Origin: Flavobacteriales bacterium 32-34-25
GTDB lineage: Bacteria > Bacteroidota > Bacteroidia > Flavobacteriales > Flavobacteriaceae
Direction of reading: 5' to 3'
NCBI GenBank assembly: GCA_002280815.1
Contig: NCET01000001.1
Span: forward strand, 1-55,405
Length of the DNA stretch: 55,405 bases
The position numbers and the translations under genes were made by a program. The notes under the pieces are model-generated. The model worked only from the letters and a program-made list of their open reading frames with translations, did not search any database and had not been told where the DNA came from. Positions 1 to 55,405 of the stretch are shown here, in pieces (position 1 is the first letter of the stretch; each line of letters opens with the position of its first letter).

Positions 1-1
1 G

Positions 2-2043
2 TTATTGAATAAACTAAAAATAGATTATGATATAGCTAAAGAACAATATCTAAATATGACACCAAACGAAGAAGAATTCTTAGAAAATTTACCAAGAGCT
101 ACTGACTCTTACAACGACGATTTAGGACAAGATGACAGTTTAAAAGAAGGTAATTTCAACAATCCAGCCAACAAGTCTAACAAGAAATCCAAAACTCCTG
201 TTTTAGACAATTTTGGTAGAGATTTGACCGAAATGGCCGAGGAAGGAAAACTAGATCCTGTTGTAGGACGCGAAAAAGAAATTGAGCGTGTTTGTCAAAT
301 TTTAAGCCGTCGTAAAAAAAACAATCCATTATTAATTGGAGAACCTGGAGTTGGAAAATCAGCTATAGCCGAAGGATTAGCATTGCGTATTATCCAAAAG
401 AAAGTATCTCGAATTCTTTTCAACAAACGCGTTGTAACTTTAGATTTAGCCAGTTTAGTTGCTGGAACTAAATACCGTGGACAGTTTGAAGAGCGTATGA
501 AAGCGGTAATGAACGAATTAGAAAAAAATGACGACATTATTCTTTTCATTGATGAAATCCACACCATTGTGGGTGCAGGTGGCGCTACTGGTTCGCTTGA
601 CGCATCTAACATGTTCAAACCAGCATTAGCCAGAGGCGAAATACAATGTATTGGTGCAACAACATTAGACGAATACAGACAGTACGAAAGACGTTTTCAA
701 AAAATTATTGTAGAACCTACTTCGGTAGAAGAAACAATTACCATTTTGAACAATGTTAAAAACAAATACGAAGACCACCACAATGTAACTTATACTCAAG
801 AAGCTATTGAAGCCTGTGTAAAATTAACCAACCGATATATGTCGGAACGTTTTTTACCAGACAAAGCTATCGATGCATTGGATGAGGCAGGTTCACGTGT
901 TCACATCACTAACATTGAAGTTCCTAAGAAAATATTAGACTTAGAACGTCAATTAGAAGACATTAGAGAATTAAAAAATGCTGTTGTTAAAAAACAGAAA
1001 TACGAAGAAGCTGCTAAACTTCGCGATGACGAAAAACGCATTGAGAAAGATTTAGCTATTGCTCAGGAACAATGGGAAGAGGACGCTAAAAGCAACCGAA
1101 TTGAAGTAACAGAAGACAATGTTGCCGATGTAGTTTCTATGATGACTGGAATTCCAGTAAATCGTATTGCACAAACAGAAAGCAATAAATTAGCCAAATT
1201 ACCACAACTTATCGAAAGCAAAGTGATTGGTCAAAGTGAAGCTGTTGTGAAAATTGCTCGTTCTATTCAAAGAAACCGTGCCGGATTGAAAGATCCAAAT
1301 CGTCCTATTGGTTCGTTTATTTTCTTAGGTCAAACTGGTGTTGGTAAAACACAATTGGCTAAAGTTTTAGCTAAAGAATTATTCGATTCTGAAGATGCTT
1401 TGGTTCGAATTGACATGAGTGAATACATGGAGAAATTTGCTATTTCTCGTTTAATTGGGACGTTTTCAACATGCTTTTACAAGTATTAGACGACGGATTC
1501 TTGACAGACAGTTTAGGTCGAAAAATTGATTTCAAAAACACTATTATTATCATGACTTCAAATGTTGGAGCAAGACAATTAAAAGATTTTGGTCAGGGAG
1601 TAGGTTTTGGAACTGCTGCTAAAGTGGCGCAAGCTGATGATAATTCGAAAAGTATCATTGAAAATGCTTTAAAGAAAACATTCGCTCCTGAATTCTTAAA
1701 CAGAATTGACGATGTAATTGTATTTAATGCATTAGAAAAACATGATATTGATTTGATTATCGAAATCGAATTGAAAAAATTATACGCAAGAGTTGCCGAT
1801 TTAGGATACCAATTGAATCTTTCTGACAAAGCAAAAGCATTTATTGCAGACAAAGGTTTTGATAAGCAATTTGGTGCAAGACCATTAAAAAGAGCCATTC
1901 AAAAGTATGTGGAAGACACTCTTGCTGAAGAAATCATCACTTCAAAAATTACTGCCGGAGATGAGATTTTCATGGATATCGAAGACGGTTCTCAGGAATT
2001 AACTGTAAAAATTCAAAAAACAGGAGAAGCAACTAATCCATAA
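2..2043 (+). pseudogene. clpC: ClpC-type AAA+ unfoldase, 5' partial and disrupted
   Basis: ATP-dependent unfoldase that feeds substrates to ClpP. The frame is open at the left edge, so the N-domain lies outside. Visible are the D1 Walker A (GEPGVGKSAIAEG), D1 Walker B (ILFIDEIHTI), a UVR/coiled-coil middle region and the D2 Walker A (GQTGVGKTQLAK). After RLIG near 1458 the frame shifts and stops at 1489. The expected D2 stretch with pore loop and Walker B (LLDEIEKAHP) is missing, and sequence resumes at DVFNMLLQVLDDG in another frame to the stop at 2043. From family knowledge about 36 codons, roughly 109 bp, are absent. The rest of D2 (sensor 1 TSNVG, C-terminal small domain) is intact. As written, no functional D2 ATPase could be made. 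Assembly error is the likeliest cause. Confidence 0.85.
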
Positions 2044-2064
2044 AACTGCTATCCATTTCATACT

Positions 2065-2099
2065 TAAACCCGTTACGTTTTCATAACATAACGGGTTTA
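2065..2099 (+). terminator. Rho-independent terminator after clpC
   Basis: Eleven-base arms (taaacccgtta / taacgggttta) enclose a 13-nt loop, followed by a short T-rich tract. It lies 21 nt after the clpC stop and ahead of the promoter region of the next gene. Confidence 0.75.
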
Positions 2100-2189
2100 T
2101 TCTTTTAACACAATTGGCAGTAATTTAAATAACAAATAACTACATTTGGCGTTTTAACAAAACAGTCTAAATTTCAATAAAAAATCACA

Positions 2190-3581
2190 ATGAATAAAGT
2201 TGTCGTAGGTAGCGAAGAGTGGTGTTCCTTCCCTGAATTAGGAATCCCAACAATAAAAGCCAGAGTAGATTCGGGAGCAAAAACTTCTGCCCTACACGCT
2301 ATTAATATTGCGCCTTTTATCAAGAATGAATCGAATTGGGTTAAATTCGATATCAATCCTATCCAAAACAACTCTAAAACAATTATTCATTGCGAAGCAC
2401 CTTTGGTAGACAAAAGAATCGTAAAAAGTTCTAGCGGATTTAGAGAACAACGTTATGTTATTCAAACTAATCTAAAAATTGGTGATATCATTTGGCCAAT
2501 AGAAATGACTTTGACCAATAGAGATACTATGGGTTTCCGTATGCTTTTAGGTCGCGAAGCCATGAGCGGAAGAATCCTTGTAGATCCGGAACAACGATTT
2601 TTATTGGGTCAACCCACTTCAGACAGCTTAAAGGAAATTTATAAAAATTCAGAAAAAGCACCTAGCGGTTTACGCATTGGTTTATTAGCCAGCAATCCTG
2701 AATTGTACAGCAACAAAAGAATCATGGAAGCAGGAGAAATGCGTGGTCACGAAATGCACTTCTTGAACATTAAAGAATGTTACATCAAACTAGATGCAAA
2801 AACTCCTGAGATTCATTATCGTGGCGGAAAAATACTAAATCAATTTGACGCCATTATCCCTAGAATTCGACCAAGTATCACCTTTTACGGCTGTGCTTTA
2901 ACACGTCAATTTGAAGCTTTAAAAGTATTTTGCTTAAATTCGGCTACAGCTATAACACAATCGCGAGATAAATTATATTCACTACAATTACTTTTGAATA
3001 GCGGAATTGATATTCCAACAACCGGTTTTGCTAATTCTCCTTTAGACACTGACGATTTAATAAAAATGGTTGGTGGTTCGCCTTTAATCATAAAATTATT
3101 GGAAGGAACTCAAGGAAAAGGAGTGGTTTTAGCCGAAACAAAAAAAGCAGCAGAAAGTGTTATTAATGCTTTCAAAAGTTTGAATGCTAATATTCTTGTT
3201 CAGGAATTTATCAAAGAAGCCAACGGAAAAGATTTACGTCTGTTTGTGGTAGATGGAAAAGTGGTGGCAACTATTCAACGTGAGGCTATGCCTGGCGAGT
3301 TTAGAGCTAACATTCACCTTGGTGGAACAGCCTCAATCATCAAAGCAACTCCAGAAGAGAAAAAAATAGCTATTAAAGCCGCTAAAGCCATGGACTTAAA
3401 AGTAGCAGGTGTAGATATTATTCGTTCTTCTAAAGGTCCTTTATTACTCGAAGTAAACTCTTCTCCTGGTCTTGAAGGAATCGAAACAGCAACCAACAAA
3501 GATATTGCTGGTGAAATGATTAAGGCTATCGAAAAGAATTTCAAATTAGACGCCACAAATTCTAAACCGAAAGAACAATAA
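2190..3581 (+). CDS. rimK: RimB-like protease domain fused to RimK-type ATP-grasp ligase
   Basis: 463 aa. Residues about 1-140 resemble the ATP-dependent zinc protease/RimB family, with a retropepsin-like motif ([15 protein letters not shown]) and a later MLLGREAM segment. Residues about 160-450 are a RimK ATP-grasp ligase: [22 protein letters not shown], the ATP-binding [10 protein letters not shown] loop, [10 protein letters not shown] and metal-binding LEVNSSPG. RimK adds glutamates to the C-terminus of ribosomal protein S6 in proteobacteria and RimB is its partner protease; fusion implies the two act together. The ATG at 2190 follows an A-rich leader. The 3' end overlaps the convergent transporter gene by 20 bp. 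Substrate here is inferred only. Confidence 0.85.
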
Positions 3582-4410
3582 ATAATATGGATAACAGGGC
3601 TAAAACAAGTCCTGTATAATTCAGCTTTGATAATTTCTCTTTAAAAACAAGAATCCCTACAATACTTCCCAACAAAATAACTCCCATATTCATTCCTGCA
3701 AAAACAGTGGATGGGTTTGTTGAGAAAGCTTGATGTGCTTTCAAATAAAACAATATATTCCCAAAGTTAAAACCACCTACTAATAATCCAAATAGCAGAT
3801 TATTGAACTCAAAAGACTTCTTCTGAACAATGATTTCATATAACACTAAACCAATCATACAAATGAAAGCGATTCCAAAAATAACAAACAAAGAAGTCAC
3901 ATAAGGAATTGCAGTAAAAGCAGCGACTTTTTTGAACAAAATATCAATAATTCCAAAACCGAAGAAAACCAAAATCGGGTATTTTAAATCTGATTTTGTA
4001 TTATCGGAGGTTTTATTCAGCACACAAAACAAAGCCAAAAAACCAATTGTAATTCCGATTAATTTAGCAACCGAAAACACTTCTTTAAAAAGCAACCAAG
4101 CAGCTAAAATAGACACAAACAAGGACAATCTTTGAGCCGCATCGGTTTTTACAATTCCGATATTTTTAATGGAAGCAATTAAAAACAAAAAAACTACAGG
4201 TAGCAAAATCCCCAAAGCCCCATAAAGTAAAAACGGAGCTTCTGTTGTAATTGAGATTACTTCTGGAGAAAAAACAGCATAACAAAGCAACAATGCAAAA
4301 AGATAATTAAACAATACTATTTGCTTTGCATTCGTAGACCATTTTCGAGCAATTTTAAAAATCACTCCTACCGAAACACTACAAATAATACTTAAAAATA
4401 AATACAACAT
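3562..4410 (-). CDS. EamA/DMT-family membrane transporter
   Basis: About 282 aa with roughly ten hydrophobic helices in two repeated halves (for example [18 protein letters not shown] early and [22 protein letters not shown] late), the pattern of drug/metabolite transporters. The [21 protein letters not shown] ending is typical of EamA. Substrate unknown. I chose the ATG at 4410 (MLYLFLSII); an upstream TTG at 4434 would add eight residues but lies almost on the terminator hairpin. It converges on the RimK-fusion gene with a 20-bp overlap. Confidence 0.8.
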
Positions 4411-4435
4411 AAAATTAAAAGCTAAAAAACACAAA

Positions 4436-4459
4436 AGCCATCCGACGCGTCGGATGGCT
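4436..4459. terminator. 24-bp perfect palindrome, terminator between two leftward genes
   Basis: Arms agccatccgac / gtcggatggct meet around GC, with T-rich sequence on the right and A-rich sequence on the left, so it can work both ways. It lies between the pit stop and the EamA start, both on the minus strand, and should end the pit transcript. Confidence 0.75.
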
Positions 4460-4482
4460 TTATTTATTTATAAAAAGTTAAT

Positions 4483-5877
4483 TTACAAGAAAATATTTAA
4501 TACATAATAGCAAATAGCTGCTAAAAGTGCCGAAATAGGAATGGTTAAAATCCAAGCCCAAATCAAACTAACGGTTACTCCCCATCGTACTGCCGAAACC
4601 CTTTTAGTTAATCCAACACCAATAATAGAACCTGTCTCCCCATCGTACTGCCGAAACCCTTTTAGTTAATCCAACACCAATAATAGAACCTGTAATAGTA
4701 TGAGTTGTAGATACCGGAATTTTTAAATGCTCCGTAAAATATAAGGTCAAAGCTCCAGCTGTTTCAGCTGCAACCCCTTCAAAAGAAGTTACTTTAGTGA
4801 TTTTAGACCCCATTGTTTTTACAATTTTCCAACCACCACTCAATGTTCCTGCTGCAATAGCCGAATAACACGCTAATGGAATCCATTCGGGCATAATTCC
4901 CGGAGTATCTCCATCAGGCAAAGCCACTTGTAACCAACTAGGCATTGACTCTAAAGCTACTCCTTCTTGATTAATATAAACAATTACTGCTGCTGCAATA
5001 ATACCCATAACTTTTTGAGAATCGTTTCCACCATGTCCTAAACTAAATGCCGCCGAAGATAGTAATTGCATCTTTTTTAGCATTTTCTCCGATTGATGAT
5101 GACTCAAACTACTAAATACCAAACAAAAGGTACTGATTGACAAAACAATAAAACCAACTAAAAGCCATTTTATATTATGAGGCTCAAAAGCGACACTCCA
5201 AAAATGAGATTCAAATCTTGGCTTTTCAATATCATCAATCATCATACTTTTTACAAACCAAATTGTAGCAATCATTAAAACAACAGTGAAAATCTTTGGA
5301 TAAATACTTTTTCTAGCTGCATTTAATAACCAAATTGATATTAAATAAGATGCAATTGCCCCTACTAATGGTGCCAAAAATATAAAAGCGATAATAATCA
5401 TTACACCTGTTGGCAATCCGCCTGGTTTGCCTGGATCGTACCAGTTTACAATATTATACCAATGTCTAGTAATGGTAACACCATCTTCAACAACAGTATA
5501 ATCTGAAAAACCGTGCATATATAAATAGCGTGAGCCACAGCTGCACCAGCAAATCCACCAATTAATGTATGAGAAGAACTTGACGGAATTCCTAACCACC
5601 AGGTTAACAAATTCCAGCAAATAGCAGCAATAACACCTGCTAGAATTACAATCAAATTAATATCAATAGTGTGCGCTGTTTTTGCTACTGTATCAGCTAC
5701 TCCAAAACCAAAAACCCAATAGGCTAAGAAATTAAAAAAAGCAGCCCAAACCACTGCCTGAAAAGGAGTCAATACTTTTGTAGCAACTACTGTTGCAATA
5801 GCATTAGCCGCATCATGAAAACCATTTATGTAATCAAAAATAAGTGCTAAAACTATAATTGTGATAAGTAAAGTCAT
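4483..5877 (-). pseudogene. pit: Pit-family inorganic phosphate transporter, two frameshifts
   Basis: Membrane phosphate permease. The N-terminal part (from 5877) has the family motif FDYINGFHDAANAIATVVATK and SSSSHTLIGGFAGAAVAHAIY. At 5517-5524 a TA-repeat tract carries two extra bases, so the frame leaves at AIY and the natural continuation (MHGFSDYTVVEDG) reads in another frame. The C-terminal half contains FSLGHGGNDSQKVMGII and STTHTITGSIIGVG. It is broken again by a 58-bp tandem duplication, after which the proper ending (to the stop at 4483) is out of frame. Restoring both gives one continuous protein of about 445 aa. It is followed upstream by its usual DUF47 partner. Errors in the assembly or real inactivation are both possible. 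Confidence 0.85.
4578..4693. repeat. 58-bp perfect tandem duplication inside pit
   Basis: Bases 4578-4635 and 4636-4693 are identical. The unit is not a multiple of three and frameshifts the last part of the transporter. Nothing else in the window is duplicated head-to-tail like this. Confidence 0.95.
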
Positions 5878-5906
5878 ACGTGATTACTTCAAAGAATAAA
5901 TTAAAT

Positions 5907-6551
5907 TTAAGAATGTTTAACCGAAATAGATTCTAAAACACTCGCTACACTCTTACATTTGTCTGTAGCTGATTCTAGGATAGATAATACTTCTTTGTAT
6001 TTAATGATGTTCTTAGCGTCGGTTTCATTTTCGAAAATTTCAAAAACCGCTTTGTTATAAACATTATCTGATTTGTTTTCTAACTTAGAAATTTTAGCAC
6101 AAGCCGCTTTAATTTTATGTGCATTTTTAAAATCTCTCAATTCTTTTACCGCAATTTCAATATTTTGACAAGCTTCAAGATTAATCTCTGTCAATTTTCT
6201 AATTGACTTAGTAATCTTATCTACCTGATACAAACGCATAATACTTGAAGCACCATGCAAACGATCGGCAACATTATCAATAGAAGTTACCAAAGAGTGG
6301 ATGTCTTCTCTATCAAACGGAGTAATAAAGTTTCTACTCAGTTCTAAATTAGTCTGACGGGTAATGTCTTCACCTTTTTGTTCTAACTCGTCAATTTTAT
6401 GAAAAAGAACTTCTCTCTCTTTCAAAGGTAGGTTTACAGCTTCGTGTAAATTAGAAGCCAACTCAATCAAATTACTAGAAGCTTCTTCAAAAAGTGGAAA
6501 GAATTTTTTATCCTTTGGTACTAAAAATTGGAAAATACTGTTTATTGACAT
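5907..6551 (-). CDS. DUF47 (PhoU-like) protein, partner of Pit
   Basis: 214 aa, mostly helical. It starts MSINSIFQFLVPKDKKFFPLFEEAS, the usual DUF47 opening, and has ISKLENKSDNVYNKAVFEIFENETD near the C-terminus, where acidic clusters bind metal in PhoU-like proteins. DUF47 proteins sit next to Pit transporters and are thought to control them. The gene is 29 bp upstream of pit on the same strand, so the two form an operon. Length is normal and there is no sign of damage. Confidence 0.85.
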   Translation of the reverse strand: MSINSIFQFLVPKDKKFFPLFEEASSNLIELASNLHEAVNLPLKEREVLFHKIDELEQKGEDITRQTNLELSRNFITPFDREDIHSLVTSIDNVADRLHGASSIMRLYQVDKITKSIRKLTEINLEACQNIEIAVKELRDFKNAHKIKAACAKISKLENKSDNVYNKAVFEIFENETDAKNIIKYKEVLSILESATDKCKSVASVLESISVKHS

Positions 6552-6970
6552 TTTTTACTTTATTTTTTAGAAAGCAAAAATACTTTTTTTTATTTCATGT
6601 TAAAGTTATTTTAAAGATTAATACTCCTAAATCGTGAAATTTTATTCTCTGTACATTCCTTCCTACTATTCGAATAAACTAAAATTTAAAAAGCGACTTA
6701 AATCAGGTTAGAACAAATCCATATATATTTAAAATTTAACCAAAAAAATCAATTGCAGAAATCTAAAAAAACAACAGAACATTAAACCCCTAACCCTTTT
6801 AAAACTACAACTCTTTAAAACCAAAGTTCAAAAAACTCATTCGGCATCGATTATTTTCACAAAAAACAACTTATTCCTAAAAAATTAAATAAGAATCCCT
6901 ATAATTAAAAGTAGTAAAAACATATATTTGCTCTTTTTTTAAAATTATTCACAAAAACCCAATAAAGGTT
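6552..6970. other. Intergenic region between divergent phosphate and threonine operons
   Basis: No gene seen. Very AT-rich. A TATATTTG box at 6923-6930 matches the flavobacterial -7 consensus on the plus strand, but I see no TTTG at the right distance upstream. The promoter of the DUF47-pit operon must lie near 6560-6640 on the minus strand; no clear box was found. Confidence 0.5.
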
Positions 6971-6999
6971 TTTGCTTTTTATAAAAAACTGTATTTTTG
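6971..6999 (+). promoter_or_regulatory. Promoter of the threonine operon
   Basis: TTTG at 6971-6974, 17 nt, then TATTTTTG at 6992-6999 fits the flavobacterial consensus (TTG, 17-23 nt, TAnnTTTG). The expected start site is only a few bases before the leader-peptide ATG at 7009, so the leader would be nearly leaderless. The box at 6923-6930 could give a longer transcript. Confidence 0.65.
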
Positions 7000-7008
7000 G
7001 GAACTCTT

Positions 7009-7095
7009 ATGAAAGACAACAGAATTAAATATCAATCTCCGATAGCAACTCAAATTTGGGTTTCAATTTCTGTTACAACTACTACTACCCCTTAG
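7009..7095 (+). CDS. Threonine-operon leader peptide (28 aa)
   Basis: The ATG at 7009 opens a 28-codon frame ending IWVSISVTTTTTP before TAG. Five consecutive Thr codons preceded by Ile and Val codons, 107 nt ahead of thrA, are what a ribosome-mediated attenuation leader looks like; E. coli thrL is the textbook counterpart. It lies just downstream of a good promoter. A hairpin (7086-7100) overlaps the last Thr codons and the stop. The regulatory role is inferred from composition and position. Confidence 0.7.
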   Translation: MKDNRIKYQSPIATQIWVSISVTTTTTP

Positions 7096-7100
7096 GGGTA
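7086..7100 (+). promoter_or_regulatory. Hairpin over the leader Thr codons and stop
   Basis: taCCCC / GGGGta pair around a TTA loop. A ribosome paused on the Thr codons would cover the left arm. Only a weak T-rich tract follows, so I cannot say whether this hairpin or another structure before 7202 ends transcription. Confidence 0.5.
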
Positions 7101-7201
7101 TTTATCATTACATATAATCCTAAATTTATACATACTTTTTTATTAGAAGAAAGGTGTTGGGTGTATATAAAGTATTGCATTTTTAAAATAAAACAAACAA
7201 A

Positions 7202-9544
7202 ATGAAAGTATTAAAATTTGGCGGAACTTCGGTTGCCAATGCAAAAAATATAAAACTAGTTCTAGATATTGTTCTCAACAAAGCTAAAAAAGACAAACTC
7301 ATTGTAGTGGTTTCTGCCCTTAGCAAAGTAACCGATTTTGTAAGCGAACAAAGCAGTTTATTAAGCCATATTAAAAGAATCATCAACCACCTGGAAACTA
7401 TTTTAGATGGCTGTTTCCTTTTGGGCGAATTATCTGCCAGAACATCTGATACTATTTTAAGTTTTGGCGAATTACTTTCATCATATATTATTGCAGAATC
7501 TTTAAAGCAAAACCTAAAAAACAGTAGTTACAAAGACAGCCGTGAGTTGATTAAAACCAACAACAATTACGGAAAAGCTGCCGTAAACTTCGAAGTAACA
7601 AACTTGTTGACTACTGCCTTTTTTAGTGCAAATGAGTCTCAAGTAGTTGTGATGCCAGGTTTTATCGCTTCTTCTTTAGACGAAATCAATACCACTTTAG
7701 GTCGCGGCGGATCAGATTATACTGCAGCTATTATGGCTGGAGCATTAAACGCTACTGAACTGGAAATCTGGACTGACGTAAACGGAATGTTTACTGCTAA
7801 TCCTAAAATTGTAAAACAAGCCCAGCCAATTGCCTCTATCTCTTATCAGGAAGCGATGGAGTTGTCGCATTTTGGTGCCAAGGTTTTATACCCGCCAACA
7901 ATCCAACCGGTTTTAAGAAAGAACATTCCAATTCATATCAAAAACACTTTCGAACCAGAAGCTGAAGGAACTTATATTTCGAATGTTTCTACTTCCAATG
8001 GAAATCCAGCAAGAGGAATCAGCCATATTGACAACATTACTTTGATTACACTGGAAGGCCCAGGAATGATTGGAGTTTCAGGTTCATCAAAAAGACTTTT
8101 CGAAGTTTTATCTTCCGAAAACATCAATGTAATTTTCATCACTCAGGCTTCTTCTGAGCATTCTATTTGTATCGGAATCTTGAATTCTGATGCCGAAGTG
8201 GCTGAAAATGCAATCAACAAAGCATTCGAAATCGAAATTGCGCAAAACAAAATCGATCCATGCATTGTGGAGAAAAATCTTTGCATCATTGCATTGGTTG
8301 GCGAAAACATGAAAAATCACCAGGGACTAAGCGGAAGAATGTTTAGTACTTTGGGTAAAAATAACGTGAACATCAGAGCGATTGCTCAGGGTGCTTCTGA
8401 AAGAAATATCTCGGCAGTAATTAACGAAAGAGACGTTAAAAAAGCCTTGAATACTTTGCATGAAAACTTCTTCGAGGAAAACACCAAACAGCTGAATTTA
8501 TTCGTGATGGGTGTTGGAAATGTAGGAGAGAAATTCATTGAGCAAATCCACCAACAAAAGAAATTCTTAAAAGAAAATCTAAAAATCAATGTTCGCGTGA
8601 TTGCTTTGTCTAATTCAAGAAAGATGCACTTTGATGACGATGCAATTAATTTAGACTCTTGGCAAGCTGCCCTTGAAAATGGAGAAGCAGCAAACAGAGA
8701 ATTATTTATAGAAAAAGTAGCTGCGTTAAATTTACGTAACTCTATTTTTGTAGATATTACTGCTAATGCTGATGTGGCTGCCACTTACGAACACTTTTTA
8801 AGACAAAGTGTGGGTGTGGTAACTTGTAACAAAATTGCCTGTGCTTCGGCTTATGACAATTATAAAAACCTGAAAAAACTATCAAGACAATACAACGCAC
8901 CATTCTTGTTTGAAACTAATGTGGGTGCAGGATTACCAATTATCGATACGGTTAAAAACCTAATCGCTTCAGGTGATAAAGTGCATAAAATCCAAGCCGT
9001 TTTATCAGGAAGTTTGAACTTTATCTTTAACAATTTTGACGAAAACAACTCGTTCCACGATGTAGTTAAAGAAGCTGGAGTTCAAGGATTTACTGAGCCT
9101 GATCCAAAAATTGACTTAAGCGGAATTGACGTAGCCAGAAAAATTCTGATTTTAATTCGCGAAAGCGGTTACAAAATGGAAATTGAAAATATCGAAAATC
9201 AGGCTTTCTTACCAAAGGAATGTATGGATACTAAAAATAACGAGGAGTTTTTCAAATCGTTAATTACTTACAACAGCCATTTTGAAGGTATTTTGGCGGA
9301 AGCCAAACAAAAAGACAGCAGATTGAAATTTGTGGCTCAGTTTGAAAATGGAAAGGCAAGCGTAGGTTTGCAATTCATCCCAAAAGACCATCCATTCTAC
9401 AACTTAGAAGGAAAAGACAATATCGTTTTATTCTTTACTGATCGTTATGTGGATCAACCTTTATTGATAAAAGGTGCCGGTGCCGGAGCAGCAGTTACGG
9501 CTTCGGGAATTTTTGCCGATGTAATTAGAATTGGAAATGTTTAA
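7202..9544 (+). CDS. thrA: Bifunctional aspartokinase / homoserine dehydrogenase
   Basis: 780 aa. The N-terminal aspartokinase has KFGGTSVAN, GRGGSDYTAAIMAGAL and ELEIWTDVNGMFTANP; two ACT-type segments follow (ITLEGPGMIGVSG, IIALVGENM). The C-terminal homoserine dehydrogenase has the NAD-binding LFVMGVGNVGEKF, VTCNKIA and the GFTEPDPKIDLSGIDVARK catalytic segment. It makes aspartyl phosphate and homoserine for threonine and methionine. The stretch after ALSKVTDF passes straight to VSEQSSLLSHI; family members I remember have about 35 more residues here (total near 815), so an in-frame deletion is suspected, matching neighbouring lesions. First gene of thrA-thrB-thrC. Confidence 0.9.
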   Translation: MKVLKFGGTSVANAKNIKLVLDIVLNKAKKDKLIVVVSALSKVTDFVSEQSSLLSHIKRIINHLETILDGCFLLGELSARTSDTILSFGELLSSYIIAESLKQNLKNSSYKDSRELIKTNNNYGKAAVNFEVTNLLTTAFFSANESQVVVMPGFIASSLDEINTTLGRGGSDYTAAIMAGALNATELEIWTDVNGMFTANPKIVKQAQPIASISYQEAMELSHFGAKVLYPPTIQPVLRKNIPIHIKNTFEPEAEGTYISNVSTSNGNPARGISHIDNITLITLEGPGMIGVSGSSKRLFEVLSSENINVIFITQASSEHSICIGILNSDAEVAENAINKAFEIEIAQNKIDPCIVEKNLCIIALVGENMKNHQGLSGRMFSTLGKNNVNIRAIAQGASERNISAVINERDVKKALNTLHENFFEENTKQLNLFVMGVGNVGEKFIEQIHQQKKFLKENLKINVRVIALSNSRKMHFDDDAINLDSWQAALENGEAANRELFIEKVAALNLRNSIFVDITANADVAATYEHFLRQSVGVVTCNKIACASAYDNYKNLKKLSRQYNAPFLFETNVGAGLPIIDTVKNLIASGDKVHKIQAVLSGSLNFIFNNFDENNSFHDVVKEAGVQGFTEPDPKIDLSGIDVARKILILIRESGYKMEIENIENQAFLPKECMDTKNNEEFFKSLITYNSHFEGILAEAKQKDSRLKFVAQFENGKASVGLQFIPKDHPFYNLEGKDNIVLFFTDRYVDQPLLIKGAGAGAAVTASGIFADVIRIGNV

Positions 9545-9644
9545 AAAAAGTTGCTAAGTCACTAAGCTCCTAAGATTCTAAGAATAGAAAAAAACTTAGA
9601 AACTTAGGAACTCAGAATCTTAGAATCTCAGAAACTATACAAAA
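9545..9644. repeat. Inverted repeats between thrA and thrB
   Basis: Several cctaagattctaag-like segments face cttagaatct-like segments, able to form long imperfect hairpins. Such low-complexity CTAAG-rich spacers are common in Flavobacterium intergenic DNA. No gene here. Confidence 0.6.
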
Positions 9645-10500
9645 ATGAATGAAGTAAAAGTATTTTGCCCTGCAACTATTGCCAACCTTTCCTGCGGATT
9701 TGACGTTCTGGGATTGTGTTTAGACAATGTAGGAGACGAAATGATTGTTCGAAAAACGGCCGAAAAAGGCATTCGCATCACCGATGCTGGAAGAAGTAGA
9801 TGCCGATTTTGGTTTCGAAATCGAAATTTACAAACACATCAAAGCAGGAAGCGGTATTGGTAGTTCGGCGGCTAGTTCGGCAGGAGCTGTCTTTGCGGCT
9901 AACGAATTATTAGGCAATCCATTTACCAGAAAAGAATTGGTGAAATTTGCGATGCAAGGTGAAAAATTAGCTTCCGGAAATGCGCATGCTGACAACGTTG
10001 CCCCTGCCCTTTTAGGCGGATTCACGTTGGTTAGAAGTTCAAATCCTTTGGATATCATTAAAATTGATAGCCCTGACGAATTGTTTGCAACGGTAATTCA
10101 CCCACAAATTGAGTTGAAAACTTCCGATGCACGTTCGGTATTAAAACAAACCGTTTCTCTGAAAAGTGCTATTACGCAATGGGGAAATGTAGGCGGATTA
10201 ATAGCTGGATTGTACACTCAGGATTACGATTTAATCGGACGTTCGCTGCATGACGAAATTGTAGAACCGTTGCGAAGCGTATTGATTCCAGGTTTTGATT
10301 TAATCAAACAATCGGCTTTAGAAAATGGAGCTTTAGGTTCAGGAATTTCAGGTTCTGGCCCTTCAATTTTTGCATTAAGCAGAGGAAAAGCAACCGCCGA
10401 AAAAATTGCCAAAGGCATGAGTGCCGTTTACGATACAATGAATTTACCTTATGAAATTCATGTTTGTAAAGTGAATGACACGGGAATGAGAGTGATTTAG
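9645..10500 (+). pseudogene. thrB: Homoserine kinase, frameshifted by an internal deletion
   Basis: GHMP-family kinase making O-phosphohomoserine. It opens MNEVKVFCPATIANLSCGFDVLGLCLDNVG, and the ATP-binding loop (GSGIGSSAASSAGAVFAA) and the ending SGSGPSIFALS are intact. After GIRIT at about 9783 the frame changes: the first frame runs to 9863 and the main part (from LEEVDADFGFEIEIYKH) reads one frame over to 10500. Total length is about 65 bp short of a normal 306-codon gene, so about 21 codons are missing. As written threonine synthesis would be blocked. Same kind of lesion as in clpC. Confidence 0.85.
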
Positions 10501-10628
10501 TCCCGAGTACTTAGTCCTTAGTCCCTAGTTTTATTACTAACGACTAAGGACTAAGGACTAACGACTAAGGACTCATAAAAATAAATCTTAAGGACTAAGT
10601 ACTAATAAACTAAGGACTATTATAAAAA
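10501..10628. repeat. GACTAAGGA direct and inverted repeats between thrB and thrC
   Basis: At least five copies of a gactaagga-type unit plus inverted agtccttagt copies fill this spacer. They can fold into hairpins. Function unknown; possibly a dispersed intergenic repeat family. Confidence 0.7.
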
Positions 10629-11912
10629 ATGAAATATTACAGTTTAAACCATAACGCACCAAAAGTTTCTTTTCAGGAAGCAGTAATTCAAGGATTAGCA
10701 GCCGATAAAGGATTGTATTTCCCGGAAAGCATCACTCCGCTTCCACAATCTTTTTTTGACAATATTGAGAACTTAAGTCATGAGGAAATTGCTTTTGAAG
10801 CGATTCAGCAATTTGTAGGTGACGAAATTCCAACTGAAACCCTAAAACAAATCATTGCCGAAACTTTATGTTTTGACTTTCCTGTGGTTCCTGTAGAAAA
10901 CGGAATCTATTCTCTGGAATTATTCCACGGTCCTACGATGGCATTTAAGGACGTTGGAGCGCGTTTTATGTCGCGTTGTCTGGGTTATTTTAACAAAGAC
11001 AAAAAAGACAATACCAATACGGTTTTGGTAGCTACTTCCGGAGATACAGGTGGAGCTGTTGCCAGTGGTTTTCTTGGGGTACAAGGAGTTGAAGTAATCA
11101 TTCTTTATCCTTCCGGAAAAGTGAGTGATATCCAGGAAAGACAACTGACTACGTTGGGACAAAACATCAAAGCACTTGAAGTAGATGGTGTTTTTGACGA
11201 TTGCCAGGACATGGTTAAAAAAGCGTTTTTGGACGAAAGCTTGAAACACAAAAAGCTAACTTCGGCTAACTCGATTAACATTGCACGCTGGTTGCCACAA
11301 ATGTTTTATTTCTTCTTTGCTTATAAAGCCCTGAAATCACAAAACAAACCTTTAGTTTTTTCTTGCCCGAGTGGTAATTTCGGAAATATTTGTGCCGGTA
11401 TTATTGCTAAGAAAATGGGATTAGATATTGAACATTTTGTAGCTTCAACTAACGTTAATGATACTGTTCCAAGATTTTTAACTAACGGAATTTACGATCC
11501 AAAACCATCTATTGCAACAATTTCTAATGCAATGGACGTAGGTAATCCAAGTAACTTTATCCGTATTCAGGAAATGTATGGAAATGATTTGGAGCAGTTT
11601 AAAAAAGATTTCTCTTCTTATACTTATAATGACGAAGAAACTTTGGCTGCCATGAAAAACATCTACAAAACGGATGGTTACATTGCCGAACCACACGGAG
11701 CAGTAGGTTATTTAGGTTTGAAAAAAGAGCTAGAAAATTACCCAAATGCCCTTTTCTTAGAAACCGCTCATCCTATCAAGTTTTTAGATGTGGTAGAACC
11801 AGCCTTAGGAATAACATTGCCTATTCCTACTCAAATTAAAAGTGTACTAAACAAAGAAAAAGTAAGTACTAAAATCAAAACCTATGACGAATTGAAAGCC
11901 TTTTTAGGATAA
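10629..11912 (+). CDS. thrC: Threonine synthase
   Basis: 427 aa PLP enzyme converting O-phosphohomoserine to threonine. The PLP-lysine region is LFHGPTMAFKDVGARFM, the phosphate-binding loop VATSGDTGGAVASGF, followed by SCPSGNFGNICAGI and the C-terminal AEPHGAVGYLGLK. Full length. Last gene of the operon; a strong terminator follows 21 bp after the stop. Confidence 0.95.
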   Translation: MKYYSLNHNAPKVSFQEAVIQGLAADKGLYFPESITPLPQSFFDNIENLSHEEIAFEAIQQFVGDEIPTETLKQIIAETLCFDFPVVPVENGIYSLELFHGPTMAFKDVGARFMSRCLGYFNKDKKDNTNTVLVATSGDTGGAVASGFLGVQGVEVIILYPSGKVSDIQERQLTTLGQNIKALEVDGVFDDCQDMVKKAFLDESLKHKKLTSANSINIARWLPQMFYFFFAYKALKSQNKPLVFSCPSGNFGNICAGIIAKKMGLDIEHFVASTNVNDTVPRFLTNGIYDPKPSIATISNAMDVGNPSNFIRIQEMYGNDLEQFKKDFSSYTYNDEETLAAMKNIYKTDGYIAEPHGAVGYLGLKKELENYPNALFLETAHPIKFLDVVEPALGITLPIPTQIKSVLNKEKVSTKIKTYDELKAFLG

Positions 11913-11933
11913 GATTCAAAACATAAATATACC

Positions 11934-11968
11934 AAACGGCTAGGAAGTAATTTCTAGCCGTTTTTTTT
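11934..11968 (+). terminator. Terminator of the threonine operon
   Basis: aaacggctag / ctagccgttt stem with a short loop, followed by eight T residues. Confidence 0.9.
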
Positions 11969-12139
11969 GTTTAAGTTAATACTTAAAATAAAATACAAAA
12001 AAATTAAAAACCTTTTATTATTTTGCAATAAATTATCTACATATTTGAAACTAAAATTATGTAACGTCTATTACACATATAAATAGTTGTAGTGAATTTT
12101 AATGAAAAGACTATTCAATTTAAGAAGCAAATAATACTG

Positions 12140-13060
12140 ATGAAAACAGATATAACAAGAAGACAAATAGAAGTTCTCCAATTAATAGCAGGAGGTCTTA
12201 CAGAAGAAGAAATCGCAAAAACACTAAACATCTCTTACATAACTGTTAATAGTCATAAATCTTCGCTTTATAAGAGACTTGGTGTTAATAATTCTGTATC
12301 AGCAGTTATAACAGGAATTGATTTGGGGTTAATAAAATGGGAATTGGTTTCAAAAAATAGAATTGAAAGACTAATTGAATTTAAACCAGAATATTTACAA
12401 TCTGGTATAACAATACTAAATTACTTTTCTACAATTTTACGCCAAAAGAATCCAAATACAAAATCAATTGTAAGAATTGAACAAGAAGGACTAAATGTCA
12501 GACTTTTAATAATTCCCGAAAAAAGTGATGAAGTTCAGGTTATTGAAAAAACTTTGGAAGAATATGGACTTGTAATTTCAGGAAAAATTAAAACAACAGA
12601 ATTTTTAACTGATAACATGCAAATTTTAGAATTGGAGAATAAATTGGAAATATCAAAATTGGAATTAAGATTTGCATGTAAACAACTAGAATACGAAAGA
12701 CAAAACAACAAAGAAAAAATAGCCAATATTGAGAATGAAATAAATTGGCTACGTGGCCAAATTGGGAATTCTCTTTCCAATATGAACAAAATAACAATGA
12801 GTACAAATCATTATTTGGTTAAAAATGTAAAACAGAATTTTCCATCAAATGATAAAGCATTATTGAAATCATTAGATATAATTGAACAATTCTTGATAAT
12901 ACAACAAAATGAACCGAACAAAGAAGAAATCATTAAAACATTAGAAAGTGTAAAAAAGAAAAATCCAGCAATATTAGAATTTATTAAAGATTTTACACAG
13001 AAAACTACAAGTACTGCTTCAGGTAAACTACTTTATGATTTAATTAGCTCAATAGTTTAA
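12140..13060 (+). CDS. LuxR-type HTH regulator with long C-terminal coiled coil
   Basis: About 306 aa from the ATG at 12140; a GTG at 12092 would add 16 residues. An N-terminal LuxR/GerE helix-turn-helix (RRQIEVLQLIAGGLTEEEIAKTL, ITVNSHKSSLYKRLGVNN) is unusual, since this domain is normally C-terminal. A middle part of unknown fold follows, then a charged coiled coil around residues 165-215 and a helical tail. No receiver or ligand-binding domain is recognised. It stands alone between the threonine operon and a repeat-rich spacer. Targets unknown. Confidence 0.7.
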   Translation: MKTDITRRQIEVLQLIAGGLTEEEIAKTLNISYITVNSHKSSLYKRLGVNNSVSAVITGIDLGLIKWELVSKNRIERLIEFKPEYLQSGITILNYFSTILRQKNPNTKSIVRIEQEGLNVRLLIIPEKSDEVQVIEKTLEEYGLVISGKIKTTEFLTDNMQILELENKLEISKLELRFACKQLEYERQNNKEKIANIENEINWLRGQIGNSLSNMNKITMSTNHYLVKNVKQNFPSNDKALLKSLDIIEQFLIIQQNEPNKEEIIKTLESVKKKNPAILEFIKDFTQKTTSTASGKLLYDLISSIV

Positions 13061-13300
13061 AAGTTCTATACCATTGTTTTAACCTGATGGCGGAAATGCT
13101 TTCCGTGCCGCCAAAGGTGAGCAAATAGAAACACTTTGTAGAGTTACTGGATGAGATTCCTCATTCTTCGGAATGACAAGATTGCGGGTATCTCATACCC
13201 CACTAGCGCTCGTTTGTAACGAGTGCCTGCCTACTTCTATAAACAAAACGAAGCGTTTGCAACGCGAATCACTAAACCAAAAATAATTTAAAACCAAAAC
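13061..13300. repeat. Spacer with dispersed palindromic repeats
   Basis: No gene. It contains an inverted repeat ggcgg...ccgcc near 13089-13113, a segment of the widespread ATTCTTCGGAATGAC type near 13170, and hairpins GCGCTCGTT/AACGAGTGC (about 13206) and CGTTtgcAACG (about 13254). These look like genome-wide repeat families. Confidence 0.55.
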
Positions 13301-13882
13301 ATGAAAAAAAACTTAATTTTAATACTTGGATTTTGCTGTTTTACAATGATGTCGTTTACTATTAAAGATGTAATTGATTATCTATCAACAGGCTCTGAAT
13401 TGAGTTTCAATAATGAAAAATATGATTTAGCATGGAGTTCTCACCCAAATGCAACTTATTACAAACAAGAATATTTACGAAAATCAGACAAACTGGAGAA
13501 ATACGAAAAAATGATTCTTGTGGAAGCCATTAAAACCTCTTTGAATCCTGAAAAAGCAAGCCAAATAAAAATCAATGAGCTTACTAACTTAAAAAAAACA
13601 AATCCGATAGTCAATTTCAAACAAGCAGAATCATCAAATCAAAATGACAAAATTATTTCGTTTACTATTAGCGGAGGCAATATTCTGGAATGGAATGTCT
13701 ATAAATACCAACAACAGCAAATAGAAAACGAAAATATGATTATCCTATATGCCTATTCGTTTAGAAATTATGTTTCTACTAAAGAAGACGTGACAAAGTT
13801 TATGAATCATGTTAAAAATAATGAAAACCAAATGATTGAAACTATCAATAAAACCAACATACCAAAAGTTAAAATAAAATAA
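13301..13882 (+). CDS. Secreted protein of unknown function
   Basis: 193 aa. The N-terminus (MKKNLILILGFCCFTMMSFT) is a signal peptide, so export is likely. The rest is hydrophilic, Lys/Asn-rich, with no recognised domain. It is flanked by repeat-rich spacers on both sides and is the last host gene before the prophage boundary. Confidence 0.6.
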   Translation: MKKNLILILGFCCFTMMSFTIKDVIDYLSTGSELSFNNEKYDLAWSSHPNATYYKQEYLRKSDKLEKYEKMILVEAIKTSLNPEKASQIKINELTNLKKTNPIVNFKQAESSNQNDKIISFTISGGNILEWNVYKYQQQQIENENMIILYAYSFRNYVSTKEDVTKFMNHVKNNENQMIETINKTNIPKVKIK

Positions 13883-14101
13883 CAGATTTTCATCTAAGCA
13901 TGTGCTTCTAAAAACACAAAGTTCTCAAAGCTAGACAAAATAAAGCTTTGCGAACTTTGGATTTTTTCATAAAAAACTAAGAATTAAAAACTTAGCGTTC
14001 TCTGCGGTAATTTTTTACAACACGAATCGTTAAAAAAGAAATAATTTAAAAAAAACACTTTGACCCCACTTTGAATCCTTTTTCCAAAAAAGTATAAAAC
14101 G
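13883..14101. repeat. Spacer with dispersed repeat, host side of the prophage boundary
   Basis: No gene. It contains caaagttctcaaagc ... gctttgcgaactttg inverted repeats and a cttagcgttctctgcggtaa segment of a type common between flavobacterial genes. Confidence 0.5.
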
Positions 14102-14129
14102 AAAAAAACCCCTTGAAATCAAGGGGTTT
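14102..14129 (-). terminator. Terminator downstream of a truncated tRNA
   Basis: Read on the minus strand, an 11-bp stem (aaaccccttga / tcaaggggttt) with a 2-nt loop is followed by seven T. It directly follows the tRNA 3' fragment, as expected for a tRNA transcription unit. Confidence 0.8.
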
Positions 14130-14133
14130 AAAA

Positions 14134-14150
14134 GTGATCCCAGAAGGAAT
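14134..14150 (-). other. 3' fragment of a tRNA gene, probable attL
   Basis: The minus strand reads ATTCCTTCTGGGATCAC: T-loop end, 3' side of the T stem, a 7-nt acceptor strand (TGGGATC) and a discriminator A, then a terminator. No matching T-stem 5' side or acceptor 5' strand lies to the right, where phage sequence begins. This is the arrangement left by integration into a tRNA 3' end. The intact tRNA should be at the other end of the prophage, outside the window. tRNA identity cannot be told. Confidence 0.5.
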
Positions 14151-14190
14151 ACTTTTGCCACTCTAAAGGCGCACTCTCATTGATTTTGTT

Positions 14191-14538
14191 TTATTTTATG
14201 GGTCTTTTTCGTGCCAATTCTGCACGGATAATGGACAGTTTCTTCTCAATTGATGCCAGTTCATCTATCATTTCTTCGCTTTCCATTCTATAAGCTTCTG
14301 GTGGTTCTTCACATACATCTAAACCTTCTGCCCAGTCTTTTTCTTCACTGAAAATATACTTTAAATCGATTTCAGGAAATTCAATCATGAGTTTCCGAAT
14401 AAAAACTGATGAAAACTCAGCTGTACCCATAAAGTACCTTCCTATCATTGTTGGGCTAACTTCCATTTTTTCAGCTACTTCCTTATTCGATAAGTTCTTT
14501 GCTTTAAAGAACAGATGGAGTTTTTCGTGATACTTCAT
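14191..14538 (-). CDS. XRE-family phage repressor
   Basis: 115 aa. The N-terminal helix-turn-helix (LFFKAKNLSNKEVAEKMEVSPTMIGRYFMGTAEFS) is of the Cro/CI type; the C-terminal 40 residues form a coiled coil likely used for dimerisation. It is divergent from the early operon and the shared intergenic region carries inverted repeats, the usual place for a lysogeny repressor. No peptidase domain, so induction is not by LexA-like self-cleavage. Confidence 0.75.
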   Translation of the reverse strand: MKYHEKLHLFFKAKNLSNKEVAEKMEVSPTMIGRYFMGTAEFSSVFIRKLMIEFPEIDLKYIFSEEKDWAEGLDVCEEPPEAYRMESEEMIDELASIEKKLSIIRAELARKRPIK

Positions 14539-14562
14539 AATTTAGAATCGGTATAAATTAAT

Positions 14563-14607
14563 ACTTTAAATAGATTTTTATGATTTAAAATCTATTTAAA
14601 GTAGATT
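14563..14607. promoter_or_regulatory. Repressor operators at the early promoter
   Basis: A perfect 16-bp inverted repeat (arms 14563-14578 and 14587-14602, 8-nt spacer) overlaps a second inverted repeat AATCTA-N7-TAGATT at 14589-14607. The same motif recurs at 25796-25850. Sites lie just upstream of the early -7 box, so binding would block transcription. Confidence 0.75.
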
Positions 14608-14614
14608 TATTTAT

Positions 14615-14622
14615 TAGTTTTG
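14615..14622 (+). promoter_or_regulatory. Early rightward promoter -7 box
   Basis: TAGTTTTG matches TAnnTTTG exactly and is 19 nt before the ATG at 14642. It abuts the repressor operators. Confidence 0.7.
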
Positions 14623-14641
14623 GGGTATAAATATTAATCTT

Positions 14642-14905
14642 ATGACAAATATAACAACAAATATTAATAATGATGATGTGCAAACGCATATCGATAAGGC
14701 TCACGAACTTATCGATAAGTATTTACCGACAGCATACGTAGATGAAGTATTAAAAAAACTTCCTGAAGGTCATAATATCACCAAAGGGATGATTCGAAAT
14801 GTTCGTGCCAAATTGAATAATAGATTAGAAATTCTCAATGCGCTAGTCGAAGTAGCACTTGAGAATAAATCCAAAATTGAAACCTTAATAAAGCTAACCG
14901 CTTAA
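14642..14905 (+). CDS. Small early phage protein
   Basis: 87 aa, helical and charged, no recognised domain. First gene of the early operon directly behind the repressed promoter, the position of Cro/CII-type regulators, but I see no clear helix-turn-helix. Its end and the following start lie inside a 30-bp sequence repeated at 20345-20374. Confidence 0.65.
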   Translation: MTNITTNINNDDVQTHIDKAHELIDKYLPTAYVDEVLKKLPEGHNITKGMIRNVRAKLNNRLEILNALVEVALENKSKIETLIKLTA

Positions 14906-14925
14906 ATCACTTAATCCATGACACA
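14896..14925. repeat. 30-bp intercistronic repeat, copy 1
   Basis: Identical to 20345-20374. It spans the upstream stop codon, the cttaaatcacttaatcc spacer and the downstream ATGACACA. Confidence 0.9.
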
Positions 14926-15496
14926 TTTAAACCCAACATCTAACACTATTTTTCCCGGAATGATGGATTCGGCTACCGAATTCTTTGTTTCAAAAGGAGA
15001 AGTAAAAATCATTCAAAATTCTAAAGTGCTCCCTTTTTGCGAAATATCATCAGCAACGATGCAAGTTCTCGAGGAAGCCATAAACAATGATCAGCACGCT
15101 AAAAGGGAATTACTGGACATGCACCCCAATTCTAAAATAAAAAGACTGGAGCAATTTGCCATGTGTCGTTTTGGAGGATTGGATTTTCAAGGCGATATCA
15201 AAGATGGCGAATTGCAGGATGGCGAATACTGGCCATGTCCTAATCATGGTAATTGTAAAAGCGAAGGTATCCTTTGCAAGTTGCCAAATTACAATGGGGA
15301 ACGCCTTAAAAAAGAAGATGTAAAGCTATTGCAGCTTACAGCTACTAATATGACAAACGAAGTAATTGGAGAGAAAATGGATATGCCGATGGGAACACTT
15401 CACAAGTTTAAAAAGCAATTGTATCAAAAACTAAACATACAAACCAAGCAGGAAGGAGTAATGATTTCCTTTTTGCTCAATCTCATTCAGCTGTAA
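14918..15496 (+). CDS. Phage regulator with Cys cluster and LuxR-like HTH
   Basis: 192 aa. Residues about 105-125 hold closely spaced Cys and His (YWPCPNHGNCKSEGILC), suggesting a metal site. Residues about 140-190 look like a LuxR/GerE helix-turn-helix (KLLQLTATNMTNEVIGEKM, GTLHKFKKQLYQKLNIQTKQEG). Encoded early and followed by a terminator, it is the best visible candidate for an activator of the late promoters (TGTCACA sites). That link is inference. Confidence 0.65.
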   Translation: MTHLNPTSNTIFPGMMDSATEFFVSKGEVKIIQNSKVLPFCEISSATMQVLEEAINNDQHAKRELLDMHPNSKIKRLEQFAMCRFGGLDFQGDIKDGELQDGEYWPCPNHGNCKSEGILCKLPNYNGERLKKEDVKLLQLTATNMTNEVIGEKMDMPMGTLHKFKKQLYQKLNIQTKQEGVMISFLLNLIQL

Positions 15497-15540
15497 GTTG
15501 AATATACGTTCTTACACAGCCTGTGTGTGCACTTACACAC

Positions 15541-15573
15541 AAAAAACCACTCTGTAGTGGAGTGGTTTTTTTT
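15541..15573 (+). terminator. Terminator within the early region
   Basis: aaaaaccact / agtggttttt stem followed by a T run. It separates the regulator genes from the replication genes, so read-through or antitermination may control replication. Confidence 0.75.
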
Positions 15574-15596
15574 CTCTTAAATTAAAAACCAACGAT

Positions 15597-15962
15597 ATGT
15601 TAGAAGAACTACAATTAAAAATAGACTTATACCAGGAGCAAATTGATAATCTGGAACAATCGGGACATTTTACGGAAAAGGAAATTGAAGTTAAATCAAT
15701 TCCTCTTAAGGCACATTTGGAACTTTTAAAGCAAATTTTAAATCTTAGAAAATTTTCTTTAGTAGCAAATGCTGCAGCTAATAGAATGTATGAGTTTATT
15801 ATTGCCAGCGAAACCATGAGAACTCCAACTCATGAAAAATATGGAATGACCCAAGAATCCTATGACGAAGGCAGTAAAATGCACGATAAATTTTTCAATC
15901 CATCATACTTCATTGCAGTACAACAACCTGAGTTCCTAACCCCAAATCAACAGGAGGCCTAA
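15597..15962 (+). CDS. Early phage protein of unknown function
   Basis: 121 aa, N-terminal half a coiled coil (LEELQLKIDLYQEQIDNLEQ). No recognised domain. It ends 3 bp before the primase-helicase gene, so is translated with it. Confidence 0.65.
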   Translation: MLEELQLKIDLYQEQIDNLEQSGHFTEKEIEVKSIPLKAHLELLKQILNLRKFSLVANAAANRMYEFIIASETMRTPTHEKYGMTQESYDEGSKMHDKFFNPSYFIAVQQPEFLTPNQQEA

Positions 15963-15965
15963 AAA

Positions 15966-18851
15966 ATGAGCTACGTAAAAGACACCGACATATTTAATGC
16001 AACCAATGGAGGCCTCGAAATTATTACAGCCTATTATCCTAATGCTTTAAAAGTAATCACTAAAACTACCCGTCAGTTTAAAATTCGTGATTCTGAGAAA
16101 ACAGCATCCGCTTCTTTAAAACAGCTGCAAAATGGAGTTTGGGTAGTGACTGATTTTGGAGGCGATCAAGTGCCACGTAATGGAATTATGATATGCCAAA
16201 AAGAAGAAAATATTTCTTATGGAGAAGCTTGTGCTTTACTTGGTGCTCGTTACAACATTAAAGGTGCTGAATTGCAGGTGTATAAACCAATCATCGAAAA
16301 ACGTGCTTTGGCAGCCGATGAAACTCCTAAATCCTATCATTTTGTTTACAATGAAACCATTTCTGATAAAGAATTGGCATTGTTGGGACCACGTGTAAAC
16401 GAGAAACATTGTGATGATTTTAAACTTCGTTCCTGTAAATCTTTTGCTTACTGCAAAGAAAATGAAACCATAGTAACCACAGCAACTGAGGATTATCCAA
16501 TATTAGTTTTTGACTTTGGTAACTGGCAAAAAATCTACCAACCCAATTCTTTCGACAAACAATACCGTTTTAGATATGCTGGAGATAAACCCAAAAAACA
16601 TGCTTTTGGGATGGATTTAATCGAAAAGGAATACCACCGATTAAAACAAAAATATGAAGATGAATATGATTGGTCAATTGAAGACGAAACGGATGAAGCT
16701 GATAATTCCAAAAGTAAAAAGAAAGATTACAAACTAGATGCTGTTTTTATTGTTAGCGGTGGTTCTGATGGGATTAATTTAAGGTCGTTCGATAAATTTC
16801 CTATTTGGTTCAATTCCGAAAGTGAGCATTTAGATTGGAAAGAATACAAGGATTTAAAAGCATGGGCTAAGGACATTTACTATGTTGCCGATTTAGACAA
16901 CACAGGAATAAAACAAGCCATTGCAATGGGATTGAAATTCTTAGATATCAAATTGTTATTTCTTCCTGAAAAATTAAAACAGTTTAATGACAAACGCGGT
17001 AATCCCTGTAAGGACTTTAAAGACTACGTAGATAAATTTTACAATTCAGATAAAGCAAACATTTTTACATCAGGATTTGATAAAATTATTGCGAACTCAT
17101 TGCCATTGCAGTTCTGGACGGAATCTTGGAACAAAACCTCTAAAAAAACAGCTTATAATTTATCCAATACCCGATTGTATCAGTTTTTAAATCTAATGGG
17201 CTTTGGGCGTTACGAAACTCCAGATACTAAAGAAGGTTTTATTTATATCAAAAAGGAAGGTTCTATTGTAAAGAAAATGACTCCCAATGATATTGAAAAC
17301 TATGTGCATTCGTTTCTTGAGGAACGCCAGATGCACCCTGATTTAAGAGATTATATTTATAATTCGCCTAAGCTGAATGAAAGGTCATTATCTAAATTAC
17401 CGAATGTGAAAATCGATTTCAATTCAGCCGATAAGCACTCCCAATTTTTATTCTTCAATAAGAAGATTTTAAAAATCACTGCTACCGAAATTACAGAACA
17501 CAAGCAAGGTGAAATAGACAAATTTGTTTGGGAAGATAAAATCATTGATTTTCCAATTAAAAAAGAGGATCCACATTTTAATATCAGCACTGATGCCGAT
17601 GGCAACATGGATATTGAGGTATTGAAAAAAGACAATCCGTACCTGAATTTTATGATTAATGCTTCAAGGGTTCACTGGCGAAAGGAATTGGAGGAATCAT
17701 TCGAAAAGAGTACCCAAAAAGAAGCCGATGCTTATTTTGCTGCAAATCAATTTAACATAGCTGGGGATAATTTAAGCGAAGATGAAATCTATGAGCAAAA
17801 ATTACATCTAATCAATAAAATCTACTGCATAGGCTATTTACTGCATTGCTATAAGGACGAAAGTAAACCGTGGTGTGTGTTTGCAATGGACAACAAGATT
17901 TCCGAAACTGGAGAATCACATGGTGGTTCTGGAAAATCGGTTGGTTTAGGAAGTTTGGACAACATCCGTAAAAGAAGGTTTTACATAAAAGGTCGTGATG
18001 CCAATGTGACTAAAAATGACTTTATCTACCATGGAGTGACTGAGGATACCGATTTTATTTTGATTGATGATGCCAATCAGTATTTGGATTTCGCCTTTTT
18101 CTACTCGGAGATAACAGGTTCTTTAAAGGTGAATCCAAAAAACGGTCAGCCTTATGAGATTTCGTTTAATGATTCGCCAAAATTCCTGATTACGTCCAAC
18201 TTTACTATTCGTGACGATGGACCATCAACCGCACGAAGATTGCTTTTTTGTTCTTTCTCCGATTATTACCACGAGAATAACAACGACGAATACAAGGAAT
18301 CTAGAAATATTGCGAGCGATTTTGGAGGTCGAAATCTGTTTTCCGGATTTACAGAGGCGGAATGGAATGCCTACTATAATTTTTGCGCTCAGTGTGTACA
18401 GTTCTTTTTATCACAGCCTCACAAAATCAGTCCGCCAATGGACAATGTGACCAAAAGAAGTTTGCGTGCCGAAATGGGAGAAGCTTTCGAAGGTTGGGCT
18501 GATGCGTTTTTTGCCAATAGAGAAACGAATCCAGGAACATTAGAAGAAGGCGCTTTTAAATATTTAGATAATTATTTCTCTAAAGAATTTGCTTTTGAAG
18601 ATTTTACTAAAGAAACCAAGCTAGGAAAATGGTCAGTAAATAAATTCAAAAAAGCCATTAAAGCCTATTGCCAGTTAAACGGCTACATTTTCAACCCTAA
18701 AGATTTGCATAATGATAATGGCCGAATCATACAAAAAATAGACGGAAAAGCTAAAGAAGTCCTTTTCATTAGAACCATAGAACAGCAGGAAGTTATAGTA
18801 GATACCGATGTGAAAGAATACACAAACGAAAACGAAATTTTTGAAGAATAA
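15966..18851 (+). CDS. Phage replication protein: Toprim primase plus SF3-type helicase
   Basis: 961 aa. The N-terminal 100 residues resemble a primase-type leader but lack zinc-binding Cys. A Toprim-like region follows (VFIVSGGSDGIN about residue 260, YYVADLDNTGIKQA about 310). The C-terminal third is a helicase: Walker A GESHGGSGKSVG with Lys at residue 657, Walker B DFILIDDAN, and an ITSNF sensor-like segment. This is the architecture of phage D5/primase-helicases that open the origin and prime synthesis. It shows that the phage replicates with its own machinery and not by transposition. Confidence 0.8.
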   Translation: MSYVKDTDIFNATNGGLEIITAYYPNALKVITKTTRQFKIRDSEKTASASLKQLQNGVWVVTDFGGDQVPRNGIMICQKEENISYGEACALLGARYNIKGAELQVYKPIIEKRALAADETPKSYHFVYNETISDKELALLGPRVNEKHCDDFKLRSCKSFAYCKENETIVTTATEDYPILVFDFGNWQKIYQPNSFDKQYRFRYAGDKPKKHAFGMDLIEKEYHRLKQKYEDEYDWSIEDETDEADNSKSKKKDYKLDAVFIVSGGSDGINLRSFDKFPIWFNSESEHLDWKEYKDLKAWAKDIYYVADLDNTGIKQAIAMGLKFLDIKLLFLPEKLKQFNDKRGNPCKDFKDYVDKFYNSDKANIFTSGFDKIIANSLPLQFWTESWNKTSKKTAYNLSNTRLYQFLNLMGFGRYETPDTKEGFIYIKKEGSIVKKMTPNDIENYVHSFLEERQMHPDLRDYIYNSPKLNERSLSKLPNVKIDFNSADKHSQFLFFNKKILKITATEITEHKQGEIDKFVWEDKIIDFPIKKEDPHFNISTDADGNMDIEVLKKDNPYLNFMINASRVHWRKELEESFEKSTQKEADAYFAANQFNIAGDNLSEDEIYEQKLHLINKIYCIGYLLHCYKDESKPWCVFAMDNKISETGESHGGSGKSVGLGSLDNIRKRRFYIKGRDANVTKNDFIYHGVTEDTDFILIDDANQYLDFAFFYSEITGSLKVNPKNGQPYEISFNDSPKFLITSNFTIRDDGPSTARRLLFCSFSDYYHENNNDEYKESRNIASDFGGRNLFSGFTEAEWNAYYNFCAQCVQFFLSQPHKISPPMDNVTKRSLRAEMGEAFEGWADAFFANRETNPGTLEEGAFKYLDNYFSKEFAFEDFTKETKLGKWSVNKFKKAIKAYCQLNGYIFNPKDLHNDNGRIIQKIDGKAKEVLFIRTIEQQEVIVDTDVKEYTNENEIFEE

Positions 18852-18874
18852 CAATCACTTAAATAAATAAAGCC

Positions 18875-19381
18875 ATGAGCAGAATTACCAAACAAATTGC
18901 AGAAAGTACAGCATTAGCATTAGTAAAAGGAAAATACAGCAAACTTTCTAAAAAGGAAACTGAATTCAAGCAGATGATAGAAGAATTATTACTCAATAAA
19001 ATTCCTGAAGATGTTCTAAAATTCTTCAAAAAATATCCAAACTACACAGAAACTTCAAACACAGTAGTATTAAGTGGAAATGGATGGAATTTTGAAAGGA
19101 TAGCGCTTAAAAATGAGATTCCCGCTATTCATGGAGGTCAAATTCAATATTTACCTGAACCCGAAACTGCGGTAAAATTATTATCCCTTTTTAACGGACA
19201 TAAGGATTTAAAAAAACAGATTGAAAGGTTAAAAAAGGATTTAGAAATCACAATTTTCAATCTGAGAACTTATAAATCAGTTCAGGAAAACTTTCCAGAA
19301 GCATTTGAATTACTTCCTAAAATAGTCAATAATTCAGTTCAGTTGAACTTATCAGATATCAGAAATAGAATTAAAGAATAA
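18875..19381 (+). CDS. Early phage protein of unknown function
   Basis: 168 aa. N-terminus basic and helical, a central beta-rich piece (NTVVLSGNGWNFERIAL) and a C-terminal coiled coil. The leader has the recurring 'atcacttaa' motif seen before several phage starts. No family recognised. Confidence 0.6.
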   Translation: MSRITKQIAESTALALVKGKYSKLSKKETEFKQMIEELLLNKIPEDVLKFFKKYPNYTETSNTVVLSGNGWNFERIALKNEIPAIHGGQIQYLPEPETAVKLLSLFNGHKDLKKQIERLKKDLEITIFNLRTYKSVQENFPEAFELLPKIVNNSVQLNLSDIRNRIKE

Positions 19382-19399
19382 TCAAATAAATCAATAAAA

Positions 19400-19684
19400 A
19401 TGAAAAATTTAGAAGCAACAGGAACAATTGTAAGAGTATTAGAAACGGAAGTACGTGGAGAAAATCAGTTTAAGACCAGAAAGGTACACCTTAAAACAGA
19501 GGAAGAATATCCTCAAACCATAGAGTTGCAGTTTACCCAAGGGAATGTAACGCTATTAGACGGCAAAAAAGAAGGTGACAAAGTAAAAATAACCTACAAC
19601 CTTAAAGGAAAAGAGTACACTAAAGATGGAAATCCACTTGTATTCAATACACTTCAAGGCTGGAAAATTGAAAAACTAGCCTGA
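19400..19684 (+). CDS. DUF3127 OB-fold protein, SSB-like
   Basis: 94 aa. GTIVRVLETE...NQFKTRKVHLKTEEEYPQTIELQFTQGNVTLLDGKKEGDKVKITYNLKGKEY...LQGWKIEK follows the DUF3127 pattern closely. DUF3127 proteins are small Bacteroidota proteins predicted to have an OB fold. Placement right after the helicase suggests single-strand DNA binding in phage replication. Overlaps the next start by 1 bp. Confidence 0.75.
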   Translation: MKNLEATGTIVRVLETEVRGENQFKTRKVHLKTEEEYPQTIELQFTQGNVTLLDGKKEGDKVKITYNLKGKEYTKDGNPLVFNTLQGWKIEKLA

Positions 19685-19866
19685 TGTACAGCTGTTACGA
19701 AATCAAAAAGATATTTGCGCTTTGCAATACGGTTTTTGAAGTATTTAAAGCCTGTGAAGCTTTTGAAGCAATTATCAAAGATGGCGATATGCCTGTTGAA
19801 AGGGAACGATTTTTAAAACGAGAATCGGTAGTTAGATCCAGACAAATTAAATCTTTCAAGCGATGA
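19684..19866 (+). CDS. Small early phage protein
   Basis: 60 aa, basic C-terminus, no domain recognised. It overlaps its neighbours at both ends (stop/start overlaps), which supports it as a real translated gene. Confidence 0.55.
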   Translation: MYSCYEIKKIFALCNTVFEVFKACEAFEAIIKDGDMPVERERFLKRESVVRSRQIKSFKR

Positions 19867-20354
19867 AATTACTAGAAGTACGTGCAGCACTAAGAACCGC
19901 CACTAAACAGGATTTGTTTAGTGGCGATATCAACAACATGAGAGCAAAACAATGGGTAAAAGAAAACGTGACCGTTTTTTATCTGGATTGGGAAACCAAT
20001 ATACTCTCGGGACCTCACATCGTAACAGAGAACAATAATTTTAATGATCTCTATAAGCGAATGGCTTTTGGCAAATGTGGCGTAATCACTCCACGACCTA
20101 ATGTTATAACCGATGAGTTCTTGTTTGACTTAGTGTTGCGCGAAGCTTCTATAGATGATCTAAAGGACACGCCCCGACACATTAAACTCAACCGAATTTA
20201 CTATGTCTATGCCGCTCAAAAACTCACAGGGCCTTTTTATACCGATAATAGCACTACGAGTTTGTTTCTTGAAAATCTAGTTGCCAAAAAACAAATTTTT
20301 GTACCCAATGAAAGGCAGCATTTTAAATTAAAATTTTTAAATAAAACCGCTTAA
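19863..20354 (+). CDS. Early phage protein of unknown function
   Basis: 163 aa, mixed alpha/beta, contains VFYLDWETNILSGPHIV and a PRPNVITDEFLFDLVLREASIDDLK segment. No family recognised. Overlaps the previous gene by 4 bp and ends in the 30-bp repeated junction. Confidence 0.6.
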   Translation: MKLLEVRAALRTATKQDLFSGDINNMRAKQWVKENVTVFYLDWETNILSGPHIVTENNNFNDLYKRMAFGKCGVITPRPNVITDEFLFDLVLREASIDDLKDTPRHIKLNRIYYVYAAQKLTGPFYTDNSTTSLFLENLVAKKQIFVPNERQHFKLKFLNKTA

Positions 20355-20374
20355 ATCACTTAATCCATGACACA
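20345..20374. repeat. 30-bp intercistronic repeat, copy 2
   Basis: Identical to 14896-14925, also across a stop/start junction. Confidence 0.9.
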
Positions 20375-20645
20375 AGACAACAACATTATCGAAATCCCCG
20401 TAAAGGTAATCCTGACTGGCGAATTCAACAACTTCGATTCCTGGTTAAAAAACACTCAGGCACTCGCACATAAATTTGGCTTTTTGGCTAAACTGCTCCA
20501 TCAGGACAAAAACGGTTTTACCACTAGTGGTTACGACTTAAAAAACCACCAACATACTGCTCCTTACCCTGTCAAAACCTATTTGTTAGTTCAGGATCCC
20601 GAAATAGAAAAACCGCTTCCTTATCTATCAAATTCCAAATCATGA
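20367..20645 (+). CDS. Early phage protein of unknown function
   Basis: 92 aa. Start lies in a 30-bp junction identical to that before the regulator at 14918. Stop overlaps the next start (ATGA). No recognised domain. Confidence 0.6.
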   Translation: MTQDNNIIEIPVKVILTGEFNNFDSWLKNTQALAHKFGFLAKLLHQDKNGFTTSGYDLKNHQHTAPYPVKTYLLVQDPEIEKPLPYLSNSKS

Positions 20646-20797
20646 AAAATAAAATTCATTCAGACGATTGTGTATTAGTCGATAAATCAGATTTGAGAGT
20701 TACCCGGCTGTTTTTTTTCATAATAGGATTCCTTTTTGGAATAGGTTTAGGTTTAATTGTAATTATAGAAAAATGCGATTTCTGTTTTTTCTCTTAG
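20642..20797 (+). CDS. 51-aa single-pass membrane protein
   Basis: Residues about 22-42 (RLFFFIIGFLFGIGLGLIVII) form one membrane helix, with a polar N-terminus and Cys-rich tail (EKCDFCFFS). Start overlaps the previous stop as ATGA, and the end overlaps the next gene by 25 bp. Real by position; function unknown. Confidence 0.5.
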   Translation: MKNKIHSDDCVLVDKSDLRVTRLFFFIIGFLFGIGLGLIVIIEKCDFCFFS

Positions 20798-21252
20798 CCC
20801 CATTTTTATTGAATGCTCAGGGCTTTCAATTTAAAGAAACCGAAAACTTCACTATTTCCACCATAATAGATCCTGGTGCATCCATTAAAGAAGGCGGATT
20901 GTTTATTGGAGCCGAAATTGAATATTCCGGAACAGTTTACACCCGTGTGGGTGTGGCAAACTTTCAGGTTTTGAAAGATGGTTATACCGAATTGATAGGC
21001 GGAATAGGTTTGAACTTTACTAGCGGTTATTTTGACAAAGTACGCTATTACACAGGAATACGGCTTGGAGTGATAAAACGAAAAGCCGCCAATGCCACTG
21101 CTGGTCTCGAAGCGGGAATTGATTTCAAAATTGGTAACAAAGCCTTCATAGGTCTTAGAACCTCTTATGATTACCGAAGCGATCAAGCATTCTACGACTA
21201 CCCAAACCACATGATAGGCAGTGGATATTTAAGATTTGGAACTAATTTTTAA
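20773..21252 (+). CDS. Phage-encoded outer-membrane beta-barrel protein
   Basis: 159 aa. Signal peptide MRFLFFLLAPFLLNAQ with cleavage after Gln-preceding Ala, then alternating beta strands (GGLFIGAEIEYSG, YYTGIRLGVIKRK, ATAGLEAGIDFKIGNKAFIGLRTSYDYR) and a terminal aromatic strand YLRFGTNF, as in small outer-membrane barrels. In the early operon of a prophage such a protein could alter the cell surface, for example to exclude other phages. That role is a guess. Confidence 0.6.
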   Translation: MRFLFFLLAPFLLNAQGFQFKETENFTISTIIDPGASIKEGGLFIGAEIEYSGTVYTRVGVANFQVLKDGYTELIGGIGLNFTSGYFDKVRYYTGIRLGVIKRKAANATAGLEAGIDFKIGNKAFIGLRTSYDYRSDQAFYDYPNHMIGSGYLRFGTNF

Positions 21253-21261
21253 ATAGGATAT

Positions 21262-21492
21262 ATGGATTTAGAACCCGACAAAGTGCGTGAGTTGTATCTA
21301 CAAAAATGCACTACAGAACAACACATCGAACTCTTAGAAAATGAAATAAAACTCAATGAAGAAAAGATTGCTTTTTATAATAATAGTCGCCTTTTCAAAG
21401 ACGAACTCAAACATAAAGTCATGATGGAACGCTATAAAAAGCATATTGAAGAAAAGAGAAATTTTATTACCAAATTAAAAAAGAAACTATGA
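21262..21492 (+). CDS. Small coiled-coil phage protein
   Basis: 76 aa, almost wholly charged helix with heptad pattern. Overlaps the ASCH gene by 4 bp. Function unknown. Confidence 0.6.
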   Translation: MDLEPDKVRELYLQKCTTEQHIELLENEIKLNEEKIAFYNNSRLFKDELKHKVMMERYKKHIEEKRNFITKLKKKL

Positions 21493-22175
21493 AATACCAT
21501 CCAATATTATTCTCCACGCCAATGGTTCAGGCGATACAGGAAAACAGAAAAACCAAAACCCGCAGGACTAAGGGATTGGAAAAAATAAATGATAAACCTT
21601 ATGAATGGAAATTTGATACTTATTTTGAAAATCAAATATTTTATTTTGAATACCTATTTTCTAAGAAAAAATCTGAACAGTTTATTAAAATTAAATGCCC
21701 TTACAATGTTGGTGATGTGCTTTGGGTAAGGGAAAATTTTTATACAGCTGAAAACTGGGATCATTTAAAGCCGTCACTGTTAAAAAAATATGACATAAAT
21801 GTTTATTACAAATCCGATATAGGTAATGAAAACATCCCTCAGTTGCTTCATAAAGGGAAAATGCGACCAAATATTTTTCTACCTGCTGCATACGCCAGAA
21901 CCTTCCTTAAAATAAAATCCATTCGTGTGGAACGGCTAAACAAAATTAGCGAAGAAGATGCCATTGCTGAGGGAGTTGAAAAAATTGCAGATTACGGTTC
22001 TACTGGATATCGACTTTACACAGAACCTGAAGCGTCCTATACCGATATCGATGCGATTTACTCTTTTGAATCATTATGGCAATCCATCAACGGCAAAGAT
22101 TCCTGGAACTTAAACCCCTTTGTTTGGGTTTACGAATTTGAAAAAATTGAGAAACCTTTAGATTTTGGAGAATGA
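21489..22175 (+). CDS. Phage ASCH-domain protein
   Basis: 228 aa. It matches the phage ASCH family: HPILFSTPMVQAIQENRKTKTRRTKG at the start, YNVGDVLWVRENF, ARTFLKIKSIRVERLNKISEEDAIAEGV, and the ending FESLWQSINGKDSWNLNPFVWVYEFEKI. ASCH folds resemble PUA/YTH RNA-binding domains and related enzymes act on modified bases; the phage members' role is not settled. ATGA overlap with the next gene. Confidence 0.8.
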   Translation: MKYHPILFSTPMVQAIQENRKTKTRRTKGLEKINDKPYEWKFDTYFENQIFYFEYLFSKKKSEQFIKIKCPYNVGDVLWVRENFYTAENWDHLKPSLLKKYDINVYYKSDIGNENIPQLLHKGKMRPNIFLPAAYARTFLKIKSIRVERLNKISEEDAIAEGVEKIADYGSTGYRLYTEPEASYTDIDAIYSFESLWQSINGKDSWNLNPFVWVYEFEKIEKPLDFGE

Positions 22176-22426
22176 TTAGAGAGATAGAAATGGCACAAAA
22201 ACTTCATAAATGTAGAGATACAGTTAAAAGATTTTGGAAAGAGGAATTTCCAGAAAAAATAAAGCCCTATTCAGATATTGTAAAAGCTGTGATGAACGCG
22301 AAACATATCGAAGCCATTCCTGCTTTATTAGAAATAAGTAAAACTGAAACTTACCAAGAGGAAGGAATGGCGCAGCTAATGTTTATGGCTGCAACTGTAG
22401 AATTAATTGAATCGGAAAATAAATAA
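22172..22426 (+). CDS. Early phage protein of unknown function
   Basis: 84 aa, helical. N-terminus (EMAQKLHKCRDTVKRFWKEEFPEKI) could be a small DNA-binding helix pair. Coupled to the ASCH gene by a 4-bp overlap. Confidence 0.55.
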   Translation: MIREIEMAQKLHKCRDTVKRFWKEEFPEKIKPYSDIVKAVMNAKHIEAIPALLEISKTETYQEEGMAQLMFMAATVELIESENK

Positions 22427-22431
22427 ATACT

Positions 22432-22530
22432 ATGTCCGGAAACAAAAACAAATTGATCGCTTTTAACTTTGGGTGTTTAGATCATCTTTCTAAAAATTTT
22501 GATGAATTAACGGGTGCTGAGCATTATTAA
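22432..22530 (+). CDS. Possible 32-aa peptide
   Basis: Frame MSGNKNKLIAFNFGC... begins 5 bp after the previous stop in the same direction. Composition is protein-like (FNFGCLDHLSKNFDELTGAEHY), but length is the only support. It could be the start of a truncated gene. Confidence 0.3.
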   Translation: MSGNKNKLIAFNFGCLDHLSKNFDELTGAEHY

Positions 22531-22590
22531 ATATTAAAAACAGGGTAGCCGAAAACTGAACAGAGTAGGCAATTTTAAAACCATTTTATT

Positions 22591-22986
22591 ATGAAAAAAA
22601 TTATTTTATTAGCAGTGATTTCTATTTGCCTTACTTCTTGTTGGGATTTTAACAGGGAACAGGATTTTAAAAATGCTGAAAATCAAGGAAAATCTATTCT
22701 TGTAAAAGCTGAAAGTGAAAAAAGAGCATTAATTGAGCAGGCAAAGGCAGAAAATGAAGCTGCGACACTTCAGGCTGAGGCGAAAATAAAAATTGCAAAA
22801 GCGGAAGCACAAGCTGAAATTGAAAGGGCTTACGGTGTAGCAAAGGCAAATGAAATCATAGGTAACTCATTGAAAGGAAATAGTGAGTATTTACGGTATC
22901 TTCAAATTGAAGCTATAAAAAACAGTAAAGGCAGTAAAATTTATATCCCTACTGAAGCAGGATTACCCATATTAGAAGCAAAATAG
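22591..22986 (+). CDS. Lipoprotein with SPFH-like coiled coil
   Basis: 131 aa. Signal peptide and lipobox (LLAVISICLTSC, Cys at residue 17), then a long Ala/Glu/Lys coiled coil rich in AEA repeats and a tail (SEYLRYLQIEAIKN...YIPTEAGLP) like the end of prohibitin/stomatin-type membrane proteins, without the SPFH core. Last gene before the terminator. Envelope location is likely; role unknown. Confidence 0.6.
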   Translation: MKKIILLAVISICLTSCWDFNREQDFKNAENQGKSILVKAESEKRALIEQAKAENEAATLQAEAKIKIAKAEAQAEIERAYGVAKANEIIGNSLKGNSEYLRYLQIEAIKNSKGSKIYIPTEAGLPILEAK

Positions 22987-23005
22987 ATTAGAATTCACTT
23001 TAACA

Positions 23006-23033
23006 AAAAACCACTCATAACCGAGTGGTTTTT
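23006..23033. terminator. Bidirectional terminator between convergent operons
   Basis: AAAAACCACTC / GAGTGGTTTTT stem, A run left and T run right. It ends the early operon and the leftward umuC cassette. Confidence 0.85.
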
Positions 23034-23348
23034 CTATTTATAATCAATTTTAATTTTGGAAATATAAAGTTCAATATCAGGAAGTAATTTTTCAAAAAGT
23101 GCTTTTTTCTTTTTTTCAATCCGTTTCCTTTCGGAATCCACACTCATATAATTCATTTTTTCCCGCATAGCTGCTTTAATGTAATCGTGTAATTTTTGCT
23201 GTGTGGCCAGTATGTGTTTGCCGTATTCCTGATCAGGTTCAAATTCTTCTACCGGAGGAGTTACTTGTACAAATTCAGTTTTAGAATACAATTCGTCAAT
23301 AAAGAATTTTATAAAATCATCGTCGGTTTTTCCATTAAAATAATCCAT
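23034..23348 (-). CDS. Unknown protein of the umuC-SRAP cassette
   Basis: 104 aa, acidic N-terminus and a Lys/Arg-rich coiled coil (SERKRIEKKKKALFEKLLPD). Overlaps the SRAP gene by 14 bp, so made with it. No family recognised. Confidence 0.6.
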   Translation of the reverse strand: MDYFNGKTDDDFIKFFIDELYSKTEFVQVTPPVEEFEPDQEYGKHILATQQKLHDYIKAAMREKMNYMSVDSERKRIEKKKKALFEKLLPDIELYISKIKIDYK

Positions 23349-23985
23349 ATTGCTCGTTTGGGTTAATTGGTAATGCTATTAAATTGGCTTCATAAGGAAA
23401 TGCAAATTCGGAAATTTTTACTGATTTATCAAGCCAAGCCGTTTCATCTTTTCGGTTGAGCATTATGGGCATTCTCTTTTTGTGGTTGTGTACATAACTC
23501 ATGATTTCGTTAGCTTCAGTAGTTACCATGGTGTAGGTGTTTTTTTCTTCGCCTGTTAAAGGATTAATCCACTTGCTATACAATCCCGCAAATGTGAATA
23601 TTTCTTCGTCCTGCGAGTTGATTTGGTACTTATCTTTCGATTTTCCTTTTTCGTCATTCCAATGCCATTCATAAAAAGCGGTGGCAATAATCAGGCAGCG
23701 GTTTTGGGTCACATTTTTAAAAGAGGCTTTTTCGTCAATAGTTTCTATCCTGGCATTCAAAGTGTTCTTCCTAAAATCAATATCCTTTGTCCATGATGGC
23801 AGCAATCCCCAAGTATAATTGGTTGTAATAATATCAGGTTTGGAATCCAGTATTATTGGTAAATTAGGATAACTGAAGCCATTAACGTAATCGCTTTCAA
23901 AATAGTTTTGGTCGTTGTCAATTGTGGCATTGAAACGGGTCTTTACTTTGTTTTTTGGTGCGTTTTGTTGGGTAAAGAAACACAT
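23335..23985 (-). CDS. SOS response-associated peptidase (SRAP/YedK-HMCES family)
   Basis: 216 aa. Catalytic Cys2 (MCFFTQ) is exposed once Met is removed. The family's Asn (LNARIETI), Glu (AFYEWHW) and His (HNHKKRMPIML) are all present. SRAP proteins crosslink to abasic sites in single-stranded DNA and protect them. Here it is 2 bp downstream of umuC, a DNA-damage pairing. Intact. Confidence 0.9.
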   Translation of the reverse strand: MCFFTQQNAPKNKVKTRFNATIDNDQNYFESDYVNGFSYPNLPIILDSKPDIITTNYTWGLLPSWTKDIDFRKNTLNARIETIDEKASFKNVTQNRCLIIATAFYEWHWNDEKGKSKDKYQINSQDEEIFTFAGLYSKWINPLTGEEKNTYTMVTTEANEIMSYVHNHKKRMPIMLNRKDETAWLDKSVKISEFAFPYEANLIALPINPNEQYGLF

Positions 23986-23987
23986 AG

Positions 23988-25250
23988 TTATTTTAAATCA
24001 ATAGTTAGTAATTCAGAAAATCTTGTGGTGTAACATTGTGATAATTGTTCCTGCTTCATTTTCCATTTTTTATTGAGGTCTTCGCCTCCAAATTTTATTT
24101 TATCGCCCATTTTTTTATTGAGCTTGTCCACTACTTTCATCAGATCAATGTGTTTTGGGTTTTCGCCTCCAAATAGTTTGATTTGGTAGTTTTCGGCTGG
24201 AGTAATATCCTCGACAATAACCCCTGCCCGCTTGTAATAAATGCCTTTTTTGTAAATCATACGCAAAGCATTTTGTACAATCCGGTTGATTTCCAATGTG
24301 GAATTGGTAGGATAATTGGTTTTTATCTTTATAAATCCGCGGTGTTGTTCCAAGTCCGGACGGTGATAATTAGAATCGATAAATACAATCAGGGAATTGC
24401 AGTGCGAATTTTGTTTACGTAATTTCTGGCTCACACTGGCCGAAAAAACGGTGAGTCGTTCACTGATATTTTCAATTTTGTTGTGCATCACATCAAAGGA
24501 GCGCGTACAGGCAATGTTTTGCTTTGGCTTCACTTCTTCAAAGTCAATGGATGAAATTCCCATAAGATCATGTTTTAGTTTCAAGCCTACAACGGTCATG
24601 TTCTTGCGCACCCAGCTATCGTGCATTTGGGTAAATTGGAATGCGGTGAAAATATTTAAAGCACGTAATCTTTTGGCATGTTGTCGGCCAATTCCCCAAA
24701 CATCCTCGATTTTAGTCCATTTGAGGGCTTTAATTCTTTTTTCTTCAGTGTCTATCACATAGACTCCTTTTGTTCGCTCCTGAAACTTCTTGGCAATTTT
24801 ATTGGCTACTTTAGCTAAAGCTTTGGTTTCGGCAAAGCCAATACAAATGGGAATTCCGGTATTGCGTTTCACCACACGGGTCATTTCGAGACCCTGAGTC
24901 ATCAAATCAAAATATTTATCGAAGCCATTGAATTTCATAAAGCATTCGTCAATGGAGTAAATTTCGATTTCGGGACTGTAATTTTTCAGGGTTTCCATTA
25001 CGCGATAAGAGATGTTTCCATACAATTCGTAATTACTGGAAAACACATTTACCTGGTGCAGCGCAAAGAGTTCTTTGTATTCGAATGCAGGCGCACCCAT
25101 AGGGATTCCTAATGCCTTTGCCTCGTTAGATCTTGCAATTACGCAGCCGTCATTATTAGACAGGACTACTACAGGCTTCCCGTTTAAATGAGGTTTAAAA
25201 AGCCGCTCGCAACTGGCATAAAAATTATTGCAATCTACTAGGGCGTACAT
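23988..25250 (-). CDS. umuC: Y-family DNA polymerase V catalytic subunit
   Basis: 420 aa translesion polymerase. Active-site motifs MYALVDCNNFYASCERLF and EIYSIDECFMKF, helix-hairpin-helix KIEDVWGIGRQHAKRL, and a C-terminal little-finger and UmuC-tail region. Full length. The usual umuD partner is not next to it, so a host UmuD would be needed. Carried leftward between two rightward phage operons, as cargo. The flavobacterial -7 box TAACTTTG lies 30 bp upstream. Confidence 0.9.
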   Translation of the reverse strand: MYALVDCNNFYASCERLFKPHLNGKPVVVLSNNDGCVIARSNEAKALGIPMGAPAFEYKELFALHQVNVFSSNYELYGNISYRVMETLKNYSPEIEIYSIDECFMKFNGFDKYFDLMTQGLEMTRVVKRNTGIPICIGFAETKALAKVANKIAKKFQERTKGVYVIDTEEKRIKALKWTKIEDVWGIGRQHAKRLRALNIFTAFQFTQMHDSWVRKNMTVVGLKLKHDLMGISSIDFEEVKPKQNIACTRSFDVMHNKIENISERLTVFSASVSQKLRKQNSHCNSLIVFIDSNYHRPDLEQHRGFIKIKTNYPTNSTLEINRIVQNALRMIYKKGIYYKRAGVIVEDITPAENYQIKLFGGENPKHIDLMKVVDKLNKKMGDKIKFGGEDLNKKWKMKQEQLSQCYTTRFSELLTIDLK

Positions 25251-25279
25251 AGGATTTTAGTTTTTGAATTTTGGGAAAA

Positions 25280-25287
25280 CAAAGTTA
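25280..25287 (-). promoter_or_regulatory. -7 box of the umuC-SRAP operon
   Basis: On the minus strand this reads TAACTTTG, an exact TAnnTTTG. No LexA-like palindrome was recognised around it. Confidence 0.6.
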
Positions 25288-25512
25288 GGCAAAAACGATT
25301 TTGAGGGATATAGTTTGTCCGTTAAAAAAAATGGAGCGTTAGCATCCTAAACTAAATTTTAGTTCCCAATTGATATCAAAACCGCTTATTTCACTACAGA
25401 TTCCGCCACTCCCTTTCACCAAAATATTTTTTTCTGCAAATCCCTAATAAGCAGGCGCATTCTTACACCTTTTTCCTCCTTACCTCCTAACTTAATAAAC
25501 ATTGAAAAAAAA

Positions 25513-25735
25513 TGTAACTTTGTAACCATTGCCGAAATTCCCAATAAAATATAGTGTTTATAGTTACATTTTACTTTTAATAGTGTAACTGTAGTTACAA
25601 AAAAAATGTAACTAATAAAGTGGTTACAAAAACACAATTTGTTCTTCTCTCCTAGTTACAAAACTGCTATAACTCAATAAAGTCAATAAATCCAAGGGTT
25701 AAGGCTTGTTTTTTGGCTTCGGTTACATTGTTACA
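25513..25735. repeat. Array of ten GTTACA/TGTAAC hexamers
   Basis: Copies start at 25513, 25521, 25563, 25584, 25594, 25607, 25623, 25655, 25722 and 25730. Two pairs form inverted repeats, including TGTAAC-tgta-GTTACA at 25584-25599. Spacing is irregular. The surrounding region 25288-25795 has no convincing gene. It could be a binding array for a regulator or a replication initiator. One further inverted pair lies at 44675-44688. Confidence 0.6.
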
Positions 25736-25795
25736 AAAATTTCTGGGATTATTGGAGTTTTTTACAAACTTCATAAACTTTAGAACGTAAAAAAT

Positions 25796-25850
25796 AAATC
25801 TATTTTTAGTAGATTTTATCACTTCAATAATCTATTTTAAGTAGATTATT
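25796..25850. promoter_or_regulatory. Two repressor operators before the tail-fibre operon
   Basis: AAATCTA-N7-TAGATTT (25796-25816) and AATAATCTA-N7-TAGATTATT (25826-25850) match the operator motif at the early promoter. A -7-like TATCTTCG follows at 25854-25861. Both sites are where a bound repressor would block this promoter. Confidence 0.75.
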
Positions 25851-25878
25851 TCCTATCTTCGTGAAAATTAATTTTTTC

Positions 25879-26373
25879 ATGGAACTACTTGACAGAGTTT
25901 ACACTAACGCAAATATTTGTGGTGTCGAATTGGCTTTTAATGGTCAGTTGGCAGCTTCATCCATTCCGGGATGGCAGCAGTTCTATAACTCTTTGATGTT
26001 TGAAACTGATTTTACTAAAACCTACATTGGTTTAGGCAGTGTAGCCTTTGGTGAAGAAAGCAGTGATACTCCTGCTGGTCCTTTTTACAAACAGAGTGTT
26101 ACGATACGTTTTCCTGCTACCGATGGGAATCGTGCGGAACGCATTGCTTTGATGAAAAAAGTAAAGTTTGTAAAACTAAAATTATCCTCCGGAAAGGATT
26201 TAGTTATAGGCCGTAACGACTACAAGCAAAATGCCCGCCCAAAAATAAAAATAGAAACCAACGTTAAAATGGCTGAAGTTAAATTTGAAACAGTATCTAT
26301 ATCCCCTAGTGGATTTGTATCTAATCCTGATACCTACGGTTTACCAACATTAATCCCAATCTCTTTACATTAA
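25879..26373 (+). CDS. Putative phage structural protein
   Basis: About 164 aa from the ATG at 25879; a GTG at 25861 in frame is inside the promoter. Beta-rich, with SSDTPAGPFYKQSVTIRFPATDGNRAERIALMKKVKFVKLKL. No family recognised. First gene of the operon with the tail fibre and under the phage repressor's operators. Probably virion-associated. Confidence 0.5.
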   Translation: MELLDRVYTNANICGVELAFNGQLAASSIPGWQQFYNSLMFETDFTKTYIGLGSVAFGEESSDTPAGPFYKQSVTIRFPATDGNRAERIALMKKVKFVKLKLSSGKDLVIGRNDYKQNARPKIKIETNVKMAEVKFETVSISPSGFVSNPDTYGLPTLIPISLH

Positions 26374-26379
26374 ATCTTT

Positions 26380-29300
26380 ATGAGTTCAAAAAACTTGCCT
26401 CTTATTTGGCCAAATAAAAAAAACAGTCCGGAACTGGAAGCATTCCTTAAACAATATGGTACTGAATTTTGTATGTCTGCTGAAGAAATAAATCAATTAC
26501 GTGATTCAGTAAATGAAATGGCAGTAATTCAGCAATCTACATTTATGGGAACTGCGGAACCATCCTCAACTCCTTCCGGAGTGGGTAACAGATATTGGAT
26601 TGCGGTTTTACCTGGAACGTATGCAAATTTTGGAGGAGTTGTTGTTGCAGCTAATAGTTTGGCAATTATTTCTGTTACTGCTAACGGGGTTTATAATGTG
26701 AGTCAAGCAACATTAAATTTGACTTCTTACCAAAAAATAGTCGACGGTAATAAAATCAATCCTTGGACGGCTAAGGCGTACAACTCAGGTGACCAAGTAA
26801 ACTATTTGGGTAAAGATTGGGTTTCAAATGCTCCGACTGTTTCGGGTGATGTTCCTGGAACAAGCAGTAAATGGCTTGTTCGGTTAACTGCTTATGAGAA
26901 TAAAGCCGATTTACTTGTGGGCAAAAATCTGTTTAATCAATCAGCTATAACTGCTGATTATTTTGCAGATAATGAGGGTAATTTATATGTTAATACGGCG
27001 TATAATCTTTCGGATTATATCCCTGTTAATCCCTCTACTCAGTACATTTCAAATAGTAACTTAAGATATGTTACTTATTATAATATTAATAAGGGCATTA
27101 TAGCCAGCACAACGCAAAACGTGAGTACATTTATAACGCCAATTGGCGCTGCATTTGTTAGATTATCATTGTCAAAATCTACAACTATTTTAAATACGTT
27201 TCAACTTGAATTAGGTTCAGTCTCTACTGGTTATGAAGCGTATAAAAAAACAGTTAACCCAGAACAGTTAAATCTTTCTGAATATACAAAAACAACTGAA
27301 ATTCCTGCATTAGTAACTCCACTAATTTCAAATAAGGCGGATCTATCAGTTGGGAAAAATAAATATAACTATCTTGGAGGAGATACTACAATTGGTTCAT
27401 TTTTAACAAATACAAATAGCCTTCAAGTAAATAGTGGATATTCATTTACTGGTTATATTCCAATTACACCAGGATTAGCTTATTATAGTAATAAATTTGC
27501 TTATAATGGCGGTGCTTTTTATCATTTCTATGATGCCAATAAAGTATTTATTAGCTCAAGTAATGCGCTTGGTACAGTTGCACCTGTTGGAGCAGCCTAT
27601 TTAAGATATTCTTTGAATATTAATACTGGTTTTGATACTGTTCAAATTGAAGTGGGTTCTGCAGCAACGGTTTATGAAGCGTATAAAAAAACAGTTAACC
27701 CAGAACAGTTAAATCTTTCTGAATATACAAAAACAGTAAATTTAGGAACTGCATTACCGGATGCATCAGTAAGTCCGTCAAAGACCACTTTCTTTTCGCC
27801 TGGAATCAACTTATTCAATAAGAACGATACTGGAATTATACTTGGTCAATATTTAGTGGATGCGTTTAGCTATGCTTCACATGCTTCTTATAATACTACT
27901 CCATATATAGCTATAAATAAAACGGGTACACTATATTCAAGTGCTAACGGATATCTTTCAACGTTAAGATTTCTATATTTTTATGATGTAAACAAAGCAT
28001 TAATATCGTCTACAATAAATTTAAGCGCTAACACAATACCAGCGAACGCTAAATTTTTCAGAGCTACTTATAATGTTTCCTACGTGAATTTTCAAATTGA
28101 AATCGGAACTGTTTTCTCAGGCAAATATTCCGATTATTTATTGGCAATTGACATAGAAAAGTTGCCGCAAACGATTAAAAAAGACTCCGTTGAAGTTTAT
28201 TTACCTGGCGAAATATGCGTTGGATTAGGAAGAACCATTGAACTATATCACAACCAAATTTCAATATGTGGAAATATTAATAACTTCACATTTATCTGGA
28301 CGGCCACAACTGGTGGAGCAACCCCTAAAACTATCGGTAAAACGTATAAAGAAAAATTTTCAGTTAATACATCAACTAAAGATGTTAATTACGTAGGAAC
28401 TTATACGCTTTCGCTTAGTGTTTTAGATAATGACGGAAATTCAGTTGCATCAGCATCTAGTGTTTTAAAAGTAGTTAATAAAACGACTGATATTGCTACA
28501 CCTCTCAGGTATTTAGTAGTTGGTGACTCCTTAACTAATAAACCATGGTTGCCAGAAACTAGGTTGTTGGCAAATACGATTTTTGGAAAAAATGTACTTC
28601 AATGGGTAGGTTCTATCCCATTTGGGGCACAATTTAATTATCCAAATCCAGAATTATGTAAAAATGAGGGGAGACCAGGATGGAGACAAGATCAATATAT
28701 TGGACCTGGTTGGGGTGGTGCTATTAAATTATATGTTTCAGGGGTTTCTGTTGCACCTGCATCAAAAAAACAATACTATTTAAATACGGTTTCCAACGGG
28801 CAGGTAATCTATGAAGTAGAAGAAGTATTTAACGCCTCAGGTCAATTGTATTCAGCATTTGGAGGGGTTGTAACTACCATTACATTCAATGCAGTTACAA
28901 GCGGAAATGTTGTTGTAACGGGAGTTACTTCCGGAGGAACAGCAACCGGAGTGAGTGGCGCAGTGGCAGGCGACGCAACATTGACTTATAGCAAATATGA
29001 TAATATGGACGGCAATCCGTTTTGGAATCCTGCAACAAGCGCGGTTGATTTTGCCTATTATTTTACGAATAAAGGCATTGCCGAACCGGACGCCTTCGTG
29101 ACGATGCTAGGCACCAATGCAATTACCGACACAGCAAGCCTGATTACTTTTGTGAGTCTGATTCAAACACAAATGCCAAACAAAAAAGTATTTGTTTTGC
29201 TTCCACAATTTCCGGGTGATTATTTATTGAATCCATCTAAGAAAAAACAGTTTTTTGACTTTGCAAAAAATATTACAACTGCATTTGCATCAAATGCTAA

Positions 29301-29493
29301 AGTTTTCATTGTTCCAGTAGCTTTTACGCACGATTCCGCTCATAATTTTGGGTGGTTAGCAGAGGATATTAACCCAAGAAATTCAAATTATAAAAACTAT
29401 ATGCCTCTAGATACTGTACACCCACAGGAATGTGGTTATTTTCAATTTGCTGATAGTATGTTTAGCACATTTTTAGCACATTATAATTCTTAA
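26380..29493 (+). CDS. Tail fibre / receptor-binding protein with SGNH esterase domain
   Basis: 1037 aa. Residues about 125-170 resemble a CBM5/12-type carbohydrate-binding module (W..KAYNSGDQVNYLGKDWV...PGTSSKW). Three related repeats follow (about 185-310, 325-455, 470-600), each starting GKNLFN-like and ending in an L/I-E-x-G segment. Next an Ig-like beta domain (about 610-705). The C-terminal third is an SGNH/GDSL hydrolase: VVGDSLT with Ser717, MLGTN with Asn913, and DTVHP with Asp1011 and His1014. Such domains in tail spikes remove acetyl groups from surface sugars. It is far from the other tail genes and under repressor operators. Confidence 0.8.
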   Translation: MSSKNLPLIWPNKKNSPELEAFLKQYGTEFCMSAEEINQLRDSVNEMAVIQQSTFMGTAEPSSTPSGVGNRYWIAVLPGTYANFGGVVVAANSLAIISVTANGVYNVSQATLNLTSYQKIVDGNKINPWTAKAYNSGDQVNYLGKDWVSNAPTVSGDVPGTSSKWLVRLTAYENKADLLVGKNLFNQSAITADYFADNEGNLYVNTAYNLSDYIPVNPSTQYISNSNLRYVTYYNINKGIIASTTQNVSTFITPIGAAFVRLSLSKSTTILNTFQLELGSVSTGYEAYKKTVNPEQLNLSEYTKTTEIPALVTPLISNKADLSVGKNKYNYLGGDTTIGSFLTNTNSLQVNSGYSFTGYIPITPGLAYYSNKFAYNGGAFYHFYDANKVFISSSNALGTVAPVGAAYLRYSLNINTGFDTVQIEVGSAATVYEAYKKTVNPEQLNLSEYTKTVNLGTALPDASVSPSKTTFFSPGINLFNKNDTGIILGQYLVDAFSYASHASYNTTPYIAINKTGTLYSSANGYLSTLRFLYFYDVNKALISSTINLSANTIPANAKFFRATYNVSYVNFQIEIGTVFSGKYSDYLLAIDIEKLPQTIKKDSVEVYLPGEICVGLGRTIELYHNQISICGNINNFTFIWTATTGGATPKTIGKTYKEKFSVNTSTKDVNYVGTYTLSLSVLDNDGNSVASASSVLKVVNKTTDIATPLRYLVVGDSLTNKPWLPETRLLANTIFGKNVLQWVGSIPFGAQFNYPNPELCKNEGRPGWRQDQYIGPGWGGAIKLYVSGVSVAPASKKQYYLNTVSNGQVIYEVEEVFNASGQLYSAFGGVVTTITFNAVTSGNVVVTGVTSGGTATGVSGAVAGDATLTYSKYDNMDGNPFWNPATSAVDFAYYFTNKGIAEPDAFVTMLGTNAITDTASLITFVSLIQTQMPNKKVFVLLPQFPGDYLLNPSKKKQFFDFAKNITTAFASNAKVFIVPVAFTHDSAHNFGWLAEDINPRNSNYKNYMPLDTVHPQECGYFQFADSMFSTFLAHYNS
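27231..27294 (+). repeat. 64-bp direct repeat in the tail fibre gene, copy 1
   Basis: Identical to 27672-27735. It encodes YEAYKKTVNPEQLNLSEYTK at the end of the first fibre repeat. Nucleotide identity in otherwise diverged repeats points to recent conversion or duplication. Confidence 0.9.
27672..27735 (+). repeat. 64-bp direct repeat in the tail fibre gene, copy 2
   Basis: Identical to 27231-27294, at the end of the second fibre repeat. Confidence 0.9.
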
Positions 29494-29497
29494 TACT

Positions 29498-29734
29498 ATG
29501 AAACTACCATTAATTCCACTCGACAAAGCGAATCATTTTATTTATGGTTTTACAATTTATGTAGTGTCAAACTTATTTCTATCTGATCTTTTATCAGTAG
29601 GTATAGTGTTTTGTTTTGCACTTGGAAAGGAAGTACGTGACCAAATAGTTTATAAAGGATTTGACTGGAAGGATTTAGTAGTTACAATAACTCCTGCAGC
29701 AATATTTTTTGTAAAAAAATATTTTGAAGTTTAA
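29498..29734 (+). CDS. Small membrane protein, YfiM-like
   Basis: 78 aa with two to three hydrophobic segments. The pattern DKANHFIYGF...GKEVRDQ...GFDWKDLVVTITPAA resembles the DKxxHF-GKExxD-DLxxT signature of YfiM/DUF2279-type proteins found in many phages. Being ahead of the endolysin it could serve as a holin, but that is only suggested by position and size. Confidence 0.6.
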   Translation: MKLPLIPLDKANHFIYGFTIYVVSNLFLSDLLSVGIVFCFALGKEVRDQIVYKGFDWKDLVVTITPAAIFFVKKYFEV

Positions 29735-29751
29735 TTTTTATATAATAGCCT

Positions 29752-30309
29752 ATGTCAGTCGTTCCTATCCACATTCGTCCGCATTTAGTTCCTTTCTTTT
29801 TTAAAGAAAGCGATGGTAAAGAACATGCTTATGCAAACAGAAGGGTAAAAACAGTTATCTATTCATCGGATATATCGGGTATAGGTAGGATTATCAGGCG
29901 ATTGATGGAAAAGGCAGACCGGCATTTGAATGTAGATCATTTTAATTTGTGCTTGACTATTACAGATTCGAACAACAAAAAAAGTTACAAAGGTGAAATT
30001 TACAAGTTTGCTAATGGTGCCAATTCGTATTTGCGATTGCCGGAGGAAGCGAATGACGATATCAATGATTTGCTGGAGGATTTGTTCCGGATGTCGTTTA
30101 TCTCATATATGAATGGCTGTGTGGAGAATAATGAAGAAGCTGTGGTTCTGAAAGCCATTGATAGGTTTATTGCCAAGTATGATCTGGAGGAATTTGGTTT
30201 TTGTAATGACAGTTTGCGGCAACTGTATTACCGCGAAAAAAAAAACGCTAAAATCTTAGCCCGCTTTCAAAGTAAATCTTCGAACAATATTTTAAAATTC
30301 AATCAGTAA
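29752..30309 (+). CDS. Phage protein of unknown function
   Basis: 185 aa, basic, alpha/beta. Contains HLNVDHFNLCLTITDSNNKKSYKGEIYKF and ends in a Lys-rich tail. No family recognised. Last gene of the operon that begins at 25879. Confidence 0.6.
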   Translation: MSVVPIHIRPHLVPFFFKESDGKEHAYANRRVKTVIYSSDISGIGRIIRRLMEKADRHLNVDHFNLCLTITDSNNKKSYKGEIYKFANGANSYLRLPEEANDDINDLLEDLFRMSFISYMNGCVENNEEAVVLKAIDRFIAKYDLEEFGFCNDSLRQLYYREKKNAKILARFQSKSSNNILKFNQ

Positions 30310-30313
30310 TAGT

Positions 30314-30341
30314 AAAAGCCTTGCAATTGCGAGGCTTTTTT
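30314..30341 (+). terminator. Terminator before late promoter A
   Basis: AAAAGCCT / AGGCTTTT stem plus T run, ending two bases before the TGTCACA of the next promoter. Confidence 0.85.
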
Positions 30342-30342
30342 A

Positions 30343-30378
30343 TGTCACAGGGTATTTGCTGTTGTAAAAGTAGTTTTA
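30343..30378 (+). promoter_or_regulatory. Late promoter A (TGTCACA-N21-TAGTTTTA)
   Basis: TGTCACA at 30343-30349, 21 nt, then TAGTTTTA at 30371-30378. It is 54 bp from TGTCACA to the lysis-operon ATG at 30397. Same arrangement as at 32328, 36402, 44764 and 52214. Confidence 0.7.
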
Positions 30379-30396
30379 CGGTAAATAAGCCGCTCT

Positions 30397-30711
30397 ATGA
30401 AGATACTTGACTTTCTTTTATCGATTCCTAAGTTTTTTGACTGGTACTTTCAGTTACAGCCTATTAAACGCATGAATTTAAACTACATAGCCCTTATTGC
30501 CGCAATCATTACTTTATCCTACTACAATGACAAGCAACATAGAGACAATTACCTTGTTCTTTCTAGCCGAATTGACTCTGTTAATAATAGCCGCACCCAG
30601 GAGCAGGAAAAATATACTACGAAACTGGAATATTATACGGACAAGTTTAATCACCTGTTGGAAATCCTTTTGCAACAAAAGAGGGAACAGGAAAAAATAA
30701 AAAGTTTATGA
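30397..30711 (+). CDS. Membrane protein of the lysis module
   Basis: 104 aa. One membrane helix (about 27-44, LNYIALIAAIITLSYY), then a long charged coiled coil. This is the shape of an Rz-type inner-membrane spanin or an antiholin-like protein. ATGA overlap with the next gene, which has a signal peptide, makes an i-spanin/o-spanin pair conceivable. Function not proven. Confidence 0.55.
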   Translation: MKILDFLLSIPKFFDWYFQLQPIKRMNLNYIALIAAIITLSYYNDKQHRDNYLVLSSRIDSVNNSRTQEQEKYTTKLEYYTDKFNHLLEILLQQKREQEKIKSL

Positions 30712-30920
30712 AAACATTTTTCACCGCTATAGCATTGGTGGCTTTTAGTGCCTTAATGCTTTCGCCACAATTGCCTGAAACTTATCCTCCTAAAAAAGTT
30801 GTCGAAATGCGAAAGGAGATTGTGTGTAAGGAGCAGGAAATTAACGGAATAATCAAAGAAATAGAATGCAATCTGGCTGTTGATAGTATTGCAGTAAAAA
30901 AACACAACTATGGCAAATAG
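30708..30920 (+). CDS. Small exported protein of the lysis module
   Basis: 70 aa with a signal peptide (MKTFFTAIALVAFSALMLSP) and no lipobox Cys at the expected place. Overlaps the neighbours by 4 and 11 bp. Possibly acts with the preceding membrane protein. Confidence 0.55.
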   Translation: MKTFFTAIALVAFSALMLSPQLPETYPPKKVVEMRKEIVCKEQEINGIIKEIECNLAVDSIAVKKHNYGK

Positions 30921-31440
30921 AGCTAAGAATATCAGATACATCGTGGTGCATTGTCAGGCGGGTCACGGAACGCTGGAAAGTATGCAGAATTTTTGGGAAA
31001 CGTCTTTAGGATGGAAATCACCAGGATATGCCACATGGATTGATTATGACGGTACACGTCACAAACTGGCTGGTTATAATACGGTGACTAATGGTGTGGC
31101 TGGATTCAATTCTCAAAGTTTGCATTTGAGTTATCGCGGTGGGGTTTTGCATGAAAATGTAAAAATTGCTTCAGATACCCGGACTCAGGCGCAAAGAAAT
31201 TCGATTCTTCTTGAAATCATGGATATGATGGAATGGTTACACGAAAACGGAAACGATTTACAAAATGTGATGATTGTGGGGCATTATCATTTTTCGAATG
31301 ATAAAAACAAGAATGGCGCTATTGAATCATGGGAACGAATTAAGGAATGTCCATCCTATGATGCCTACAAGGAATATAAAGATTTGATGTTGAAGGAAAA
31401 TGTGCTTTATGGAAAGTTGAAGTTGCCGAGGAATAGATAG
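30910..31440 (+). CDS. N-acetylmuramoyl-L-alanine amidase (endolysin)
   Basis: 176 aa Amidase_2-type fold: IRYIVVHCQAGHG with the first zinc His, HLSYRGGV, and MIVGHYHFSNDKNKNGAIESWERIKECPSYD, with the second zinc His and terminal Cys typical of T7-lysozyme-like amidases. No signal peptide, so it needs a holin. Ends directly at a palindromic repeat. Confidence 0.85.
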   Translation: MANRAKNIRYIVVHCQAGHGTLESMQNFWETSLGWKSPGYATWIDYDGTRHKLAGYNTVTNGVAGFNSQSLHLSYRGGVLHENVKIASDTRTQAQRNSILLEIMDMMEWLHENGNDLQNVMIVGHYHFSNDKNKNGAIESWERIKECPSYDAYKEYKDLMLKENVLYGKLKLPRNR

Positions 31441-31490
31441 ACCTCACCCCCGACCCCTCTCCTAATGGAGAGGGGAGACTGTGTGTGAAT
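31441..31490. repeat. Palindromic repeat copy 1
   Basis: acctcacccccgacccctctcc...ggagagggg with a GACTGTGTG tail, starting at the base after the amidase stop. One of six same-strand copies. Confidence 0.85.
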
Positions 31491-31517
31491 GGCTTGTGTG
31501 ATTAAAAAATTAATGAT

Positions 31518-31778
31518 ATGGAAAAGAAAGTGGTAATAGTAGGTATTGGAAATGCTCTAAAAAACATTCCAGTTGATTTAATTCCTAGAGAAATCCATGT
31601 AGTTAAATATCCTTTACGCTTTGAGGATAATCCTCCAGAAGTTCTTGAAGATATAAAAAGATCTTGGTTAGAACACTGCTCTAATGATAATGCAGATGTA
31701 TATGGAAAAAGTCCTCTTATAAAATTTGTAATATCTGAAATCGAAAAAAAAATAGAAAATGAAAAGTATCACGATTAA
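31518..31778 (+). CDS. Phage protein of unknown function
   Basis: 86 aa. Starts MEKKVVIVGIGNALKNIPVDLIPREI, which looks like a beta strand and turn. Overlaps the spanin-like gene by 20 bp. No family recognised. Confidence 0.5.
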   Translation: MEKKVVIVGIGNALKNIPVDLIPREIHVVKYPLRFEDNPPEVLEDIKRSWLEHCSNDNADVYGKSPLIKFVISEIEKKIENEKYHD

Positions 31779-32355
31779 GGCTTTGGATTATGTTTTCAAG
31801 TTGGTTTTGGTTTGGCTGTTGGTTACGGCTATGGCGGGTTGTGGTTCAAAAAAAAAGGCTGCTGAGAGTGTGATTGATTTGGAAAGTAATACCCAATTGA
31901 ACACGAGTGAAGGAGCAGCTTATTTGGAGACGAATTCTAATGTTTTGGCTACGATAAAAACAGCGGACACTTCAACGGAAACGGAAACGGAAACGAACTA
32001 CAAGCCTATTGATCCTACTAAGCCATCCAGTGTGATTACTCCTGATGGGAAAAAATACCTTCTGGATAATGCGGAAGTGACAGAACGGAAAAAAAACAAA
32101 AAGGCGAATGTAGTTTCGGAAGAATCCAATTCTTCAGCTGTTTCCAGTTTGAAGAATTATTGGGGAAAGGATACTTCGTTGTTTCAGTTTGAAAACATTC
32201 GTGCGAGTTCCTCCAGTTCCTTAGAACGTAGCGGTTTTAATCACTGGTCGTGGTTGTGGGTTCTTATTGTTGTTTTTATTGGAATTGGTTTGAACTACTT
32301 AAACAATCGCTTTAAGTGGGTTTCTTATGTCACAGCGATTTTTAAAAAGAAATAA
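31759..32355 (+). CDS. Unimolecular-spanin-like lipoprotein
   Basis: 198 aa. Lipobox near the start (VTAMAGC, Cys about residue 28) and a C-terminal membrane helix (about 165-185, WLWVLIVVFIGIGLNYL) with a basic tail. The periplasmic middle is Ser/Thr/Lys-rich. A lipoprotein anchored in the outer membrane that also has a C-terminal inner-membrane helix is the plan of a u-spanin (phage T1 gp11), which fuses the membranes at lysis. It lies two genes after the amidase. A late promoter lies inside its 3' end. Confidence 0.6.
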   Translation: MKSITIKALDYVFKLVLVWLLVTAMAGCGSKKKAAESVIDLESNTQLNTSEGAAYLETNSNVLATIKTADTSTETETETNYKPIDPTKPSSVITPDGKKYLLDNAEVTERKKNKKANVVSEESNSSAVSSLKNYWGKDTSLFQFENIRASSSSSLERSGFNHWSWLWVLIVVFIGIGLNYLNNRFKWVSYVTAIFKKK

Positions 32356-32363
32356 CACCTTCG
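32328..32363 (+). promoter_or_regulatory. Late promoter E (TGTCACA-N21-CACCTTCG), inside the spanin gene
   Basis: TGTCACA at 32328-32334, 21 nt, then CACCTTCG at 32356-32363. TGTCACA is 51 bp from the protease ATG at 32379. The -7-like box has two departures from TAnnTTTG, so this is the weakest of the five. Confidence 0.5.
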
Positions 32364-32378
32364 TAAAAAATAAAGGAA

Positions 32379-33248
32379 ATGAAAGTAAATAGACTTTTAA
32401 TGGATTTAACCCGGGGACAATGGGCGATGTCATTTGATGGCGTTTTGGCTTACATGCCAATTGTTCATAAAATCATGATGGGCGAAGAAATTCCAATAGT
32501 TGAAAACACAAGTGCCCTTATGACTGTTGTTAATCATAATGGAAAAACAGTTTCTCCGGATAAGGATGGATACATTGATGCTCCAAAAGGTTCGGTAGCT
32601 ATAATTGACATGGTAGGACCCATTACTAAGTATGGCGGGATGTGTAGTTATGGTGCGGAAGAAATTGCGATGGCCATGTATGCCGCCGATAGAAATCCAA
32701 ATATTGTAGGGATTGTTTTTAACGAAGATGGACCAGGTGGTGGTGTGAATGCTATAGGGCCTTTTATCCAGTTTGGGAAAGATAAGACAAAGCCTGTTGT
32801 GGCTATTGCCGACCAATGCGCCTCTTTGCATTACTGGGCTATGTGTGCTGTGGCTGATTATAAGATGGCTGATAATAATGTTTCGGCTGCTTTTGGTTCT
32901 GTGGGGATTGTGGCTTCATTTGCCGATAACAGACCTTATCTGGAAAAATTAGGCTATAAGTTTCACGAAATCTATCCTCCGGAAAGTGAGCATAAAAACT
33001 TAGCAGTAAAACTGGCATTAGAAGGAAAATACGAAATGATTACCAAAGAACATCTTTCGCCTTTGGCTATTAAATTTCAAGATGCTGTTCGTACAGCTTG
33101 CCCGAATTTGAAAGAAGAAGTGGGTGTGTTGACCGGTAAAACCTTTGGGGCTGATGAAGCCTTAAAATATGGAATGATTGATTCCATTGGCAGCCTTGAC
33201 CAAGCCATACAAAGGCTTCATGTTATGAGTGAATTGAAATCGCTATAA
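32379..33248 (+). CDS. S49-family prohead protease
   Basis: 289 aa, SppA/SohB-like. VAIIDMVGPITKYGG, then GIVFNEDGPGGGVNAI, the nucleophile region ADQCASLHYWAM with Ser149, and AAFGSVGIVASF. S49 proteins next to a capsid gene process the scaffold and capsid N-terminus during head maturation. The following capsid gene has a long N-terminal helical region that would be the target. Confidence 0.85.
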   Translation: MKVNRLLMDLTRGQWAMSFDGVLAYMPIVHKIMMGEEIPIVENTSALMTVVNHNGKTVSPDKDGYIDAPKGSVAIIDMVGPITKYGGMCSYGAEEIAMAMYAADRNPNIVGIVFNEDGPGGGVNAIGPFIQFGKDKTKPVVAIADQCASLHYWAMCAVADYKMADNNVSAAFGSVGIVASFADNRPYLEKLGYKFHEIYPPESEHKNLAVKLALEGKYEMITKEHLSPLAIKFQDAVRTACPNLKEEVGVLTGKTFGADEALKYGMIDSIGSLDQAIQRLHVMSELKSL

Positions 33249-33279
33249 AAATTTATAAACCTTTAAAAACAGAACTCCT

Positions 33280-35448
33280 ATGAAATGGAAATTTATGGCC
33301 AAAACAGTAGCGATGATAACCGCACTGTTAGGTACGAAAGAACTCCCGATTGATGGCGCAAACAACGCTCTCAACCTGAGTGCCGACCAACGACAAAAGA
33401 TTGTCGAAGCGTTAGGCGAAGATTTAGCCGATAAGGCTATAAACGGAATTGATCAGGAAATAAAGAACCTGGCACAAAACAATTTAGATCTGAAAGCCAT
33501 TCAGGACGAATTGGATGCTTTGGTTGCGGAAGCCGGATTGAATGCTGAAGAAATGGAAGATTTAGCGAATGCGAATGCAGATGATGGTTCGCCAGATCAA
33601 ATTGCTAAACTAAAAGCTATTGTGGCAAAAAGTAAAGATAAGGATGCGCTTATCGCAAAATTAATTCAAGAACCAGAAGGAGATAGTCCTTTGGAAGTAA
33701 TCGGAGGGAAAAGAGGAAATATGACACACTCAGCTACACACTTATTTGGTTCCGGTAAAAGCTATGATGCTTTTGATGGTGGCCGTTCATGGAATTCCCG
33801 TTTGCGTGATGGAGGAATGAAAGCTACCGACTTTAATCAAAGTGGTGCTATTCCAACTTTACAAAGTGATATGGCTCATTTTGTGGAGGAAAACTCAGGA
33901 ATTTTAAATTCATTATTTAATGATTTTGCGGGTTTACCAAAAGAATGGGATTTACGTTCTGGAGTACTTGACAGCGTTTCTGATGGTTATATTATTCCTG
34001 CTGAAATCGTTCAAGGACGTGCTAAAGGTTGGTCTCCTAAAAATGATTTTCATATTGAAGCTGAAAAAGGTCAAGTATATCGTAAGAAAATCGATATCAC
34101 ATTTAGTGGTTTTGAATTACAACAAATTGAGAATACCTGGATTAGAAGCTACAACAAAGGTGATGGATCACATCCTTGGAAAATGTCATTTATCGGGTTC
34201 TTGCTTGGTGAGTTAATCAAACGCCAAAAGCTGGATGATAGAATGGCTCAAATCAATGGTATTTTTGTTCAAAGTCCAGATGGTGATGATAAACCAGGAG
34301 CAGCTGTAAATTCACAAAATGGATTACGTTACTTATGGTATTACTACAGAGATGTAGCTAAAAAATACCGTGCGTTTGATATTGGATTGCCTACAGAAGC
34401 AAATATTGTGGATTATATCAATACTATGATTGAGTTGATTCCAGAGATTGAAAGAAAAGAACAAGGTCTTGAAATTCAATTATCCCAAAGATGGATGACA
34501 GCTTACTCAAAAAGAGCAGGTGATTTATATCCTAAATTATTTAATACCGATCAAGGAAAAATGAAATATGAATTGAATAGTCCAATTGATTATCCAAACA
34601 TCATTTTCCAACCTTTGACTGACCAAACAAAAACTGATTTTATTGGTATTACTCAATCTAATAATATTCAGGTATTGGAATATAATGCTTCTGAAAAAGG
34701 GAAATTTACAGTAACTCACGAAAAGAGAGATACCCATATTTTTGCCGATTACCGTTTGGGTATCCGTATCAAATTTGTAGGAACTAAATTAAAAGCAGGT
34801 GATCCAAGAGAATTTGAAATTCAAAAAGTTTGGTCTAATAATGCTCCAGTATTTAATAATGAAGTTTTTGTTCCTGCTTTTGATAATACATCAGGAATCT
34901 TAAAAATTAGCTATCCAAACATTCATGTAGAAACTGCTTGGAAAACTGATATTACAAGTATTGAAGGAGCGACTAAAGGTTCAATTGTTAGAATTAAAGG
35001 AAACAAAGGATTAGCAGCGGCTAAATATTTGATTGATAATGCTGAATTGGATTTGGTTTCAAACTTTGATTTATCTACTGGAGGAACAATTGTATTGTTT
35101 GTGAAAGATGATGGAACATTTAAAGAAATCAGTAGAACTACTGCTCCGGAAGTTGCAGCTACAACTGATATTGATTTCAATACTGCTGTACTTGATGTAA
35201 AAGGTGGAAGCGTGTTCAGGTTTACCGGAACTGCTGATACTACAATTTCAAACATCATCAATGGTGTTGAAGGTAAAACAATCAAAATATATGGTACTGA
35301 TGCTGTAGATATTGATTTAACTATTGCTGATGTGGTTGATAAAATCAATGTTGTTACTACTGCGGCACTAGGTGATACAAACGATTACTTACAGTTGACA
35401 TTTGTTGCTGGAGTATGGCAGGAAACAGGAAGAAGTATAACTGCTTAA
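33280..35448 (+). CDS. Major capsid protein with scaffold-like N-terminus and C-terminal decoration module
   Basis: 722 aa. Residues about 15-145 are acidic helices, a likely delta/scaffold domain removed by the S49 protease. Residues about 165-540 are the shell part (VEENSGILNSLFNDFAGLPKEW, SGVLDSVSDGYIIPAEIVQ). The last 180 residues are beta-rich and repeat a pattern (G..IRIKG...G..I.LFVKDDGTFKEISR) also found at the end of the next protein. Start at 33280 or 33295 (MAKTVAM). Identification rests on context and layout more than on a named family. Confidence 0.75.
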   Translation: MKWKFMAKTVAMITALLGTKELPIDGANNALNLSADQRQKIVEALGEDLADKAINGIDQEIKNLAQNNLDLKAIQDELDALVAEAGLNAEEMEDLANANADDGSPDQIAKLKAIVAKSKDKDALIAKLIQEPEGDSPLEVIGGKRGNMTHSATHLFGSGKSYDAFDGGRSWNSRLRDGGMKATDFNQSGAIPTLQSDMAHFVEENSGILNSLFNDFAGLPKEWDLRSGVLDSVSDGYIIPAEIVQGRAKGWSPKNDFHIEAEKGQVYRKKIDITFSGFELQQIENTWIRSYNKGDGSHPWKMSFIGFLLGELIKRQKLDDRMAQINGIFVQSPDGDDKPGAAVNSQNGLRYLWYYYRDVAKKYRAFDIGLPTEANIVDYINTMIELIPEIERKEQGLEIQLSQRWMTAYSKRAGDLYPKLFNTDQGKMKYELNSPIDYPNIIFQPLTDQTKTDFIGITQSNNIQVLEYNASEKGKFTVTHEKRDTHIFADYRLGIRIKFVGTKLKAGDPREFEIQKVWSNNAPVFNNEVFVPAFDNTSGILKISYPNIHVETAWKTDITSIEGATKGSIVRIKGNKGLAAAKYLIDNAELDLVSNFDLSTGGTIVLFVKDDGTFKEISRTTAPEVAATTDIDFNTAVLDVKGGSVFRFTGTADTTISNIINGVEGKTIKIYGTDAVDIDLTIADVVDKINVVTTAALGDTNDYLQLTFVAGVWQETGRSITA

Positions 35449-35474
35449 TTGAATTAAGCTAAAAATTATAAAAA

Positions 35475-36290
35475 ATGTATTTAGCAAAAATATATAATAA
35501 ATCAGGATCGGGAGCAGCTGCTCCCAAAGATCCTAACGTAATCATAATTGCTACAAGAAGCATTATTGGTTGGCCACAAAGAGATTCTAAAAAAGTAAAG
35601 ATGAATGGAAACTTTACTTTTACCGAAAATCCTAAGATTGCTGTAGTTTATATGACTTCTTCAAAAATCAGTACACCTTATGAAAATGCAGGAGAAGAAG
35701 ATTCAATTTCTGTAAAACATAAATTTGAAGGAGAACGTCCAGGGGATGAATTAGATACAAATGAGTTTATTGCCGATTGGTTGAATGAACCATGTATCAT
35801 TATTCATGGTAGCTGTCAGGATAAGTATAGAAAGGTTGTTGGTACAAAATGTGCTCCGGTACAATTGAAACCGACAGGTCAAAATAATAACGATGCTCGT
35901 AAGCACATGTTAGCTTTTGAACAATTTGCTAGTACTGAGTGGTTACCTGGACACTTTACAGGATCAGTAGATTTTAGTACTCCTACGGCTGTGGCTGATG
36001 CCGGAGCAATTACTATCAATGAAGCGGGTGGTGCTGTTTACCAATTGCCTAGTCATGCGATTACAGAAGCTATTGTCTTTGATACGATTACTGCAGATGC
36101 CGGAACTGTGATTACATTGATTGGTGGCGGTGGTGTAGCTGCTGCAACCTTATCCACTGGTGTGGCTGATAAATCGGCTATACTGGTTAATGGAACCGAC
36201 TGGGTAGCTTTAGCAGGTGCGATTATTCATCTTGAAGTATTTAAAGCCGGTGCAACAACTTTCTTAATTGAGAAATCGAGAGAAGAATAG
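35475..36290 (+). CDS. Head protein, decoration-like
   Basis: 271 aa, acidic and beta-rich. The last 85 residues (ITINEAGGAVYQL...ILVNGTDWVALAG) resemble the C-terminal module of the capsid protein before it, suggesting a surface or head-stabilising role. Ends directly at palindromic repeat copy 2. Confidence 0.6.
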   Translation: MYLAKIYNKSGSGAAAPKDPNVIIIATRSIIGWPQRDSKKVKMNGNFTFTENPKIAVVYMTSSKISTPYENAGEEDSISVKHKFEGERPGDELDTNEFIADWLNEPCIIIHGSCQDKYRKVVGTKCAPVQLKPTGQNNNDARKHMLAFEQFASTEWLPGHFTGSVDFSTPTAVADAGAITINEAGGAVYQLPSHAITEAIVFDTITADAGTVITLIGGGGVAAATLSTGVADKSAILVNGTDWVALAGAIIHLEVFKAGATTFLIEKSREE

Positions 36291-36341
36291 ACCTCACCCC
36301 AACCCTCTCCTAAAGGAGAGGGAGAAAAGCGGATAAACGTA
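36291..36341. repeat. Palindromic repeat copy 2
   Basis: acctcaccccaaccctctcc...ggagaggg with a GGATAAAC tail, starting at the base after the stop codon. Confidence 0.85.
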
Positions 36342-36369
36342 ATAGTTTTTTTTTAGTTAGTAGTTTGGG

Positions 36370-36400
36370 AAAAGCCTCTGCATTTGCAGGGGCTTTTTTT
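36370..36400 (+). terminator. Terminator before late promoter B
   Basis: AAAAGCCtCTGCA / TGCAGGGGCTTTT stem plus T run, ending two bases before TGTCACA. Confidence 0.85.
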
Positions 36401-36401
36401 A

Positions 36402-36437
36402 TGTCACAGCTTTTTAGAAAGGGAATTAGCAATTTTA
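36402..36437 (+). promoter_or_regulatory. Late promoter B (TGTCACA-N21-CAATTTTA)
   Basis: TGTCACA at 36402-36408, 21 nt, CAATTTTA at 36430-36437. The gap to the gene start is 110 bp instead of about 54, explained by a palindromic repeat inserted at 36442. Confidence 0.7.
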
Positions 36438-36441
36438 CACC

Positions 36442-36488
36442 ACCTCACCCCCACCCCTCTCCTGGAGGAGAGGGGAGCCGAACGGATA
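36442..36488. repeat. Palindromic repeat copy 3
   Basis: acctcacccccacccctctcc...ggagagggg with a GGATAAAC tail, placed between promoter B and its gene. Confidence 0.85.
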
Positions 36489-36511
36489 AACAAACTTTAA
36501 TTGATAAAGCT

Positions 36512-37678
36512 ATGAAACAAACTGTTATTGAGTTCTTCCAGAACTTGCCTGATGAAAAACACGAACAATTTAATAAAGCATTTGATTTATACAGAAAGTC
36601 GGATGGGAATAATGAATCTATTGTTCGTTCCCTGAATGCTGTGGGTTACACGGAAAGTAATTTGCAAAATGTGCTGTATGATTTGCAAAAATTGCATGGC
36701 ATTACTGATGCTGAAAAAATTGCAATTCCTAAGGTTAAGAAAAAGGAATTACCTGATGAAAGAATTGCTATTCTAGCTGGCTTAATTGCTTTGCTTCCTG
36801 AATCTTATCCTGATTGGTTAGAAGCTTTAAAAGAATCAAATTATAGTACTGAAAATTTAATTCAATTTGCAGTTGCTGTTGGGAATGATAAGGCGGTTGA
36901 AGTTTTAAAAGCAGTTGAACTAGTAGGCTTAGAAGCTACAGGACAAGACGAAGAAGCCCTTCGACAAGCTCAGGGTGACAAGGTGCAGCATGCAGAAAGC
37001 AGTGAGCAGAATGCAGATGGTGGAGATATTAAGCTGTTAAAAGCCGAAAACGAAACTTTGCTTTCGGAAAAAGAAGATTTGGAATTTGAAAATGAAGTTT
37101 TGGAGGATGAGAAATCAGATTTGGAGGAAGAAAACGAAGCTTTGAAAGAAAAAGTAAATGAGTTAACAGCTGTTACTGGTACTTCTTTACGTGAGGAATT
37201 CCCGTTTTTAAATTCTACCGATTGCCCGAATGAGTTGAAAATACTTGTTGCTGATAAAATTACGGTTTGGAAACAATACTTGACAAAACATCAAGAATTA
37301 GTAAGAATTGAATCAGGGGAATTGGTTGTTCCGGCTGAGGAACAGGCTGAGATTGCAGAAGCTGCCAAAGTAGCTTTTGAAGAAAACCAACGAATCTATG
37401 ACGAATTGAATGCTTTCAAAGAAACTGGTAAGGTACTTGGAAAACATCCGATATTCAAAACTTTACAGTTTCAGCGTGAAGTGGAAGTAATGGATCAGGC
37501 TGCTTTGATTGCTTATAAAAATTCGAGTGCTAAATATTTCAGTGATAACAAAACATCTTTGGCTAAAGCCGAACAAAAGGGAGATGTAGAAATGATTGAA
37601 AAAATCAAAACTCGTGTTGCTGATCGTGAAGAAAAATTGGCTTTGGTCAATAAGAAATTAGGAGTACCAGCGAAGTAA
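36512..37678 (+). CDS. Coiled-coil phage protein of unknown function
   Basis: About 388 aa from the ATG at 36512 (MKQTVIEFFQNLPDEKHEQFN). The frame is open upstream to 36365, but that part covers a terminator, promoter and repeat. Residues about 175-225 are a Glu-rich coiled coil. The tail has several charged helices. A dispersed repeat at 36957-36980 is read through in frame (ALRQAQGD). Lies between capsid and terminase genes; perhaps a head-associated protein. Confidence 0.55.
   Translation: MKQTVIEFFQNLPDEKHEQFNKAFDLYRKSDGNNESIVRSLNAVGYTESNLQNVLYDLQKLHGITDAEKIAIPKVKKKELPDERIAILAGLIALLPESYPDWLEALKESNYSTENLIQFAVAVGNDKAVEVLKAVELVGLEATGQDEEALRQAQGDKVQHAESSEQNADGGDIKLLKAENETLLSEKEDLEFENEVLEDEKSDLEEENEALKEKVNELTAVTGTSLREEFPFLNSTDCPNELKILVADKITVWKQYLTKHQELVRIESGELVVPAEEQAEIAEAAKVAFEENQRIYDELNAFKETGKVLGKHPIFKTLQFQREVEVMDQAALIAYKNSSAKYFSDNKTSLAKAEQKGDVEMIEKIKTRVADREEKLALVNKKLGVPAK
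36957..36980. repeat. Dispersed repeat CCCTTCGACAAGCTCAGGGT read in frame
   Basis: This short palindromic repeat, known between genes in many bacterial genomes, lies inside the coiled-coil gene and is translated without a frame break. Confidence 0.7.
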
Positions 37679-37679
37679 T

Positions 37680-38300
37680 ATGGGCTTGTTTGATTACAAG
37701 GACCACCTCACCCCTGACCCCTCTCCTGAGGAGAGGGGAATTGGGACGGATAATGGGAGTGTGAAAAGCGATTTGTTTGTATCAAAATACCTGGTAAAAC
37801 ATTACCAAAAGGTTTCTTCTCTTGAGAATGATTTGATGCGCGTACCCAGTGAGGAGGAATTTTTCTTTTTGCAAAGCGATACGGCTTTTAATGCTTTTAC
37901 TTTCATTCCGTTTGTAGCCAAACATTTCCCTATCAAGGAATTATACGCTTCTACTTATAGCATTGGACGAAAAGTAATTGAAGCCTTAGTAGAGATGCAC
38001 GACAGGGGCGAAATTGAACAAATCACATTATTAGTTTCTGATAGTATGATTAAGCGGAATCCGCTTGTGATTGATAACCTTATGGCAATGGCCAGTAGCC
38101 GGCCTAATTTAAAAGTGCTGTATGCCTGGGTACATGCGAAGGTTTGCCTGATGCGCACCAATGATCATCATTTTGTTGTAGAAGGTTCCGGGAACTGGAG
38201 CGAAAATGCGCATTACGAACAGTACACTTTTGGGAATTGCAAAGGTTTGTATGATTTTAGGATGAAACTGTTTACTGAGAGTAAATTGAAGAAATATTGA
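37680..38300 (+). CDS. Phospholipase D-like domain protein
   Basis: 206 aa. One PLD-type signature: HAKVCLMRTNDHHFVVEGSGNWSENA, with the HxK and the GSGNW following the expected gap. Enzymes need two such motifs, so it would act as a dimer as in Nuc-type nucleases. Residues 9-25 (LTPDPSPEERGIGTD) come from a palindromic repeat. The start at 37680 is 1 bp after the previous stop. Placement next to the terminase suggests a DNA role. Confidence 0.65.
   Translation: MGLFDYKDHLTPDPSPEERGIGTDNGSVKSDLFVSKYLVKHYQKVSSLENDLMRVPSEEEFFFLQSDTAFNAFTFIPFVAKHFPIKELYASTYSIGRKVIEALVEMHDRGEIEQITLLVSDSMIKRNPLVIDNLMAMASSRPNLKVLYAWVHAKVCLMRTNDHHFVVEGSGNWSENAHYEQYTFGNCKGLYDFRMKLFTESKLKKY
37705..37757. repeat. Palindromic repeat copy 4, in frame inside a gene
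   Basis: acctcacccctgacccctctcc...ggagagggg with a GGATAAT tail. It is translated as residues 9-25 of the PLD-like protein. Confidence 0.85.
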
Positions 38301-38345
38301 CCTCACCCCCGACCCCTCTCCTCAAAGAGAGGGGGGACTGGGTGG
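38300..38345. repeat. Palindromic repeat copy 5
   Basis: acctcacccccgacccctctcc...gagagggg with a GACTGGGTGG tail, beginning at the last base of the PLD-like stop codon. Confidence 0.85.
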
Positions 38346-38365
38346 AAAAACTAAACTTGAAAATT

Positions 38366-38611
38366 ATGTATATAGAAATTAAAATATTTTTTTATTGGTT
38401 GATTCTTCTTTCTCTTTTTTATGTAATTGCTAAGATTGATCATTTTTTAAAAGGTGGTAATGTTTATTTTAAATATTATGATAGTTGGACAGTTGCCTTT
38501 TATTATTTTTTGCTTTATGTAGGTTTATTTGTTAACTGTTTATTTGCCTTTATGCAGTTTACAAACTACTTTTTTAAAGGGATTTTTATACCATTAACTC
38601 CAATGCCATGA
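38366..38611 (+). CDS. Small membrane protein
   Basis: 81 aa from the ATG at 38366, with two membrane helices (FFYWLILLSLFYVIA, FYYFLLYVGLFVNCLFAFM). An upstream in-frame ATG at 38297 would read through the palindromic repeat and is unlikely. ATGA overlap with the next gene. Function unknown. Confidence 0.55.
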   Translation: MYIEIKIFFYWLILLSLFYVIAKIDHFLKGGNVYFKYYDSWTVAFYYFLLYVGLFVNCLFAFMQFTNYFFKGIFIPLTPMP

Positions 38612-38784
38612 TAACATCACTCATTTTTTCGGTTGTAAAGCTGCTGCTTGGGATTATTGCAGTGGTTTTTGGTTTGATTGCTGGAATGCTGCTTTTAGGA
38701 GTTTCATTACCGAGTGGGATTTATTATCAATTGGGGCGTTTGTGTTCTTTCATCAAAAAAAAAGTAACAACATGGATACATTAA
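38608..38784 (+). CDS. 58-aa membrane protein
   Basis: Starts by ATGA overlap with the previous stop. Sequence begins MITSLIFSVVKLLLGIIAVV and continues hydrophobic to about residue 35, then a basic tail (RLCSFIKKKVTTWIH). Overlaps the next gene by 13 bp. Size and topology would suit a holin, but it is not next to the endolysin. Confidence 0.5.
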   Translation: MITSLIFSVVKLLLGIIAVVFGLIAGMLLLGVSLPSGIYYQLGRLCSFIKKKVTTWIH

Positions 38785-39059
38785 CCATTTTATACAGTAT
38801 TGCTGTTCTGGCTTTGATTTGTGCGGTTGTTTTGGCTTTTTCGGGTGTTAGAACTGGAGGACGAACAGTTCCAGAACCTCCTGAGCATTTGAGGACTAAG
38901 AAAAAGGGTTCTGCATTAAAAATGAGAAATCCGCCTCCTCCTCCAGAAAAAAATATTCAGAATGCAGTTCCTAGAATTCAGAATGCAGATGAATTACTTA
39001 ATAAGACAATTGGCGGCATTCCTAATTTCAAATGTAATAAATGGAGAATCGGAGTGTGA
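38772..39059 (+). CDS. Small membrane-anchored Pro-rich protein
   Basis: 95 aa from the ATG at 38772 (MDTLTILYSIAVLALICAVVLAF, one membrane helix), then a cytosolic or periplasmic region rich in Pro (PEPPEH, PPPPPEK). Third of three overlapping membrane-protein genes. Unknown role. Confidence 0.55.
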   Translation: MDTLTILYSIAVLALICAVVLAFSGVRTGGRTVPEPPEHLRTKKKGSALKMRNPPPPPEKNIQNAVPRIQNADELLNKTIGGIPNFKCNKWRIGV

Positions 39060-39105
39060 TTGCTTCGTTCCTCGCAATGACATAATGCTCGCAATGACTA
39101 TGAAC
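39060..39105. repeat. Dispersed repeat (CGTTCCTCGCAATGAC type)
   Basis: Contains ctcgcaatgaca and gctcgcaatgact in tandem, a repeat family common between Bacteroidota genes. Lies between the membrane-protein operon and the terminase genes. Confidence 0.6.
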
Positions 39106-39110
39106 TCCCA

Positions 39111-39440
39111 ATGATTATGGAACTATTAGAAATAAAATTTTCGGAAGAAGAATATACTGCAATACATGATTTAGCGGGGTGTAATTATTCGCCTGAGAAA
39201 ATTGCGGTTTATCTGGAGGTGGATAAGAAGGCTTTTATGCGGTTGTGGTATGACAAGGATTCGGAGGTGCGTAAGAATTACGAGCGTGGCCAATTGATTT
39301 CTGAATTTAATATCAATAACAAACAGAAGGAACTGGCTGAAAAAGGAAATATTACTGCAGCACAAATATTTTTGAAGGAAGCGGAAAAAAATGAAGTGAA
39401 TAATATTAGAAACCGAATACTTTTTGGCGATGACTATTGA
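39111..39440 (+). CDS. Putative terminase small subunit
   Basis: 109 aa (ATG at 39111 or 39117). N-terminal helix-turn-helix-like region (YSPEKIAVYLEVDKKAFMRLWYD), then NNKQKELAEKGNITAAQIFLKEAEKNE, a pattern seen in small terminase and related DNA-binding phage proteins. Two genes before TerL and overlapping the next. Function inferred. Confidence 0.6.
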   Translation: MIMELLEIKFSEEEYTAIHDLAGCNYSPEKIAVYLEVDKKAFMRLWYDKDSEVRKNYERGQLISEFNINNKQKELAEKGNITAAQIFLKEAEKNEVNNIRNRILFGDDY

Positions 39441-40068
39441 TCAAGTTGATTTAAAAGATATTTACGATTTCATGGAAACAGGAAATCCAAAGAATGCCCC
39501 TGAGCATATTATAGCATACCTCGATTTGCTAGATATGGTAAGGGGTATGTTTTTACGTATTGACCAATTTGGAAGCAAAGAAGCGATTGTGAAACATTTA
39601 ATGCTTTCGCCCAAATATCAACTATCACGCTATAAAGCTTCTCAAGTGTGCGATGAAGCTCAGGAATATTTTTACAGGGATTCTAAAATTTCTAAAGATG
39701 CCTGGCGTAACATCTATGCAAGTAAAATAGATATGATGATCAATTTTGCCATGCAAACCGTAAAAGATGCGAGTGATGCTCAAAAGGTGGTGAAAATGTG
39801 TATTGAGGCTGGAATATTCCGTAGAGTGAATGAAAAAGACGAAGAAGAATTACCACAAGAGATTTTCCAACCTCCGTTTGTGGTTTATACCTGGGATGCT
39901 GAAGCTTTAGATATGCCAAAAGTAAACCGCCAAAAACTATCGGAAATGATAGACAAGTTTCCGGAATTGACCGAGAAAGAACGAATTAGAATTAAACAGG
40001 AATCGTTAATACCAGGATTTCCTTTAAAAATATTCCCAAATGAGCAGGAGGACCCACGTAAGTCTTAG
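39430..40068 (+). CDS. Packaging-associated phage protein
   Basis: About 212 aa from the ATG at 39430; a TTG at 39424 is an alternative. All-helical, with HLMLSPKYQLSRYKASQVCDEAQEYFYRD and KIDMMINFAMQTVKDASDAQKVVKMCIEAG. It overlaps TerL by 29 bp, so is likely part of the packaging machinery, maybe a second small-subunit component. Confidence 0.55.
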   Translation: MTIDQVDLKDIYDFMETGNPKNAPEHIIAYLDLLDMVRGMFLRIDQFGSKEAIVKHLMLSPKYQLSRYKASQVCDEAQEYFYRDSKISKDAWRNIYASKIDMMINFAMQTVKDASDAQKVVKMCIEAGIFRRVNEKDEEELPQEIFQPPFVVYTWDAEALDMPKVNRQKLSEMIDKFPELTEKERIRIKQESLIPGFPLKIFPNEQEDPRKS

Positions 40069-41740
40069 TGATACCGATGTTCAAGGACGTTTTGCCAGTT
40101 GGCTGAAAACAGTCATTTTCCTGATTTCGCCTAAGCACTTGCGATTAATTGCGGGACGTGCTACGGCAAAAACGGCTGATATTATTGCAGAACGCTCGCA
40201 AAACATTATACATGATATGCCAAAAAGCTATCAAGTATTAGTTTCGGATACTTATGTTAACTGCTTGAAAAACATTGTTCCAACTTTATTAGAAGGATGG
40301 AATAGAAAAGGATGGCGTGAAGGAATTCATTATGTTACTGATAAAAGACCTCCCTCCCATTTTAAACTTCCCTACAAGCCTGTAGAGATTTACAAACACA
40401 CAATTTCGCTTTTTAACGGTTGTTTTTTCAATCTTGGTTCATTAGATCAACCGGGAGGATTAGCGGGTGGTTCTTACCAACACATGTATGGAGATGAAGC
40501 GCGTTTGCTGAAATTTGACAAGCTTAAAAAACTGACTCCCGCTATTCGTGGTGAATATGTGATGTTTGGCCACTCGGTTTATTATCGTGGTACCACTTTT
40601 ACTACCGATATGCCTAACATCATTGATGGTGATGATGATTGGATTATGCAGGACGAAAAAAACATGGATTTAGACCAGGTTAAACTGGCTCTCGAAGTGG
40701 GATTGGTGCTAAACGAAATTAAAAGAGAAATCCTTTCTTATAAGCAAATTGGCGATTATGCGGCAATGGAAAAGCTAAAAGGTAATTTGATGCGCTGGAC
40801 GGAGAAATGGATCCGTGTGCGCAAGGATTTGACGTTTTTTTATGTGGTTTCTTCTTTTGTGAATGTGGATATCCTAACCGAAGGCTATTTTGCCGATAGT
40901 TTGAAAGCTTTGGGAATCGAAGAATTTAAGAGTGCCATTCTTTCTTTGAAAATCAATTTGAAGAAAGGGGAAAAATTCTACGGTAGTCTGGGCGAACATC
41001 ATTTTTATGATGATGGGGTGATTTCGTCCTACTATGATAAATTTAGTTTGACGGATGAAATACAGGAAAGCAGTCTGGCATTGCGATACATCGACCACAA
41101 TGCGAGACTGGAAGGCGGTATGGACTTTGGGGATATGTGTAGTTTGGTAATTGCTCAGCCCAGAGGAACTTACTTATATTGCCTTAAAGAGTTCTACACA
41201 CTGGCTCCGGAAAACGAGGTTCAAATGGGAGAGAAATTCCGTAAATTTTTCAAGCATCATAAAACAAAGGTTTTGGATTTGTATTATGACCGTTCGGGGA
41301 ATGCCAATGCTAAAACCAAAAGAGACTGGGCAAATGCGATTAAAAAAGCAATTGAATACGAAAATGGTAGCAAGGTTTGGACTGTCAATTTAAAATCGGA
41401 AGGACAGGCGACCATTTACCATGAGGAAGAATACAATTTTGCTAAAAATTTCATGGGAGAAATGACCCCTAAGCTTATCAAATTGAAAATCGATAAGTTC
41501 CAGTGCAAATGCTTAAAAAGTTCCTTAGAACTAACAAAAATCAAGATTAAAACAGATGTCAGGGGTTCGAAATCCTTGCATAAAGATAAATCTTCAGAGA
41601 GTTTGCCAATCCTTTTACGCCCTATGTATTCTACTAATTTTAGTGATGCTTTTAAGTATTTGGTTTACAGGCCTGCTTATGTGAAGCTTGTGAATACGCA
41701 TTCGGGATATTCGGGAATGGATCCTAGTGTGGGAGGGTAA
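40040..41740 (+). CDS. terL: Terminase large subunit
   Basis: 566 aa. ATPase: Walker A-like AGRATAKTADI (about residue 38) and Walker B MYGDEAR (about 153). Nuclease (RNase H-like) part: GGMDFGDMCSLVIAQP, DLYYDRSGNANAK and the terminal acidic NFSDAFKYLVYRP. It cuts concatemers and pumps DNA into the prohead. The stop is followed directly by palindromic repeat copy 6. Confidence 0.85.
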   Translation: MSRRTHVSLSDTDVQGRFASWLKTVIFLISPKHLRLIAGRATAKTADIIAERSQNIIHDMPKSYQVLVSDTYVNCLKNIVPTLLEGWNRKGWREGIHYVTDKRPPSHFKLPYKPVEIYKHTISLFNGCFFNLGSLDQPGGLAGGSYQHMYGDEARLLKFDKLKKLTPAIRGEYVMFGHSVYYRGTTFTTDMPNIIDGDDDWIMQDEKNMDLDQVKLALEVGLVLNEIKREILSYKQIGDYAAMEKLKGNLMRWTEKWIRVRKDLTFFYVVSSFVNVDILTEGYFADSLKALGIEEFKSAILSLKINLKKGEKFYGSLGEHHFYDDGVISSYYDKFSLTDEIQESSLALRYIDHNARLEGGMDFGDMCSLVIAQPRGTYLYCLKEFYTLAPENEVQMGEKFRKFFKHHKTKVLDLYYDRSGNANAKTKRDWANAIKKAIEYENGSKVWTVNLKSEGQATIYHEEEYNFAKNFMGEMTPKLIKLKIDKFQCKCLKSSLELTKIKIKTDVRGSKSLHKDKSSESLPILLRPMYSTNFSDAFKYLVYRPAYVKLVNTHSGYSGMDPSVGG

Positions 41741-41776
41741 TCCTCACCCCGACCCTCTCCAAAAGAGAGGGAGACT
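41741..41776. repeat. Palindromic repeat copy 6
   Basis: tcctcaccccgaccctctcc...gagaggg with a GACTTTGTAG tail, starting at the base after the terL stop. Confidence 0.85.
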
Positions 41777-41789
41777 TTGTAGATGTGGA

Positions 41790-41822
41790 TTGAGGGAAAT
41801 TCACTATATTTGATTATTAATA
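41790..41822 (+). promoter_or_regulatory. Host-type promoter for two small genes
   Basis: TTG at 41790-41792, 22 nt, then TATATTTG at 41815-41822, 8 nt before the ATG at 41831. It has the host consensus and lacks TGTCACA, so these genes may be on in the lysogen. Confidence 0.6.
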
Positions 41823-41830
41823 AATTAGCC

Positions 41831-42124
41831 ATGACAAAACAAAAATCTAAAACATTTTCAAGCTTACAAGTTTTGAAGCAAACACAGGAAAGTGTTAAAG
41901 CACAACTTGCTGAAAAATATGAAGCGGTGATAACTCCTTATGTTCAAATTATCCAGATGACCATGAAAGCTAATGCTGAAAATGAATTTTCTGCTTTGAA
42001 GAGGATAAAGGAGAATTTGGAAATTTATAATAAAAAAGACGCTCCTTTGTTGTTTTCTGCAGCACTGATTGAGATTACTGAAGGGAAGCATTTTAGTAAG
42101 TTTGTTGATGAAGTTAAAGGATAG
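41831..42124 (+). CDS. Small phage protein of unknown function
   Basis: About 97 aa from the ATG at 41831. Helical, Lys/Glu-rich (VLKQTQESVKAQLAEKYEAVITPYVQ). Behind its own host-type promoter, with a small partner gene and a strong terminator: a self-contained unit of moron type. Confidence 0.6.
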   Translation: MTKQKSKTFSSLQVLKQTQESVKAQLAEKYEAVITPYVQIIQMTMKANAENEFSALKRIKENLEIYNKKDAPLLFSAALIEITEGKHFSKFVDEVKG

Positions 42125-42128
42125 TTTT

Positions 42129-42359
42129 ATGGATGCTAAACAATATGCTGAAGAATTGATTGATGATTTTTTGTTTACTACTAATGAATATAATGAATAT
42201 TGTGATATTGTTCAAGCTAAACAATGTGCATTAATTACATTAAAAAGAATTCAATTATCTAATCCTATTATAAAAGGAGATTCAAGTGATCTGACAACTA
42301 TGATTGTACAAACAAAGGCTTTTTTTAGTCAGGTTGAGGAAGAAATAAAAAAACTCTAG
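42129..42359 (+). CDS. Small phage protein of unknown function
   Basis: 76 aa from the ATG at 42129 (MDAKQYAEELIDDFLF). Acidic and helical. 4 bp after the previous stop, so made together with it. Confidence 0.55.
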   Translation: MDAKQYAEELIDDFLFTTNEYNEYCDIVQAKQCALITLKRIQLSNPIIKGDSSDLTTMIVQTKAFFSQVEEEIKKL

Positions 42360-42393
42360 TTTTTAGTAAAAAGAAAAAGAAAGAAACGAAACT

Positions 42394-42418
42394 CCGCCCG
42401 CTTGGGCGGTTTTTTTTT
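42394..42418 (+). terminator. Terminator of the small-gene unit
   Basis: CCGCCCGCTTGGGCGG hairpin followed by nine T. Confidence 0.9.
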
Positions 42419-42425
42419 GTAAAAG

Positions 42426-42452
42426 AAAAACGGCTTGAAAAAAGCCGTTTTT
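42426..42452. terminator. Terminator of the leftward antirestriction-like cassette
   Basis: AAAAACGGCTT / AAGCCGTTTTT with a GAAA loop, A run and T run on either side. It overlaps the methylase stop codon. Confidence 0.8.
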
Positions 42453-43104
42453 AATCGTTGTTATAGTATAGAATGGAGTGAGTTTTGTTTTTCCAAAATT
42501 CGTAATTTGTGGTTAATGAAAAGCGGGGTTTATCCATTAATAGCGAGTTATGACAGTGAACCTCCCCCCGAATTTCGTGAAAGCATAAATTAATAGCGGT
42601 CATTTTACAGCACATCGGGTCCAAATCTTGGCAAACATAATAATTGCCTTTGGTTAAGTGGTTAGCTGCTAGAACTAAACGACCACTTCCGCTGCACGGC
42701 TCGTTTACTGTTTTACCAAAATCATCTTTATCAATTACAAATTGTGCCATTAAATCGCATAAGCTTTTTGGTGTGAAATACTGCCCGAAATTTGATTTTT
42801 TATAGTTCCCTGTCAAACACTCGTAATATTCGCCTAGCGGGTCGCACCAATCCTCGTTGGAGGTGTGAAAGTGGTATATTTTTGTGAGTTCTGCGAATAA
42901 TTGACAAAATGTGTCTAGTTCTTTACGGTTGTACTTTTTAATCGTTTCTAAGTATAGCGGTTCTTGGGTACCTCTACCCATTGCGCAAATAATAACTGTT
43001 AGTAAATCGTCAAAAACTCGGTTTAAATCGTGGCGGTATTCGAAGCCAAAAAACAAGGAGTTAAACTCTTTTAACTCCTTGGGAACGTCTCTAGTTTTTA
43101 GCAT
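42451..43104 (-). CDS. N6-adenine methylase-like protein without a catalytic NPPY motif
   Basis: 217 aa. The YFTPKSLCDLMAQF segment and SAM-binding motif NEPCSGSGRLVLAANHL are those of HsdM-type N-6 methylases, followed by YYVCQDLDPMCCKMTAINLCFH. The expected (N/D)PP(Y/F) is not seen before the end, so it may be inactive or have another role. Similar short methylase-like genes travel with ArdC-type genes on Bacteroidota mobile elements, as here (14-bp overlap with the ArdC-N gene). Confidence 0.75.
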   Translation of the reverse strand: MLKTRDVPKELKEFNSLFFGFEYRHDLNRVFDDLLTVIICAMGRGTQEPLYLETIKKYNRKELDTFCQLFAELTKIYHFHTSNEDWCDPLGEYYECLTGNYKKSNFGQYFTPKSLCDLMAQFVIDKDDFGKTVNEPCSGSGRLVLAANHLTKGNYYVCQDLDPMCCKMTAINLCFHEIRGEVHCHNSLLMDKPRFSLTTNYEFWKNKTHSILYYNND

Positions 43105-43450
43105 CTGCGGTTTGTACTTGAGCGTTAGAAAATAGATAACAAAGCGGAAAAAAAGAAAATTCTTTTTCCTCTTTTGTTTGTGGTTCTGCGGTGGCTTGGT
43201 CTTGGTTGCTTTTGCGTTTTCTTCCCCACACTAAAAAGGCTTTTTCGCCTTTCTTTACTCGTTTTCCTTGTTTAATCCATTCCTGAAAGGTGTTAAATTC
43301 TTGGTGTTCGCCTTTAGAATAAAAATCTTCAATCAAAATTGAATTTATATTGCGTGGTTCGTCTTCGAGTTCCTGAATTTCTTTAGCGACTTTAGAAAGT
43401 GCTATTAAAGATTTTTTCTTTTCAATATGTTGTTGTTGCTTGTCGGTCAT
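43091..43450 (-). CDS. ArdC-N-like (DUF1738) domain protein
   Basis: 119 aa. EFNTFQEWIKQGKRVKKGEKAFLVWGR followed by FFPLCYLFSNAQV matches the ArdC N-terminal domain, a single-strand DNA-binding antirestriction domain of plasmids. The ArdC protease domain is absent. Translated with the methylase-like gene; likely an antirestriction function for incoming phage DNA. Confidence 0.75.
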   Translation of the reverse strand: MTDKQQQHIEKKKSLIALSKVAKEIQELEDEPRNINSILIEDFYSKGEHQEFNTFQEWIKQGKRVKKGEKAFLVWGRKRKSNQDQATAEPQTKEEKEFSFFPLCYLFSNAQVQTADAKN

Positions 43451-43453
43451 GGC

Positions 43454-43642
43454 TTAAGCTTTAGAAATAATTAATAAATTTTTTGAAACTGAAATATTGA
43501 CTTCCTCCCCTATTTCAAAACCTGCATCCTGCATCCATTTTCCGGATAAAGTTAATTTTGGTTTAACTGTTGGTTTTCTCCAAAGGTTTTTGACAAATTG
43601 AGATGAAATTTTAAGCGAGCGAGATTTAAAAAATATATCCAT
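43454..43642 (-). CDS. SymE-family toxin-like protein
   Basis: 62 aa from the ATG at 43642. PKLTLSGKWMQDAGFEIGEEVNISVSKNLLIIS is the SymE signature (P.L.L.GKWL..AGF..G..V.V.V....L.I), an AbrB-like fold. SymE of E. coli is an SOS-induced toxin held down by antisense RNA; here no antisense RNA was recognised. Tightly packed in the antirestriction-like operon. Confidence 0.7.
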   Translation of the reverse strand: MDIFFKSRSLKISSQFVKNLWRKPTVKPKLTLSGKWMQDAGFEIGEEVNISVSKNLLIISKA

Positions 43643-43853
43643 TGTAATCGCTTTTTTGAGGTTGATTTTCCTGGATAAATAACTCGGCAATTGCATAAGC
43701 TTTATTAAAAGCTTTTTTTGCTTTGGCTTTATAATATTTGTAATCTTCGTAATTAAAAAGAAAAGAATATCCTTTTTCGTGTAGTATGGCTTTTACTTGC
43801 TCGGATAACTTAAAAGCTGTATTTTTGTTGCTGTTAGATTGTGCGTGCGTCAT
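43626..43853 (-). CDS. Small protein of the leftward cassette
   Basis: 75 aa, basic, YKYYKAKAKKAFNKAYAIAELF. Overlaps the SymE-like gene by 17 bp. The leader carries the recurring 'aaatcacttaa' motif. No family recognised. Confidence 0.55.
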   Translation of the reverse strand: MTHAQSNSNKNTAFKLSEQVKAILHEKGYSFLFNYEDYKYYKAKAKKAFNKAYAIAELFIQENQPQKSDYNGYIF

Positions 43854-43876
43854 GGCTTGTATAATTTAAGTGATTT

Positions 43877-43915
43877 AAACCCTCCGATACTTCGAACTAT
43901 CAGAGGGTTTTTTGT
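43877..43915 (+). terminator. Hairpin within the leftward cassette, oriented rightward
   Basis: AAACCCTC ... GAGGGTTT with inner GATA/TATC pairing, then TTTTTTGTTTT on the plus strand. The T run is on the side that would stop rightward transcription, so it may shield the leftward operon from antisense transcripts. Confidence 0.5.
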
Positions 43916-43926
43916 TTTAAATAGGC

Positions 43927-44355
43927 TTAGATTTCAAAGGTTAAGACTTCGTTTTCTGCTTCTGTAAGCAAGATGTTCAATTCTTCCTCCATTGTGTCCG
44001 TAACTTTTTTTATTACGTTAGAATTGCTTACTTCAAATTCAAATCCCGCCTGATTTTTCAAAATGATTTTTGCAGTGATTTTGTCGTTTCCTGCGTGAAA
44101 CATTTTTAAGTCATTTGATTTCTTTTCTAGGTGTTCATATCGCTTTGAAACTTCATCAAAAAGGGTTTTCCTTCCTATTCTCTCCTTTGCCGTTAAAGGT
44201 GCACTAGATGCAAACTTTTCTATCGAAGCAATTGCGGATGCTTCTTTGCTTTTGTCGGTAGGTTCTTCCGTTTTACCTGTAGGTAATAATTTTAGGTTTT
44301 TTACATCTTTTACCTCATTACCTGATTTCTCTTTTTGTAATTTTTCTACGCTCAT
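43927..44355 (-). CDS. First gene of the leftward cassette, unknown function
   Basis: 142 aa. Lys/Glu-rich low-complexity N-terminus, then SAPLTAKERIGRKTLFDEVSKRYEHLEKKSNDLKMFH and a beta-rich part (AKIILKNQAGFEFEVSNSNVIKKV). I recall similar proteins heading ArdC-methylase gene sets on Bacteroidota mobile elements. Its promoter carries the 22-bp palindromic operator. Confidence 0.6.
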   Translation of the reverse strand: MSVEKLQKEKSGNEVKDVKNLKLLPTGKTEEPTDKSKEASAIASIEKFASSAPLTAKERIGRKTLFDEVSKRYEHLEKKSNDLKMFHAGNDKITAKIILKNQAGFEFEVSNSNVIKKVTDTMEEELNILLTEAENEVLTFEI

Positions 44356-44398
44356 AATGTTATAATTAAGTGATTTTCAATACTTAAAGATACAAAAT

Positions 44399-44420
44399 AA
44401 AGTCGTATATATACGACTTT
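44399..44420. promoter_or_regulatory. 22-bp perfect palindrome, operator of the leftward cassette
   Basis: aaagtcgtata / tatacgacttt, 44 bp upstream of the cassette's first ATG and next to TATTTTG on the minus strand. 20 of 22 bases recur at 49141-49162. Confidence 0.75.
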
Positions 44421-44763
44421 AGGCAAAGAAATTTACTAAAATCCAACTAAAAACATAAAATATAGAATTGTTCTAAATAGGATAATTTACCTTTTAAAAA
44501 AATCGAAAAAACAGGGTTATAAAAAAAATAAAAAACATAAAATACTGAAAACAAACAAACTAACCCAAATTAAAAAGGGTTGTTTGTTGTTTTTGTCTTT
44601 GAAAACACCGTCCCGCTCAAAAACCTTTTCTTCATTACCTCTTTTCTTTTTTCTTTAGAGATATGACACAATTTGTTACAAATGTAACATTTTAATAAAA
44701 AAGGGCTTCTCCGTAGCCCACCATTTACGCTCCGAAGGTATCCTAACTGCTTGCTTTTGTTCA
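44421..44763. other. Intergenic region between divergent cassette and portal operon
   Basis: No convincing gene. A 64-codon minus-strand frame (44570-44764) has a CxxCxxxC-like KCYICNKLC but poor support. An inverted pair GTTACA-aa-TGTAAC lies at 44675-44688, the same hexamers as in the array at 25513-25735. Confidence 0.4.
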
Positions 44764-44799
44764 TGTCACACCACTTGTGCTATGGTAATAGTACTATTG
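44764..44799 (+). promoter_or_regulatory. Late promoter D (TGTCACA-N21-TACTATTG)
   Basis: TGTCACA at 44764-44770, 21 nt, TACTATTG at 44792-44799. It is 60 bp from TGTCACA to the ATG at 44824. Not preceded by a terminator, since the upstream neighbour is divergent. Confidence 0.65.
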
Positions 44800-44823
44800 T
44801 ATTATAATAAAAGAGGTAATTAC

Positions 44824-45102
44824 ATGAGTTCAACAGTTAAGTTGTTTGATGCTATAAAAAGAATGCGTGAGCTAACCGATAAAGGAATTCCGTTTAGCTT
44901 TTCATTCATGTCATACAATGACACAACAGGGACTTCCGATGGAGTTAAAACAGTAACGAATGCGCAACTACGCATGGGTTATCGTAACGACCAAAGCAAG
45001 AAAGCTTCTATTCTTATCGGGTATGTGAATGCACAAGATGGGAATAGGTGGTTTTATTTGCCTCTTCTATTAAAATTCAACGGACACACAATAAAACCAT
45101 AG
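44824..45102 (+). CDS. Phage protein of unknown function, first of the portal operon
   Basis: 92 aa from the ATG at 44824 (MSSTVKLFDAIKRMRELTDKG); the frame is open back to 44782, inside the promoter. Beta-rich C-terminal half (FYLPLLLKFNGHTIKP). No family recognised; 2 bp before the portal start. Confidence 0.6.
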   Translation: MSSTVKLFDAIKRMRELTDKGIPFSFSFMSYNDTTGTSDGVKTVTNAQLRMGYRNDQSKKASILIGYVNAQDGNRWFYLPLLLKFNGHTIKP

Positions 45103-45104
45103 TT

Positions 45105-46469
45105 ATGAATATAGAATACATAGGTAGAGATGCTATTGTAGATACTCCAGATGTAGCATTTACTTATCAGGTAAGTGAGACACCAAGAGAACTTCATCAA
45201 GAGAAACAAAGAAAGAATGACCTAAACTGGAACAACTGTTTCAATCCTATAGGTGATTACTTGGTGTTTCCTTATGGTGCTAATGATGATCTTCCAGATG
45301 TTATCAAGGATGTCGTTCAGAACAACTCTACCGCTCCTGGTATCCTGAAGAAGAAAACCCAATTGATTTGGGGAATGGGTCCGCAGTTGTATAAAGAACA
45401 GATTAAAGATGGTAAACTAACAAGAGTATATACTGAAGATGCTGAGATAAAGGCATGGCTTGATTCTTGGGATTGTGAATCATACTTACTAAAAGCCTGT
45501 ACAGATTACCAACATTTAGAAGGTGTGTTTTCTAAGTTTGAATTGAACAAAGGTAGCCGTATAGGTCAGCCATTTGTTTCAAAAATAGTTCACTGTTACC
45601 CAGATAGAACCCGAAAAGCCTGTAAAAAAGATAGTCCTACACTTGAAGCAACGCATGCCATAACTGCTGAACGTTCTTTTAGAGATGTAAACGGTGCGAA
45701 TGCTTATAAAGTTTATCCATTATTCGATTTTAAGAATCCTTTTGCCAATAAAAATGCAATATTTTATAGCAATATGTACAGCTTCTGTACCGATTATTAT
45801 ACGGTACCCGATTTATACGGTTCTATCGAATGGTTGAGAAGATCTACTGCTGTTCCTTTAATCTTTAAGGCATTATCGAAAAACTCAATTAATCTTAAAT
45901 ATCATATTATTTCGCCGCAGGCTTTTTGGGATAAGAAAGAACAAGAAATAGAAGCCAATTGTGAGAAAGCAGGAGTTATTTATAATAAAAAGTTACTTTT
46001 AAAATACCAAAGGGAATTCCTTGAAAAGATTGCTGTAGTATTATCTGGTGATGAAAATACAGGTAAATATCTTCATACAACAAAGGATTTTACAGTTGAT
46101 GGAACAAATCTTATTGAACATGGTTGGGAGATTAAAACAATAGACCAAAACATGAAGAATTATGTCGAATCGCAAATTGCAATATCAAATCATGCTAATC
46201 ACGCATTATCATCAGGATTGAACTTACATTCGGCTTTAGGAAATGTTTCTGAAACTGGTAAAAGTGATAGTGGTTCTGAGCAAATATACGCGCTTAAAAC
46301 CTTCTTACAAACAGGAATTGATATTCCTGAAATCATAATAATGAAAGCTGTTAATTATGCCTTATTATCCAATTTCCCTAAAAAAGGATTGAAACTTGGA
46401 TTTTACCACGAAACACCCGAAAAAGAACAGGATATCGCACCAAAAGACCGATTAATAAACGCTGCATAA
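45105..46469 (+). CDS. Portal protein (putative)
   Basis: 454 aa from the ATG at 45105. Layout of a portal: an early region with NNSTAPGILKKKTQLIWGMGPQLY, a mid part with LYGSIEWLRRSTAVPLIFKALSKNS, and a late helical part with SQIAISNHANHALSSGLNLHSALGN followed by a long helix. It follows terL with only the inserted cassettes between. Assigned by size, position and layout; no diagnostic motif. Confidence 0.65.
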   Translation: MNIEYIGRDAIVDTPDVAFTYQVSETPRELHQEKQRKNDLNWNNCFNPIGDYLVFPYGANDDLPDVIKDVVQNNSTAPGILKKKTQLIWGMGPQLYKEQIKDGKLTRVYTEDAEIKAWLDSWDCESYLLKACTDYQHLEGVFSKFELNKGSRIGQPFVSKIVHCYPDRTRKACKKDSPTLEATHAITAERSFRDVNGANAYKVYPLFDFKNPFANKNAIFYSNMYSFCTDYYTVPDLYGSIEWLRRSTAVPLIFKALSKNSINLKYHIISPQAFWDKKEQEIEANCEKAGVIYNKKLLLKYQREFLEKIAVVLSGDENTGKYLHTTKDFTVDGTNLIEHGWEIKTIDQNMKNYVESQIAISNHANHALSSGLNLHSALGNVSETGKSDSGSEQIYALKTFLQTGIDIPEIIIMKAVNYALLSNFPKKGLKLGFYHETPEKEQDIAPKDRLINAA

Positions 46470-46470
46470 T

Positions 46471-47463
46471 ATGAAACTACTATTTCAAACCACAGGAACA
46501 ACAGGAAGCACCGAATTGAAATCGTTATTAGGTTCTATCGATGCCGATTTGAAAATTCAAAATCTAATTCCGGATTTAATTACAGCTACTAATGATGTGA
46601 TTGATTTGGTAGGCGAAGAAGTTTATAAAAAAGCCACCGATTTATATGGTAATGGAACGATAGCCGATGAAAACAAAGATTTCATATTTGCTATTCGTTA
46701 TCCTATTGCTGTCAATGCTTATAGATTAATTGCTCCATCTAATGATCTTGCGCATACTAATAATGGTAGAAAAATGCGTCATGATGACAACGAAAAACAA
46801 GCATTCGAATGGATGATTGACCGTGATAATGCAGCACTAGAAAGACGTTATTATCGTGCATTGGATGATTTAATAAAATTCCTTGACCGCTCTAAAGTCG
46901 ATGCCGAAACATCCACAACATTATACACCATTTGGACAACTAGCGAAGCTTTTAAAGCCACTCATAATTTATTCATTCGTACCGTTGCTGACTTTGACCA
47001 ACATTTTACAATCAATTCCAGATTGTTATTAATAAAATTAGCCCCTGCAATTTGGGATTGCGAGCAATACAAAATCAGACCTCTTATTGGTACTGAAAAA
47101 CTAACCGCATTAAAACAGGCGCTAAAATCGGGCACTGAGATAACTGAAGCAAAAGATTTAGAGTTGATTCGCTTAATTCAAAAAGCTTCAGTATCCTATG
47201 CTCTAGCGTGGGCGATGCCTCGATTATCGGTACAATTGTATCCCGAAGGAGTGCTACAGCATGTAACCAGTGATCGTGCCACCACTCGTGGAGCAAAACC
47301 AACACTTAAAAATGAAACTCAGGAAGCCCGCCAAGCATTTGAAAGTGACTTTGACAGAGTAATACTGGAAATTGAAAGATTAGTAGCTCCTGCCCCAACT
47401 ATCGACGAATGTCAACCCATAAACCCTGAAATTATTTACGGAGATAAATTCATGTCATTATAA
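46471..47463 (+). CDS. Head-tail connector-type structural protein
   Basis: 330 aa, 1 bp after the portal gene. Helical; LTNDVIDLVGEEVYKKATDLYGNG-like segments and a YPIAVNAYRL helix are reminiscent of DUF6712-like head-completion proteins of Bacteroidota phages. Low certainty on the family. Confidence 0.5.
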   Translation: MKLLFQTTGTTGSTELKSLLGSIDADLKIQNLIPDLITATNDVIDLVGEEVYKKATDLYGNGTIADENKDFIFAIRYPIAVNAYRLIAPSNDLAHTNNGRKMRHDDNEKQAFEWMIDRDNAALERRYYRALDDLIKFLDRSKVDAETSTTLYTIWTTSEAFKATHNLFIRTVADFDQHFTINSRLLLIKLAPAIWDCEQYKIRPLIGTEKLTALKQALKSGTEITEAKDLELIRLIQKASVSYALAWAMPRLSVQLYPEGVLQHVTSDRATTRGAKPTLKNETQEARQAFESDFDRVILEIERLVAPAPTIDECQPINPEIIYGDKFMSL

Positions 47464-47477
47464 AACCTAACTATTCA

Positions 47478-47786
47478 ATGAAATCAATACTTAAAAAAAT
47501 CGCCCTATTTTTTAATTACCTATTCAATTTCAGAACCATTAAAAGGTTTAAGAAAATCAATAACAAACTCGAAAAAACCTTAGAAGATAGAGAGGTTGAC
47601 CGTATCATTCTAAAAGGAAATATTATAAAAATGGTTCGGAAGTATCTGAGGATTGATGCCAAATCAAAATACATTCCGAAAGAATCCCGAAACCACACCG
47701 AAATAAGAGAACGTATTTTGGCTGAGTTTGGCGAACAAATGGCAAAACTGGGTATCAAAATCAATGAGAAACTAGAACTAAGATAA
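47478..47786 (+). CDS. Small basic phage protein
   Basis: 102 aa, Lys/Arg-rich, starting MKSILKKIALFFNYLFNFRT. Overlaps the next gene by 1 bp. Unknown function in the neck/tail gene block. Confidence 0.55.
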   Translation: MKSILKKIALFFNYLFNFRTIKRFKKINNKLEKTLEDREVDRIILKGNIIKMVRKYLRIDAKSKYIPKESRNHTEIRERILAEFGEQMAKLGIKINEKLELR

Positions 47787-48685
47787 TGCACAACATCCAT
47801 ATTCCAGAAGCAAACCTAAACCTCTATCTTCCTGCTGACTTGTCTGAATGTGACCAGCAGCAGTATATCGATATGTGCGAATTGATTTTTCGCTTTCACA
47901 ATCAGGAAATAGATTATCTGGAGTTTAGAACCCATGCGGTTTATAAACTCTTAGGTTTAAAAGCAAAAGAATCAGAACACGATCAGGAAGAAAAGTTTGC
48001 TAATGTATATGTCATTTCTGAACTTATAGATTCTTTCTTCGAAGAAGTTGATGGCATCAAAACCATCAATCAATATTACATTCATAATCCTATTCCAAGT
48101 TTTGCACCTGGATTGAAAAAATATTACGGTCCTGCCGATAGCTTCATGGATATGACCTTTGGCGAATACCGTGATGCCTTGCGCATTTTCCACGATTTCC
48201 ACGCTACGGGCGATATGCAATTACTGGTTTTATTGACTGCGGTTTTTTATAGAAAGAAAAAAGCGTTTCATTTTATCCAGAAACAATTAGCATCCTATGA
48301 TGGTAATTGTAGAATTCCATATAATTCGGCACTTTTGGAGAGGCATGCTAAAAATTTCAAGTATGCGCCAATAGGATTTATTTATGGATTTTACCTGTTG
48401 TTTGCCAGTTTCCAAAAATATTTGGTTGATGCAAAATTAATGTGGGGAGGAAAAGAAATAGATCTGTCTATATTATTTCAAAGCGATGGTGGTTCCGAAC
48501 CTGAAATACCAGGAATAGGAATGGACAGTATTGCTTTTACAATGGCCGAAAGTGGCGCATTTGGAAACATAAAAGAAGTTGACGAAACTAATTTTTGGCA
48601 AATACTAATCAAAATGTACGATTCCCGAAGAAACGATTTAGAACGACAAAAAAACGAAACAAATGCTACCAATCAACCGAATTAG
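47786..48685 (+). CDS. Phage protein of unknown function
   Basis: 299 aa. Central helical part (EYRDALRIFHDFHATGDMQLLVLLTAVFYRKKKAF) and ending GNIKEVDETNFWQILIKMYDSRRND. No family recognised. Overlaps the next gene by 23 bp. Confidence 0.6.
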   Translation: MHNIHIPEANLNLYLPADLSECDQQQYIDMCELIFRFHNQEIDYLEFRTHAVYKLLGLKAKESEHDQEEKFANVYVISELIDSFFEEVDGIKTINQYYIHNPIPSFAPGLKKYYGPADSFMDMTFGEYRDALRIFHDFHATGDMQLLVLLTAVFYRKKKAFHFIQKQLASYDGNCRIPYNSALLERHAKNFKYAPIGFIYGFYLLFASFQKYLVDAKLMWGGKEIDLSILFQSDGGSEPEIPGIGMDSIAFTMAESGAFGNIKEVDETNFWQILIKMYDSRRNDLERQKNETNATNQPN

Positions 48686-49142
48686 AGAATACCTGACTGA
48701 AGTTGTAACCCAACTTAAAGATACAGATAACAAAAAACTTTTCAATTATACTGAAATGATAGTTGAAAAAAAAGGACTTTCTAAAATTTTAAAAGAACGA
48801 ACTCAAGAACAAAACAGCTATCTCATTGCTGTATTACCTAGTTTCAATTTTAAAGGCACTGAAGATAATGTCAAGACCGTAAATATTCTTTCCTTTTTTA
48901 TCCTAAACAAAACCGATTATTCAGAACACGACCATGATTCTTTCCTAAATATTTTTGTAGATACTCAAGCTAAAGCCCAAGCCTTTGTAAATAAACTTTT
49001 GGAAGACAAATCTAATAATACAGGGGCTTTATGCGGTTTTTTACAATTACTGGATGAAAACTCAATGGCTGTAAATCCAGTATATTATATGGATGGGTGC
49101 AATGGGTGGGTAGTAGATATTAATTTGGATACCATTTTTTAA
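48663..49142 (+). CDS. Tail-completion-type phage protein (putative)
   Basis: 159 aa, alpha/beta (NSYLIAVLPSFNFKG, VKTVNILSFFILNKTDYSEHD, NGWVVDINLDTIF). Size and place match neck or tail-completion proteins, but no motif confirms it. Its stop overlaps the operator at 49141. Confidence 0.5.
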   Translation: MLPINRIREYLTEVVTQLKDTDNKKLFNYTEMIVEKKGLSKILKERTQEQNSYLIAVLPSFNFKGTEDNVKTVNILSFFILNKTDYSEHDHDSFLNIFVDTQAKAQAFVNKLLEDKSNNTGALCGFLQLLDENSMAVNPVYYMDGCNGWVVDINLDTIF

Positions 49143-49162
49143 AGTCGTATATTTACGACTTA
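49141..49162. promoter_or_regulatory. 22-bp near-palindrome, second copy of the cassette operator
   Basis: Matches the 44399-44420 palindrome at 20 of 22 positions. It lies 10 bp before the small HTH gene and contains TATATTTA, close to a -7 box. Confidence 0.75.
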
Positions 49163-49172
49163 AACTCAAACC

Positions 49173-49382
49173 ATGACAACTGAAAAAATCAACGAATTAT
49201 TTGAAAAAGCAATTGATAAAAATAAAAGAATCCCAATTTCTAAACTCCAAGGGATATCTAATGATAAAATTTACAATTGGCGAAATGGTAGAAACATCCC
49301 AACAATAGGCGATAAACTGAATCTTTTATGGCAGTTAGGGAAAATTAAAATCACAGAAAACGATGAGCCTGATAGAAACTAG
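49173..49382 (+). CDS. Small HTH DNA-binding protein
   Basis: 69 aa. RIPISKLQGISNDKIYNWRNGRNIPTIGDKLNLLWQLG has the shape of a compact XRE-like helix-turn-helix. It sits behind the copy of the palindrome also found at the antirestriction-like cassette, so it may bind both and control itself and that cassette. Overlaps the next gene by 20 bp. Confidence 0.65.
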   Translation: MTTEKINELFEKAIDKNKRIPISKLQGISNDKIYNWRNGRNIPTIGDKLNLLWQLGKIKITENDEPDRN

Positions 49383-49740
49383 AGAACAATTTTCGGATTC
49401 CATTTTAGAAAAACGCTTTATCCGGAAAGTAAGCCAGGATATGAATCATGATATTGATCAAGCCCAAAAGGCTTATATGTCAAGTCGTGGTTTTGAAACC
49501 GAAGATTGGTATTCCGGTCGTGGCTTTGTGGCCACCGAAAGCGGATTGGAAATGACCCACCTCAAGAAACACCGTTTTGTGGATATGAAAACCCGAACCT
49601 CTAAAAAAGGCACCAACCGAAAGAAAGCACATCCGGTTCATAACCGCATTATCTGGGGACACTACAATAATTTAATTAAGGAATTGCATTTTGGCTTTAC
49701 CCATGCCGTTCAGGAAGAATTGAGAAAGTTAGCCGATTAA
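49363..49740 (+). CDS. Phage morphogenesis-type protein (putative)
   Basis: 125 aa, basic, with KTRTSKKGTNRKKAHPVHNRIIWGHYNNLIKELHFGFTHAVQEELR. Resembles small virion-morphogenesis proteins by size, charge and position before the tail genes. Not firmly assigned. Terminator follows. Confidence 0.5.
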   Translation: MSLIETREQFSDSILEKRFIRKVSQDMNHDIDQAQKAYMSSRGFETEDWYSGRGFVATESGLEMTHLKKHRFVDMKTRTSKKGTNRKKAHPVHNRIIWGHYNNLIKELHFGFTHAVQEELRKLAD

Positions 49741-49745
49741 AAATA

Positions 49746-49768
49746 AATCCCTCCATTGTGAGGGATTT
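49746..49768 (+). terminator. Terminator after the neck genes
   Basis: AATCCCTC / GAGGGATT stem with 6-nt loop and a short T tract. Confidence 0.75.
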
Positions 49769-49803
49769 TCTTATTTTTACAGTCTAACTTTAAAATTCAT
49801 ATC

Positions 49804-50529
49804 ATGAAAAAAATTATTTTATTGCTTTTGTTTATTACTAATTTTAGTTATTCTCAAAATGATTCTATAAATAAGCCAGATCCTGTAAACAGAGCATTAT
49901 TATCGATGATAAAAAAACAAGATGTATTTAGTTCTGAAGTTAGAGACTTATTAGTCTCTAAAGTTGAAAAAATAAAGATTGAAACTAAAGATACTAGTTT
50001 ATCTAAATTATGTGATGAATATATTACTTCTATAAAAAAAATTAAAATACCTGAAGCTGTAGAAGTTGATTTATCAAAAGCAACAAAAGAAGATTTAAAA
50101 AAGTTTGAAATTTCAAATGATAAATTCAACAAAAATTCTAATATCTTTCATAAAGGTGCTGATTACGTAAGACTGACCTTGATTCTACAGATTAAAGATA
50201 ATAAAGCATTAATTGCTTTGAGATCTCGTTATACAGGAAAAGATTGGATATTTATGAATTATGTTAAATTCCTAGTTGATGATAATACATATGATATAGA
50301 AGTAAAAGATCCTTTAAGAAATGTGTATACAGGGATGGTTACTGAAACAGCTGTTAAATATGTAGATTTAGAAATGTTAGGAATTATAAATAAAATAATT
50401 AATTCAAATACAGAGGTCAATGTACGGTTTTTGGGAAATAAAGGAAATTTTGATTTTATAATGAACAAACGATCTTTGACTGCTATGAAAGAAGTTTTAG
50501 ATTTATATAATAAAATCAGGGTTAATTGA
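49804..50529 (+). CDS. Secreted protein, probable moron
   Basis: 241 aa. Signal peptide MKKIILLLLFITNFSYSQ, then helical and beta segments with no recognised family. It is bracketed by terminators at 49746 and 50570 and has TAACTTTA upstream (about 49785), a host-like -7 box, so it can be expressed apart from the late operons. AT-richer than neighbours. Typical position for a gene that benefits the lysogen. Confidence 0.6.
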   Translation: MKKIILLLLFITNFSYSQNDSINKPDPVNRALLSMIKKQDVFSSEVRDLLVSKVEKIKIETKDTSLSKLCDEYITSIKKIKIPEAVEVDLSKATKEDLKKFEISNDKFNKNSNIFHKGADYVRLTLILQIKDNKALIALRSRYTGKDWIFMNYVKFLVDDNTYDIEVKDPLRNVYTGMVTETAVKYVDLEMLGIINKIINSNTEVNVRFLGNKGNFDFIMNKRSLTAMKEVLDLYNKIRVN

Positions 50530-50569
50530 TAATAATCAACATAGCCATGATTATTATTCTATCCATTAT

Positions 50570-50598
50570 AGCCTACTTTTTAGAGTAGGCTTTTTTTT
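50570..50598 (+). terminator. Terminator before the structured leader
   Basis: AGCCTACT / AGTAGGCT stem followed by eight T. Confidence 0.9.
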
Positions 50599-50599
50599 G

Positions 50600-50640
50600 A
50601 TGTGCAAATGCACATTGTTTAAAATAAAAATATATCTTTG
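50600..50640 (+). promoter_or_regulatory. Operator palindrome and promoter of the structured leader
   Basis: ATGTGCA-aa-TGCACAT (50600-50615) precedes TATCTTTG at 50633-50640, an exact -7 consensus. The predicted start site is about 50645, the first base of the structured element. Confidence 0.65.
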
Positions 50641-50644
50641 CTTT

Positions 50645-50807
50645 GCAAAACCATAATTCCTAGGAGCAATCCTAAAAAACTTTTTTAAGTTAACATAAGC
50701 GAACCCTCGTTCACGTTGTAGGTGTCTAGTGATAGCCCTGATCTCATTCCTAGGAATGGTTTTGCACAACCGACAACGAGGGTTTCGTGTATAAACTATT
50801 TTCAGAT
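50645..50807 (+). ncRNA. Structured leader RNA with interleaved inverted repeats (candidate pseudoknot/switch)
   Basis: Segment A (50645-50653 plus 50657-50665) pairs with A' (50748-50756 plus 50757-50765): 9+9 bp with a 3-nt bulge. Segment B (50700-50711) pairs with B' (50775-50787) over about 12 bp with one bulge. The order A-B-A'-B' cannot be drawn as nested hairpins, so it is a pseudoknot or two exclusive states. A' also contains TTTTGCA (50760-50766), complementary to TGCAAAA right at the next start codon (50809-50815). No terminator follows. Function inferred. Confidence 0.55.
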
Positions 50808-51089
50808 ATGCAAAACGAAAATGAAAATGAAAAATTATCACATCGTGATGTTTTTCCCGCACTGGCTAAATTTATTGATAATGCCTGGTTTCAGAGTGAA
50901 ATTAAAAATTTAGAAAAAAATTATCAGGAAGCTATTGAGCTTTTAATGGTCACTGAGTTCGCCGACAATCAGGAACTTAGAGAACGAATGTACATATCCT
51001 TAGATACTATTCGTAGGTTCAATGAGGTGTTTAAGCCTTTTTCTAAAAAACAGGTGTCTAAAGCCTGTGAAAAATTTACTCATGTCTAG
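50808..51089 (+). CDS. Tail-region protein behind the structured leader
   Basis: 93 aa from the ATG at 50808. Acidic helical protein, with LAKFIDNAWFQSEIKNLEKNYQEAIELLM. Position two genes before the tape measure gene fits a tail assembly chaperone. Its start region can pair with the leader. Overlaps the next gene by 8 bp. Confidence 0.55.
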   Translation: MQNENENEKLSHRDVFPALAKFIDNAWFQSEIKNLEKNYQEAIELLMVTEFADNQELRERMYISLDTIRRFNEVFKPFSKKQVSKACEKFTHV

Positions 51090-51468
51090 CTTGGTACCCG
51101 TTAAGATATTCTACGCCAAGGGCATTAGAGTAGCAATGAAAACCAAGACGTTCAAGGAAGTAGTAGAATGTCTTTTTGGAGATTCTCCTTTTTCTAAATA
51201 CGAACCCCTAAAAATGGTTTTTACCAGTACAGGCAAAGTCCTGTTTATGGATAAAAATGCTTTCAATTCCTATCTATCTGGAAACATTAGCATGCAGGAA
51301 CTAGTAGAACTCACCGAGTGTGACGAACTCTATCGCAATACTCAGGATGTTTTAGGAGTAGAAAAGGGGCATTTATGGAAAGCTTCGCTTAATGTACTTA
51401 CCTTAATTAGCGATGATGAATTTGTAGAAACCAAATTAGATTTAAAAGTTTTTGAAATTGTAGAATAA
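51082..51468 (+). CDS. Tail-region protein, possible assembly chaperone partner
   Basis: 128 aa from the ATG at 51082 (MSSLVPVKIFYAKGIRVAMKTKTF); the frame extends back to 51022 within the previous gene. The 8-bp overlap in another frame is a translational coupling like the G/GT-type chaperone pairs before tape measure genes, though I see no obvious slippery site. No family recognised. Confidence 0.5.
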   Translation: MSSLVPVKIFYAKGIRVAMKTKTFKEVVECLFGDSPFSKYEPLKMVFTSTGKVLFMDKNAFNSYLSGNISMQELVELTECDELYRNTQDVLGVEKGHLWKASLNVLTLISDDEFVETKLDLKVFEIVE

Positions 51469-51471
51469 CTT

Positions 51472-51499
51472 AAAAAGCCACTTCATTGTGGCTTTTTTT
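51472..51499 (+). terminator. Terminator before the antirepressor unit
   Basis: AAAAAGCCAC / GTGGCTTTTTTT stem with 6-nt loop. Confidence 0.9.
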
Positions 51500-51541
51500 C
51501 GTTTACAACTGTTAAAGTTTAAAAATATCTAATCTAACTTC

Positions 51542-51570
51542 TTGATAATCAAATATTTATAATATATTTG
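51542..51570 (+). promoter_or_regulatory. Host-type promoter of the antirepressor gene
   Basis: TTG at 51542-51544, 18 nt, TATATTTG at 51563-51570. The best consensus promoter in the phage; no TGTCACA. Confidence 0.7.
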
Positions 51571-51599
51571 CACGAAATAAACTACTAAATAAAAATATT

Positions 51600-52136
51600 A
51601 TGAAAACACTTTCAGTAATTAATGAAATTAAAATTGTTCAATTAGCTAACGATTTAGTACCAATTAAGCCAATTTGTGAAGCTTTGGGGATTGATGAATC
51701 CGCACAAAGAAAAAAAATTCAAGAGGATGAATATTTTAGTTCAACTGCGGTGCTGAGCACCGCAGTTGGAGCTGATAAAAAAGAAAGAGAAATGCTATGT
51801 TTACCACTTCCTTATATTTTTAGTTGGCTGGCAACAATCAATCCTAAAAATGTTAAAGAGGAAGCTAGAGCAGCTGTTCAATTATACAGAATGAAATGTT
51901 CTCAGGTAATTTATGAAGCGATGTTTCTAAAAAATAAATTTCTACAAGAAAAAGACATATTGATTGAAGAAAAATTAAAAGAACTAGAAAGTATTAGGGA
52001 TAATTTTAAAAATGCAAAATTAAAATTAGATGATGCTACAAAAGAATTGAAAGAAGCAAGAACAACAACTTTTGATGATTGGCAAAAAAATAATAATCAG
52101 GGTTCAATGTTTGATATTGATGGATTTATAGAATAG
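51600..52136 (+). CDS. P22 Ant-like antirepressor (N-terminal domain type)
   Basis: 178 aa. IVQLANDLVPIKPICEALGIDESAQRKKIQEDEYF...STAVGADKKEREMLCLPLPYIFSWLATINP...VQLYRMKC is the P22_AR_N pattern; a coiled-coil tail follows. Antirepressors bind and inactivate phage repressors. It is a separate unit between tail genes, with its own host-type promoter and terminators on both sides, so it looks acquired. A 12-bp perfect hairpin lies inside the coding region. Confidence 0.8.
   Translation: MKTLSVINEIKIVQLANDLVPIKPICEALGIDESAQRKKIQEDEYFSSTAVLSTAVGADKKEREMLCLPLPYIFSWLATINPKNVKEEARAAVQLYRMKCSQVIYEAMFLKNKFLQEKDILIEEKLKELESIRDNFKNAKLKLDDATKELKEARTTTFDDWQKNNNQGSMFDIDGFIE
51742..51768 (+). repeat. 12-bp perfect hairpin inside the antirepressor gene
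   Basis: CAACTGCGGTGC and GCACCGCAGTTG flank TGA. It encodes the end of TSTAV and LSTAV. Much GC-richer than its surroundings. Confidence 0.85.
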
Positions 52137-52149
52137 TCAAAACTAATAA

Positions 52150-52176
52150 TAGTTACCACTCTCAGAGTGGTAACTA
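52150..52176. repeat. 27-bp palindrome after the antirepressor gene
   Basis: Perfect 13-bp arms (tagttaccactct / agagtggtaacta) around one C, with no T run. More like a DNA site or RNA processing hairpin than a terminator. Confidence 0.75.
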
Positions 52177-52185
52177 CATCTCAGC

Positions 52186-52212
52186 AAGCCCTGTAAATAC
52201 AGGGCTTTTTTT
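52186..52212 (+). terminator. Terminator before late promoter C
   Basis: AAGCCCTGT / ACAGGGCTT stem and seven T, ending one base before TGTCACA. Confidence 0.9.
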
Positions 52213-52213
52213 A

Positions 52214-52249
52214 TGTCACATAGTTTGCACTAAACTATCGCCAATTTTA
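52214..52249 (+). promoter_or_regulatory. Late promoter C (TGTCACA-N21-CAATTTTA)
   Basis: TGTCACA at 52214-52220, 21 nt, CAATTTTA at 52242-52249. It is 52 bp from TGTCACA to the tape measure ATG at 52266. Confidence 0.7.
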
Positions 52250-52265
52250 CTGAAAATCAGTACTA

Positions 52266-55200
52266 ATGGCAAAAACTATCTCCGACGAAGTAATGAAACT
52301 ATCCATTGAAATAAATGGAAATAAAGCTCAAACCGAACTTTTAGATCTTGAGAAAAAGACACGTGTACTTACTGAAGCTAATAAGGGTCATTTACTGCAA
52401 AAACAACTTTTAGAAAAACAAGGAAAAAAAGATACCGAACAATACAAATTGCTAACAGCAACGATGAAAGCCAATTCGGATGAAATAGTTTCCAATAAAG
52501 CAAAAATGAAAATCCTGCAAGACCAAATAGGTATAACAGGTTTAACCATTTCTCAATTACAGTCTAAAGCTATCATGCTTCGTAACAATTTACGAAATAT
52601 GGTACCAGGTTCTGCAGATTATAAACGGTACGAAGCGGAATTACAGCAGGTTTCTGCACGTTTAAGCGAACTAAGGGGAAAAGCCACACAAAGCAAACTT
52701 TCCCTTGGTTCTATGGCGGATGGCTTCAACCGTTACCAGGCTATGGCTCTTACTGTAGTAGCATCACTTACCGGTGTTGTTCTTTCTATTCAAAAAATCA
52801 TCGATTTAAACGGAAAATTGGTGGGTGCGCAATCCAATGTGATGAAAACAACCGGAATGACCCGTCAGGAAGTTGATGAGTTGACTAAATCCTTTGGCTT
52901 ACTCCATACCCGTACTTCCAGAATAGACTTATTAGGCATTGCCGAACAGGGAGGACGAATTGGAATTGCCAAAGCCGAGATAGGCGATTTTGTCAATGTC
53001 ATGAATAAAGCTGCTGTATCCTTGGGTGATTCCTTTACTGGTGGTGCTGAGGAAGTAGCGAACAAGCTGGGTAAAATCAAATTCCTTTTTGCTGAAACTA
53101 AGGATTTGGGCGTGGAACAAACCTATAATTCAATCGGTTCGGCTATTAACGATTTGGGGGCTAATGGTGTAGCATCCGAGCAAAACATTGCCGATTTTAC
53201 CACCCGAATAGGATCCCTTACTGATGTCTTAAAACCTACTATTCAGGAAACCTTAGCCCTTGGTGCTGCATTCGAAGAATCAGGAATTGAATCCGAAGTT
53301 TCCTCTCGTGCCTATGGTATTTTTATGAATCGTGCCAGTACCGGTGCTGCCGATTTTGCGAAAGTAATGGGGATTTCTAAAAAAGCGGTCGAGGATATGA
53401 TCAATACCAATCCGCTGGAATTCATGCTCCAATTTGCTGAAGGAATGAAAGGCATGAATGCTACTGATGTAGCTAAAACATTAGACCACCTTAAAATCAA
53501 TGCCGATGGTGCTAATAAGGTAATTGGTGCTATGGGTAACAATACCGCACGTTTCCGTGAATTAATTGATTTGTCTAATCAATCTTTTGCTGATGGAACT
53601 TCACTTATCAACGAGTACAATATCAAAAACAATGAACTCGAAGCGATATTAGAACGCATCAAGAAAACCGTTTCAGGTTGGTTTTCGTCTGAGACTTTTG
53701 TGAAATGGTTAACTGTGGCTGTATCTTGGTTTGCCAATTTTATTGGAGCAACTGAAGAAGCTGAAAATAAAATATCTACATGGAGAATAACTTTAGCTTT
53801 TACTGCTAAATTATTAGCTGTTCTTGTTTCTTCCATGATTTCATTTACAGTTGCTTCTAGAGTAGCTGCTATTGAAGTTAAATCTTTAGGAGTTGCAACC
53901 GCTTGGGCTAATATTCAATCTAAATTGAATGTAATGTGGTTATCATTACAAAAATTTGGATTGATAGCTTATTCTATTGTAATGAAAATATTTAGTCAGG
54001 AAGCTAAAGCAGCTACTGTAGCTATTAGGGCTTTAAATATAGCAGGTGCTGCAAGTCCTTGGGGTGCATTGTTGGCTGTAATTGCTGCGGTTACAACTGC
54101 ATATTTTGTTTTTAGAGATTCTGTAAATAAAGCTACAATTAGTCAAGATAGTTTTTCAAAACAACAAAAAGTTTTAGCGGATGAAGTAGGTAAATCTACT
54201 GCAGCTACAAAAGCACACATTTCGGCTTTAGTAAGTGTTATAAATGATGAAAATGTTTCATTGGCTACACGAAAAAAAGCGTATGAAAACTTAGTAAAAA
54301 TAGCACCTGAATTTAATGGTTTACTTGTAAAAGAAGGAGAAAAGGTTTCTGGGTTACTTACCATATATGCTGATTATATAAAAGCATTAGATCAGGTCGC
54401 TTATGCTAAAGGATTTGCTAAACTAAATGAGAAAAACATTGAAAAGGAAATTAGTGACGCTCAGAAATTATACAATGCCGAAATAAAAATGCAACAATCA
54501 AAAAAGGCATTTGATGAGTATAGAAGTAAAACTACAATAAAAAATAGAGATCTATATGTTGATATGGATTTGTCAGGTAAATATAGTGCTGATAAAATAG
54601 CCTTTGAAAAAGCTAAATCAAATTTAGAAAACACAAAAAAAATTGTAGAACAAACATCAAGTTTTCAAACCAATACTGTAAATAATTTAAAAAAAAACAT
54701 AACATTAAGAGAAAAACAACTTTCAGCATTAGAAACTAAATACGGTAAAGAAGTAGCTGCTAAAAGTTCAGGATACAAACAAATTGCATTAAAACTAAAA
54801 GCTGACAAACAATCTTTAGATGCTTTAATTGGTTCTACAGGAAATAATGGTGAGACACCGGATTCCAAATATAAAGTTCCTCAAGAAACTAATGGTTCAG
54901 GGGATAAAGCCTTGAAAAAACAGCAGGAAACAGCAAAAAAACAAATAGAGGAAACTGAAAAATTTATTGAAGATAAATTAAAATTGGAACGTCAGGCTGA
55001 GGATATCAGTCTGGATAAAATGGGTGAAGGAGCAGCTAAAGAAATAATAATAGAACAGGTATTACTTGAAAGAAAATTAGAAGATTTAGAAAAAGCTTTG
55101 AAAAAAGAAGAGGATATCAAACAAGCGTATGCAAACGCATCTAATAAAAATTTATCTGAAACCGAAAGAAGTTATTGGAAAGCACAAGCAGAATTATGGG

Positions 55201-55405
55201 AAGCTTCCAATAAAACCAAATCAATAGAAATGGAACAGGCTGTTTACACCCACAACCTGAAATTAGCCACCATTGAAGAAAAAGCAGCTATCGAGGCTAT
55301 AAATAAAAAGAAAGAAAACTTTGATCGCGAAAAACAACAACGTGAAATCAAGTTCAATGAGGAACTGGCGGCACTGGGTAATAATAAAAGAGCCAAAAGA
55401 AAACT
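52266..55405 (+). CDS. Tail tape measure protein, 3' partial
   Basis: At least 1046 codons, open at the right edge. N-terminal coiled coil, then the tape measure core: TGMTRQEVDELTKSFG, RIDLLGIAEQGGRIGIAK, VMNKAAVSLGDSF, SSRAYGIFMNRASTGAADFAKVMGISKKAVEDMI. Hydrophobic segments near residues 510-535 and 595-617 (SPWGALLAVIAAVTTAYFVF), then long coiled coils. It sets tail length and helps DNA entry, so the virion has a long tail. Directly behind late promoter C. Confidence 0.9.
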   Translation, partial: MAKTISDEVMKLSIEINGNKAQTELLDLEKKTRVLTEANKGHLLQKQLLEKQGKKDTEQYKLLTATMKANSDEIVSNKAKMKILQDQIGITGLTISQLQSKAIMLRNNLRNMVPGSADYKRYEAELQQVSARLSELRGKATQSKLSLGSMADGFNRYQAMALTVVASLTGVVLSIQKIIDLNGKLVGAQSNVMKTTGMTRQEVDELTKSFGLLHTRTSRIDLLGIAEQGGRIGIAKAEIGDFVNVMNKAAVSLGDSFTGGAEEVANKLGKIKFLFAETKDLGVEQTYNSIGSAINDLGANGVASEQNIADFTTRIGSLTDVLKPTIQETLALGAAFEESGIESEVSSRAYGIFMNRASTGAADFAKVMGISKKAVEDMINTNPLEFMLQFAEGMKGMNATDVAKTLDHLKINADGANKVIGAMGNNTARFRELIDLSNQSFADGTSLINEYNIKNNELEAILERIKKTVSGWFSSETFVKWLTVAVSWFANFIGATEEAENKISTWRITLAFTAKLLAVLVSSMISFTVASRVAAIEVKSLGVATAWANIQSKLNVMWLSLQKFGLIAYSIVMKIFSQEAKAATVAIRALNIAGAASPWGALLAVIAAVTTAYFVFRDSVNKATISQDSFSKQQKVLADEVGKSTAATKAHISALVSVINDENVSLATRKKAYENLVKIAPEFNGLLVKEGEKVSGLLTIYADYIKALDQVAYAKGFAKLNEKNIEKEISDAQKLYNAEIKMQQSKKAFDEYRSKTTIKNRDLYVDMDLSGKYSADKIAFEKAKSNLENTKKIVEQTSSFQTNTVNNLKKNITLREKQLSALETKYGKEVAAKSSGYKQIALKLKADKQSLDALIGSTGNNGETPDSKYKVPQETNGSGDKALKKQQETAKKQIEETEKFIEDKLKLERQAEDISLDKMGEGAAKEIIIEQVLLERKLEDLEKALKKEEDIKQAYANASNKNLSETERSYWKAQAELWEASNKTKSIEMEQAVYTHNLKLATIEEKAAIEAINKKKENFDREKQQREIKFNEELAALGNNKRAKRK

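What the first reader, a model, noticed from the sequence alone, without database searches (positions are those of the whole stretch)
50600..50815. Interleaved inverted repeats in a transcript leader: candidate undescribed RNA switch
A palindromic operator and exact -7 box would start a transcript at about 50645. Its first ~145 nt contain two long complementary pairs in order A-B-A'-B' (18 bp with a 3-nt bulge; about 12 bp). In addition A' contains TTTTGCA, complementary to the bases at the next start codon, so A:A' pairing would free the start and its loss could mask it. I know no named riboswitch with this layout. It sits just before putative tail chaperone genes.
Basis: partly seen in the sequence, partly recalled or inferred. 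Interest (0 to 1): 0.8.

Follow-up and report, generated by a model that had tools for sequence, protein, structure and literature searches.

The report
Phage antisense RNA masking start codon
The leader of a putative tail gene in this Flavobacterium prophage looks like a folded regulatory RNA, a relative of the C4 antisense RNA of phage P1, with one short strand that can pair either with the very front of the message or with the gene's own start codon; related prophages have changed all three pieces together repeatedly, as an immunity-like RNA would.

Summary
A (50644-50665), B, A' and B' interleave, and the last 8 nt of A' (50759-50766) are complementary to UG of the AUG plus codons 2-3 (C). 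The leader is a family: 112 distinct covariance-model hits were parsed, mainly from Flavobacterium phages and genomes. In 102 of 112, A pairs with A' at 7 of 7 and C at 7-8 of 8 bases (G.U allowed), in 11 versions of A'. A tree-based null supports pairs in A:A', A':C, stem B/D and hairpin H3. A begins 4-5 nt after the -7 box in 100 of 105, so it should be the transcript's first bases. The core (B, two hairpins, A', B') matches Rfam c4-2 (RF02944; clan of the P1/P7 C4 antisense RNA) in relatives; the window's own copy is not called. The A / A' / C layout is that of C4 (a1b1, a'b', a2b2), not of a ligand riboswitch. In 23 genomes with several copies, 1 of 44 co-resident pairs shares A' (7.9 expected, P=0.0004), suggesting action in trans. 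Most likely: a C4-type antisense leader that blocks translation of a putative tail-chaperone operon by covering the start codon. No experiment was possible.

The parts
50570..50591 (+). intrinsic-terminator-like site behind the upstream inserted gene (stem; T run follows)
50633..50640 (+). -7 box TATCTTTG (TAnnTTTG); puts +1 at 50645
   Evidence: spacing rule from passages
50644..50665 (+). A: 5'-terminal strand (a1/b1-like decoy); core GCAAAAC 50645-50651, inner part pairs with the H3 region
50687..50703 (+). conserved linker AAGTTAACATAAGCGAA between A and the core domain (its last bases overlap B); possible processing or tertiary-contact segment
50699..50711 (+). B: 5' strand of stem P1
50715..50719 (+). 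D: upper part of P1 (GTTG pairs with CAAC 50767-50770)
50720..50739 (+). hairpin H2 (P2)
50745..50758 (+). hairpin H3 (P3, a'-like), mutually exclusive with inner A:A'
50759..50766 (+). A' core GTTTTGCA (b'-like), the antisense strand: pairs with A core or with C
50767..50771 (+). D': 3' strand of the upper part of P1
50775..50787 (+). B': 3' strand of stem P1
50797..50822 (+). weak A/U hairpin (ATTTTC / GAAAAT) presenting the start codon in its loop
   Evidence: inferred, nearly invariant so little covariation
50809..50816 (+). C: target, UG of the AUG plus codons 2-3 (a2/b2-like)
50808..51089 (+). first ORF, 93 aa, putative tail-assembly chaperone by position; codons 1-5 (M-Q-N-E-N) appear to belong to the RNA module
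51022..51468 (+). second small ORF of the putative chaperone pair (start uncertain, 51022 or 51082)
52266..55405 (+). tail tape-measure gene (runs off the window)

Best explanation
The leader is a C4-type phage antisense element. Shown by sequence comparison: a core domain (stem B/D enclosing hairpins H2 and H3) holds an 8-nt strand, A', that is complementary both to the predicted first bases of the transcript (A) and to the start-codon region of the next gene (C); all three co-evolve. Inferred: transcripts start at A. While A is attached, its helix of about 15-20 bp with A' keeps the start codon free. When A is lost or outcompeted (for example by cleavage between A and the core, as RNase P does to the P1/P7 C4 precursor), A' is exposed and covers the start codon, in cis and, as a released small RNA, in trans on other copies of the message. 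This keeps the tail operon silent in the lysogen and against incoming phages of the same specificity. Because Flavobacterium does not use Shine-Dalgarno sequences, the RNA targets the AUG itself.
For: 102 of 112 distinct parsed hits keep A at 7/7 and C at 7/8 or 8/8 with A', G.U allowed, in 11 versions of A' (85 of the 102 have C at 8/8). Covariation under a tree-based null (100 elements, 1245 substitutions, 100 simulations): two A:A' pairs, two A':C pairs and one pair each in B and D at E 0 in 100 runs, one in H3 at E 0.02. A, A' and C change 22-23 times on a tree from the rest of the element and 36-37 times on a tree of 95 downstream proteins; in 98 of 100 the three positions compared agree exactly. 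Inner A:A' pairing is -10.6 against -5.6 kcal/mol for swapped partners, 0 of 5000 permutations, also for 26 cluster representatives. A lies 4 (86) or 5 (14) nt after a -7-like box in 100 of 105. Rfam c4-2 hits on exactly the B..B' core: L003 53.6 and L134 42.3 bits against a cut-off of 41 (2 of 7 sources); the alignments show the same three stems. Canonical c4-2 loci of the same genus pair on average equally well with an upstream copy and with the bases before the ATG (11 loci). Co-resident copies avoid equal A'. Two copies precede antirepressor-like genes, as C4 does in P1 (L182, L186), and one a phage transcription-regulator-like gene (L180, phrog_129).
Against: The window's own copy gets no c4-2 match (E up to 5; E up to 1). 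Only 14 of 55 copies in 24 genomes pass the Rfam cut-off. The 8th base of the A':C pairing is a mismatch in a common version (A' GTTTTGCA with C TGCAAAAA, 13 of 109). The A:A' helix is much more stable than A':C (-23.2 against -6.5 kcal/mol), so without processing the OFF state would be rare; nested folding gives A':C probability near 0 even with the first 12 nt left off (0.02 on average), though that method cannot form the required pseudoknot, and the start codon is then mostly open (0.81). No RNase P site was tested and no expression data were seen. The window's target is a putative tail gene, not icd/ant. Co-resident exclusion could reflect linked immunity or attachment-site differences.
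Confidence: 0.75

Rival explanations
1. A purely cis-acting translational switch (kinetic or 5'-end-integrity switch): A:A' forms first and keeps the gene on; loss of the 5' end turns that one message off. No RNA acts in trans.
For: A is the predicted 5' end; A:A' and H3/A':C are alternative uses of the same strand, both with covariation; core energies are balanced (A:A' core -6.9, A':C -6.5 kcal/mol).
Against: Does not explain why co-resident copies avoid the same A' version or why the sequence of the triplet keeps changing; the c4-2 relatives belong to the clan of C4, which acts in trans in P1.
Confidence: 0.25
2. A ligand- or protein-binding riboswitch-like element with the A/A'/C part as expression platform.
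For: Conserved unpaired segments (linker between A and B, UAA after D', AAUC between H2 and H3) seen by eye; interleaved helices are common in aptamers (recalled).
Against: The linker is not invariant in divergent copies; downstream genes read are of several unrelated kinds; the core is c4-2-like.
Confidence: 0.08
3. DNA-level feature (operator array, recombination or insertion repeats) rather than RNA.
For: Direct repeats of the A core and C, and a palindrome nearby.
Against: G.U-keeping changes in C (15 of the 102 matched copies use G.U), helix covariation, fixed position near +1 and at the AUG; the palindrome is terminator-like in FPSV-D15.
Confidence: 0.02

Closest known systems
c4-2 RNA (Rfam RF02944, clan CL00128)
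   Same: Same core: long stem with internal loop enclosing two hairpins, antisense strand just 5' of the stem's closing strand; some relatives of the window element score above the cut-off. Canonical copies in the same genus also have an upstream copy and a target before the ATG.
   Different: The window copy is not matched, and 41 of 55 copies checked are below or beyond the Rfam cut-off. The antisense core pairs with the AUG and codons 2-3 instead of bases upstream of the ATG; the hairpin part (a') pairs with the upstream copy but no matching a2 was seen at the target. It sits before tail genes instead of the 77-aa ORF seen at canonical loci.
C4 antisense RNA of phages P1 and P7 (Rfam RF01695) with its a1b1 partner (listed as c4-a1b1 in Weinberg 2010, PMC2864571, table passage seen)
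   Same: Antisense RNA in the leader of the operon that it represses; target at the start region; immunity specificity set by a few bases (PMC5320573 passages). The upstream complementary copy a1/b1 is recalled, plus the name c4-a1b1.
   Different: Different phylum, no Shine-Dalgarno, target gene in the window a putative tail chaperone; RNase P processing unknown.
Phage mRNA leaders with alternative structures at the start codon (lambda cIII, T4 gene 32, MS2 maturation gene; recalled)
   Same: Structure in a phage leader decides access to the start codon.
   Different: As recalled, none of these has an upstream copy of the start region plus a shared antisense strand.

Membership tests
C4 / c4-2 antisense RNA | Three-stem core (P1 with internal loop enclosing P2 and P3) | tested here: met
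   RNAalifold structure and covarying pairs coincide with the c4-2 consensus in the cmscan alignment of L003. Covariation was significant in P1 and P3, not in P2.
C4 / c4-2 antisense RNA | Match to the curated Rfam model, this copy | tested here: not met
   No c4-2 match for the window up to E 5; the excerpt L118 has none at E<=1. So the window copy is not filed as RF02944; it is a diverged homologue.
C4 / c4-2 antisense RNA | Match to the curated Rfam model, other copies of the same element | tested here: met
   L003 and L134 (2 of 7 sources); 14 of 55 copies in 24 genomes over the cut-off, one of them a decayed copy, 13 more below it at E<=1, 28 not matched.
C4 / c4-2 antisense RNA | Antisense segment complementary to the start region of the next gene on the same transcript, and to an upstream copy | tested here: met
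   102 of 112 distinct parsed hits; canonical c4-2 loci likewise on average (11 loci).
C4 / c4-2 antisense RNA | Processed by RNase P to about 77 nt, GGW at the 5' end | not testable with these tools
   No RNA data; no GGW at the start of B in the window (GCGAA).
C4 / c4-2 antisense RNA | Acts in trans, sets immunity specificity | tested here: inconclusive
   Indirect: 1 of 44 co-resident pairs shares A', 7.9 expected; 6.8 expected after allowing for backbone identity, P=0.004.
C4 / c4-2 antisense RNA | Controls an antirepressor operon (icd/ant) | tested here: not met
   Window: putative tail chaperone. Two other copies precede antirepressor-like genes (L182, L186) and one a transcription-regulator-like gene (L180). 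This is a property of the P1 locus, not of the RNA fold.
Ligand riboswitch | Conserved aptamer core with genes of one metabolic theme | tested here: not met
   No Rfam riboswitch match for the leader; downstream genes read are phage tail, regulator or unknown genes.

The most novel reading that the evidence does not exclude
Bacteroidota phages carry a diversifying set of RNA specificities (at least 11 versions of an 8-nt antisense strand) that act in trans on start codons of tail-assembly operons, so that prophages sharing a host must differ in this RNA: an RNA-based incompatibility and superinfection system aimed at virion assembly and working without Shine-Dalgarno sequences, with release of the 5'-terminal decoy as the on/off step.
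Probability: 0.45. Interest if true: 0.8.

Novelty: new variant of a known kind. Interest (0 to 1): 0.62.

Why it matters
It extends C4-type antisense control to the tail genes of Bacteroidota phages and shows what such an RNA looks like where ribosomes do not use Shine-Dalgarno pairing: it would cover the start codon and codons 2-3, and the protein's second and third residues change with the RNA. The many natural versions and the avoidance of equal versions within one host make RNA immunity specificity directly testable. For annotation it explains a leader that the Rfam model misses in 41 of the 55 copies checked.

Tried and rejected
Protein-first search: the 93-aa first ORF found no relative in viral contigs; DNA similarity worked instead. 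In one search, 59 of 397 genomes had E<=0.01; besides the window's own genome only G317 has a long match (about 200 bases), and the others I take for chance matches of about 19-53 bases, not read one by one.

Considered and dropped: self-cleaving ribozyme or intron guide sequence (the double pairing of A' recalls an internal guide, but splicing A to C would delete the AUG); insertion target-site duplication (A' covaries too); ribosome hopping between identical A and C (no ORF seen entering A); leader peptide (AUGs in the leader not conserved); DNA operator (terminator remnant). Rfam at a permissive threshold on the window gave only matches far below the cut-offs.

Limits of the tests: A was located as the best 7-mer match to A' near the 5' end (51-nt range, 26 nt, 8 offsets), so A matches are partly selected; the spacing to the -7 box is the check. 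There the box was sought loosely (T, A/T, nn, TT, T/C, G; last match in 40 nt); 5 of 105 did not fit (one at 19 nt, four without a box). C was taken as the first ATG at least 27 nt after D', without regard to pairing. The model R1 was built from elements found by an exact motif, so its hits lean towards them. The covariation test is my own version of an R-scape-like null, not R-scape; of its 18 pairs at E<=0.05, 7 are the helix pairs named, 8 are A:C or neighbour correlations within the triplet, and 3 are in the H2 region without canonical pairing (probably misregister of subtypes), so H2 is not supported by this test. Rows dropped before counts: 3 hits without an ATG (L099, L170, second copy in L174), kept in the denominator of 112; 109 to 105 by leaving out a truncated copy (L053) and three decayed tandem copies; alignment A5 holds 99 of those 105 plus L036, leaving out L035, L143, L155, L174, L176 and L180; L187 also left out (104). 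Failures among the 112: the 3 without ATG, 3 decayed second copies (L155, L143, L176), L053, L187 (ATG doubled; counted from its second ATG it matches 7 of 8, by eye), L188 (A and C agree with each other but not with A'), L176 (A 6 of 7). The change counts may be inflated by recombination; its seven exact versions alone need at least six concerted changes. The 56 elements of the co-residence test come from partly related genomes and include L170 (no start codon found) and L176 (A 6 of 7); genomes whose second copy is decayed (G949, G1078) are not in it, and the decayed copies of G863 and G1038 were not used.

Papers: searches listed no description of this leader, of c4-2 in Flavobacterium, or of antisense control of tail chaperones; only the open library was searched, the lists were capped at 8-25 rows, and the paper that I recall as the source of c4-2 (Weinberg 2017) was not seen. 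Listings or abstract starts only for most hits; passages for PMC2864571, PMC5320573, PMC8198154, PMC9723704, PMC6847099. No paper was read whole.

Full report
What was checked. The window is a chromosome piece with a prophage. Its genome shares a genus with G317, whose contig matches a named Flavobacterium record in length and leader sequence, so the host is taken to be Flavobacterium. The leader lies between an inserted gene with a terminator-like site behind it (49804-50529; 50570-50591) and two small ORFs before the tape-measure gene (phrog_25337). The interleaved helices are present as described, and the segment folds better than 199 of 200 shuffles.

The leader is a family. BLAST found the same leader, at 69-84% identity, in 12 Flavobacterium phage records, among them FPSV-D15, 2A, FPSV-F7, 23T, 1H and 6H (Duneviridae, Unahavirus; hosts F. 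psychrophilum). In the six annotated regions read it lies upstream of the tail region: the next large gene is annotated as tail tape measure (FPSV-D15, FPSV-F7), structural protein (2A, 23T, 1H) or putative tail protein (6H). A scan for the conserved linker gave 13 viral and 66 genome stretches; of 87 stretches with the motif, counting earlier loci, 54 pass a simple filter for the element, 49 distinct. A covariance model from 39 of them found the element at E<=0.001 in 4 of 397 genomes of the family, 10 of 395 of the phylum, 59 of 348 of the genus and 13 of 395 of the order, the window's own genome counted in each (the samples overlap), with diverged copies in two other genera (L119, L120) and one other family (L128).

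Anatomy. The transcript should start at A: a box like TAnnTTTG ends 4 nt (86) or 5 nt (14) before A in 100 of 105 copies, and in F. johnsoniae and F. psychrophilum this box spans -12 to -5 (passages in PMC6847099 and PMC9723704). Stem B with its upper part D encloses hairpins H2 and H3 and an 8-nt strand, the A' core, which abuts D'. A' pairs with A upstream or with C (UG of the AUG plus six bases) downstream; both pairings cross B/D. The A pairing continues into the H3 region, about 15-20 bp in all. Around the AUG a weak hairpin (ATTTTC / GAAAAT) presents the start codon.

Evidence for the pairings. In 102 of 112 distinct parsed hits A pairs with A' at 7 of 7 and C at 7 or 8 of 8, G.U allowed, in 11 versions of A' answering to A cores such as GCAAAA, GACAAAA, GACTAAA, GTCAAAA, GCTAAAA, GCACAAA and GTCCAAA. 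Of the 102, 85 have C at 8 of 8 and 17 at 7 of 8; 15 use a G.U pair in C, as in codon 3 AGA or GAA. With a null that evolves substitutions along the tree, 18 column pairs reach E<=0.05, among them two A:A' pairs, two A':C pairs, and one each in B, D and H3. Inner A:A' pairing is much better for true than for swapped partners. So the same strand has covariation support for alternative partners (A or C; inner A or H3), which I read as an RNA with two states. The first codons travel with the RNA: a start of the kind M-x-x-E-N is found fused to quite different proteins, including the second chaperone-like ORF (L039, 59% identical to the window's second ORF beyond the start; L045 by eye) and antirepressor-like proteins (L182, L186).

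What it is. Rfam names the core of relatives c4-2 RNA (RF02944): L003 at 53.6 and L134 at 42.3 bits against a cut-off of 41, with the same three stems. In 24 genomes, 14 of 55 copies pass the cut-off, 13 more match below it and 28 do not match; the window copy is among the last. Most of the same genomes also hold canonical c4-2 RNAs at other loci, of which 12 with 69-82 bits were read. At 11 of these 12 they precede a conserved 77-aa ORF. In those 11 (the twelfth, a tandem pair without that ORF, was left out) the antisense part pairs on average about equally with an upstream copy (-13.4 kcal/mol) and with the bases before the ATG (-13.9), against about -9 for swapped partners. This is the a1b1 / a'b' / a2b2 arrangement of the C4 RNA of phages P1 and P7 (C4 described in passages of PMC5320573; a1b1 recalled and named in PMC2864571). 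The window element is thus a diverged C4-type element whose antisense core has moved onto the start codon.

Action in trans. If the RNA acts only in cis, prophages in one cell should not care about each other's version. In 23 genomes with two to four usable copies (56 elements), 1 of 44 co-resident pairs has the same A' core; label shuffling expects 7.9 (P=0.0004), and pairs of equal backbone identity from different genomes predict 6.8 (P=0.004). This fits immunity specificity. It does not exclude linked immunity or attachment-site genes as the cause.

How it probably works (inferred). With A attached, the long A:A' helix leaves the AUG free. Energies favour this state (A:A' long -23.2, A' core with A -6.9, A' core with C -6.5 kcal/mol, 104 leaders), so repression should need removal of A, by cleavage in the linker, or a supply of processed RNA from another copy. 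Once A' is free it covers the AUG. Nested folding of leaders without A did not show this by itself (A':C probability 0.02); it cannot form the pseudoknot, so the point is open. Ribosomes of Flavobacterium do not use Shine-Dalgarno pairing (PMC6847099 abstract and passages, PMC9976891 abstract start), which would explain the choice of the AUG as target. Relief during lytic growth could come from excess target or from unprocessed messages; this is open.

Novelty. The family is known (C4, c4-2). New, as far as the searches show, are the tail-operon location, the start-codon target with coupled codon 2-3 changes, the +1 position of the decoy, the large set of versions, and their avoidance within one host.

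Noticed in passing
L222-L226, L228-L233 (G handles): Canonical c4-2 RNAs at further chromosomal loci of Flavobacterium, followed 21-24 nt later by a conserved 77-aa ORF (11 of 12 loci read; one example has no Pfam match) and then by variable cargo: HsdM (L224), an Mrr-type restriction endonuclease (L222, weak match), TssD/Hcp of a type VI secretion system (L226). Looks like a regulatory cassette before mobile or defence-type genes.
   Followed up: partly
L155:2149-2324, L143:1737-1914, L176:1313-1497, L174:1677-1857: Second, decayed tandem copies of the element beside a better one; they have lost the start-codon match or the start codon.
   Followed up: partly
L188:1486-1664: A copy in which A and C agree with each other (GCAAACA) but A' carries another version: a natural mismatch to test.
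   Followed up: no
window 51600-52136: Antirepressor-like gene (phrog_524) between the putative chaperone genes and the tape measure, with its own promoter-like TATATTTG upstream and a terminator-like hairpin before that (by eye).
   Followed up: partly
window 5-2043: A ClpB/ClpC-like reading frame (by eye) appears broken near 1471-1489: two ORFs that look like parts of one gene.
   Followed up: no
window 22539-22571: Rfam DUF805b RNA (RF02914, 39 bits) in the window.
   Followed up: no
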